A stretch of 38,365 bases of DNA, from positions 1-38,365 of the forward strand of contig CAILNX010000050.1 of assembly GCA_903835685.1 (NCBI GenBank), written 5' to 3'. The position numbers and the translations under genes are program-made. Origin of the DNA: an uncultured delta proteobacterium (GTDB taxonomy: Bacteria > Desulfobacterota > Desulfovibrionia > Desulfovibrionales > Desulfovibrionaceae). Below, in pieces: positions 1 to 38,365 of the stretch (positions are counted from its first letter, which is position 1; the number at the start of each line of letters is the position of its first letter). Under the pieces are notes generated by a model that was not told the DNA's origin, searched no databases, and was given only the letters and a program-made list of their open reading frames with translations.

Positions 1-1
1 T

Positions 2-574
2 GATAGCACACCTGATGGCATTTTGACTAGATTTTCCGCAACATCCATCGGTAGCATAATAAAGGATATTGAGAATAATCCTTCCTCAGTATCGCTTGAC
101 CTTGGTTTTGTGCTTTTAAAACTTAGTGAAGAGACTTTTATTGAGGCAAGCAATTCACTTGATAAGATTATTGCGCTTGCGAAAAAAGATCACAAAAATC
201 ATACTTTAACAATTGGACTAAGTTCTCAAGACACTGGCATCGTTATATATTGTAATGATAGCTCGACGTTAAAAGCAAGGGTTGATTTGTATAGGCACTG
301 TGAATGGAGAAAATACAAAGAAAAAGTAAACACGTGGTTCGGAATTAACTTACGACCTAATGTATCTTTACGTTACTGCTTTTTTCTTAATAATAAATGG
401 CAACCTAGTAATGATTTGTCGGAAAAAACCAAGAATATTCAGCTTATTGCTAAAGCCTCCGGTGCCGCTCCAAGTAATACAACTCAACACAAAGTTGGGA
501 GAAACAGTTTGTGTCCGTGTGGCAGCGGTATTAAATACAAAAAATGTTGCCTGATCAAAAGTAAACAACGATAA
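2..574 (+). CDS. SEC-C motif protein (5' end outside window)
   Basis: The frame is open back to the window edge, so the true start probably lies upstream; a TTG at 23 is the only start-like codon near the edge and has no clear ribosome site. The last 25 residues carry a SEC-C zinc motif (GRNSLCPCGSG followed by KYKKCC), the metal-binding tail found in SecA and in many small accessory proteins. The rest is not recognised. The gene is AT-rich, unlike the GC-rich transporter genes to its right, and its stop lies only 15 bases from the stop of the convergent ABC ATPase gene with no obvious terminator between. This suggests acquired DNA joined directly behind the transporter operon. The motif is seen; the cellular role is unknown. 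Confidence 0.75.
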   Translation, partial: DSTPDGILTRFSATSIGSIIKDIENNPSSVSLDLGFVLLKLSEETFIEASNSLDKIIALAKKDHKNHTLTIGLSSQDTGIVIYCNDSSTLKARVDLYRHCEWRKYKEKVNTWFGINLRPNVSLRYCFFLNNKWQPSNDLSEKTKNIQLIAKASGAAPSNTTQHKVGRNSLCPCGSGIKYKKCCLIKSKQR

Positions 575-589
575 ACATATTGCCTTGGC

Positions 590-1342
590 CTACAGAATCT
601 GATCCAGAAACTTCTGCAGCCTCGGGTGCTTGGCGTGGTTGAAGAACTCGTCGGGCGTGCCCGTTTCGATGATCTTGCCCTCGTCCATGAAGACCATGAG
701 ATCGGCCACTTCCCGGGCAAAGCCCATTTCGTGGGTGACCACCACCATGGTCATGCCCTCCCGGGCCAGGTTGACCATGACGTCCAGCACCTCGCCGATC
801 ATCTCCGGGTCCAGGGCGCTGGTGGGCTCGTCAAAGAGCATGATCTTGGGGTTCATGGCCAGGGCCCGGGCAATGGCCACCCGCTGGCGCTGGCCGCCCG
901 AGAGCTTGGCCGGGTAGACCTGGGCCTTTTCCTGGATGTCCACCTTGGCGAGTAAGGCCATGGCCCGCTCCTCGGCCTCGGCCTTGGGCACTTTCTTGAG
1001 CCTCGTGGGGGCCATGGTCAGGTTCTGGAGCACGGTCTTGTGCGGGAAGAGGTTGAAGCTCTGAAAGACCATGCCCAGCTCCATGCGCACGGCGTTGATG
1101 TCCGTGTGCTTGGAGCGGATGTCGAACCCGTCCACCACCACGGTCCCCTGGTTCACGGTCTCCAGGCGGTTGATGGCGCGCAAAAGCGTGCTCTTGCCCG
1201 AGCCGCTGGGGCCGATGATGACCACCCTCTGGCCGGGGAAGACCTCCAGGGAGACGTTGTCCAAGGCTTTTAAGTCCCCGAAGAACTTGCTCACGCCCTC
1301 CATGCGGATGATGGGGGTGCGGATGATCGGTTCAGCGCTCAT
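590..1342 (-). CDS. Polar amino-acid ABC transporter ATP-binding protein
   Basis: This is the cytoplasmic ATPase of a polar amino-acid importer (GlnQ/HisP class), 250 residues, the usual family length. Walker A reads GPSGSGKST (about 44-52), the signature is LSGGQRQR, and Walker B is [12 protein letters not shown], with the switch histidine in [10 protein letters not shown]. The start codon lies inside the end of the permease gene (11-base overlap), which points to translational coupling; an AGAGAGG lies about 10 bases upstream. It is last in the order binding protein, permease, ATPase. The exact substrate (glutamine, other polar amino acid) cannot be told from the sequence. Confidence 0.95.
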
Positions 1343-2111
1343 AATGGGACAGCCTCTCTTCCATCAGGCTCACCACCCGGGACAACAGCAGGGTGATGAC
1401 CAGGTAGATCAATGCGATCAGGGTGTAGGTTTCGAAGTAGAAGAAGGTCTCGCTGGCGAACTCCCGGCCCCGGCGCAGCACGTCGGACACGGCCAGGATG
1501 GAGACCAGGGAGGTGTCCTTCAAGAGGGCGATGAACTCGTTGCCCACGGGTGGCAGGATGGTCCGCCAGGCCTGGGGCAGGATGACCAGGAACATGGTCT
1601 GAGCCCGGTTGAATCCCAGCGACCGGGCCGCCTCGGTCTGGCCCTTGTCGATGGACTCGATCCCGGCCCGGAACACCTCGCCCATGTAGGCCCCGTAACA
1701 CACGCTCATGGCGATGACCGCCGAGAGCAGGTCCGGCACCCTCAGGAACCGGCCCAGGGCGTAGTAGATGTAGAAGAGCTGGACCAGAAGCGGGATGCCC
1801 CGGACCACCTCGACATAGGTGGAGGCCACCAGGTTGATGAACCGGTTGCGGGAGATGCGCCCCAGTCCGGTGACGAGCCCCAGGATCAAGGCCCCGGTGA
1901 TGGACATGAAGGTCACTTTGAAGGTGACCCACAACCCGTCGGGAATGAATTTGAGCACCCGCATGTAGGGGTCGGGGTGGAAGAAGACGAGGTAGGCCAT
2001 GCACAGGATCGCGCCCAAAAAGGACAAGCGCCAGGCGTTGAGCAGGTTCTTGTCCTTGAAATCCGTGACGGTTCCGTCCGTGACTTGAATCTTGACAATG
2101 GTGTCTGACAT
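1332..2111 (-). CDS. Amino-acid ABC transporter permease (HisM/GlnP family)
   Basis: Inner-membrane permease of 259 residues. After a hydrophilic N-terminus of about 28 residues there are five or so hydrophobic segments. The EAA-type loop that contacts the ATPase is visible as [12 protein letters not shown] with [12 protein letters not shown] behind it, and the family N-terminal signature is present ([15 protein letters not shown]). An AGGTGA site lies upstream of the chosen ATG. It overlaps the ATPase gene by 11 bases and follows the binding-protein gene after an 80-base gap that holds a terminator-like hairpin, so it is probably expressed by readthrough. A second permease is absent, so the channel is likely a homodimer (inference). 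Confidence 0.95.
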
Positions 2112-2136
2112 GTCGGCTCACCTGAAGAAGGGGGAT

Positions 2137-2168
2137 AAAAAAAGCCGGGGCCGGAAAACGGCCCCGGT
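2137..2168 (-). terminator. Intra-operon terminator/attenuator after binding-protein gene
   Basis: Read on the minus strand, CCGGGGCC pairs with GGCCCCGG around a short loop and is followed by seven T residues. It sits between the binding-protein stop and the permease start. This layout is common where the periplasmic protein must be made in excess over the membrane parts. Confidence 0.8.
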
Positions 2169-2191
2169 TGTGCGTCATGAGAACCGGATGC

Positions 2192-2944
2192 TTACTTCAC
2201 GGGCGGAATCCACTTGTCCTTGATCTTGGCGTAGATGCCCTTTTCCTTCACGGCCTTGAGTCCTTTGTTGATGAGGGCCAGGGTTTCCTTGTCTCCCTTC
2301 TTCACCGGGAAGCCGTAGAATTCCTTCTCCTCGGCCGGGACGATGAAGGCGATCTTCATCTTGCCCTTGTACTCGTCCTTCTGCAGGGCGTACTGGGCGG
2401 CCACCGGGTCGTCGCAGGACACGGCGTCGATGCGGCCGCTGAACAGGTCTTCCATGGCCAGGCCGATCTCGTCGTAGCTCTTGGCCTCCACCCCTTCCAT
2501 CTTCTTGGCCACGAAATAGCCGGTGGTGCCGATCTGCGCGCCCACGGTCTTGCCTTTCAGGTCCGCCACGCTCTTGATGGGCTTGTCGGACTGGATCACG
2601 ATGGCCTGATGGACCTCGAAATAGGGCTCGGAGAAGTCCATGGCCTTCTTGCGTTCGTCGGTGATGGACACCGAGGAGGAAATGGCGTCGTACTTCTTGT
2701 TCTCCAGTCCGGCGAAGATGCCGTCCCAGGCCGTGTTCTTGATCTCCACCTCGAATCCTCCCTCCTTGCCCATGGCCTCCAGAAGCTCCGGCGCGAACCC
2801 CACGATCTTCTTGTTGGTGTCAATGAACTCCATGGGCGGCCAGGTGGCGTCCGAGGCGAAAATGATCTTTTTCTTGGTCTGGGCCAGGGCCAGGCCTGCT
2901 GCCAAGGCCACGATCAGTACGGCGGTCATCAGTTTCTTCAGCAT
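2192..2944 (-). CDS. Amino-acid ABC transporter substrate-binding protein
   Basis: Periplasmic binding protein of the SBP_bac_3 family, 250 residues from the chosen ATG at 2944. That start is preferred over an upstream in-frame one because GGAGG lies seven bases before it and because it gives a classic signal peptide: MLKKL, a hydrophobic core (VLIVALAAGLALA), and probable cleavage before QTKKK. The mature protein opens with FASDATWPPMEF, the typical family start, and has the lobe motifs DLKGKTVGAQIGTT and DFSEPYF. The C-terminus is helical and Lys-rich. It is the first gene of the transporter operon and is followed by a strong hairpin. Substrate is inferred to be a polar amino acid; no residue set decides which. 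Confidence 0.95.
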   Translation of the reverse strand: MLKKLMTAVLIVALAAGLALAQTKKKIIFASDATWPPMEFIDTNKKIVGFAPELLEAMGKEGGFEVEIKNTAWDGIFAGLENKKYDAISSSVSITDERKKAMDFSEPYFEVHQAIVIQSDKPIKSVADLKGKTVGAQIGTTGYFVAKKMEGVEAKSYDEIGLAMEDLFSGRIDAVSCDDPVAAQYALQKDEYKGKMKIAFIVPAEEKEFYGFPVKKGDKETLALINKGLKAVKEKGIYAKIKDKWIPPVK

Positions 2945-3077
2945 GGTGCATCCTCCAAAAGATAGGGTGGTTGTTCGCAAAACCGAATAAGTTTTTCATA
3001 CAAGACGGATCGGCTGTCAATTCAAAACTCGGTCCCGGCAAGAGGGGCGGACGGTGGGTGGGCAATCGCCCTCGTCG

Positions 3078-3106
3078 TTGACGAAGGTACTTTGCCTCTG
3101 TATGAC
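3078..3106 (+). promoter_or_regulatory. Probable sigma-70 type promoter of the PAS kinase
   Basis: TTGACG (3078-3083) and TATGAC (3101-3106) are separated by exactly 17 bases, 45 bases upstream of the kinase ATG. This is a good match to the housekeeping consensus in an otherwise GC-rich region. Confidence 0.6.
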
Positions 3107-3151
3107 TCTACTGTTGCAGACCCTTAAAAATTCACTGTTGGCAGGAGGCCC

Positions 3152-5071
3152 ATGCCCTCACGTCCCGCTCACGATTCCCAGGATGCGCCAGGCGTAAGGC
3201 CCTCGTCACCAGCCGAGGAATTGCGCCAGGCCCAGGAGGCCCTTTCGGCCAGCGAGGAGCGTTTCCGCTGCCTGGTGGCCCACGCCCACGACTGGGATTA
3301 CTGGATGGCCCCGGACAAAAGCCTGGTGTACATGTCCCCGTCCTGCCTGCGGGTCACGGGCTATGAGGCCCGGGAATTTCTGGCCGACCCCGGCCTGCTG
3401 ATGGCCATCGTGGACCCCCTGGACCGGGAACTTCTGGCGCGGCATCTGGAGCATATGGCGGGCCTGCCTCCGGAATTGGCCCTGGACTTCCGGATCAGGG
3501 CCAAGAACGGCCAGACCCGCTGGGTGTCCCACGCCTGCCAGGCCATCTTTGACGTCCAGGGGACCTTTCTGGGCCGTCGGGTCAGCAACCGGGACATCAC
3601 CGAACGCAAGCGCATGGAGACTGAGCTTCGGGAAAGTAAGGAGCTTCTGGACGCCCTCCTCCAGTTCAGTCCGGCGGTCATCGCCCTGAAGGACACCAAG
3701 GACCGCTATGTCCTGGTCAACCCCCTGTTCGCCCAGTTCGTCGGACGCACCCCGGAGGACATCCAAGGCCGCACCTCGGCCGAGGTCCTCCCGCCCAAGG
3801 CTGCCAGAGAGGCCCAGGCCGAGGACCAGGAGGTCATCGCCACCCGGGGGCCGGTCAGCCTCGAAAAGCCGCTCCAAGTGGACGGCAAGGACCGGCATTT
3901 CCTGGTGACCAAATTCCCCCTGGGACTCAGCGAGGGAGTGGTGCGCGGGGTGGGGCTCATCGCCACGGACATCACCGAGCGCAAGCTGGCCGAAGAAGCC
4001 CTGCGGGAAAGCGAGGCCCGTTTCCGGATCATCTCCGAATCGGCCATGGACGCCATCATCATGACCGACGACCAGTGCCGGGTGGAGTACTGGAATCCGG
4101 CCGCCGAGGAGATTTTCGGCTTTCGTCTGGAGGAGTTGGCCAACGGGAACCTCCATGACTCCATCGCCCTGCCCAGGGACCGCACGGCTTCCCTCGCAGG
4201 ACTGGCGCATTTCCAGGCCACGGGCCAGGGACCGGCCGTGGGCAAGCGCCTGGAATTCAGCGGCCTGCACAAAAGCGGCCGCCACATTCCCGTCGAGTTG
4301 ACCCTGTCCTCCATCCAGGTGGCCGGGCGCTGGCACGCCATCGCCATTGTCCGGGACATCACCGAACGCAAGCGCAACGAGGTCATGCGCGAGGACCTGG
4401 AGCGCATCGCCCGCCATGACTTGAAAGCCCCCTTGAACGCCCTCATCAACCTGCCGGACCTGATCGGCATGGAGGGCGGGCTCAACTCCACCCAGCGGGA
4501 CTACCTGAATCTGCTCAAGGAGTCGGGCTACCGCATGCTGTCCATGATCGACTCCTCCCTGAACCTGCTCAAGCTCGAACAGGGCACCTACACCCTGGCC
4601 AAGAGCCCGGTGGAGCTGGTGGGCCTGGCCCGCAAGATCGGCCTGGAGCTGGGCGACCTGGTCCACAGCCGCCGGGCCGCCCTGTCCATTCTTCTGGAGG
4701 GCGTGGAGCCGCCGCCCGGGGCCGGACTGGTCATTCTGGGCGAGGAGATGCTCCTGCACTCCCTTCTGGCCAACCTGATCAAGAACGCCCTGGAGGCCAG
4801 CCCGGCCTCCCAGCCGGTCACCGTGTCCCTGTCCGGGGGCGGCCAGGCGGTCATTGAGGTGCGCAATCTGGGCTTGGTTCCGGATGAGGTCCGGGAGCGC
4901 TTCTTCGAGAAGTACGCCACCTCGGGCAAGCGCGGGGGCACGGGCCTGGGCACCTATTCGGCCCGGCTCATCACCGAGGTGCACGGCGGGACCATCGCCA
5001 TGGACACCTCCCCGGAGCAGGGCACCCTGGTACGGGTGATGCTCCCCGGGCCTGCCCAGCGTCTGCCCTAG
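3152..5071 (+). CDS. Soluble sensor histidine kinase with three PAS domains
   Basis: A 639-residue cytoplasmic kinase; no membrane segment or signal peptide is seen. Three PAS/PAC units lie at about 27-150, 155-275 and 280-405, each closed by a DITERK motif. The dimerisation/phosphoacceptor helix follows (RIARHDLKAPLNAL; His in HDLKAP), then the ATPase domain with N box LLANLIKNALEAS and the glycine-rich FFEKYATSGKRGGTGLGTYSA. The usual aspartate of the G1 box is replaced in VRNLGLVPDEV, as in a known subgroup of such kinases. Start is supported by AGGAGG five bases upstream. No partner regulator is adjacent, so it is an orphan kinase; the signal is unknown. It is transcribed alone, divergent from the amino-acid transporter. 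Confidence 0.93.
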   Translation: MPSRPAHDSQDAPGVRPSSPAEELRQAQEALSASEERFRCLVAHAHDWDYWMAPDKSLVYMSPSCLRVTGYEAREFLADPGLLMAIVDPLDRELLARHLEHMAGLPPELALDFRIRAKNGQTRWVSHACQAIFDVQGTFLGRRVSNRDITERKRMETELRESKELLDALLQFSPAVIALKDTKDRYVLVNPLFAQFVGRTPEDIQGRTSAEVLPPKAAREAQAEDQEVIATRGPVSLEKPLQVDGKDRHFLVTKFPLGLSEGVVRGVGLIATDITERKLAEEALRESEARFRIISESAMDAIIMTDDQCRVEYWNPAAEEIFGFRLEELANGNLHDSIALPRDRTASLAGLAHFQATGQGPAVGKRLEFSGLHKSGRHIPVELTLSSIQVAGRWHAIAIVRDITERKRNEVMREDLERIARHDLKAPLNALINLPDLIGMEGGLNSTQRDYLNLLKESGYRMLSMIDSSLNLLKLEQGTYTLAKSPVELVGLARKIGLELGDLVHSRRAALSILLEGVEPPPGAGLVILGEEMLLHSLLANLIKNALEASPASQPVTVSLSGGGQAVIEVRNLGLVPDEVRERFFEKYATSGKRGGTGLGTYSARLITEVHGGTIAMDTSPEQGTLVRVMLPGPAQRLP

Positions 5072-5131
5072 AGCGGCCTCCCGGAATCGGCCTGTCTTTC
5101 GCAAGAGCGCAAGAATAAGAAAGAATTATTC

Positions 5132-6079
5132 TTATTCTTCGTTCTGGTCTGGTCTTGTTTCGCGAACAGGACACTCGGGCGCGGTCTGCGAAAAAACCTC
5201 GGGCCAGTCCGGCTCCACCTCGACCGCGAATCCGGGCATCTCCAGATGCTGATGGTGCAGGCGCAAGGGGAAGGGCGGCTCTCCGGCCGGGCCGTACAGC
5301 TCGTCGCCCAGCAGGGCGTGGCCCAGGTCGGCCAGGTGAGCCCGGATCTGATGCCGCGCCCCGCGCTTGATGGTGGCCCGCACCAGGGTCAGGGTCCCGT
5401 GCTCCTGGATCAGGGCGGGCAGACCGGGCGGGGCGGGCAGGGGCTCCACCAGGGTGCGCCGGGTGGGGTCCGGGTCAGCCTCGCGCAGGACCCGGGTCTT
5501 TTTGCGTTTGACCGTGTCCAAGGCCCGGTCCAAAACAAGGGTCTCCCACAGGTCTCCCCGCACCAGGGCCAGGTAGTGCTTGCGCACCCGGCCCTCGTTC
5601 TCCCAGTTCCGGAAGGACTGAGCGGCCGGGTCGGCCAGGGCGGCCAGGACCAGGCCCGAGGTGGGGGTGTCCAGGCGGTTCAGGAGCAGGGGGCTTTGGT
5701 CCGGAAAGAGCCCGGGCAGGCAGGCCTCCAGGCTCGGCCCGGGTTTTCCGGCCAGGGCGGTGGTGGGCAGCCCGGCGGGCTTGTACAACGCGGCCCAGTC
5801 GCCCAGGCGGAGCACCAGACGCACCCCGGGGGCCAGGGCCGTGGGGGCCGCGACAGTCGCCAGGGACAATACCTGCCCGGCCCGGACCTTGCGGCCGGGG
5901 GGAGCCGGTCGGCCGTCGAGCCGGGCCTGGCCCGTTTCGATGAGCCGCCGCCGCAGGCTTAAGGAGGCCTCGGGGGTCAGGGCCAGGAGGGCCTTGTCCA
6001 GGCGCGCGCCGTCCATATCCTCTCCAAGCTGAAGCGCACGGCCCTCTCCGGCCTGGTTCATCTCGATCTTCTCGTCCAT
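5132..6079 (-). CDS. RluA-family pseudouridine synthase
   Basis: A 315-residue protein with an N-terminal S4 RNA-binding domain (about 22-75, ARLDKALLALTPE...SLRRRLIETGQARLDG) and an RluA catalytic domain. The catalytic aspartate lies in LLNRLDTPTSGLVL, equivalent to the family HRLDxxTSG. KHYLALVRG and RGARHQIRAHLADLGHALLGDELYG are also family landmarks. It isomerises specific uridines in rRNA or tRNA; the target position cannot be assigned. The first residue of the active-site motif is Asn rather than the common His. The start at 6079 is tentative (GGGAG lies 12 bases away); an ATG six codons in is an alternative. The gene is convergent with the PAS kinase and divergent from the PfkB gene. 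Confidence 0.9.
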   Translation of the reverse strand: MDEKIEMNQAGEGRALQLGEDMDGARLDKALLALTPEASLSLRRRLIETGQARLDGRPAPPGRKVRAGQVLSLATVAAPTALAPGVRLVLRLGDWAALYKPAGLPTTALAGKPGPSLEACLPGLFPDQSPLLLNRLDTPTSGLVLAALADPAAQSFRNWENEGRVRKHYLALVRGDLWETLVLDRALDTVKRKKTRVLREADPDPTRRTLVEPLPAPPGLPALIQEHGTLTLVRATIKRGARHQIRAHLADLGHALLGDELYGPAGEPPFPLRLHHQHLEMPGFAVEVEPDWPEVFSQTAPECPVRETRPDQNEE

Positions 6080-6201
6080 TTGCAGCCTTTGCTCCCTTTA
6101 TTTTGTACCGTATCACCCGATTGACAGGGCCAAGGCATGCCCGTAGGAACTTTTTCGAAAGCGGCGCTTGCGCCCTTGACGCCAACCAGGAGAATCCGCC
6201 C

Positions 6202-7134
6202 ATGCGCATCCTCGTTTCAGGCTCCCTGGCCTATGACCGGATCATGACCTTTCCCGGCCGTTTTGCCGACCACATTCTGCCGGACAAAATCCATATCCTC
6301 AACGTCTGTTTTCTGGTGAACGGACTTCAGGAGCGTTTTGGCGGCACGGCTGGAAACATCGCCTACAATCTGGCCCTGTTGGGCGAAGCGCCCCTGATCT
6401 TGAGCTCGGCGGGCAAGGATTTCGAGCAGTACGAGAAATGGCTGGTGCGCTACGGACTGCCCCTGGATGGCATCCGCCGGGTGCCTGAGGATTTCACGGC
6501 CGGGGCCTACATCACCACCGACCTCTCGGACAACCAGATCACCGGCTTCAACCCGGCGGCCATGAACACGCCCTGCGGCTATGACTTGAGCCGCACCGAT
6601 CCCACCGACGCCCTGGCCATTGTCAGCCCGGGCAATCTCTCGGACATGCGCGAGCTGCCCAAAACCTACCGGGAGATGGGCCTGCCCTTCATCATGGACC
6701 CGGGCCAGAACATCACCGCCTTTTCCGGGGAGGAGCTCTCCGAGATGATCACCGGGGCCTTTGCCCTGGTCACCAACGACTACGAACTGGAGCTGGTCAT
6801 GAAGGCCACGGGCCTGGACCGCGCGGCCCTGCTCCTGCGCACCCCGCGCCTGATCACCACCCTGGGGGAAAAGGGCTGCCTGATCCAGACCCGGGAAGGG
6901 GAAAAGGCCGTGCCCGCGGCCCCGGCCGTGAAGACCGTGGACCCCACGGGCGCGGGCGACGCCTTCCGGGCCGGGCTCATCAAGGGGCTCATCCTGGGCC
7001 AGAGCCTGCCCGAGTCCTGCGCCCTCGGCGCGACCTGCGCGGCCTATGCCGTGGAGCACATGGGCACCCAGGAGCACTGCTTCACCCTGGAGGAGTTCCA
7101 GGCCCGGTACGACGCGGCCTTCGGGCCATACTAG
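6202..7134 (+). CDS. PfkB-family carbohydrate/nucleoside kinase
   Basis: A 310-residue ribokinase-fold sugar or nucleoside kinase. The upstream in-frame start at 6103 is rejected because an AGGAG site sits properly before ATG 6202 and because MRILVSGSLAYDR is the normal family N-terminus. Signature 1 is GGTAGNIAYNLALLG (about 54-68) and signature 2 is DPTGAGDAFRAG with the catalytic base Asp. Substrate contacts resemble archaeal-type adenosine/nucleoside kinases and annotated adenosine kinases of related bacteria, but ribokinase-like activity is also possible. The gene stands alone between a divergent pseudouridine synthase and cheY. Confidence 0.9.
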   Translation: MRILVSGSLAYDRIMTFPGRFADHILPDKIHILNVCFLVNGLQERFGGTAGNIAYNLALLGEAPLILSSAGKDFEQYEKWLVRYGLPLDGIRRVPEDFTAGAYITTDLSDNQITGFNPAAMNTPCGYDLSRTDPTDALAIVSPGNLSDMRELPKTYREMGLPFIMDPGQNITAFSGEELSEMITGAFALVTNDYELELVMKATGLDRAALLLRTPRLITTLGEKGCLIQTREGEKAVPAAPAVKTVDPTGAGDAFRAGLIKGLILGQSLPESCALGATCAAYAVEHMGTQEHCFTLEEFQARYDAAFGPY

Positions 7135-7241
7135 GGCGCGCGAGGCGCGATTTATAACAGGTCCAAGCGCTTTTTGTTGTTTATTTTTTGTCACATATTG
7201 CATAGAGAAGAAAAAAAAGGTTCGCCCAGTTTGGTGAGCTT

Positions 7242-7275
7242 CCGCTTTTTTCCTGGAAAAATACTGGAAAAGCGG
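7242..7275. promoter_or_regulatory. Hairpin in the cheY leader
   Basis: CCGCTTTT (7242-7249) and AAAAGCGG (7268-7275) are perfect inverted copies around an 18-base spacer, about 120 bases before cheY. There is no T run on the cheY side, so it is more likely a leader structure or an operator than a terminator. The rest of the 258-base gap between the PfkB gene and cheY is AT-richer than its surroundings but no clear promoter can be named. Confidence 0.35.
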
Positions 7276-7392
7276 CTAAGAGGTTCGAGGGTTGAAAGGA
7301 TAGATCAATGGTTCCCGGCCGTTTGGAGGCCGGGGGCGCGGCGCGATCCTGCCGGATGCGCCTGAACGCTTTCCCCCAAGGAGCAGCAGACG

Positions 7393-7776
7393 ATGGCCAC
7401 GGACAAGAACATGCGGATCCTGGTGGTGGACGACTTCGCCACCATGCGCCGGATCATCAAGAACATTCTCCGCCAACTCGGCTTCAACAACATCGTGGAG
7501 GCTGACGACGGAACCACGGCCTGGGAAGTGCTGAACCAGGACAAGATCGATTTCGTCATTTCCGACTGGAACATGCCCAAGATGCCGGGCATCGATCTGC
7601 TCCGCAAGGTCCGGTCCAGCGAGGAATTCGCGGACATGCCCTTCCTCATGGTCACGGCCGAGGCCCAGCAGGAGAACGTCATCGAGGCCGTGCAGGCCAA
7701 GGTGTCCAACTACATCGTCAAGCCCTTCACCCCGGACGTGCTCATCCAGAAGATCGAGAAGATATTCACCAAGTAG
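7393..7776 (+). CDS. cheY: Chemotaxis response regulator CheY
   Basis: A 127-residue single receiver domain, the normal CheY length. The acidic pair is VVDDF (Asp 13-14 region), the phosphoacceptor is the Asp in ISDWNMPKMPG, the conserved Thr is in MVTAEAQ, and the Lys is in IVKPFTP. The stretch MRRIIKNILRQLGFNNIVEADDG is very typical of CheY that binds the flagellar switch. AAGGAG lies nine bases before the ATG and a strong terminator follows, so it is a single-gene unit. No other chemotaxis gene is within the window, so the partner kinase CheA must be elsewhere. Confidence 0.93.
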   Translation: MATDKNMRILVVDDFATMRRIIKNILRQLGFNNIVEADDGTTAWEVLNQDKIDFVISDWNMPKMPGIDLLRKVRSSEEFADMPFLMVTAEAQQENVIEAVQAKVSNYIVKPFTPDVLIQKIEKIFTK

Positions 7777-7800
7777 CCCGGGTTGCCTCTCGCGTGATGG

Positions 7801-7843
7801 AGCCCCCCGCTTCCGGATTTTCCCGGGAGCGGGGGGCTTTTTT
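7801..7843 (+). terminator. Rho-independent terminator of cheY
   Basis: AGCCCCCCGCT (7801-7811) pairs perfectly with AGCGGGGGGCT (7828-7838) and is followed by six T residues. It lies 24 bases after the cheY stop. The minus strand lacks a T run, so it acts on cheY only. Confidence 0.93.
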
Positions 7844-7852
7844 GTCAGGAGG

Positions 7853-8206
7853 TCAGCAGGCGATTCGGTGGTGGAGCACGACGCTTCCGGCCTGGAAGAC
7901 GTCCTCGTCCAGATCCATGCCCTGGGCCAAAATCTCTTCGGAAATCCAGGGGGCCAGAACATTCTCCTGGAGAAAATCGACCAGGTCCCAGGCTGCGGGG
8001 AAACTCAACACCACCCGACGGCAATTTCCTGTCCGGCTGCGGTGGCTGGAGGCCAAAAGGTACTTGCCGACGCAGGTCTTGAACAGGCTCACTTCCCACC
8101 AGTGGTCCGCCACCGTGGACACCCGCCGTTCATCCACCTCGGCCAGCTTCACGCCCGTGAAAACCAGATCCGGCCGCCCGCTCCGTTTGACTCGAATGTT
8201 CTGCAT
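7853..8206 (-). CDS. Conserved-looking protein of unknown function, 117 aa
   Basis: Not recognised. The ATG at 8206 has a near-perfect GGAGGGG site just upstream, so it is preferred to a TTG five codons earlier that overlaps this site. The protein is soluble, with no membrane segment, and mixes basic N-terminal residues (VKRSGRPD) with an acidic C-terminal half (ILAQGMDLDEDVF) and one WWEV motif. Codon use is that of the GC-rich neighbours, which supports a real gene. It is convergent with cheY across the cheY terminator. The 323 bases upstream, to the lhgO stop, hold only the lhgO terminator and an AT-richer stretch likely to carry its promoter. Confidence 0.65.
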   Translation of the reverse strand: MQNIRVKRSGRPDLVFTGVKLAEVDERRVSTVADHWWEVSLFKTCVGKYLLASSHRSRTGNCRRVVLSFPAAWDLVDFLQENVLAPWISEEILAQGMDLDEDVFQAGSVVLHHRIAC

Positions 8207-8474
8207 GGTCCCCTCCTTCAAGGCTTGAGCCCTCTCCGTATTGACGACAAGAACGCGCCAGCGGGAGATTCCTCACTGTATCCTGCATATACGTATTTCG
8301 AGTCCAGGCAAGGGAGACAACATGCGGATATTCAATGATAAAATTTGACGAGCGGAAAAAATGGAGGAAGATCGGGGGGGTAAAAAAATGACCGGGAAAA
8401 GATTTTTTGCATTTTTTTTGAGCAGGCCGGGCAGGGGGCGGCGGGCCTGGGTTTTCGGGCCGGAGAGCGCAAAA

Positions 8475-8502
8475 GAAAGGGGAAGGTCCATGGACCCTCC
8501 CC
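8475..8502 (-). terminator. Terminator of the mltC-addAB-lhgO operon
   Basis: GGGGAAGGTCC (8479-8489) and GGACCCTCCCC (8492-8502) form an 11-pair stem with one wobble, placed 28 bases beyond the lhgO stop and followed on the minus strand by TTTCTTTT. A weaker T run exists on the plus side too. Confidence 0.75.
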
Positions 8503-8529
8503 CTCGTTTTTCCATTCGGTTTTCGCTCG

Positions 8530-9720
8530 TCAGCTCACATACTCCCGCACCACCATCTCCGAGAAGGACAGGGAGGAGGTGAAGGCCGGGGAGATGGCGT
8601 TTAATATGTGCAGGCTGTCCTCCTTGCGCTCGATGACGAAGTCCATGACCAGTTCGTTGGTCTTTAAGTTGATGAGCTGGGGCCGGATGCCCGCCTTGGG
8701 GCTGTCCATGATGTCCGAGGGGTCCAGGGTTTTGACCAGCTTGGCCGCGTCGGCGAAGAAATGGGAGAAGGAGTATTTCTTGGGCTCTTCCAGGGCCACG
8801 CTACGGAACTTGGGGTTCAGGAAGAAGAGCTTGGCGTCGCGCCACAGTATCTCCAGGGTCTCCAGGCTTAAGTCCTCGAATACCTTGTAGTTCTCCCGCC
8901 CGAGCGCCGGGATGGCCGTGGGGCCCAGGTACACGTCGCCGTAGACGCTGCGGGTGAAATGCACGCCCAGGAAGGGATTTTTGATGTTGGGCACCGGGTA
9001 GATGCTGCCCCGGACCATGTCCGCCTTCTCGGGCTTGAGTTTCTTGTAGATGCCCTTGAAGGGCACCAGCACGTAGCCGTGCCCGGCTCCGAAGGCCTGG
9101 GCCACCTTGTCCGCGTGCGCCCCGGCCGCATTGATGAAGAACCCGCAGCCGATGCTCCCCCGGCTGGTGCGCACGCTCTTGTCCGGGTTCCGGCCCAGGA
9201 ATTTGGTGTCGTACAGGATTTTCACCTTGCCCGTGGCCTTCAAATCCTCGGACAGGGAGGCCAGGACCCGCTTGGGGTCCACCACGGCCGTGTAGTGGGA
9301 GAGCAGGGCCTGGCCCGTGGTGCGCGCGGCCGGTTCGATCTCGTTCAACTGCTTTTCGTCGATCAGGTCCACCTTGGCCCCGTTGGCCAGGGCGCGGGTG
9401 TGCAGCTCGCGCAGGGTGGGCAGTTCGGACTCGTCCCGGGCCACGATGACCTTGCCGTTTTCCAGCAGCGGCAGGCCCTTTTCCCGGCAGTAGTCCTTCA
9501 TGCGCTTGTTGCCTTCCAGGCAGGAGGTGGCCCGCAGGCTGCCCGGGGCGTAATAGATGCCCGCGTGCAGCACCCCGCTGTTGCGGCCCGAGGCGTGCAG
9601 GCCCAGGGACGGCTCCTTCTCGAAAATGAGGATGTCGGTATGCCCGGTGCGCACCAGTTCCCGGGCTATGGTCAGGCCGTTGATCCCGGCCCCGCAGATG
9701 ACGATGGAAGCCTTTTCCAC
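8530..9720 (-). CDS. lhgO: L-2-hydroxyglutarate oxidase (FAD-dependent)
   Basis: A 396-residue FAD-dependent oxidoreductase of the DAO superfamily. The dinucleotide fold is IVICGAGINGLTIARELVRTG at the N-terminus, followed by the LhgO hallmark GLHASGRNSGVLHAGIYY, then CLEGNKRM, VVDPKRV and FINAAGAHAD. It oxidises L-2-hydroxyglutarate to 2-oxoglutarate and passes electrons towards the membrane pool. Length fits the family. It is the last gene of a minus-strand operon, four bases after the PPC-domain gene, and is followed by a terminator. The link to recombination genes upstream is positional only. Related DAO enzymes cannot be fully excluded, but the motif set is specific. Confidence 0.9.
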   Translation of the reverse strand: MEKASIVICGAGINGLTIARELVRTGHTDILIFEKEPSLGLHASGRNSGVLHAGIYYAPGSLRATSCLEGNKRMKDYCREKGLPLLENGKVIVARDESELPTLRELHTRALANGAKVDLIDEKQLNEIEPAARTTGQALLSHYTAVVDPKRVLASLSEDLKATGKVKILYDTKFLGRNPDKSVRTSRGSIGCGFFINAAGAHADKVAQAFGAGHGYVLVPFKGIYKKLKPEKADMVRGSIYPVPNIKNPFLGVHFTRSVYGDVYLGPTAIPALGRENYKVFEDLSLETLEILWRDAKLFFLNPKFRSVALEEPKKYSFSHFFADAAKLVKTLDPSDIMDSPKAGIRPQLINLKTNELVMDFVIERKEDSLHILNAISPAFTSSLSFSEMVVREYVS

Positions 9721-9724
9721 GTGT

Positions 9725-10171
9725 TTAGTCCTTGGTCAGGAGTTCAAACCCGGTCTCCGGGTCCTTGCGGCGGGTCATGTCCAGGTCCAGAAGCTCCAGG
9801 ACCACCACCTCGGCCACTTTCCAGATGTCCACCCCGGCCCGGACGCAGCCCACGGCCGCGAAATCCTCGCGTCCGGCGGCTGCGTGCATGTGCAGTTTGG
9901 GATTGCCTTCGGCGTCCGGGAAAATGGTGCCCACGGCCGCGATCTCATGCACCCCGGCCAGGATGTGCAGCATGGCCTCGGGCGGCATGGCCCGTCCGTC
10001 CCGGGGTCCCACCACCATCTTGCTGCCTGCGTCGGCCCCGCCCAGAAGGGCGCAAAAGGCGCAGCGTAGGTCGTTGTCCGCCGCGAACCGTTCCAGGCTG
10101 TCCGGCAGGCGATCCCCGTCCTCCAGCCTGAGCACGAACACCCGTCCCAGGCTTCCCTGGCTCACTTTCAT
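9725..10171 (-). CDS. PPC (DUF296) domain protein
   Basis: A 148-residue protein made almost wholly of one PPC/DUF296 domain, the fold found in plant AT-hook proteins and in small bacterial proteins. Seen landmarks: a short N-terminal strand (VFVLRLEDGDRLPDSLERF), CAFCALLGGAD, and the family His motif GNPKLHMHAAAG. ATG at 10171 is chosen because it overlaps the addB stop in an ATGA junction; the longer in-frame extension into addB is a shadow. Bacterial members often bind a metal through the clustered histidines; their role is unknown. No AT-hook is seen, so DNA binding should not be assumed. Confidence 0.85.
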   Translation of the reverse strand: MKVSQGSLGRVFVLRLEDGDRLPDSLERFAADNDLRCAFCALLGGADAGSKMVVGPRDGRAMPPEAMLHILAGVHEIAAVGTIFPDAEGNPKLHMHAAAGREDFAAVGCVRAGVDIWKVAEVVVLELLDLDMTRRKDPETGFELLTKD

Positions 10172-13100
10172 CTCTGGCCTCCTTGGGGCGCGCCGCAGGG
10201 GCCGCTCATCTCGCACCAGCGGCACCCCGGCCCGCGCACCGGGACGAACCTTGTACAACCAAGCATGTGCCGAAGCAAGAAGGCGAGCAGGGCCGGAATC
10301 CGGCCGGTCAGGATGTCCCGGCGCTCGGCCAGGGAGAGTTTTTCCGCAAACAGCGGGGCCTCGACGCCCTTGTCGGCCAGCTCCACCCAGGCGGCCTGGA
10401 GCACCTCGCCCACCTCGGGCCGGGCCTGGTGAAACAGATGCAAATAGGCCGGAAGCTGCACGCTGCCCACGGCCTTGGCCAGCCGGGCCAGAAGGTCCGG
10501 GTCCGGGTCCAGGGCCGGGTCGCAGAGGTCCAGGGCCTCGAAGAGTTCGTCGTCCTCCCAGAAACCGGCCGTGGGGCGGGGCACTTTGCCGGTCTTGTAG
10601 TCCAGGAGGATCAGGCCCTCTTCCCGGCGGTCCAGGCGGTCGGGCTGGCCAATGAAAAGAATGCTCCGGCCGCCGAAGTCCAAGGTGGCCGTGATCTTTT
10701 TTTCCACCTCCAGCACGCGCGTGGCCGGAAAGGCGGCCAGGAAGCGGGCCAGGCGCTCCCGGCCGGTATAGGCTAGGCAGGCCCTTCGGTCGTAGGGCAG
10801 GTGCCCGAAAAAGGGGTCTGTCTCCAAGGCCCGGGCGAAGGTCGTGTCCAAATCCCGGCCTAGGGTCAGGCGCGTGAGTTCGGGCAGGGCCGCCAGGTCC
10901 AGGGGCGTGTCCAGGCGGGACTCGAAGAATCCCTTCAGTACGTCGTGGAGCAGGGTCCCGAACCGGCCCTGGTCGGCCTCGCCGGGCGCGGGGCGGGCCT
11001 GCTTCAACAGCGCCAGATAGCGGTAGAAAAAAGCCTTGGGGCAGCGCAGATAGGCGTCCAGGGCCGAAGGACTCAGGCCCTCCTGGCCCACCAGGGTTTC
11101 CAGCCGCTCCCGGGCCGCCGGGGTCAGGGGCAGGGCGGCCAAATCACGATCCGGCGGATGGGCTGGGAAGGAGACCATGCTCAGCACCGGGTCGCCCCGC
11201 TCGATGCGCTGGCCCAGGCCCTTTTCCCGCTCCCAGAGCAGCTCCTCCACATAGCGGGAGCGCACGCTTTTGGAGTCCAGGAGCCCGGGCTTGACCCCGG
11301 CCTGGTAGAAGATCACGGCCGTGTCCGCGCCCTGGATCAGGCGGTGGAAATTGTAGGCGGCCACATGGTCCCGCTCCCGGGAGTCGGGCAGGCCCAGGAG
11401 CTTGCGCAGGGGGTCGGGCAGCAGGGGGTCGTAGACCGGCGCGCCGGGCAGCAGGTCCTCCACGGCCTCCAGCACGTACAGGCGGCTGAAGCGCAGGAGC
11501 CGGGCCTCCAAAAAGCCCAGGACCTGGAGCCCGGTCAGGGGCTCGGGCTCAAAGGACACCCGCTCGGCGGCCAGGAGTTCGCGCAGCACGGCAAAGAGCA
11601 CGGACTGCGGGTACGCATCCCGGCTGACCAGGCAGCCCTGCAACTGGGGAATGATGGACTCCACCAGGCGGCACAGGCATTCGGCGTCCAGCAGGTGGGT
11701 GCGCCACAGGGACCCGCCCAGGTCGTTCAGGAATCCGGCCAGGTCGGCCAGGGACTGGCCCAGGGCCTCCAGGCTGGCCACGGCCGCGAAGCGGGTCAGG
11801 AAGCGGTCCAGGAGGTCCAGGCGCAAGGCTTCGGCCGCAGCCTCGCTCTCGTTCTCGGGCACGTCCAGGTACGTGGGCAGGAAATCCCAGGGATCGGCCA
11901 GGGGACTGCCCTGGCGCAGATGGGCCTCCCAGTGCTGGAACACCGGCCGCAGACAGGTCATGCGGCCCAGGGCGGGCATCTTCACGTAGGGGTGGCGGAG
12001 CAGGGCGATCAGGGTCTGGCGGGGGTAGAGCCCCTTGTCCTCATTTTGGCCTTGTTGGTGGCCCGGGCTCTCCACCCGGTTCTCGGCCAGGTCCAGCACC
12101 AGCTCCAGGAGCTGGGCCAGGGCCGAGCGGTCCAGCGGCGCGCCCATGCTGATGTTCACCTCCTGCTCGGGTAGGTGGTGGAGCACCGGGGTCAAAAGCC
12201 CGGTCTCGGGCAGGACCACGGCCGCGGACAGCTCCCGGTCCAGACCGGCCAGCTCCTGGCCCAGGACCGAGAGCTGGGAATGCAGGTCGAAGCCTTCCAC
12301 GAAGCGGATGTCCGGCCCGGCGTCGGCCCGGGGATCGACGTTCCCGGGATTTCCGTCCCCGGGATTGTCGCCATCATCACCAGCCAGCAGCTCCACCCGC
12401 GCGCCCCAGTCCCGCCTCCAGGCCAGGTGCTCGGCCTCGGCCGGATGGACTCCTTGGGATGGGCCGAAAGCCATGGCCGGGTCCCCGTGCCAGAGCACCT
12501 CGGCCCCGCACTCGGACCAGAGGTGTCTAAAAATGACTTCTTCCGCGCCGCTCAAGGCGTAGAATCCGGCCAGAAAGATTTGAAGCCCGGCCGCGCGAGC
12601 CGTGGCCGCCGAGAGATTCCGGGCCGCGCGCTGGGTGTCCAGACCAAAGGTGGTCAGGTTTTGTTCCTCCAGCGTCTGGGCATAGGCCTGGCGGATGTCC
12701 CCGAGCTGTTCCAGGAGCGCGGCGGCCCAGGGGATGACCTCGCCCTCCATGTAGGGCAGGTTGCCCGGGTCCAGGTCCTGGCGGCAGAGTTCTTCCAGAA
12801 GCCCGGCCAGGCGCGTGCCCCAGGGCAGGAAGCGGTCCCGTTCCAGGGGCAGCCGGGAGAGCGGGCCGTCACCCCGGGCGCGCACCGTATCCACGGCCTG
12901 GAACAGGAGCCCGGCCTGGTCCAGGAGCCCGATGCGCCGCAGGGGCTCGGTCTGGATGTCCTGGGCCAGGAGGTCGATGAATCCGTCAAAGGCCAGCATG
13001 CGGGGCATGAGGCAGGGCTTGGCCAAACCGGGCAGGTCGGCCAAGGCGGCCTTGAGAAAGCGGATGGGCCGGGAATGGGGCACGATGACCAGGACCCGGG

Positions 13101-13188
13101 ACAGGTCCCCGTTCGTGGTCGTGACCAGCCGCCGGGCCAGGGCCGCGATGAAGTCCCGACGCCAGGACACGAGCTGGATGGGCTTCAT
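10168..13188 (-). CDS. addB: AddB-like subunit of the AddAB helicase-nuclease
   Basis: A 1006-residue partner of AddA in double-strand-break processing. The N-terminal part resembles an inactivated helicase; no Walker A is visible near LVIVPHSRPIRFLKAAL. The C-terminal PD-(D/E)XK nuclease is clear: GTLLHDVLKGFF (His), FIGQPDRLD (Asp) and LILLDYKTGKVP (D..K). Four cysteines that could hold the AddB iron-sulfur cluster are in place: one in LRCPKAFFYR before the nuclease and three in GCRWCEMSGPCG at the C-terminus. An aspartate/glycine-rich low-complexity insert lies near residues 270-290. It overlaps addA by four bases (ATGA) at its start and the PPC gene by four bases at its end, so the three are translationally coupled. 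Confidence 0.88.
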   Translation of the reverse strand: MKPIQLVSWRRDFIAALARRLVTTTNGDLSRVLVIVPHSRPIRFLKAALADLPGLAKPCLMPRMLAFDGFIDLLAQDIQTEPLRRIGLLDQAGLLFQAVDTVRARGDGPLSRLPLERDRFLPWGTRLAGLLEELCRQDLDPGNLPYMEGEVIPWAAALLEQLGDIRQAYAQTLEEQNLTTFGLDTQRAARNLSAATARAAGLQIFLAGFYALSGAEEVIFRHLWSECGAEVLWHGDPAMAFGPSQGVHPAEAEHLAWRRDWGARVELLAGDDGDNPGDGNPGNVDPRADAGPDIRFVEGFDLHSQLSVLGQELAGLDRELSAAVVLPETGLLTPVLHHLPEQEVNISMGAPLDRSALAQLLELVLDLAENRVESPGHQQGQNEDKGLYPRQTLIALLRHPYVKMPALGRMTCLRPVFQHWEAHLRQGSPLADPWDFLPTYLDVPENESEAAAEALRLDLLDRFLTRFAAVASLEALGQSLADLAGFLNDLGGSLWRTHLLDAECLCRLVESIIPQLQGCLVSRDAYPQSVLFAVLRELLAAERVSFEPEPLTGLQVLGFLEARLLRFSRLYVLEAVEDLLPGAPVYDPLLPDPLRKLLGLPDSRERDHVAAYNFHRLIQGADTAVIFYQAGVKPGLLDSKSVRSRYVEELLWEREKGLGQRIERGDPVLSMVSFPAHPPDRDLAALPLTPAARERLETLVGQEGLSPSALDAYLRCPKAFFYRYLALLKQARPAPGEADQGRFGTLLHDVLKGFFESRLDTPLDLAALPELTRLTLGRDLDTTFARALETDPFFGHLPYDRRACLAYTGRERLARFLAAFPATRVLEVEKKITATLDFGGRSILFIGQPDRLDRREEGLILLDYKTGKVPRPTAGFWEDDELFEALDLCDPALDPDPDLLARLAKAVGSVQLPAYLHLFHQARPEVGEVLQAAWVELADKGVEAPLFAEKLSLAERRDILTGRIPALLAFLLRHMLGCTRFVPVRGPGCRWCEMSGPCGAPQGGQR

Positions 13189-16100
13189 GGCCGGGCCTCG
13201 CTGCCGGGGAGGCTTCCTGGCCCAGAAGCCGTTCCCGGGCCAGACGCAGGTCCAGAATCAGGCCCGGCCTGGCCCAGGGCCACGGTTTCAATGCGCCGCT
13301 CGTCCAGATAGACCAGGAGGCCCCGCACCGGCCGCGCGTCCGGGGCCCGGCGGGCGGCCAGGAGGCCCAGGTAGCGGGCCAGTTGGGCCTTATGTTCGGG
13401 CTGGGCCGCGCCGGTCTTGTACTCCAGCACCGTGACCCGGTCCGGGTCCTCCACCAGCAGGTCGGCCCGGTGGAAGCGGCCTTCCTGGTCCATGATCTCG
13501 GCCTCGGCCCGGCCCCGGGCCAGGAATCCGGGCAGGTCCGGCTGGGCCAGGAGCCAGGCCAGCATGTCCGCGAGCTGGGCCGAAAGCTCCTGGCGACGCG
13601 GGGTCAGGCCGGGGAAGAAGTCCAGGGCCCCGGTCACGGCCCGGGCCATGGCCCGGGCCGCGTCCGTGTCGGTACACCGCAGCAATTCGAGGGCCTTGTG
13701 GGCCGCCTCGCCGCGCAGGCGTTCCTGATGGCCGGAGGTGTGCAGGGAGTGGCGGAAGACCCGCAGCCGGGGGAGCCAGGCCATGAGTTCCGCCGGTTCG
13801 TCCGGGGCCGGGGCCAGGTCCAGGGGCTCGGGCTGGGGCGGCGAGGCGAAAAGATCAGGCTCGGCCCGGGGTGGGATCCCGCGCTCCACCATTCCGCGCT
13901 CCTGAAGCTCCTGGCCCAGGATCAGGGCGCAGGCGGCCAGGGCGGGCTGGGCGGCCGGGGCCTCCTGGCCCAGGTCAGCGGGCAGGAACCCGTACAGCTC
14001 GTCCTCGGCCCGGGTCCAGGCCACGTACAGGGTGTTCAGGGCCTCCCGGGCCGCCCGGCCCAGGGAGGCGGCATAGGGCTGGCCCAGGTTCTTGAGCATG
14101 GAGGTGATCAGGGGCTTGTCTCCGGCCTCCATGACGTGGAAATCCGCCTCGGGCCGGGCCTTGAACCCGTGGAAGGGGACCACCACCACCGGGAATTGCA
14201 GGCCCTTGGCCTTGTGGATGGTCATGATGCGCACGGCGTTGAGCCCCTGGGGCAGGGGGACCTTCTCCTCGCCGCCGCTCTCCTCCCAGTATTCCAGGAA
14301 GGCCGCAGGCGAGCCCCGGCCCGATCTCTCGGCCAGGCAGACCACCTCCAGGAAGCGCCGCACGTACAGCTCGTCAAAGGGTCGGCGCTGAAGGACCCGG
14401 AATACGCGCACGGCCTCGCGCACCAGGTCGTACACGCCCATGAGCCCGGCCTTGCGGAAAAAGGGGTCGATGAGCCGGTCCCAGGCCGCCGGAAATTCCT
14501 GGCGGAAGCTCTTGTAGGCCGGTCCCGGCCCCCGGCGGCAGAGCCAGTCCTGGATGTCCTCGGACAAAATCCCGGCCTCGGCCCCGAAAAGCTCTGGACC
14601 GGACACGAAGGAGGCCAGGGCCAGGTCGTCCAGGGGGAAGTCCAGGAAGGCCAGGAAGGCGGCCAGGCGGCGCACCACCGGGTGGTCGGCCAGGCGCAGG
14701 CTGCTCTCGGTGATGACCGGGATCCCGGCGGACAGGAGCTGGTCGCAGGCCAGGGCGGCCTGTTCGTTGGCCCGCACCAGCACGGCCACGTCCCGGGCCG
14801 GACGCCGGGAAAGAATCTCCCGGACCCGGTACTCCATCTGTTCGCAGGCCTCGGCCGCAGGGTCCGGGTCCAGGCCGGGCAGGCGTTCCAGGCGCACGTA
14901 GCCGCCTTCCCGGTCCCGGCCCCCGGCCTCCCCGGCCGGCAGGCTTTGGGTGCATCCGGCGAAGGCCTGGACCAGCCCGTCGGCCAGGTCCAGGACGCAT
15001 TCCTGGGGCGCTTCGGGCAGCAGGCGGCGGGCCAGCTCCCCGGCCGTGGCCGGATGCTCCAGGCTGGAGAAAAAGTCGTTGTTGAACTCCACCACGGCCC
15101 GGCGGCTGCGCCAGTTGTGGGGCAGTTCCTCGCGCTCGGGCGGGGCCAGGCGGGCCAGGGGCGAGGCCAGCACGGCCTCGAACAGGGCCGAATCCCCGCC
15201 CCGCCAGCCGTAGATGGCCTGTTTCACGTCGCCCACGTAGAAGAGGCTCCCGCCCTTGGCCAGGCATTCCTCGGCCAGGGGGAAGAGGGCGGTCCACTGC
15301 TCCCGGCTGGTGTCCTGGAATTCGTCGATGAGCAGGTGGGCCAGGCGCGCGCCCATGCGGCAGAAGGCCTCGGACACGCCCTCATCCCGGGCCAGGCGGC
15401 GTCCGGCCTGGGCAGCCAGGGCCGAGCCCACCACCACGCCCCGGGCGGCCTCGTGCTCGCGTACCCCGGACAAAAGGGCCTTGGCCATGCGCAGGCAGGG
15501 GGCCAGGAGCCAGGCCCCCTTGATCGGGGCCTGGGCCAGGGCGTAGGCCGCGTGGGCCTCCTTGAGCCGGGCGTAGGCCGCGTCGGCCTGATCCGTGACC
15601 TTGGCCTTGCCTTCTTTGAGCACCCCGTGGGTCAGGTCGGGCTTGTCGGCCAGGGCGGACTTGGGCGGGCCGTCGAAGAGCGCGGCGTCCAGGCATCGTT
15701 GGAGGTATTTGGTGAAATTGGCGTTCAGGGGCAGGCCCAGGAGGTGGACCTGGGCGTTCAAGTTCGTGGCCGCCTCGCGGAACCGGGCGTAGGGTCCGGC
15801 CAGTTCCGCGGCCAGGACTGCCGGATCGTCCTCGAAGTCCCGGCCGTCCCCGCGCACAAAGGTGATGAGGGCGAACAGGCGCTTGCGGATGGCCTCGGAC
15901 AGGTCGAAGCCCCGCTTGTTCTCCTGGAGGACCATGGAGGACAGGGCCGCGTTGAACAGGGCGCGCTCCTGGCCCTCGGTCTCGCAGGCGGCCAGGAACC
16001 GGGCGAACACCGGCTCGTAGACCGTGTCCTGGTCAAAGGCCAGCTCGAAGTCCGGGGAGATGCCCTCGTCCAGGGCGAAGAGCTTCAGGATCAGGTTGAG

Positions 16101-16484
16101 CAGGCTGTCGATGGTGCGGATGTTCAGGCGGTGGTAGCGCCGCAGGATGGCCTCCAGGGCGGCGGCGGCCTGGGCCGGGGAAAAGCCCGGGGCCGGGTCC
16201 TGGTCGGCCTGATTCAAGGCGGCGGCTTTCAGCGCGTCCAGCACCCGTTCTTTCATCTCGGCCGCGGCCTTGTTGGTGAAGGTCACGGCCAGGATTTCCG
16301 GCCAGGCATGGCCGGACTCCCGCGTCCGGGAACAGGCCGGGCGGCCCTCTCCATCAGGATCGCGGCCGCCTGGTCCGACCTGGGAGGAACGCAGAAGCTC
16401 CAGGTAGGCCCGGGTCAGGGCGTGGGTCTTGCCCGAACCGGCCGAGGCCTTGACCTGGCGGAGCAGGGGGGCGGTTTGGGGCAT
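13185..16484 (-). CDS. addA: AddA-like UvrD/Rep helicase-nuclease
   Basis: A 1099-residue superfamily 1A helicase with nuclease tail. The frame stays open another 1.1 kb upstream through mltC, but that is GC shadow; ATG 16484 gives the correct N-terminus with Walker A ASAGSGKTHAL straight after. Further helicase motifs: AVTFTNKAAAEMKER (Ia), LLIDEFQDTSREQW (II), YVGDVKQAIYGWRGGD (III), LPHNWRS (IV), MTIHKAKGLQFPVV (V) and LYVAWTRAEDELY (VI). The C-terminal nuclease shows EAAHKALEL, RADLLVED and TVLEYKTG. Together with AddB it unwinds and resects broken ends for RecA. It begins 26 bases after mltC; no strong ribosome site is seen, so coupling to mltC is likely. Confidence 0.92.
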   Translation of the reverse strand: MPQTAPLLRQVKASAGSGKTHALTRAYLELLRSSQVGPGGRDPDGEGRPACSRTRESGHAWPEILAVTFTNKAAAEMKERVLDALKAAALNQADQDPAPGFSPAQAAAALEAILRRYHRLNIRTIDSLLNLILKLFALDEGISPDFELAFDQDTVYEPVFARFLAACETEGQERALFNAALSSMVLQENKRGFDLSEAIRKRLFALITFVRGDGRDFEDDPAVLAAELAGPYARFREAATNLNAQVHLLGLPLNANFTKYLQRCLDAALFDGPPKSALADKPDLTHGVLKEGKAKVTDQADAAYARLKEAHAAYALAQAPIKGAWLLAPCLRMAKALLSGVREHEAARGVVVGSALAAQAGRRLARDEGVSEAFCRMGARLAHLLIDEFQDTSREQWTALFPLAEECLAKGGSLFYVGDVKQAIYGWRGGDSALFEAVLASPLARLAPPEREELPHNWRSRRAVVEFNNDFFSSLEHPATAGELARRLLPEAPQECVLDLADGLVQAFAGCTQSLPAGEAGGRDREGGYVRLERLPGLDPDPAAEACEQMEYRVREILSRRPARDVAVLVRANEQAALACDQLLSAGIPVITESSLRLADHPVVRRLAAFLAFLDFPLDDLALASFVSGPELFGAEAGILSEDIQDWLCRRGPGPAYKSFRQEFPAAWDRLIDPFFRKAGLMGVYDLVREAVRVFRVLQRRPFDELYVRRFLEVVCLAERSGRGSPAAFLEYWEESGGEEKVPLPQGLNAVRIMTIHKAKGLQFPVVVVPFHGFKARPEADFHVMEAGDKPLITSMLKNLGQPYAASLGRAAREALNTLYVAWTRAEDELYGFLPADLGQEAPAAQPALAACALILGQELQERGMVERGIPPRAEPDLFASPPQPEPLDLAPAPDEPAELMAWLPRLRVFRHSLHTSGHQERLRGEAAHKALELLRCTDTDAARAMARAVTGALDFFPGLTPRRQELSAQLADMLAWLLAQPDLPGFLARGRAEAEIMDQEGRFHRADLLVEDPDRVTVLEYKTGAAQPEHKAQLARYLGLLAARRAPDARPVRGLLVYLDERRIETVALGQAGPDSGPASGPGTASGPGSLPGSEARP

Positions 16485-16510
16485 TAAGTGCGGTCCTGTT
16501 TTTCTATCAT

Positions 16511-17704
16511 TTACAACCCCACGAACAATCGCTTGGCCTCCAAAACCTTGACCAGATACCGTCGCGATTCCTCCTGCGGCATCCTGGTCTTCAACCCCTG
16601 GTACACGTCCTGGGCGGTCTGGGCATTGATGCGGGCCGGGGCCTTGGCCTTGTCCGGGTCGAAGACGCGAAGCGCCGCGCCCGGGCCGCCGTTGTAGGCC
16701 GCGATCATGCAGTACTCCCGGGACACCGGGTCGCCCACCTCGCCGAAGTATTTCTCCTGCAAAATCCCCAGGTAGGCCGTGCCATAGGCGATGTTCCCGG
16801 CCGGGTCCAGGAGCAGGTCCCGGGAGGGCGTGCCCGAGTCGCCCAGCTTCACGGCCGCCTCGCGCCCGGCCGAGCCCGGCACCACCTGCATGAGCCCCAG
16901 AGCCCCGGCCGTGCTCACGGCGTAGGGATTGAAATCGCTCTCGGTCTTCATCACCGCGTAGATGAGATTGCGGCTCACCCCCATCTTGGAGGACCATTCC
17001 TCCACCAGGGGCCGGTATTTTTCCGCGCGCAGGTTCAGATGGTCGGCCACCATGGCCATGGTCACGAAATGCACGGTCTTGCCGTCCTGAGTGACCCGGG
17101 CCTGCATGTGCTCGCCCACCAGTTCCAGGGCCAGGGCCTCGGCCCGATCCGGCCCGTCGATGGTCCGGCCCTGAAGGTCCCGCACCTCGCCGAGGAGAAA
17201 GGGGCGGCCCTCCAACTTGATCTCCTTGTCCGAGAAGAGGTCCACGGAGCGCGGGTCGAGCGGGGTGAGCAGGGTGGTGACCACGGCGTTCTTCAGGCTC
17301 TCGGCCGAATTCGCGGCGTCCACGGTCTCCACGGTGATGATCCCGCTCTCGAAGTCCACCAGGGCGCGGCTTTTGTAGTTCTGGGTGTATTTCACGTACT
17401 TGCGGGGCGAGGGCTCCCGGGTCTCGGTATCGCCCCAGATTCCGCCCACGGCCTTGCGCAGGGAGTCGAAGGCCCGACCCACGCGCTTTATGTCCCAGAC
17501 CACGGCCTGGGGGTTCACGGCATAGCCCAGGGCCTTGTCTTTCAGCACGCCCACGGCGGCCTGGGAGGGATTGCCCGAGGCGGCCACCCGCGCGGCGCGC
17601 AGGGCGTCCGAGGCGCTGCATGAGGACAGGGAAATGGCCAGGATCATGGTCAGGATCGGGGCCAGGGCCGGGGATGGAACAAGGGATGCCAGGCGTCGAA
17701 ACAT
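16511..17704 (-). CDS. mltC: MltC-like membrane-bound lytic murein transglycosylase (lipoprotein)
   Basis: A 397-residue lipoprotein that cleaves peptidoglycan glycan strands. The signal peptide ends in a lipobox (ISLSSC; Cys about 29). The middle region (about 60-225) matches the MltC N-terminal domain (DUF3393) and the C-terminal SLT domain (about 235-390) carries the catalytic Glu in VMKTESDFNP with STAGALGLMQVVPG, GTAYLGIL and IAAYNGGPGA. Ser follows the lipid Cys, which favours outer-membrane sorting if Lol rules apply. It is the first gene of the operon with addA and addB. The 249 bases upstream, to the PEP-like gene, are AT-rich; on the minus strand a TATGAT (17812-17807) is a possible -10 box, with a poor -35. 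Confidence 0.92.
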   Translation of the reverse strand: MFRRLASLVPSPALAPILTMILAISLSSCSASDALRAARVAASGNPSQAAVGVLKDKALGYAVNPQAVVWDIKRVGRAFDSLRKAVGGIWGDTETREPSPRKYVKYTQNYKSRALVDFESGIITVETVDAANSAESLKNAVVTTLLTPLDPRSVDLFSDKEIKLEGRPFLLGEVRDLQGRTIDGPDRAEALALELVGEHMQARVTQDGKTVHFVTMAMVADHLNLRAEKYRPLVEEWSSKMGVSRNLIYAVMKTESDFNPYAVSTAGALGLMQVVPGSAGREAAVKLGDSGTPSRDLLLDPAGNIAYGTAYLGILQEKYFGEVGDPVSREYCMIAAYNGGPGAALRVFDPDKAKAPARINAQTAQDVYQGLKTRMPQEESRRYLVKVLEAKRLFVGL

Positions 17705-17953
17705 GCCTTCAGGGTACGGGACCAGGGGAAAAAACTCAACCGGGCTCTAGGAGGCTCCGACAAAGACGATTTGAAGAAAAATATATAATTATAATAGGGT
17801 GTTCTTATCATAGCGCAGCCATGAAAGACACCGCCAATCCCGAAAGGCCCAACTCGTGGCGCAGTTGCAAGACAAAGCCAGGCGCAATTGATTAATAAAT
17901 TAAATTATTTCTTATTCTTGTCTTCTTCGGAGGACTTCTTGTTCCTGCCTCTT

Positions 17954-20900
17954 TCAGATGACCACGCAAAGCGGCCTCTCCATCCTCTCCACGGTCAGAC
18001 CCCGGAAGTCGGACACCGAGTCGGCCTTGGTCCACAGGCCCAGACCCCCGCTCACGGGCCGGTCGAAATGGAAGAGGATGAGCGGGACGCGGTCCAAAAA
18101 ACCGGTGATGTCCGTGCCGCGCACCTCCACGGCCAGGTCCCGCCAGGCCCCGGGCAGGGGCTCCACGCTGACCCGGGCCAGCTCCTTGCGGCGGCCCTCC
18201 TGAAAGGCGAAGAGGACCAGGTTGTCCTCCAGGGCATTGTACCGCAGGACCAGGAGATTGCCCACGTTGTGCACCCCGAAGGCCAGCCCGGCGGCCTGGT
18301 CCACCACCCCGGCCACGGGCCGGACCTGGACGCTGAACCGGCCGTCGCCCAGGCTCAAATCCTTGGTCACGGCCAGGGGGAAGTGGAAATAGGCCCCCAT
18401 GGAGTCCAGGAGACCCTGGGCTCGCTTGCCAGCCAGGCGGTTCACCAGACCGGCCAGGCCCCGGGTCAGGCTGTTGCTCCACCGGGAGCCGTCCTGCCGG
18501 GCCAGGGGCTGGCCGTCCTCCACCCGGCGCTCCCAGTCGCCCAGGGGCAGATGGAAGGCGGGCAGGGGTGAGACCGCGCGCTGGCCCAGGAAATCGTAGT
18601 CGCCCTGAAAGAAGGACTCGGCCATGGACCAGGCCTGGGCCTGGCTGGCGATGGCCATGTCCAGCAGGCGGCTGGAGGCCAGCAGGCGGCCCAACTGGTC
18701 CAGGGCGGCCTCGGCCGTGGCCCGGTCGGGTCCCTTGAGCGAGGCGTCCAGCACGTCCCCGGTCACGGTCAGGGTGAAGCCCAGACGGCCGAGGACCTGG
18801 GTCAGAAACTCCAGGCGCAGGCTCTTGCCCGTGAAATTCCCGGCCCCGCCCGCAAAGCGTACCAGGATGTGGTTCTGGCTGGCAACCTCCCCGCAGAAGG
18901 CGTCGATATTGGCGAAATGATAGCCGAATCTCGCACTCAAATTGAGGTAGGAGTCCGAGAGCAGGGCGTAGGAATCGCCCCTGGGCGTGTCCCCGCCAGC
19001 CTCGGCGGCCGTGGAGGAGGCAATGAGGGTGAAGAGGTTGCGGGCGTCCAGGGGCACGGACCCGGTCCAGGTGATGCCCGGGTGGGTGAAGCCGCGCCAC
19101 AGGGCCAGCATGGGCACGGAGCGCAGGTCCTCGGGTGTGGCCTGGTCGCAGGTGGTCAGGTTGGGCCGCAGGCCGCCGCCTAAGTCCAGGCAGTAGATAT
19201 CCAGGGGGATGGCGGCCTTGAGGCGCACGGCCGCAGCCCCGTCTCCCCCGTGGCTGGCCATGTCGGTCCCGTCGGCCAGGCCGAACATCTCGCGCAGGGC
19301 CTGCTCGTGGGCGTAGCGGGTGATGTCGTGGATGGTCCGGCAGCCCTCGGGATTGAAGTCCGGGCGGTCGGGGTCGGTCAGGAACAGGGGGGCCACCTGG
19401 TCCAGGACCTGGCGCAGGCGCTCGTGCATGGGGCTCCCGGCCAGGCGGTTACGGCGCCGTGTTCCCGGGGCGTTTTGGCCTGCAAGCAGGGCCTCCACCC
19501 GGCCCGCATGGACCGCGCGGCCCGTGGCGTCCAGGGTGACCACCTGTCCCGGGACCAGACGCCGGGTGGCCGCAACGGTCTCGAACAGGGCTGGAATCCC
19601 GAGTTCCCGGGCCACGGAAGCCAGATGGCTGGCCACCGAGCCCCGATCCGTGATCAGGCCCTGGACCCGGTCCAGGAGCACGGCCAGTTCCGGCGCGGCA
19701 TTGGGGGCCACCAGGATAGAGCCCTGGGCCGGATTTTCCGGCAGGTCCTGGGGCAGGCTCCCCTGGACCACCAAGACTTCGCCGCAGGCCGCGCCCCGGG
19801 CAGCGGTCAGGCCTGCGGACAACAGCAGGTCGTGACCCGGGAAGCGGGTCGGGTCGGCCCGGTCCGTGCCGTCGGATTCCGTGTCGCCGGATTCCGGCGC
19901 GGCCTGGGGCCAGTCTCCCACCATGTCCTCCGCCAGGTCCAGGGGCCGGGATTGGAGGATGAAAAGCTGCCCGGCCGGGTCCACGGCCCATTCCACATCC
20001 TGAGGGGCCTGGAAATACTCCTCCAGGATCAGGCCCAGGCCGCCCAGCTCCAGAACCTGGGCCTCGGTCAGGGCCGGGGCCAGGGCCTTCGGCTCGGAAA
20101 TGTCCTGGCCCGCCGTGCCCCCGCCAGGAGCCAGGCCCAGCCCTCCGGTCTTGCGCGCGAGGCTTTGGCCAGTCACGGCCAGGGGTTCGCGGTTCAAGGA
20201 AAAGGTGTCGGCCGCGCCTTGGCCGGAAACCAGGGTCTCGCCCAGGCCCCACAGGGCGTCCACGCGCAGGTCCGTGGACCCGGGACGGCCGGGGTCCCGG
20301 GTGTACAGAACCCCGCTGGCCCGGCTGTCCACCATGGCCAGGCCGAGCACGGCCATGGGCGTGTCCTCCTCGTCCAGGCCGAAGCGCAGGCGGTAGAGGA
20401 TGGCCGTGGGCGTGTACTTCCCGGCGACGACCCGCTTGTAGGCCGAAAGGGCCTCCCGGGGGGGCACGCCCAGGATTGTTTCGTACTGCCCGGCGAAAGA
20501 GGCCCGGCCGTCCTCGCCCAGGGCGCTGCTGCGCATGGCCAGCAGGGGGGCCTGGGGCGAATTCTGGTCCAGGCCTGGGGCCAGGCGTTTCGTCAGGGCC
20601 GCCACGGCCTCGTGCAGGGCCAGGACCATCTCCCGGGGCGGCTCGGCCTGGCGGATGAGGCGCTGGATGGACGCGGTGCGGGCCGCGAGATCGGGAAGAT
20701 CGTAGGGTGAGAGGCCGTCCAGGAGCTCCCGGATGCGCTGGCCCAGGTCCCCATGGGCCATGAAGGCCTGGAAACCCGCGGCCGTGACCACGAATCCGTC
20801 CGGGGTGGGCAGGTGCAGGTCCCGGCGGATGCGGGCCAGGTTGGCCGCCTTGCCCCCGGCCAGGCGGTCCTGGCCCGGGCCGAGCTGGTCCAGGTCCAGG

Positions 20901-21265
20901 ACCAGGACCAGGGGGCCAGTCAGGGCCGGGGCGCGGTGGGTCAGCTCGTCCCGGATGGAGCGCATGATGCGCTCCAGGGCCAGGCCCAGGGCCGGGGAGC
21001 GCGATCCGGACAGGGCGTTGAGCAGGGCCACAAGCTCCGAGACCGCCTCGCCCAGGCGGGCGCAGGCCTGGCCCACCCCGGACAGGGTGAACAGCCCGCC
21101 CCCGTAGTACAGCTCCTCCAGCCCGGCCATGATGTCCAGGATTTCGTTGTTGCGCGTAAGCAGAGTCTTGAAAGCCGCGAACTTGCGGGAGGCCGGGCCC
21201 TGGGGGTCGTCCAGGAGACGACAGACGTTCTGGCTTTTGAAGAACCGGAAAAGATGCATGGCCAT
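17954..21265 (-). CDS. PEP-synthase-like protein with non-canonical C-terminus
   Basis: A 1103-residue multidomain protein. Residues 1-115 are a helical leader of unknown fold. About 118-475 is the ATP-grasp pyruvate/PEP-binding domain of PEP synthases (LAGGKAANLARI, LLAMRSSALGEDG..SFAGQYET, FILQSRPLDL). About 510-615 is the mobile phosphohistidine domain with the His in GSVASHLASVARELGIPAL. The TIM barrel that binds PEP/pyruvate in true PEP synthase is not recognisable; instead there is a domain with FRYxFANIDAFCGE-like and HILVRFAGGAGN motifs, then a beta-rich tail (about 930-1103) that resembles a LamG/concanavalin fold (weak). GAGG before ATG 21265 supports the start. Substrate and product are unknown; calling it PEP synthase would be too strong. 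Confidence 0.8.
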   Translation of the reverse strand: MAMHLFRFFKSQNVCRLLDDPQGPASRKFAAFKTLLTRNNEILDIMAGLEELYYGGGLFTLSGVGQACARLGEAVSELVALLNALSGSRSPALGLALERIMRSIRDELTHRAPALTGPLVLVLDLDQLGPGQDRLAGGKAANLARIRRDLHLPTPDGFVVTAAGFQAFMAHGDLGQRIRELLDGLSPYDLPDLAARTASIQRLIRQAEPPREMVLALHEAVAALTKRLAPGLDQNSPQAPLLAMRSSALGEDGRASFAGQYETILGVPPREALSAYKRVVAGKYTPTAILYRLRFGLDEEDTPMAVLGLAMVDSRASGVLYTRDPGRPGSTDLRVDALWGLGETLVSGQGAADTFSLNREPLAVTGQSLARKTGGLGLAPGGGTAGQDISEPKALAPALTEAQVLELGGLGLILEEYFQAPQDVEWAVDPAGQLFILQSRPLDLAEDMVGDWPQAAPESGDTESDGTDRADPTRFPGHDLLLSAGLTAARGAACGEVLVVQGSLPQDLPENPAQGSILVAPNAAPELAVLLDRVQGLITDRGSVASHLASVARELGIPALFETVAATRRLVPGQVVTLDATGRAVHAGRVEALLAGQNAPGTRRRNRLAGSPMHERLRQVLDQVAPLFLTDPDRPDFNPEGCRTIHDITRYAHEQALREMFGLADGTDMASHGGDGAAAVRLKAAIPLDIYCLDLGGGLRPNLTTCDQATPEDLRSVPMLALWRGFTHPGITWTGSVPLDARNLFTLIASSTAAEAGGDTPRGDSYALLSDSYLNLSARFGYHFANIDAFCGEVASQNHILVRFAGGAGNFTGKSLRLEFLTQVLGRLGFTLTVTGDVLDASLKGPDRATAEAALDQLGRLLASSRLLDMAIASQAQAWSMAESFFQGDYDFLGQRAVSPLPAFHLPLGDWERRVEDGQPLARQDGSRWSNSLTRGLAGLVNRLAGKRAQGLLDSMGAYFHFPLAVTKDLSLGDGRFSVQVRPVAGVVDQAAGLAFGVHNVGNLLVLRYNALEDNLVLFAFQEGRRKELARVSVEPLPGAWRDLAVEVRGTDITGFLDRVPLILFHFDRPVSGGLGLWTKADSVSDFRGLTVERMERPLCVVI

Positions 21266-21307
21266 ATGATCCTCGTGAAGAGGGGGTGGTCCGGGGCCGG
21301 GCGCTCC

Positions 21308-21697
21308 TCAATCCAGGGGGCTGGGCTCCTCTCCTGAAAGGGTGTCGATGGTCTGTTTCAGGCGGTCGGGCTCCAGGGGCTTGGACAAGAAGGCCAGATG
21401 GCTGGTCCGGGCCGCCCGGGCCTGGGTTTCCTCGTCGGCATAGGCCGAGATGTAGATCACCGGGATATGCTTCTGGGCATGGATATGCTCCACGGCCTCG
21501 ATGCCGTCCATGATCCCGGCCAGGCGGATGTCCATGAAGATGAGGTCCACCTCCTGGCTGCGGGTAAATTCCACGGCCCGTTCGCCGGTGGCCAGGTTGC
21601 CCGCCACCTTGTGGCCCAGGCTTCTGATGATGGATTCGTTCAGGAGCCCGATGATGCGCTCGTCCTCGACCACCAGGATGTTCAGGATGCGGCCCAT
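21308..21697 (-). CDS. Single-domain response regulator
   Basis: A 129-residue receiver with no output domain. ATG 21697 is chosen because MGRILNILVVEDE is the natural start; the longer frame runs into the kinase gene. The acidic pocket is VVEDE, the phosphoacceptor Asp lies in LIFMDIRLAG, the Ser/Thr switch in YISAYAD and the Lys in LSKPLEP. MDGIEAVEHI is typical of regulators paired with HisKA_2 kinases. It starts five bases after the kinase stop, so the two form one transcription unit and very likely a cognate pair. It probably passes phosphate to, or docks on, another protein; the output is unknown. Confidence 0.9.
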   Translation of the reverse strand: MGRILNILVVEDERIIGLLNESIIRSLGHKVAGNLATGERAVEFTRSQEVDLIFMDIRLAGIMDGIEAVEHIHAQKHIPVIYISAYADEETQARAARTSHLAFLSKPLEPDRLKQTIDTLSGEEPSPLD

Positions 21698-21702
21698 GGC
21701 GG

Positions 21703-22950
21703 TCACCCCGGGAAGGTCAGGACGAAATGCGCCCCGTCTTGGTAATGGTAGGCGATGCGGCCTTCGAGCTGCTCGGCCAGGCTGTGCACCAGGGTCAGGC
21801 CCAGGCTGCGGGGGGCCGCGAAATCGCACCCGGGCGGGATGCCCGGCCCGTTGTCGGACACGGTCAAGGCGTACCCTTGGGGGCCGCGCCGGAAGACGAG
21901 GGCCAGTTCGTACCCCGATTCCCCGGCCGATTTTTGGGCAGAACCGGGGCCAAAGGCGTGTTTGGTGGTGTTGGTGACCAGTTCGTTGACGATCATCCCG
22001 CAGGGCAGGGACTTGTCCACCGGCAGGGAGATGTCCTCGATGTCCAGGCTGATCTTGGGGCGCTGACCGCCTGCGCCCGCCACCCGCCGTACCAGTTCCG
22101 TGAGGTAGCCGCGCATGTTCACGCTGGCCAGGTCGTTTGAGCGGTACAGCTCCTCGTGGGCCAGGGACATGGTCAGGATGCGGTTCTGGCTTTCGGCGAA
22201 CAGGGACCGGTCATGCGGGTCCACCACCTGGCCCATCTGGAGAAAGAGCAGGCTGCTGATGATTTGCAGGTTGTTCTTGACCCGGTGGTGCACCTCCTTG
22301 AGCAGGACGTTCTTTTCCTCCACCGAGCGTTTGAGGCCTTGCTCGGCCGTGCGGATGTCCGTCAAATCCTGGAACAGGGTCAGGAGGCTCGGCCCGATCT
22401 GGGCGGCGGTGAAGAGGATGGTGCGCTTGCTTCCGTCCGCGCAGGTGCAGGTCGCCTCCTGGGATATCTGGGCCGACGGGTTTTGGTCCTCAAACAGCCG
22501 GGCCACGGCCCGGGTCCAGATTTCCTTGTGCTCGGCCCTCTCTCCCGGGTCGGGATAGGCCAGGGGCCACCAGTCCTCGATGTGCCGGACCTGCTCCGGC
22601 GTATAGCCGAACACGTTGGTGAACCGGCCGTTGAGTCGCTCCACCTCCCCGCCCGGGCCGGTCAGGGCCATGGGAATGGGCGCGGCCTCGAAGAGCCTGC
22701 GGAATTTCTCCTCGCTGGTCCGCAGGGCCTCTTTCTTCTTGAGCCAGTTCGATTCAAAGGTCTTGATCAGGACGAAGAGCAGGAGGGAGACCACGGCCAC
22801 GTAGAACCAGCCCTTGAGGATGCCCACCCACATGAGGACCCTGGGCGAATCGGCGAAGAGGGCGGCGGCCATATGGTCCGAGGTCAGAATCCACAAGGCG
22901 CTGCCCAGGGCGAAGGCCAGAACGATGGTGCTCGGACGCAGTAAGGGCAT
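21703..22950 (-). CDS. Membrane PAS-HisKA_2 sensor histidine kinase
   Basis: About 415 residues from ATG 22950, preferred over ATG 22974 because a GGAGAGAGG sequence directly precedes it; the longer frame to 23232 is shadow. Two hydrophobic segments near the N-terminus (IVLAFALGSALWIL and FYVAVVSLLLFVLI) leave only a short periplasmic loop. One PAS domain follows (EEKFRRLFEAAPIPMAL... about 105-230), then HisKA_2 with the phosphoacceptor in LLKEVHHRVKNNLQII, and an ATPase domain (MIVNELVTNTTKHAF, VSDNGPGIP, SLGLTLVHSLAEQL). It is directly followed by a single-domain receiver, its likely partner. The signal is unknown. Confidence 0.9.
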   Translation of the reverse strand: MPLLRPSTIVLAFALGSALWILTSDHMAAALFADSPRVLMWVGILKGWFYVAVVSLLLFVLIKTFESNWLKKKEALRTSEEKFRRLFEAAPIPMALTGPGGEVERLNGRFTNVFGYTPEQVRHIEDWWPLAYPDPGERAEHKEIWTRAVARLFEDQNPSAQISQEATCTCADGSKRTILFTAAQIGPSLLTLFQDLTDIRTAEQGLKRSVEEKNVLLKEVHHRVKNNLQIISSLLFLQMGQVVDPHDRSLFAESQNRILTMSLAHEELYRSNDLASVNMRGYLTELVRRVAGAGGQRPKISLDIEDISLPVDKSLPCGMIVNELVTNTTKHAFGPGSAQKSAGESGYELALVFRRGPQGYALTVSDNGPGIPPGCDFAAPRSLGLTLVHSLAEQLEGRIAYHYQDGAHFVLTFPG

Positions 22951-23084
22951 CCTCTCTCCGCGCGGCTTGTGCATGGATCGACTCAGGGGACGGTCCGTCG
23001 GGCTGGAAAACCAAGGGAATCGTACACCGGTTCGGGTCTGCCCACAACCCCCGGCCCCTGGGTCCGGGACGGGCAGGCGCGGAT

Positions 23085-23113
23085 TTGCCTTGCCTTGGTC
23101 AAGGAGGTAAAGT
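23085..23113 (+). promoter_or_regulatory. Possible promoter of the SbmA-like ABC gene
   Basis: TTGCCT (23085-23090) and TAAAGT (23108-23113) are 17 bases apart and 72 bases before the ATG. The -10 match is only fair. The remainder of the 235-base divergent gap from the HisKA_2 kinase is GC-rich and holds nothing else that can be named. Confidence 0.4.
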
Positions 23114-23185
23114 CCTGGCCGGGAAGCCCGTTGCCGGAGCAAAGACCGGGCGCCCCCGGGCTTCCCCAAAGCGAGGTGTCTGTTC

Positions 23186-24931
23186 ATGAAAAATGCCAAG
23201 GGCTTTGTGCGCGATATCTGGCGGCTGGCCAAACCCTACTGGGTGTCCGAGGAGCGTTGGCCCGGCCTGGGGCTTCTGGCCGTCATCGTGGCCATGAGCT
23301 TAAGCCTGGTGTTCATCAACGTGCTTTTGAACAAGTGGAACAACGCCTTTTACGAGACCCTGCAGAACCGGGACCTGGACGGATTCTACCGCCAGCTCGG
23401 GTATTTCAGCATCCTGGCCGCCAGCTACATCGTGGTGGCCGTGTACCAGCTCTATCTGCGCCAGATGCTCCAGATCCGCTGGCGGCGCTGGCTCACCGAC
23501 CGCTTCCTGGACCGCTGGCTCGGGGACCGGGCCTATTACGCCCTGGCCCTGCGCGGGGCGGACACGGACAATCCGGATCAACGCATCGCGGACGACATCG
23601 GCATCTTCGTGGGCCAGAGCCTGACCCTGACCCTGGGCCTGCTCGAGGCCGTGGTCACCCTGGTCTCCTTTTTCGGCATTCTTTGGGGCCTGTCCGGGAC
23701 CCTGGAGATTCCTGTCGGCAGCATGGTCTGGACCGTGCCCGGGTACATGGTCTGGGTGGCCGTGGCCTATGCCGGGCTGGGCTCCTGGCTGACCAAGAAG
23801 GTGGGCCGCCCGCTTATCCGGCTGAACTACAACCAGCAGCGCTACGAGGCGGATTTCCGTTTCAACCTGGTGCGTTTCCGGGAGAACGCCGAGGGCGTGG
23901 CCCTGTACCGGGGCGAGGCTGACGAGGCCCGGGGGTTCAAGGAACGCTTCGCCCATGTGGTGGAGAACTGGTGGGCCATCATGCGGCGGCGCAAGCGGCT
24001 CATGTGGCTGACCACGGGCTACGGTCAGGTGGCCGTGGTCTTTCCCTTCCTGGCCGCGGCCCCGCGCTATTTCGCCGGGGCCATCCAGCTCGGGGACCTG
24101 ATGCAGACCTCCTCGGCCTTCAACCAGTTGCAGGGGGCCTTGAGCTGGTTCGTGGACGCCTATACCGAATTGGCCTCCTGGAAGGCCACGGTGGACCGGC
24201 TGACCACCTTTGCCCTGGCCCTGGACCAGGCCGGGGAGGAGGGCGCCGGTCCCGGGACCCTTACGGTGGCCGTGTCGGAGCAGGAGAGCCTGCGCCTCTC
24301 AGCCCTGGCCCTGGACCTGCCCGGCGGCCGCCCTTTGGTCGAGGACCTAAGCCTCACCCTGTCGCCCGGGCAAAGCCTGCTGCTCACCGGGCCGTCGGGC
24401 TCGGGCAAGAGCACGCTGTTGCGCGCCCTGGCCGGGCTCTGGCCCCACGGACGGGGCCGGGCCGAGCTGCCTGCCTCGGGGCGAATGCTCTTTCTGCCCC
24501 AGAAGCCCTATCTGCCCATGGGCGACCTGCGTTCCGTGGTCAGCTACCCGGCATCTTCAGGGGGCTTTTCCGATGCGGACATCCAGGAGGCCCTGACCGC
24601 CTGCGGCCTGGGCCGCCTGGCCGGGCTCCTGGACGACAGCCGCTACTGGGCCCAGCAGCTCTCCCCGGGTGAGCAGCAGCGCCTGGCCTTTGCCCGCATC
24701 CTGCTGCATAAGCCGGACTGGCTCTTTCTGGATGAGGCCACCTCGGCCGTGGACGAGGCCGGGGAGCGGGAGCTTTACGGGCTCCTGCGCTCCCGCCTGC
24801 CCAAGACGGCGGTCATCAGCGTGGGGCATCGCCAGGCCCTGGCCGCCTTCCACGACCGGAGGCTGACCCTGGTCCCGGGCCAGGACGGGCCGGGTCGTTT
24901 TCAGGACCAGCCCGCGACCGTTCCGGGATGA
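23186..24931 (+). CDS. SbmA/BacA-like (YddA-type) ABC transporter, membrane and ATPase fused
   Basis: A 581-residue half-transporter. The membrane part (about 1-345) has the SbmA/BacA fold: NVLLNKWNNAFYETLQNRD is the family hallmark, with NPDQRIADDI in the following loop and EADFRFNLVRFRENAEGVALY near the end. The ATPase part (about 370-570) shows Walker [13 protein letters not shown], signature LSPGEQQRLAFAR, Walker B WLFLDEATSAVDE and the switch His in SVGHRQAL. Related proteins export or import peptides, long-chain acyl compounds or cobalamin; no substrate can be named. It acts as a homodimer by analogy. GAGGTG lies eight bases before the ATG. It is monocistronic or linked to the kinase 195 bases downstream. 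Confidence 0.9.
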   Translation: MKNAKGFVRDIWRLAKPYWVSEERWPGLGLLAVIVAMSLSLVFINVLLNKWNNAFYETLQNRDLDGFYRQLGYFSILAASYIVVAVYQLYLRQMLQIRWRRWLTDRFLDRWLGDRAYYALALRGADTDNPDQRIADDIGIFVGQSLTLTLGLLEAVVTLVSFFGILWGLSGTLEIPVGSMVWTVPGYMVWVAVAYAGLGSWLTKKVGRPLIRLNYNQQRYEADFRFNLVRFRENAEGVALYRGEADEARGFKERFAHVVENWWAIMRRRKRLMWLTTGYGQVAVVFPFLAAAPRYFAGAIQLGDLMQTSSAFNQLQGALSWFVDAYTELASWKATVDRLTTFALALDQAGEEGAGPGTLTVAVSEQESLRLSALALDLPGGRPLVEDLSLTLSPGQSLLLTGPSGSGKSTLLRALAGLWPHGRGRAELPASGRMLFLPQKPYLPMGDLRSVVSYPASSGGFSDADIQEALTACGLGRLAGLLDDSRYWAQQLSPGEQQRLAFARILLHKPDWLFLDEATSAVDEAGERELYGLLRSRLPKTAVISVGHRQALAAFHDRRLTLVPGQDGPGRFQDQPATVPG

Positions 24932-24963
24932 CCGTCCCAGGATGATCGGCCGGGTTTGGCGTT

Positions 24964-24990
24964 GCCTGCCACTTTAAAAGCGTGGTAGGC
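24964..24990. promoter_or_regulatory. Hairpin between ABC gene and dCache kinase
   Basis: GCCTGCCAC (24964-24972) and GTGGTAGGC (24982-24990) pair with one wobble around an AT-rich loop (TTTAAAAGC). No T run follows, so it is either an operator-like palindrome or part of a leader rather than a clean terminator. TTGCCT (24963-24968) and TAGGCT (24987-24992) also sit 18 bases apart and could be promoter boxes overlapping it. Confidence 0.35.
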
Positions 24991-25059
24991 TGGGCTCGGT
25001 GTTCTCAATCCATCCACGCGGTCTGCGCCACGGGCCAGCGTCACCTGATCGGAGGGATC

Positions 25060-25101
25060 ATGTCCTTGTTCGGACTTCCGCGGCCGGGCCTGTTGTGGTG
25101 A
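25060..25101 (+). CDS. Possible 13-codon leader peptide
   Basis: An ATG with an excellent GGAGG site opens a 13-codon frame (MSLFGLPRPGLLW, stop TGA) that ends 25 bases before the GTG start of the dCache kinase, which itself has no clear ribosome site. Translation of the small frame could deliver ribosomes to, or control, the kinase start. It is in a different frame from the kinase. Nothing but the ribosome site and position supports it. Confidence 0.3.
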   Translation: MSLFGLPRPGLLW

Positions 25102-25126
25102 GTGCAGGCCCAAACGACGGTTCCCT

Positions 25127-27037
25127 GTGAGCCTGAAGACCAAGATCACCCTGGTGGTGATGCTCCTCTTGATCTGCTGCTCGGCGCTCCTGACTTATGT
25201 GGTCGAGCGTCAACTCACCGAGAACATGCAGGAGCTCCTGGCCAGGCAGCAATTTTCCACCGCCACCTATGTCGCCTCGGATCTGGACGGCAAGATACGG
25301 CTGCGCCTGGAGTTGCTCGAAGCAGCGGCCGAAAGACTCACCCCGGCCCTTCTGGCCGATCCGGATCAGGCCCGCGATTTTCTGATCTCCCACGTCAGCC
25401 TGCTCAAGTTGTTCAAACGCGGGCTGACGCTCATCTCCAAGGACGGCATGGGCATAGCCGACTATCCCTCGGCCCAGGGACGCGCCGGAGCTTCTTTCAC
25501 CTCCCAGGAGTATTTTCAGGAAATATCCGCCACCGGCAGGGCCGCCATCGGCAGGCCTCTGGTGGGGCGATTCACCCAGGAGCCCGGGGTGGTCTTTGGC
25601 GTGCCGGTCAAGGACGCCGCCGGTGGATTCATCGGCGTTCTGGCCGGATACGCCACTTTTGCGGACCAGACCCTGTTCGGACAGGCCCAGAACACCCGGC
25701 TGGGAAAAACCGGATACATCGCCATTGACGTGCCCAAATACGGACTCATCGCCACCTGCAGCGATCCGGCCCGCATCATGCAGCCCATGGCCGAACCCGG
25801 CCAGAACGCCATGCTGGACAAATTCGTGGCCGGGTACGAGGGGTCCGGGATCACCGTGAACTCCAAGGAGGTCGAGGTCCTGACCTCGGGCAAGCAGATT
25901 CCCTCGGCCGGATGGATCGCCCAACTGGTGCTCCCGGTGGAGGAGGCCTTCGCGCCCATCCGGGAACTGCGCATGCGGGTCTACGCCGTGGGGGCGTCCC
26001 TCTCCTTGCTGGCCATTGGCGTGCTCTGGCTGGTCATCGGGAAATTGCTGGCCCCCCTGGCCCGGGCCAGCGGAAGCGTCCGGGAGATGTCCTCGGGCAT
26101 ACGCGAATTCCAGGCCCTGCCCGTGACCCATCTGGACGAGGTCGGGCGGCTTTTGACCAATTTCAACCTCCTGGTCGAGGACCGCAAGCGTTTCGAGAGC
26201 GCCCTGGGAGAGGCCCAGGGCCTGCTCGAAACCAAGGTCCAGGAGCGGACTTCGGAATTGAGCCGGGCCATGGTGGACCTGACCCGGGCCAGGGATCAGG
26301 CGGATTCCTCCAGCCGCATGAAGACTGAGTTCCTGGCCAATGTCAGCCATGAATTGCGCACCCCGCTCATTCCCATCCTGGGCATGACCGAATTGCTGCT
26401 GGACACGCCCTTGAACCCCGTGCAGAGGGACTACCTGCTCGAGACCCAGAAGGCTGCGGCCCGGCTCGACACCATCATCACCGATCTGATTGAACTGACC
26501 GGTCTGGACGTTTCCAAGCCGAATCCCGGGCCGTTGAGCTTAAAGACCATCATGGACATCATCGAGCGGGAGCTGTCCCCGGCCGCCCGGGCCAGGGGGC
26601 TTGAGTTTCAGGTCGGGTTGGGTGCGGCCGTCCCTGCGCTCGTTCTGGTGGACATGGCCCTGCTGCGCTTGGTGCTGGTGAAGCTGGTTGCAAATGCGAT
26701 CAAATTCACCCCGGCCGGCCGGGTGTCCGTGTTTGCGGACCTGGCCGGAAGGGAAGAAACGCGGGCCGTGATCCGCTTTCTCGTCTCAGACACCGGGGTG
26801 GGTATTCCCAGGAACAAGCTGGAGGAAATCATTTCCGGCCTGACTCAGGCCGAGAATCCCATGGTCAAGCGTTTCGGGGGGCTGGGCCTTGGGCTGGCCG
26901 CAGTCCGCAAGGCGGTCTCTGTCCTGGGCGGCCGGGTGGACGTGCAGAGCGAACCCGGGCAGGGGTCGACCTTCCAGGTCGTGCTGTCCCTGGTGGACTG
27001 CACCGAGGAACAGATCGCGGCCTGCCTGGACAACTAG
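25127..27037 (+). CDS. Membrane sensor histidine kinase with periplasmic dCache domain
   Basis: A 636-residue kinase starting at GTG 25127; no ATG gives a full first membrane helix. Helix 1 is about 7-26, a periplasmic double-Cache sensor spans about 35-275 (ISKDGMGIADYP, GRPLVGRFTQEPGVVFGVPV, LGKTGYIAID), and helix 2 is about 285-308. HAMP-like and coiled-coil segments lead to HisKA with His in FLANVSHELRTPLIPIL (about 405) and an ATPase domain with LVANAIKFTPAG, SDTGVGIPRN and GGLGLGLAAVRKAV. dCache domains usually sense small organic ligands such as amino acids or carboxylates; none can be named here. No receiver is attached or adjacent. A possible leader peptide lies upstream and the SUI1 gene 41 bases downstream. 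Confidence 0.92.
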   Translation: MSLKTKITLVVMLLLICCSALLTYVVERQLTENMQELLARQQFSTATYVASDLDGKIRLRLELLEAAAERLTPALLADPDQARDFLISHVSLLKLFKRGLTLISKDGMGIADYPSAQGRAGASFTSQEYFQEISATGRAAIGRPLVGRFTQEPGVVFGVPVKDAAGGFIGVLAGYATFADQTLFGQAQNTRLGKTGYIAIDVPKYGLIATCSDPARIMQPMAEPGQNAMLDKFVAGYEGSGITVNSKEVEVLTSGKQIPSAGWIAQLVLPVEEAFAPIRELRMRVYAVGASLSLLAIGVLWLVIGKLLAPLARASGSVREMSSGIREFQALPVTHLDEVGRLLTNFNLLVEDRKRFESALGEAQGLLETKVQERTSELSRAMVDLTRARDQADSSSRMKTEFLANVSHELRTPLIPILGMTELLLDTPLNPVQRDYLLETQKAAARLDTIITDLIELTGLDVSKPNPGPLSLKTIMDIIERELSPAARARGLEFQVGLGAAVPALVLVDMALLRLVLVKLVANAIKFTPAGRVSVFADLAGREETRAVIRFLVSDTGVGIPRNKLEEIISGLTQAENPMVKRFGGLGLGLAAVRKAVSVLGGRVDVQSEPGQGSTFQVVLSLVDCTEEQIAACLDN

Positions 27038-27078
27038 GACCTTCCGAAACCCTGGACCTCCATCTGGCGGGAAAGAGC

Positions 27079-27444
27079 ATGGCAGAACAAAAGAACACGA
27101 ACTCCCGACTGGTCTACTCCACGGATCAGGGGCGGCTGTGCCCGGCCTGCGGCCAGCCCGTGGCGGGCTGCGCGTGCAACCGGGCCAAGGCCCTGGCCAA
27201 AAGCGACGGGGTGGTCCGCATCTTACGCCAGACCAAGGGCCGCAAGGGCAAGGGCGTGTCCCTCATCACCGGCCTGCCCCTGGCCCAGGACCAGCTCGAG
27301 GAGCTGGCCACCCGGCTCAAGCAGCGCTGCGGGGCAGGGGGCGCGGTCAAGGACGGGGTCATCGAGATCCAGGGCGACCACCGGGAGGCCCTGGCCCTGG
27401 AGCTGAAGAAGCTCGGGTACGTGGTCAAGCTTGCGGGCGGGTGA
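27079..27444 (+). CDS. SUI1/eIF1-like translation factor (YciH family)
   Basis: A 121-residue protein with a C-terminal SUI1 domain (about 48-118: RILRQTKGRKGKGVSLITGLPL, CGAGGAVKDGVIEIQGDH). The N-terminus carries a zinc-ribbon-like cysteine set (LCPACGQPVAGCACN), as in several bacterial YciH proteins. In bacteria these proteins can affect start-codon choice and stress translation; its role here is inferred from family only. A GGCGGGAAAGAG stretch precedes the ATG. It lies 41 bases after the dCache kinase, possibly in the same transcript, and is convergent with the DUF1566 gene seven bases away. Confidence 0.9.
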   Translation: MAEQKNTNSRLVYSTDQGRLCPACGQPVAGCACNRAKALAKSDGVVRILRQTKGRKGKGVSLITGLPLAQDQLEELATRLKQRCGAGGAVKDGVIEIQGDHREALALELKKLGYVVKLAGG

Positions 27445-27450
27445 GGGCGT

Positions 27451-28458
27451 TCATTCCCCGGGCTGGCCCTTCTCCTGAGCGATTCGGGTCAGGATGAACG
27501 GGAAGTGTCGGCCTGGTTTGTGCCCGACCCCCACCGAGCCCCTGCCGAAATACAGGACCCAGGCCCAGGCCGGGTCATAGCCGCTGGTGGTGGAGGACCA
27601 CAGCCCGTCCAGCCCCGGGCCGAAGGGATGCCCCTGGGCCAGGGCGGGCCAGGCCCGGGAGGCGTCCACCAGGCTTTCCAGTTCCCATATGGTGGGCAGC
27701 CGCCAGCCCTCTGTGCGGGCGGCCGCGTCCAGGGCCTCCTGCCAGGAGGCCGCGCCCTGTTCCGGCAGGACCTGCCCGGACCAGACCAGCCCGGTGAGGC
27801 GGTCGCGCACCCTGTCCCCGGAAGACTCGAAGCGCGGCTCGGGCCAGGCCCGGCCCAGGAGCGCCGCCAGCTCGGGAGTCTCGGGCGGCAGCCAGCTTGA
27901 GCCCCGCACGGGCAGGACCATGTGCTCGGACTCGCAAGGCCCGGGAAACATCCGCCCGCCCTCCAGGTGGACGCGCCAGCAATGTCCCGGCGCGCTGGCC
28001 GCAGGCGTGGCGGTCCAATGCCAATGCTGGAAAAGACCCCGGAAGGGATGATCGGGCGGCAGGGCCGGTCGGGCCTGGGCCAGGCTGGTCAGCGCGAGCA
28101 GTTCCCGGCGGCCGGGGAGCCGCCAGTCGCCGTGTCCCAGAAAGCCCTCCTGGTTGCGCTCCTCGACCCAGGCCCGGGCCTGGTCCCAGGTCATGGGCCA
28201 GGCCATGTTCCCGGCGTCCCTGGGCCAGAAAAGCCCGGTCAGGCGGTCGCGCACCAGGCCTTCGCCCGGCAGTTCGAAACGCGGGGCAGGCCAGGGGCGA
28301 CCGGTGCGGTACTGCCCGTCCTGGCCGGTCCCGGTGCAGGGAATGATCCGTCCCGAAGCGTCGAAGCAGGCCACCTGGCCGGACCAGGGATAGCCCGGGC
28401 CTGGGTCGGCCAGGCCAGTCTTATCCATCGGCTGTACGCGCCTTGGCGTTTTCAGCAT
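27451..28458 (-). CDS. Protein with two DUF1566 (Lcl C-terminal) repeats
   Basis: About 335 residues built from a duplicated unit. Each unit begins with VRDRLTGL(F/V)W, has a tryptophan-rich middle and the GxWRLPxxxEL core (HGDWRLPGRRELLAL and EGWRLPTIWELESL), and the second ends in SSTTSGYDPAWAWVLYFG. DUF1566 is common in secreted or surface proteins of deltaproteobacteria, but no signal peptide is seen here. The start is uncertain: ATGs lie at 28500, 28476, 28458 and 28428, none with a good ribosome site; 28458 is a compromise and 28428 is also plausible. Function unknown. The gene is divergent from the cyclic-nucleotide-domain gene, with a structured leader between them. Confidence 0.82.
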   Translation of the reverse strand: MLKTPRRVQPMDKTGLADPGPGYPWSGQVACFDASGRIIPCTGTGQDGQYRTGRPWPAPRFELPGEGLVRDRLTGLFWPRDAGNMAWPMTWDQARAWVEERNQEGFLGHGDWRLPGRRELLALTSLAQARPALPPDHPFRGLFQHWHWTATPAASAPGHCWRVHLEGGRMFPGPCESEHMVLPVRGSSWLPPETPELAALLGRAWPEPRFESSGDRVRDRLTGLVWSGQVLPEQGAASWQEALDAAARTEGWRLPTIWELESLVDASRAWPALAQGHPFGPGLDGLWSSTTSGYDPAWAWVLYFGRGSVGVGHKPGRHFPFILTRIAQEKGQPGE

Positions 28459-28597
28459 GTTCCATGGAGGAGGCATGGGAGAATCCGGTGAAAAAAGCAA
28501 GGTTCGCGTGAGCGGTCGTTCCCGGGATCAGGCCGCGACGGTGTTTTGGGTCGGACGGTTGCTGGGAGTGCGGAGCAAGGAAGAGGGGGCCTGAAGA

Positions 28598-28676
28598 GTT
28601 TCCAGAATTGTAACCTGTTGGCCACAGAACGGGTTGATCGAAACGAATGGGGGAGAGTAGCTCCCATTCTGGAAAC
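28598..28676 (+). ncRNA. Candidate structured 5' leader (three-way junction)
   Basis: A 79-base segment that can fold into a compact three-way junction, 42 bases before the downstream GTG. Closing stem: GTTTCCAGAAT (28598-28608) with ATTCTGGAAAC (28666-28676), 11 perfect pairs. Inner stem 1: AACCTGTT (28612-28619) with AACGGGTT (28628-28635), eight pairs with one wobble. Inner stem 2: GGGAG (28651-28655) with CTCCC (28661-28665) around AGTAG, abutting the closing stem. It does not match a riboswitch class I can name. It could also be a pair of protein-binding palindromes in DNA. The rest of the 260-base gap shows no other feature. Confidence 0.45.
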
Positions 28677-28718
28677 ATCTCTGTAACTCGTCTTTGCAAC
28701 TGAGAAAAGGAGCCCCGC

Positions 28719-29099
28719 GTGGTGAATATCAATATTTTCAGCAAGTCCTCGGAATACGATACCTTTCTCAAGGGCGCGGTCATTTTCAAGGCCGGGGATT
28801 CCGGGGACCTGGCCTATGCAGTGAAGGAAGGGGTCGTGAACATCCTGGTCGGTGAGCGCGTGGTGGAGCAGGTGAAACCCGGCGGCATTTTCGGCGAAAT
28901 GGCCCTCATCGACCACAACACCCGTAGCGCCACGGCCGTGGCGGCCACGGATTGCCAACTGGTGCCCATCTCCGCGCGCCAGTTCACCCTCCTGGTCCAG
29001 CAGACCCCGTTTTTTGCCCTGGAGGTGATGCGGCTCATGGCCGAGCGGCTGCGTAGCGCCAACGAGTGCCTGCAAATCTCTCCCCATACTCCTGCCTAG
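28719..29099 (+). CDS. Stand-alone cyclic-nucleotide-binding domain protein
   Basis: A 126-residue protein that is essentially one CRP-type cNMP-binding domain: early strands IFKAGDSGDLAYAVKEG, then the phosphate-binding cassette FGEMALIDHNTRSATAVA with the key Arg-Ser pair, and a C-terminal helix (MRLMAERLRSANEC). There is no helix-turn-helix, so it is not a CRP/FNR regulator by itself. It may bind a cyclic nucleotide and act through a partner, or the domain may have lost ligand binding. GTG 28719 is chosen from an AGGAG site six bases upstream; a second GTG follows at once. A strongly foldable leader precedes it. Confidence 0.88.
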   Translation: MVNINIFSKSSEYDTFLKGAVIFKAGDSGDLAYAVKEGVVNILVGERVVEQVKPGGIFGEMALIDHNTRSATAVAATDCQLVPISARQFTLLVQQTPFFALEVMRLMAERLRSANECLQISPHTPA

Positions 29100-29191
29100 C
29101 CAGACACCGGGACCCTCGGGCGTGGGCCACCAAAATCTCGCCTGGCCCTCGGCGGATCGCTCCAGGAACAGGGCCTGCCGATCTGACTTGT

Positions 29192-30340
29192 TCAGGCGCT
29201 GAGCAGGTCGCGAAGGACCGGCACCTTGCGGAGCATGTGGGCCACGGCAAAGCACACCGGCAGCGCCACCGCGCTCACGGTCAGGAATTTGGGCACGGCC
29301 GCAAAGGGCAGCGGGGCGAGCCAGAGCGACAAGGCGATCAGGATCGGCGGGTGGAAGACGTAGACCGCAAAGGCCCCGTCGGTGAGCGCCCCGGTCAGCG
29401 CGCCTTGGACATTCCACTTCTCCCGGCACAGCCACACCAGTCCCACGGTCATGCACACCCCGGTCATGGCCTCCCAGAGGGCGAAGACCAGGCTCTTCCA
29501 GTGCCCGCCTCCGAGAAAGTCGGGCAGACTCTCCCCGAGCCCTCCACCGTAATACAGAAAGGCGGCCAGCACCGGCAGCCCGGCCAGGACCACGGCCAGG
29601 CAGGTCCGGCCGAAGCGTTCCGGAAGGGTCCGCAGCCAGTCGTTGGCCTGGGCCGCGATGCCGAACAAGAACAGGATCACGTACTGGGTGAAAAAGCACA
29701 ACTGCATGTTGAGCACGCTCGTGCCAATGGGTCGCACGATGCGCACCGAGTAAGACCCGGCGGCGCAGACAGCGATTAAGCTGAGCACGAGTCGCCAAGT
29801 GAAGGGCCGGGGCTCTTTCCCGGTTCCGAGGCCGGGCCGGGTGGCCATGACCCCTGCATACACCAGGCAGAAGACGAGCAGAGCCACGGCGAACCACATG
29901 GGGCCGGTGCCAGCCAGAACCCGTCCGCTGGACAGGTACTGGCCGAAGTACTCGAAAAAGCCCATTTTCGAGCGGACGTCGCGGACATTGACCAGCCAAA
30001 AGACGATGAACGGGTTGATGGCCAGCATGTAGAGCAGTGAGGGCAGGCCCAGCCGCCAGGCCCGGCCCAGGACAAAGGCCTTGGGGCCCTTTTTCTTCAG
30101 GGCCTGGGCGGCAAAGTACCCGGCCAGGGCAAAGAGCGTGCCCATGAAAAAGGCCTGTAAAAAGCCTTGGAAGCAGATGAAAAACAGCCGCGAGGCCGTG
30201 TCCAGGGGGAGGGTCTCCTTGTAGTACCAGCTGCCCAGTCCGCTGTAGGTCACGGCCGCGTGCATGCACACGACCAGAACGATGAGCGTGAGCCGCACGT
30301 TGTCCACGAAGAGCATCCGGGTGGGAGTTGGCGTGTCCAT
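29192..30340 (-). CDS. Acyltransferase-3 family membrane protein
   Basis: A 382-residue polytopic membrane protein with about ten hydrophobic segments. The N-terminus FVDNVRLTLIVLVVCMHAAVTY carries the family R and the catalytic His (CMHAA); the C-terminal segment with FAVYVFHPPILIAL is also a family landmark. Such enzymes move acyl groups onto sugars, lipids or surface glycans at the inner membrane; the acceptor is unknown. ATG 30340 is preferred because GGGGG lies nine bases upstream, and the longer frame to 30487 is not membrane-like. It is convergent with the cNMP gene and divergent from the DUF4337 gene. Confidence 0.9.
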   Translation of the reverse strand: MDTPTPTRMLFVDNVRLTLIVLVVCMHAAVTYSGLGSWYYKETLPLDTASRLFFICFQGFLQAFFMGTLFALAGYFAAQALKKKGPKAFVLGRAWRLGLPSLLYMLAINPFIVFWLVNVRDVRSKMGFFEYFGQYLSSGRVLAGTGPMWFAVALLVFCLVYAGVMATRPGLGTGKEPRPFTWRLVLSLIAVCAAGSYSVRIVRPIGTSVLNMQLCFFTQYVILFLFGIAAQANDWLRTLPERFGRTCLAVVLAGLPVLAAFLYYGGGLGESLPDFLGGGHWKSLVFALWEAMTGVCMTVGLVWLCREKWNVQGALTGALTDGAFAVYVFHPPILIALSLWLAPLPFAAVPKFLTVSAVALPVCFAVAHMLRKVPVLRDLLSA

Positions 30341-30549
30341 AGGCGTACCCCCTGTTTGGCCATATGTGACAGTTGGCGGCAGACTGTCAAGAAAGGCGGG
30401 CCAGGTGGCCAAGGGACCGAACCGGTTAGCCCGTGCCCCACGTGCCTGCGGTTCCCCACGTTTTGTGGACAGGGAGGTGGACACCAACCGTTCTGCACGT
30501 TAGGATCAGACGCTCATGGTAGGTCAAACCGATTACCCAGGACAAACAG

Positions 30550-31143
30550 ATGAGTGAGTCGATCACCCCGGAAGAACTGGTCGAGAGAGTTGAGGAGGCT
30601 TCGGACAAGCGGTTCACCCGACGCGTTGCCCTCATCACCTGCATCTATGCCCTGATTCTGGCCGTATGCGCTCTTGGCGGATCGAATGCCGCCAAAGAGA
30701 TGATGATGTCTCAGCAGCAGGTTGCGAACCAGTGGGCTCACTATCAAGCCAAGTCAATCCGAGAGCACTTCTACAGGGTTGAGCGCCTCATGATCGAGGC
30801 CCGCCTGCTTGAGTCCGGGCAAGGCATGAACGAAGCCGCTCGGGCCAAATATGAAGAGACGCTTCGCTTGGTCCAGGATGAATCAAGTCGGTTTAACCAG
30901 GAAAAGAAAGAGATTGAAGATCGTGCCCGTCATTTGGAGATCCACCGCGATGTGAGCATGAAGCGAGACCCATATTTCGACTATGGTGAGGTGCTTCTCC
31001 AGTTGGCCATAGTGCTGGCTTCAGTTTCCATACTCTCAAGTTCGCGGAGGGTTCTGGCGGTCTCTTTTCTGGCTGGTGTGCTCGGGGCAGGGCTGACCAT
31101 CAATGGATTCTGCCTGCTGGTAGACATACCCTTCTTGAATTGA
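30550..31143 (+). CDS. DUF4337-family membrane protein
   Basis: A 197-residue protein with the DUF4337 layout: a short acidic N-terminus (SESITPEELVERVEEASDKRF), one membrane helix at about 26-46, a conserved AKEMMMSQQQVANQWAHYQAK stretch, a long charged coiled-coil middle, and two C-terminal membrane helices (about 148-190). Function of the family is unknown; it is often found in single copy in proteobacteria and cyanobacteria. GC content is visibly lower than in the genes to the left, the first sign of the composition change towards the island. No good ribosome site is seen before the ATG. Confidence 0.85.
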   Translation: MSESITPEELVERVEEASDKRFTRRVALITCIYALILAVCALGGSNAAKEMMMSQQQVANQWAHYQAKSIREHFYRVERLMIEARLLESGQGMNEAARAKYEETLRLVQDESSRFNQEKKEIEDRARHLEIHRDVSMKRDPYFDYGEVLLQLAIVLASVSILSSSRRVLAVSFLAGVLGAGLTINGFCLLVDIPFLN

Positions 31144-31191
31144 ATCGAGATAATTCAAATTCACTGATTGGCTACGCAGTGAAAAAGCGGG

Positions 31192-31512
31192 CTATCGCGT
31201 GCTGATCCGGAGCATCGATTGCTCAATGTGGATATCTATTTCGACGTTTTGAAACCGTCCGAGTGCGGATGTCCAGGGCAAGATTACTTTTTGCTGATCG
31301 GCGTTAGAAAATATCGCCCACCCCTGATCCAGCATCTCCACCTGTTCCATGAAGCATCCAATCAGTTTTCCTGGCTTGGGCTCCCAAGCCAAAATTGCCT
31401 TGGCTTGTTCAACATCTTCCGGGGTAGGACCACGGTGGCTAAACTCCGTCACCTTGCTCAAGGGGAGAAACTTCGTGAAATTTGGTAAGCGCATGGAGAT
31501 AGACGTGCTCAT
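31192..31512 (-). CDS. Unknown protein, 106 aa
   Basis: Not recognised. The reading is supported by an AGAGGATGCC sequence just before the ATG and by protein-like composition; the competing plus-strand frame at 31219 has no such site. No membrane segment. The central part (PTPEDVEQAKAILAWEPKPGKLIG) has a helix-then-loop look and the C-terminal half is beta-like (IEIDIH region). It is convergent with the DUF4337 gene, 48 bases away, and lies in the intermediate-GC zone before the tRNA-Glu site, so it may be accessory. Confidence 0.55.
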   Translation of the reverse strand: MSTSISMRLPNFTKFLPLSKVTEFSHRGPTPEDVEQAKAILAWEPKPGKLIGCFMEQVEMLDQGWAIFSNADQQKVILPWTSALGRFQNVEIDIHIEQSMLRISTR

Positions 31513-31711
31513 GGCATCCTCTTACTCGGGTATCGGCAGAGGCGCAACCCGGTTGATCACCCCATCTCCTGAAAGTAACCCGAAGGATATGACCCCCCAA
31601 TGTCCGTTTTCACTCGGGTGGGGTTGAACTGTTGGATGTTCAAAAATGACATATATTGTGGAGTGCTACAAGATTTAGCCGGTGTTCTGAAGCGCTTCCC
31701 AACCCGCACGG

Positions 31712-31787
31712 GCCTCGGCAAAAATCAGAATCATCGGACAGCGCGCGATTTCTGAAAATGTGTCCGATCTTGTGTCCAAATAAAAAA
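31712..31787 (+). repeat. Diverged direct repeat, copy A
   Basis: Begins GCCTCGGCAA and ends in a run of A. Its last 45 bases match copy B (32261-32338) at about 32 positions without gaps, and both can be read as a similar peptide (SARFLKMCPILCPNKK here). The surrounding gap 31513-31909 holds no gene other than this and the promoter of the RRM gene. It may be the tail of a decayed integrase gene (inference). Confidence 0.5.
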
Positions 31788-31800
31788 TACGGATTTCTTC

Positions 31801-31828
31801 TTGCTAATCTCAACAGTTGATTTATACC
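31801..31828 (+). promoter_or_regulatory. Possible promoter of the RRM gene
   Basis: TTGCTA (31801-31806) and TATACC (31823-31828) are 16 bases apart, leaving a leader of about 75 bases before the RRM ATG. A long leader is common for cold-inducible RNA-binding proteins, but no specific cold-shock element is identified. Confidence 0.4.
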
Positions 31829-31909
31829 TCAGCAGCCGGTCAGGTCGGTTCATGTTGGACCGAATGATTTTTCTCCCGGCGGATTGTCTTTTTTTAGGAG
31901 TTCATAGCA

Positions 31910-32176
31910 ATGGGTAAGTCTATTTATGTCGGTAATTTGCCTTTCACCTCCAGTGAGAATGATGTGCGTGACATGTTTACCGCGTACGGAGAAGTTCAGT
32001 CGGTGAACTTGATCATGGACCGTGAGACTGGTCGTCCCCGGGGCTTCGGTTTCGTGGAGATGTCTGAATCCGATGCTTCCAAGGCCATTCAGGAGCTGAA
32101 CGGCAAAGACATGGGTGGGCGTGCCCTCCGGGTCAATTTTGCTGAAGAGAAGCCCCAGCGTTCCAATCGTTACTAG
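31910..32176 (+). CDS. Small RRM RNA-binding protein
   Basis: An 88-residue protein consisting of one RNA recognition motif. RNP2 is IYVGNLPF at the N-terminus and RNP1 is RGFGFVEM at about 45-52; the aromatic residues that stack on RNA bases are kept. The C-terminus is a short basic tail (EEKPQRSNRY). Such proteins occur widely in cyanobacteria and deltaproteobacteria and are often cold- or stress-induced; the role here is inferred. AGGAG lies about nine bases before the ATG and a strong terminator follows, so it is a single-gene unit. It lies next to the tRNA-Glu attachment site. Confidence 0.95.
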   Translation: MGKSIYVGNLPFTSSENDVRDMFTAYGEVQSVNLIMDRETGRPRGFGFVEMSESDASKAIQELNGKDMGGRALRVNFAEEKPQRSNRY

Positions 32177-32202
32177 CCATAATCAGTTTCAAGTTTCATA
32201 TG

Positions 32203-32225
32203 ACCCCGCTTCGGCGGGGTTTTTT
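32203..32225 (+). terminator. Terminator of the RRM gene
   Basis: ACCCCGC (32203-32209) and GCGGGGT (32214-32220) enclose a TTCG tetraloop and are followed by six T residues. Confidence 0.95.
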
Positions 32226-32260
32226 GTTTCTTCTGGTTCACTTCATCCATCGCGGCCTGA

Positions 32261-32338
32261 GCCTCGGCAACAGCCAGAAGCAGAGGAGGTCGGCGTATTT
32301 TTGGAAATTGTGCCCAATGGTGTGTCCGAACGAAAAAA
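32261..32338 (+). repeat. Diverged direct repeat, copy B
   Basis: Second copy of the repeat at 31712-31787, same orientation, also starting GCCTCGGCAA and ending in six A residues that overlap the T run of the tRNA terminator on the other strand. One reading frame gives SAYFWKLCPMVCPNEK, close to the copy A peptide. The two copies flank the RRM gene. Confidence 0.5.
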
Positions 32339-32362
32339 GGCCCCCGGATTGCTCCGAGGGCC
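32333..32362 (-). terminator. Terminator of the tRNA-Glu locus
   Basis: On the minus strand GGCCCTCGGA pairs with TCCGGGGGCC (one wobble, four-base loop) and is followed by six T residues. It begins 11 bases beyond the CCA end of the tRNA-Glu fragment and so is the original tRNA terminator. Confidence 0.88.
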
Positions 32363-32373
32363 TTGTTTTCACT

Positions 32374-32417
32374 TGGCGTCCCCAAGGGGATTTGAACCCC
32401 TGTCGCCGGCGTGAAAG
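32374..32417 (-). tRNA. tRNA-Glu 3' fragment (attachment site)
   Basis: Read on the minus strand, this is the 3' half of tRNA-Glu(UUC): anticodon loop CTTTCAC, right half of the anticodon stem GCCGG, variable loop, T arm AGGGG-TTCAAAT-CCCCT, acceptor strand TGGGGAC, discriminator G and encoded CCA. The left half of the anticodon stem, D arm and 5' acceptor strand are absent: the bases to the right (32418 on) cannot pair. Such 3' halves are left where tyrosine integrases insert elements into tRNA genes, with the intact tRNA at the far end. The T-arm and acceptor identity to tRNA-Glu of other bacteria is from memory of the E. coli gene. Confidence 0.88.
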
Positions 32418-32487
32418 AGCGACCGTAACGCCAAATAAGGCCGAATCCCACCGAGTTTTACTGGTTTTTCCGGCCAAACACCGAGCA

Positions 32488-32509
32488 AACCGTTTCCATA
32501 ACCGTTTCC
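32488..32509. repeat. Tandem direct repeat AACCGTTTCC
   Basis: Two exact copies of AACCGTTTCC (32488-32497 and 32500-32509), start to start 12 bases, about 70 bases inside the island from the tRNA fragment. Position and spacing of roughly one helical turn resemble integrase arm or excisionase binding sites (inference). Confidence 0.4.
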
Positions 32510-32606
32510 GCGTTTGGGTGCATACCTAACCGAAATGTATCTACGGCTGGATGGTGTCCAATTCATAAATAATCAGGTACCATCAACATAGCCGGTGGTA
32601 TAAGGA

Positions 32607-32623
32607 GCCCCCTCGAAGGGGGC
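32607..32623. other. Short perfect hairpin in island edge
   Basis: GCCCCCT (32607-32613) and AGGGGGC (32617-32623) form a seven-pair stem with a three-base loop. No T run on either side, so not a standard terminator. The remaining stretch from 32418 to 32903 carries the direct repeat above and some open frames without ribosome sites, but no gene I can support. Confidence 0.4.
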
Positions 32624-32903
32624 GTTCAGAAATTAAGAACGAAAAATTCTCCACGTTCGCCTCAAAAATTGAACGACGCGTTCGGTCTAAGTTGAAAATC
32701 TGTTGTTCCCAAAACGGTAGAACCTTTTCGGGGCATACCGTCAGAAGCAGTGGATTAACTACTGGAATTATGCTCAGGAGGGCAAAAAATGGATTATTAC
32801 CATCGATTCTTGTGACCCGGGACAGTAAAGCCTCCCGCGGCGAAAACCAGCTTCAAGCCGTCTTCAGCTTCTACCGTGAAGGCATTTGATCAAAGGAGTA
32901 TCC

Positions 32904-33191
32904 ATGCCTACCCTTACCAAATCAGCAATCGTAGACGCCATCTATGAAAGGACAGGCCGCCACCGGACAGAGATCAAGGAGTACGTTGATGCTCTTCTAG
33001 AAGTCATGATCAAAGTGTTAAAGAAGGACCATTCTCTCTTGTCCTGCGGGCTTGGAAAGCTTGAGGCTTATGGTAAGGAGCCTCGAAAGGGTCGGAATCC
33101 CCATACGGGTGAGACGATCACGCTAGCCGCGCGTAAGATCATAGTGTTTCGGCTCTCCAGAAAATTTAGGGCTGTGTTAAATCCAGAATAG
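32904..33191 (+). CDS. IHF/HU-like DNA-bending protein
   Basis: A 95-residue protein of the bacterial histone-like family, closest in pattern to the IHF alpha subunit: N-terminal helices (TLTKSAIVDAIYERTGRHRTEIKEYVDALLEVM), the turn LLSCGLGKLEAYGKEPRKG, and the DNA-intercalating arm motif GRNPHTGE followed by ITLAARKIIVFRLS. ATG 32904 is chosen because AAAGGAG lies right before it; the frame opens six codons earlier. IHF bends DNA at sigma-54 promoters and at integrase sites, and this copy sits at the island edge just before a sigma-54-activator-like gene. GC is intermediate. It could serve the element's recombination, the neighbour's transcription, or both. Confidence 0.9.
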   Translation: MPTLTKSAIVDAIYERTGRHRTEIKEYVDALLEVMIKVLKKDHSLLSCGLGKLEAYGKEPRKGRNPHTGETITLAARKIIVFRLSRKFRAVLNPE

Positions 33192-33379
33192 CTGCTGATG
33201 CAACGAAAAAAATCGACAAAACGACTTGTGTTATGACAAGAAATAGCAATCGAAATTTATTTACCATAATTTTATAAATGAACGATCAAAGAGGGGATAA
33301 GGCAAATTTCCGGTGCATTCCAGCTACAGAATGCTGAACAATGGCTATCACTGAGTGGCAGATCCAATATATTATTCAA

Positions 33380-33415
33380 TACAGACGAATATGGTTTTAA
33401 TATTAAAAGTCTGTA
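33380..33415. promoter_or_regulatory. Nested palindrome upstream of the AAA+ gene
   Basis: TACAGAC (33380-33386) and GTCTGTA (33409-33415) are perfect inverted copies; inside them lies the 14-base perfect palindrome TTTTAATATTAAAA (33395-33408). It is 53 bases before the ATG, a likely operator position. Apart from it the 276-base AT-rich gap shows only weak hairpins and no sigma-54 promoter. Confidence 0.45.
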
Positions 33416-33467
33416 GTCATGTCCATTTAAAATTTTACAATCATATGTTTAATAGGTGGGATTACGT

Positions 33468-35102
33468 ATGGATGACAGAAAATTTGTAGTTACACCCGGT
33501 CTTGAAGACAGTGTAGTACTATTTCAGGTGTTGATTGATGAAGATAATTTCGAGCCTATTCTTATCGTTGGTGAGACTGGAGTTGGCAAATCTTTATTTC
33601 TAAAAGTGCTAGAACATTACTATAAACAGAATAAAAATAGCAAAAACGGCATTTTGGTTTCTGCAAATTGTGCACATTTTGGCGGCGGTTCGAGCGATTT
33701 AAATATTGCCCGTGCTGAATTGTTTGGGATAAATAGAGGTGCAATACATGGTATAAAGGATAGTAAGGGGACAAAAGACATAAAAGGATTGGTTGAGGCA
33801 GCAAATGGTGGTATCCTAGTCTTGGATGAAATAGGTGAACTGCCGCTAGAAGTTCAAGCGATGCTATTAACTTTTATAGAGACAGGAAAGTATAGAAGGG
33901 TCGGAGAGAGTACAGAGCGGATGGCAAGATGCCAAATTATTGGTTCTACAAATAATATAAGTAATTTAAGAGAAGACTTTTATTATAGGTTTACAGAGTT
34001 TGTGGTACCTCCAGTGCACAAGCGTAGAATTGATATAATATACTATATTTATGCATTTGATCACGATATACTGCGCCGACTTAACAGTTTTGATATGTTG
34101 TTGCTATTAACTTACAACTGGCCTGGAAATGTTCGTGAAATTTTCAATGTGTTGAAAATGTTTAGAAGAATACAAGATTTTGAATCAAAGAGCAAAACTA
34201 AGTTTACTATGAAAAGATTAAGGCATTTGCTAGAAGGGGCAAATGCTCCAGAAAATACAGATGAAATATCATTAATTTTTAGAAGAACAGATTTTTACAT
34301 AAAAGCAGTGGCATTGGTTGCAGAATTATGGGATACAGTAATTAGGGTTGTTGACATAGACTACATTAAGAAATTGTTTGAAAAAAGCATTGTTAATATA
34401 TGTCCTGATGTTTGTTATTACAAGTTTAAGTCAAGAATTGATAAGTTATTTTCTATAAACGAATATTATAGTAGTAAATTTGGCGTTGATACGTATGATA
34501 ATACAATATTTACCCATGGAATGAGAATGGATTTGAAAAGATTTTGTTCTGTTTTTGATAGAGATGTGTGCGGTAAAATGCATTTGTTAGAATTAAATAC
34601 GGCAATGCTTGTTAAGGGGCATAAGCGTGCACTTGATAAGAAATTTTTAACTTTGCCATCTCCGGAAGAAATAAAGATGTTGGGAATGATATATGGTGTC
34701 CATGTGCGAGCAGATTATGCAAATCTTGAGGAGTTTAGGCGCCACCTGCTGGAACAATATTATGAGTTAAATAAAAGTAGTATGCTTGGCAGCATAATAG
34801 AGGCGTATGTGCACGCGTTGATAAAAGATATTCACTTAGACAAAATTGCAGATGATATTAACAGCATGCGTGCTTCTGTCTATAATAGTCAATTTGACGT
34901 GTTAAAAGAAGTAGATACCAACAGCAATAAAGGGCGAAGTGTTTCAGACGAAATAATAATAGATACGATGGAAAAATTAAATAATGTTAAATCTCATGTT
35001 GCAAAGAGTCTTGGAATTTCAAACCAAACTGTGTACAATAGGTTAAAGTTGATTGAAAAAAAGCATGGCAAGCAATATCAATGGAGTGAAAAGAGGAAAT
35101 GA
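33468..35102 (+). CDS. Sigma-54-activator-like AAA+ protein with altered GAFTGA loop
   Basis: A 544-residue protein that begins directly with the AAA+ domain; no receiver, GAF or other sensor precedes it. Walker A is GETGVGKS (about 35-42), Walker B LVLDEIGE (about 117-124), sensor I STNN, arginine-finger region REDFYYRF, and sensor II WPGNVREI (about 218-225). The loop that contacts sigma-54, normally GAFTGA, reads GAIHGI (about 91-96). A long middle region (about 250-480) is not recognised. The C-terminus has a Fis-type helix-turn-helix (HVAKSLGISNQTVYNRLKLI). ATG 33468 follows an AGGTGG; a GTG four codons earlier is the alternative. Very AT-rich. It may regulate island genes, possibly not through sigma-54. 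Confidence 0.85.
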   Translation: MDDRKFVVTPGLEDSVVLFQVLIDEDNFEPILIVGETGVGKSLFLKVLEHYYKQNKNSKNGILVSANCAHFGGGSSDLNIARAELFGINRGAIHGIKDSKGTKDIKGLVEAANGGILVLDEIGELPLEVQAMLLTFIETGKYRRVGESTERMARCQIIGSTNNISNLREDFYYRFTEFVVPPVHKRRIDIIYYIYAFDHDILRRLNSFDMLLLLTYNWPGNVREIFNVLKMFRRIQDFESKSKTKFTMKRLRHLLEGANAPENTDEISLIFRRTDFYIKAVALVAELWDTVIRVVDIDYIKKLFEKSIVNICPDVCYYKFKSRIDKLFSINEYYSSKFGVDTYDNTIFTHGMRMDLKRFCSVFDRDVCGKMHLLELNTAMLVKGHKRALDKKFLTLPSPEEIKMLGMIYGVHVRADYANLEEFRRHLLEQYYELNKSSMLGSIIEAYVHALIKDIHLDKIADDINSMRASVYNSQFDVLKEVDTNSNKGRSVSDEIIIDTMEKLNNVKSHVAKSLGISNQTVYNRLKLIEKKHGKQYQWSEKRK

Positions 35103-35195
35103 TTTCCTTAAAATGCTTTGTTGCCCAAGAGAGTGAAGAGTTGTTGTTTATTGCAGGATGTCCCTGCAAAAAGTTCAAAAGCAAACAAATTACGT

Positions 35196-36234
35196 GGATC
35201 TGTTTTCGTTGGCTGTTGACGTTCTCTTTGTTTTTTTCAATACTGTAACTAGCAATGAGTACATATGCAAACCAAAGAATTCAAGAATCTACCTGCCGCA
35301 CTCGATGGGTTAAGCACAGAGCAAAAAACTATTATTAAAACTGCAGTTTGAGGAAGTTTTGATCTTTCTATTGTCTTAAATATCATCGAGTCAAACGCGG
35401 CGCAAAATCGTGTATGTTCTCATTGTGCATCGAAAAAAATTAAAAAATGGGGTACTTCGCTTGGTCTCCAGCGCTATCGTTGCTTTGAATGCCGCAAAAC
35501 TTTCAATGCGCTCACTGGGACGCCCTTGGTCAATCTCAGGAAAATAGACCGTGGCTTGCCTACGCCAAGGGATTGCATAATGGCAAAAGCATCCGCGCGT
35601 GCGCCAAAGACTGTGGCATTGCAGTGCCCATGTCCTTTCGCTGGCGGTATCGCTTTCTCAAGGCGGATACAACCGATAAGTCGCTGAAACTTCATGGAAT
35701 CACAGAAGCAGATAAAACCTACATTCTGGAATCTCGGAAGGGGAGTTGCGAACTGAGCCGCCCCGCCTGGAAACGAGGCGGAAAGGCCACCAAACGAGGC
35801 ATTTCCAGTGAGCAGATTCCCATTCTGGTGGCCCGTGACCGCTTTGGGCGCACCACGGACGGTGTTCTGCCTGACTTGTCGGCCAAGTCCATCAATTGCT
35901 CATCGGTGGTGTGGTCACGAAGGAAAACGTTGTGTGCTTTGATGGTGGCAACGCCTTGTGGGGACTCGTGAACAGCCAGAGCCCCCGACAAGTTGATTCC
36001 GTTAGACAAGTTCACCCACGAAAAAGAGCCCCTGTATCATGTCCAGAACGTCAACGCCTACCACAGCCGATTCAAGCATTGGATGCGACGATTCAATGGA
36101 GCTGCCACTAAATACCTTCCCAGCTATCTCGGTTGGCGGCGCATTTTTGAACATCCAGAACTCACAACCCCGGCCCGGATGGTCTCAGGCGCATTGGGTC
36201 GGAGGCTTTATCAATAGTAAATGGAAACAGAGCC
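35196..36234 (+). mobile_element. IS1595-like insertion sequence, decayed
   Basis: A 1039-base element bounded by 24-base inverted repeats: left GGATCTGTTTTCGTTGGCTG... (35196-35219) and right, on the other strand, GGCTCTGTTTCCATTTACTA... (36234-36211), 18 of 24 positions equal. The flanking 8-mers AATTACGT (35188-35195) and AATCGCGT (36235-36242) agree at 6 of 8 positions, as expected of an old 8-base target duplication typical of IS1595. It lies right behind the AAA+ gene and carries one broken transposase gene. Confidence 0.85.
35265..36217 (+). pseudogene. IS1595-family transposase, multiply frameshifted
   Basis: Reading across frames gives a whole ISXO2/IS1595-type transposase: helical start (MQTKEFKNLPAALDGL), zinc ribbon (CSHCASKKIKKWG...YRCFECRKTF), the helix SIRACAKDCGIAV..SFRWRYRF, the DDE core with first Asp in GITEADKTY (usually ADETY), KRGGKATKRGIS, VARDRFGRTTDGVLP, the second Asp in VCFDGGNALWG, then [20 protein letters not shown] and [12 protein letters not shown]. 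It is disabled by a TGA at 35349-35351 and by frame changes near 35540, 35895 and 35995. It is inactive; any movement would need a transposase in trans. Confidence 0.85.
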
Positions 36235-36403
36235 AATCGCGTTCGCAACTGTTAAATATAATCGAGCCCACTTTTTAGATTTCCACCAATTTTGACTTAT
36301 TGCAGAGACCTCACTAGAGATAGGCAGCTCCGCGACGTAGCCAAGTCATGCGGTATCCAACCCGTGAATAAAAGAGTGATCAACCGTCGCCCAAGAGTCT
36401 CGC

Positions 36404-36489
36404 TCCTGCCCACGCTGCAATTCGTGACCACGGTTCGCAAGAACGGGTGGATAAGAGGGCATTTGCATTTTGCAATTGCTCAATCTTAA
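36404..36489 (+). pseudogene. Trace of a second transposase zinc ribbon
   Basis: SCPRCNS in one frame continues as TVRKNGWIRGHLHFAIAQ in another, the pattern of an insertion-sequence zinc ribbon (CPxCxS..VRKNG). Only this scrap is left. The rest of the stretch 36235-36541 shows no gene. Confidence 0.35.
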
Positions 36490-36541
36490 CATATTTTAAA
36501 GTTTCAACCTGTCGACGAGGCAGTAAATCATGCCGACCAAA

Positions 36542-36564
36542 CGGAAATTGATTGCAAATTTCCG
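36542..36564 (-). terminator. Weak hairpin terminator behind the regulator-like gene
   Basis: CGGAAATT (36542-36549) and AATTTCCG (36557-36564) are a perfect eight-pair stem, 11 bases beyond the stop of the minus-strand gene. Only TTT follows, so termination would be weak. Confidence 0.45.
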
Positions 36565-36574
36565 CTATATATGG

Positions 36575-37495
36575 TTATAACCCATTGGCAGTCTTCAAAC
36601 GTTGAGTCATTCGAAGTAACCGTGCCGATCTCCTCCATCGTGAATCCTTGCTGCGATATAAGCCACAAGTGTTTTGAGTTTTTAATGGTACAGTATTATC
36701 ACACAATGCATTTAATCTTTTGAACGGATCTTTGTCACATAGTAAATCGTGTAGACATTCATTTGGTTGAAGCCTAGATTCCTGCGCTTTAATAAGTTTG
36801 ATAATCATCGTTGGAGTAATGGATATCCCCTTTGCAATTACTCTTTGGACAGTTTGTTTGTCAACTCCTACTATGCGTGCATTTTCTATCCTAACTAACG
36901 CAAGTGCAGTGCCGACAGATAAGCGCGTTTCCCAAGAAGATGGTTTGTCTTTGTCTACATATATTTCGAATTTTGTTAAAAACTTTCCAATGGGGTCTTC
37001 ATCATCTTTTGATGGCTTAATAGTTTTGCAAATTTCGATTATCATAGATTTTTTTAGGTGGAGATGGTTTTCTATGCTACGTATCGAAGCAAGCCGTTCA
37101 TAATCTTGTCGTGTCCGTGGAATTATTTTTATATTTTCCCTTGCCCATTTTGTCCAAGGTTTTTTTTCACGTTTTGCAGCTAGCTTCATCATGTTTAACA
37201 TCAAACCAACTTTGAATATATGTTTTGATTGCGATATTTCAACTTTATCTAGCGAAGAAGTGTGGTCATCAAATGCGTTTTCCAGGTAATCTTTGAGCAT
37301 TGATAGACTATAGTCGTTCTTTCCACCATATATAATTTCTTCAATCTCTTCCCATGGACATTGTTCATTATTTGGTTGTTCATCGTCAAGCCGCTCACGT
37401 ATAACAGATATACAACTGTCGCAATCGCAATTTGCCTGGGCTGGATAGATATCCTCATCAAATATGGTCTCATCAAATATTTCATCAATGTTCAT
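36575..37495 (-). CDS. Regulator-like protein, DUF3102-like middle region, function unknown
   Basis: About 306 residues, AT-rich. ATG 37495 is preferred to the in-frame ATG at 37501 because GGAGG then lies at the right distance (six bases). The N-terminus is acidic with a CDCDSC cluster (about 23-28) that could bind a metal. The middle (about 95-160: VGLMLNMMKLAAKREKKPWTKWARENI) has the look of DUF3102-type proteins from plasmids and islands. The region VGVDKQTVQRVIAKGISITP (about 210-230) could be a helix-turn-helix. The last 30 residues are Arg-rich (SRWRRSARLLRMTQRL) and more GC-rich, perhaps a fused tail from the DNA behind it. Role unknown; DNA binding is inference. Confidence 0.6.
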   Translation of the reverse strand: MNIDEIFDETIFDEDIYPAQANCDCDSCISVIRERLDDEQPNNEQCPWEEIEEIIYGGKNDYSLSMLKDYLENAFDDHTSSLDKVEISQSKHIFKVGLMLNMMKLAAKREKKPWTKWARENIKIIPRTRQDYERLASIRSIENHLHLKKSMIIEICKTIKPSKDDEDPIGKFLTKFEIYVDKDKPSSWETRLSVGTALALVRIENARIVGVDKQTVQRVIAKGISITPTMIIKLIKAQESRLQPNECLHDLLCDKDPFKRLNALCDNTVPLKTQNTCGLYRSKDSRWRRSARLLRMTQRLKTANGL

Positions 37496-37765
37496 GATCA
37501 TCCTCCATGCGTGTCAATTGGTTTGGTTGAATTTTACCATTCTCCCGAGTCAGTAATGTGATTGATGCGGCACTATGAAAAATCTGTACCTAACAATTAA
37601 AAATAAATGTTTTCAGTTGATTGAATTAGAAGCGGCCGCATGGGTTGATTTGATGCGCACAATTTTTTAGTGATTTGGTCCAATTAAATATAAACTTAAT
37701 ATCCATACATATCTTTACTTGATATAAAACCAAGAATGGGAGGAACCTCGCTGGCGTGAAGATGA
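37496..37765. other. AT-rich gap without a gene
   Basis: About 270 bases of AT-rich DNA between the regulator-like gene and the adhesin pseudogene. It should hold the promoter of the minus-strand gene, but no convincing boxes, no sigma-54 type site and no repeat were found. Composition jumps to GC-rich at about 37750, a further mosaic joint. Confidence 0.5.
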
Positions 37766-38327
37766 TATGCTCATCGTTCATATGCGCAGGGGGAGGTATA
37801 TGTCCCGGACCCCGCCTGTGGCCTCACGTTCATATTCGACGCCACCGATCTGGTCGATTTTGTCACTGTTCGTCTGGATAATGGAGTGGTGCATACCGAC
37901 CATGTTGGCGGGGTGCTCTTCTCCCTATTGAATGGAGACCCGTAGTACACGGTCCAGGCCGGTCTGGTACTGGCTGGAAAAACCCTTTTCTTTGACGGGG
38001 CCCACGTAGGGGGTGGCGCTCTGACCTTGGACGCCCACACCGTCAGTCCACCTCACCACCTCATCCTGGATGACCCGGACTCCAGTTCGATTTCGGTGCT
38101 CGGCGAGCCCGGGGATGACACCTTCAACATGTACGGCCACATGTTTTCTTCAGACTCACATAACTGGCAAAAGCTTCCTGGTGGCCGCAGGACAGACCAC
38201 GACCTTGTACGCCTCGGCCTTGCACACACACAACCTGACCTGGGACGGTTCGGCAGCCTTGGGCGGTTTCTCGATCATCGCTGGGGACGGCGACGACGTC
38301 CTGACCGGCGGCCAGGGCCGGAATTAG
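37766..38327 (+). pseudogene. RTX-type (haemolysin-repeat) surface protein remnant
   Basis: Reading plus-strand frame 2 from 37766 gives DPACGLTFIFDATDLVDF and VTVRLDNGVVHTDHVGG, broken by TAG at 37943-37945, then LILDDPDSSSISVLGEPGDDTF; near 38150-38165 the frame shifts and continues as ITGKSFLVAAGQ, LTWDGSAALGGF and IIAGDGDDVLTGGQG before a stop at 38325. The last part is an RTX nonapeptide unit (GDGDDVLTGGQG), the calcium-binding repeat of type I secreted adhesins and toxins. No start with a ribosome site is seen. It is GC-rich like the chromosome, unlike the AT-rich genes before it. It is a broken piece of a large secreted protein. Confidence 0.7.
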
Positions 38328-38365
38328 AGCAGTCAGAATGAGCGGGTTGCTCACCACCATGCCCA

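Follow-up and report, generated by a model that had tools for sequence, protein, structure and literature searches.

Some tyrosine integrases reportedly use the anticodon loop of a tRNA gene as their cutting site, as Williams is said to have described in 2002. Islander describes a type of genomic island in which a tRNA gene is split by the integrase and made whole again by the island, and a displaced 3' fragment marks the far end; the passages cited here count 125 tandem arrays with two or more islands and 4 with three or more, and place the highest number of islands, 19, in Desulfovibrio magneticus RS-1 (PMC4383910). In the ssrA arrays of Dehalococcoides, as outlined in the part of the source used here, many islands follow one another behind a single RNA gene, each delimited by a short duplicate of that gene's 3' end, and the arrays include islands without integration genes of their own (PMC3146451). 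The excerpts used of two further sources treat tRNA fragments as integration scars (PMC9897764) and describe a tyrosine integrase that cuts at the tRNA anticodon loop (PMC8371274).

The DNA analyzed here (the window) is a stretch of 38,365 nucleotides that makes up the entire contig C50 of a genome assembled into 65 contigs (3.94 Mb, 97.6% complete). It contains a broken tRNA-Glu copy, which is probably a scar where mobile islands inserted successively into one tRNA gene; such serial insertion is a well-known process, and the scar itself is of a textbook kind. With the Islander-type islands, so far as the cited passages describe them, the locus shares the logic of a split tRNA, a restored gene and a displaced fragment. 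It differs from them in three respects: the intact gene is on another contig than the fragment, the integrase beside it is truncated, and the ends are matched here by paired motifs, which the Islander passages cited do not bring up, nor do they speak of arm sites. The Dehalococcoides arrays, in the part of the source used, differ from the window in their target (tmRNA), the length of their repeat (20 bp) and their serine recombinase (PMC3146451). Our survey found no literature joining Desulfovibrio, genomic island, integrase and tRNA-Glu.

A displaced tRNA-Glu 3' half and its intact partner

The fragment lies at positions 32374 to 32417 on the minus strand and is the 3' half of a tRNA-Glu(UUC), which we read as the displaced target fragment and attR core. 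It is identical at 44/44 positions to bases 35 to 78 of an intact tRNA-Glu(UUC) of the same genome (BLASTN, 32417-32374 minus, E value of 1.3e-18), starting at base 1 of the anticodon loop (CTTTCAC) and ending at CCA. The intact gene follows a tRNA-Gln(CUG) on contig C20 (both within C20:52296-52451). The identity runs 5 bases beyond CCA (49/49), giving an exact direct repeat of 49 bases common to the window (32369 to 32417, minus strand) and C20:52408-52456. Beside the fragment the 5' half of the tRNA is missing and other DNA stands in its place; ARAGORN called zero tRNAs on the window, and an Rfam search of it at gathering thresholds returned 0 matches. Chance cannot explain the fragment. 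As with the integrases that cut at the anticodon loop, the block of identity begins at anticodon loop base 1, as expected for a 7-bp overlap, although what the window displays is an edge of identity and not a mapped crossover position.

The sequence-only reading of this DNA had called a minus-strand tRNA-Glu 3' half from the anticodon loop to CCA, which the full identity to the intact gene bears out. It had also seen the 5' half replaced by unrelated DNA with a tandem direct repeat, and this stands as well, as the 5' half is absent and the repeat GGAAACGGTT-AT-GGAAACGGTT is present. Its description of the flank as AT-richer applies only further to the right, where G+C falls to 0.30-0.37 at about 33.25 to 35.25 kb, and not around the fragment, where it is 0.51. 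Since the G+C on the left is already 0.47-0.54 from about 30.5 kb, the fragment itself is not a composition step.

C20 breaks off 376 bases past the intact tRNA-Glu(UUC). Behind the gene, in convergent orientation, it encodes the last 59 amino acids of a tyrosine integrase; the frame is 77% identical over 61 amino acids to an integrase of genome G191, and the 59-amino-acid piece alone matched 0 Pfam families. The truncating sequence, which resembles the end of an insertion sequence, also occurs close to the ends of two other contigs, C44 and C60. No assembled contig joins C20 to C50; to the right of the fragment, C50 continues for about 5.9 kb before it stops, and none of the 20 Phage_integrase matches in the genome lies on C50. 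The expectation from the sequence had been a tRNA-Glu island lying to the right, ended by an intact tRNA-Glu with an integrase gene beside it. The island itself is well supported by the intact pair of tRNA genes, the integrase C terminus and the 49-base repeat. As for its end, the intact tRNA-Glu and the integrase beside it on C20 mean that the prediction holds at the level of the genome: the integrase is truncated, and the intact copy of the target gene is present but on a different contig from the fragment, a placement consistent with its lying rightwards.

Integrases and paired repeats at related islands

Matches to the 59-amino-acid integrase stretch were found in 58 of the 297 genomes of the order, the genome studied here included. 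A separate set of 58 other genomes drawn for comparison comprises none of the same genus, so that an empty site was not seen. Among the 30 loci with the best matches to the integrase stretch (that of the genome studied here among them), the integrase faces the 3' end of a tRNA-Glu at 25, where the tRNA-Glu is an intact gene in 22 cases and a fragment in 3, and it faces none at 5. A second query, made of three integrases from islands with the arm type of the window, gave 41 loci in a collection of genome contigs, mostly labeled as sulphate-reducer and other deltaproteobacterial genomes. Two of the 41 were dropped for having fewer than 10 bases of downstream sequence. At the 39 loci that remained, the relatives of the GGAAACGGTT-type integrase lie next to an intact tRNA-Glu in 27 cases and a tRNA-Glu fragment in 2 (29/39 together), with 4 beside tRNA-Asp, 1 beside tRNA-Val and 5 beside none. 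From the genes that these integrases adjoin, we read the group as a putative tRNA-Glu specialist clade.

A near-full-length integrase of the GGAAACGGTT type was not found among the PF00589 loci of the window's own genome. The best of these loci reaches 46-47% identity over about 360 amino acids and adjoins tRNA-Asp, and the short C20 piece reaches 53-54% over 38-54 amino acids; the integrase side of the GGAAACGGTT element would fall in an assembly gap. For an array, Islander counts an integrase per member, and the assembled sequence here contains no GGAAACGGTT-type integrase and none of any type on C50.

The intervals between tRNA and integrase, together with the DNA ahead of displaced fragments, first suggested a pair of repeats of about 10 bases. 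We compiled a table of 85 tRNA-Glu sites (45 intact genes, those without islands included, and 40 fragments) from 24 genomes, selected for an integrase or a tRNA-Glu site previously detected in them. A shuffle test was passed at p<=0.05 by 25/45 stretches after intact tRNAs, 11/38 after fragments and 23/40 before fragments, against 2/80 control stretches taken 300-430 bases further on (2/85 downstream stretches and 5/85 control stretches were too short for the test). The spacing of the pair is mostly 12-13 and its place is mostly 36-43 bases after CCA or 99-134 bases ahead of the fragment, and the sequence of the pair varies between islands.

Both ends of one island appear to tend to carry the same pair sequence. 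We compared 23 end pairs, which are all the consecutive pairs on the same contig and strand that span no more than 150 kb and have a fragment as their second member, and which are not all independent because some genomes are close relatives (G133/G135, G082/G101). Their summed similarity is 638, against 362 +- 31 for shuffled ends, and 0/1000 shuffles reach 638. The background fraction is <=0.1 in 16/23 end pairs and above 0.1 in 7/23, four of those seven starting at a fragment; where the first member is an intact tRNA, 15/18 match at a background fraction of <=0.1. End similarity also tracks integrase identity (Spearman 0.49, 0/2000 permutations, n=17), the 17 integrases being those left from the 25 tRNA-Glu loci once L070, with its truncated integrase, and L085 had been excluded beforehand and six proved to have no frame of sufficient length. 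A complete analogue is found in G048, from another family of the order, where a 25.2-kb island in tRNA-Glu(UUC) carries GGAAACGGTTTTGGAAACGGTT at both ends in the predicted layout. Arm-type sites of an integrase would be expected to behave in this way, and the pair is probably the arm-type site of the integrase, which would bind it through its N-terminal domain. The rule of end pairing was not found in the parts of the literature surveyed, and we make no claim that it is unpublished.

The proposed island end and its cargo to the right

To the right of the fragment, the tandem pair GGAAACGGTT-AT-GGAAACGGTT (32488 to 32509, minus strand) is proposed to form the integrase arm-type sites of an island that extends rightwards. 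A pattern search at <=2 mismatches gave this as the only match in the genome, with 1 match also for the backward control pattern, and the pair is without a partner in the assembly. In other genomes, a near-identical pair stands at both ends of the G048 island, and the integrase-side pairs nearest to that of the window are those of G135 (score 44), G133 (42), G048 (42) and G001:C90 (38), the next reaching 24. The stretch between the arm pair and the crossover (32418 to 32487, minus strand) aligns, as a putative island-side end, with the ends in G191, G048, G133 and G135 (...CTCGGTGGNATTCGGCCT...GTCGCT), and positions 32423-32510 are 76% identical to G191 over 89 columns. The end from G276, also part of the alignment, has no more than a variant of the pair in common with these. 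A comparison of the cargo of the window island with the fetched stretches of the arrays in G048, G191, G133 and G135 gave only this 89-column match to the G191 end.

That the fragment and the intact tRNA bound one and the same island, as had been proposed from the sequence, is not what the end repeats indicate: the window pair and the C20 pair GTGGGTACC differ, with a score of 12 that is reached by 110/119 background comparisons. When the pair on contig C54 is compared with the attR at C24:753, the two match with a score of 32, a value that 1/119 background comparisons attain. The C20 pair is also without a partner elsewhere in the genome, the search having matched C20 itself only. The difference between the window pair and the C20 pair indicates that probably at least two islands are stacked, and a single junction of two stacked islands, missing from the assembly, would explain why neither pair has a partner. 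Together with the left side of the fragment, three differing pairs are found at tRNA-Glu(UUC) ends, namely GTGGGTACC on C20, GGAAACGGTT to the right in the window and a decayed, GGACACA-like pair to its left. The chromosome of G191 has an array of this kind, in which a GGTGGGTAGC pair and the integrase matched by the C20 piece lie beside an intact gene and are followed by further fragments, one of them 147 kb on and preceded by GGAAACGGTTATGGAAACGGTT. In this array two of the three steps to later fragments, and one more in G191, are unpaired, which suggests that such stacks are eroded.

A single island could instead run from the window fragment to the intact C20 tRNA-Glu, the terminator being native and the arm pairs having come to differ through decay or rearrangement at one end. 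The 49-base repeat fits this, and the 7/23 positional end pairs of relatives that also mismatch (background fraction >0.1) mean that a mismatch of ends is no proof of two elements. We nevertheless regard a single island as improbable, since the C20 and window pairs are both well preserved and simply different, the great majority of pairs that start at an intact tRNA (the 15/18 given above) do match, and the terminator and tail to the left of the fragment match the integrase-side end of an element on C54.

Near the island end, the window encodes an IHF/HU-like DNA-binding protein (32901 to 33191, plus strand; PF00216, E value of 9.2e-22, below the NCBIfam IHF cut-offs). The predicted cargo continues with a sigma-54-activator-like AAA+ regulator with a Fis-type HTH (33468 to 35102, plus strand; PF00158, PF02954), matched at E<=1e-60 in 1/297 genomes, its own, and with a 308-amino-acid protein of no known family (36575 to 37501, minus strand; 0 Pfam and 0 NCBIfam matches at E<=0.01). 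A search for relatives of the latter gave 33 pattern stretches in the genome-contig collection, none of them confirmed as a relative. By eye, broken remnants resembling a zinc-ribbon IS transposase are seen at 35300-36300, and a broken gene ending in calcium-binding-repeat-like sequence at 37750-38365. The last 202 bases of the window are a repeat identical to C45:1-201.

Such broken genes to the right of the fragment (by eye), and an integrase of the matching type that was not found in the assembly, would also fit a fragment that is the isolated relic of a deleted island or a partial duplication of the tRNA gene, with right-hand DNA unrelated to the C20 element and a gap that holds no island. 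Relics do persist in this genome, as the displaced tRNA-Glu fragments on contig C24 (at 753, 3022 and about 4591) indicate. Against this, the fragment matches the intact gene at 100% identity for 49 bases, the arm architecture is kept at the island end, and AT-rich cargo follows rightwards with a regulator that, at the threshold given, was matched in its own genome only among the 297. An isolated relic thus seems to us a poor candidate.

The left side and a probable history of the tRNA-Glu(UUC) gene

After the fragment, a G+C-rich hairpin with a T-run (about 32333 to 32364, minus strand; by eye) forms a putative terminator that resembles the one after tRNA-Glu(CUC) on contig C54, and fragment and terminator together are 83% identical to C54:4553-4641. 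On C54 (locus L064, 2459-4597), a complete integrase frame and a GGACACA pair lie behind tRNA-Lys-tRNA-Glu(CUC). The homology of the window to the integrase-side end of this C54 element covers 32255 to 32369 (minus strand; 77% over 115 bases), and these 115 bases comprise the terminator, a decayed CGGACACA-type pair and a tail. The decayed pair, CGGACACACCATTGGGCACA (32309 to 32328, minus strand), aligns to CGGACACAAGACCGGACACA on C54 and may be read as the arm pair of an older element; on its own, this GGACACA-like pair is not significant (shuffle fraction of 0.64). A second C54-type end copy with a GGACACA pair, lacking a tRNA fragment, is found at 31703 to 31787 (minus strand; 78% over 86 bases), and another follows the C24:3022 fragment (74% over 94 query bases).

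The same C54 interval also holds a second IHF/HU-like gene (by eye; 26% to that of the window). In a different lineage, a Syntrophaceae genome (L228, about 5110-5300) has the pair CGGACACAAGACCGGA beside tRNA-Glu, with letters as on C54. The C24 fragments (locus L062) follow one another within 4 kb, are increasingly decayed and each have a terminator-like stretch after them; repeated integration events at tRNA-Glu(CUC) probably left them behind as relics. In the window, a gene for an RRM RNA-binding protein (31910 to 32176, plus strand; PF00076, E value of 1.2e-21) separates the two C54-type tails. This gene was considered as a synteny marker for the tRNA-Gln-tRNA-Glu locus of relatives and rejected, as there was no co-location of RRM and tRNA outside the window among the matches listed.

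In the standard model, DNA on the integrase side of the crossover belongs to the element. As the stretch on C54 is found to the island side of the crossover, it is element DNA by this model. As the terminator to the left of the fragment and its surroundings match this integrase-side end, the left side is probably the relic of an older element. The terminator appears more likely to be element-borne than native, which would make the fragment the seam between two elements. Two interpretations made from the sequence lose ground here: the evidence leans against a native terminator, given the 115-base stretch that shares 77% identity with the integrase-side end on C54, and the C54-type end homology, with its second copy at 31703-31787, speaks against a left side of plain chromosome.

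It can still be argued that tRNA-Glu genes natively have this terminator and tail downstream, that the region was duplicated between isoacceptor loci, and that ordinary chromosome lies to the left, a reading that bears on the left side alone and is compatible with others. The stretch is indeed present at both isoacceptor loci (C50 and C54), and two loci of G048 (C14 and C121:86680) share sequence in a similar way. In C54, however, the stretch is on the integrase side of the crossover, where the standard model has element DNA, and the GGACACA pair of C54 recurs at the C24 attR. A further argument against it comes from contig C28 of genome G010, where the terminator and then the GGACACA pair stand between tRNA-Glu(CUC) and an integrase C terminus 60% identical to that of C54 (the frame has one TAG). 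On balance, we consider a native downstream region unlikely.

The explanation that we favor, and hold to be likely, is an island-end scar in a serially used tRNA-Glu(UUC) gene, the fragment being a seam inside a stack. On this view, a tyrosine integrase specific for tRNA-Glu would have inserted a genomic island into tRNA-Glu(UUC) at its anticodon loop, and the fragment would be the attR scar of that island; each incoming island would supply its own tRNA 3' half, restoring an intact gene on the integrase side, and the old 3' half would be displaced to the far end of the island. The gene was probably used several times in this genome. The newest element would be the one beside the intact C20 tRNA, which has GTGGGTACC as its arm pair and whose integrase is truncated by an IS-like end. 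Another element, marked by the GGAAACGGTT pair, would end at the window fragment and extend to the right. To the left of the fragment, the terminator, the decayed GGACACA pair and the tail resemble the integrase-side end of an older element of the GGACACA type, which would be similar to the one now in tRNA-Glu(CUC) on C54. We infer the order of insertion and the path across the contig gap, as we do the binding of the pair by the integrase N-terminal domain.

The end-pair rule, a repeat pair of ~10 bp, mostly 12-13 bases apart and often about 40 bases past the restored tRNA and about 100-130 before the displaced fragment, would provide a sequence test for matching ends when an assembly is fragmented and its islands are split between contigs, and from it one can predict the integrase that acts on a given set of ends. 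It is possible, and we propose this only tentatively, that a large clade of Desulfobacterota integrases specific for tRNA-Glu, and sometimes tRNA-Asp, combines a fixed target with diversified arm pairs, which would act as a private end code for each island and allow stacking without confusion of ends at excision; one subfamily would bring its own terminator for the restored tRNA gene, and the window would show a stack of three layers, legible from these codes. To a specialist, what may be useful in the finding is the end code and the element-borne terminator.
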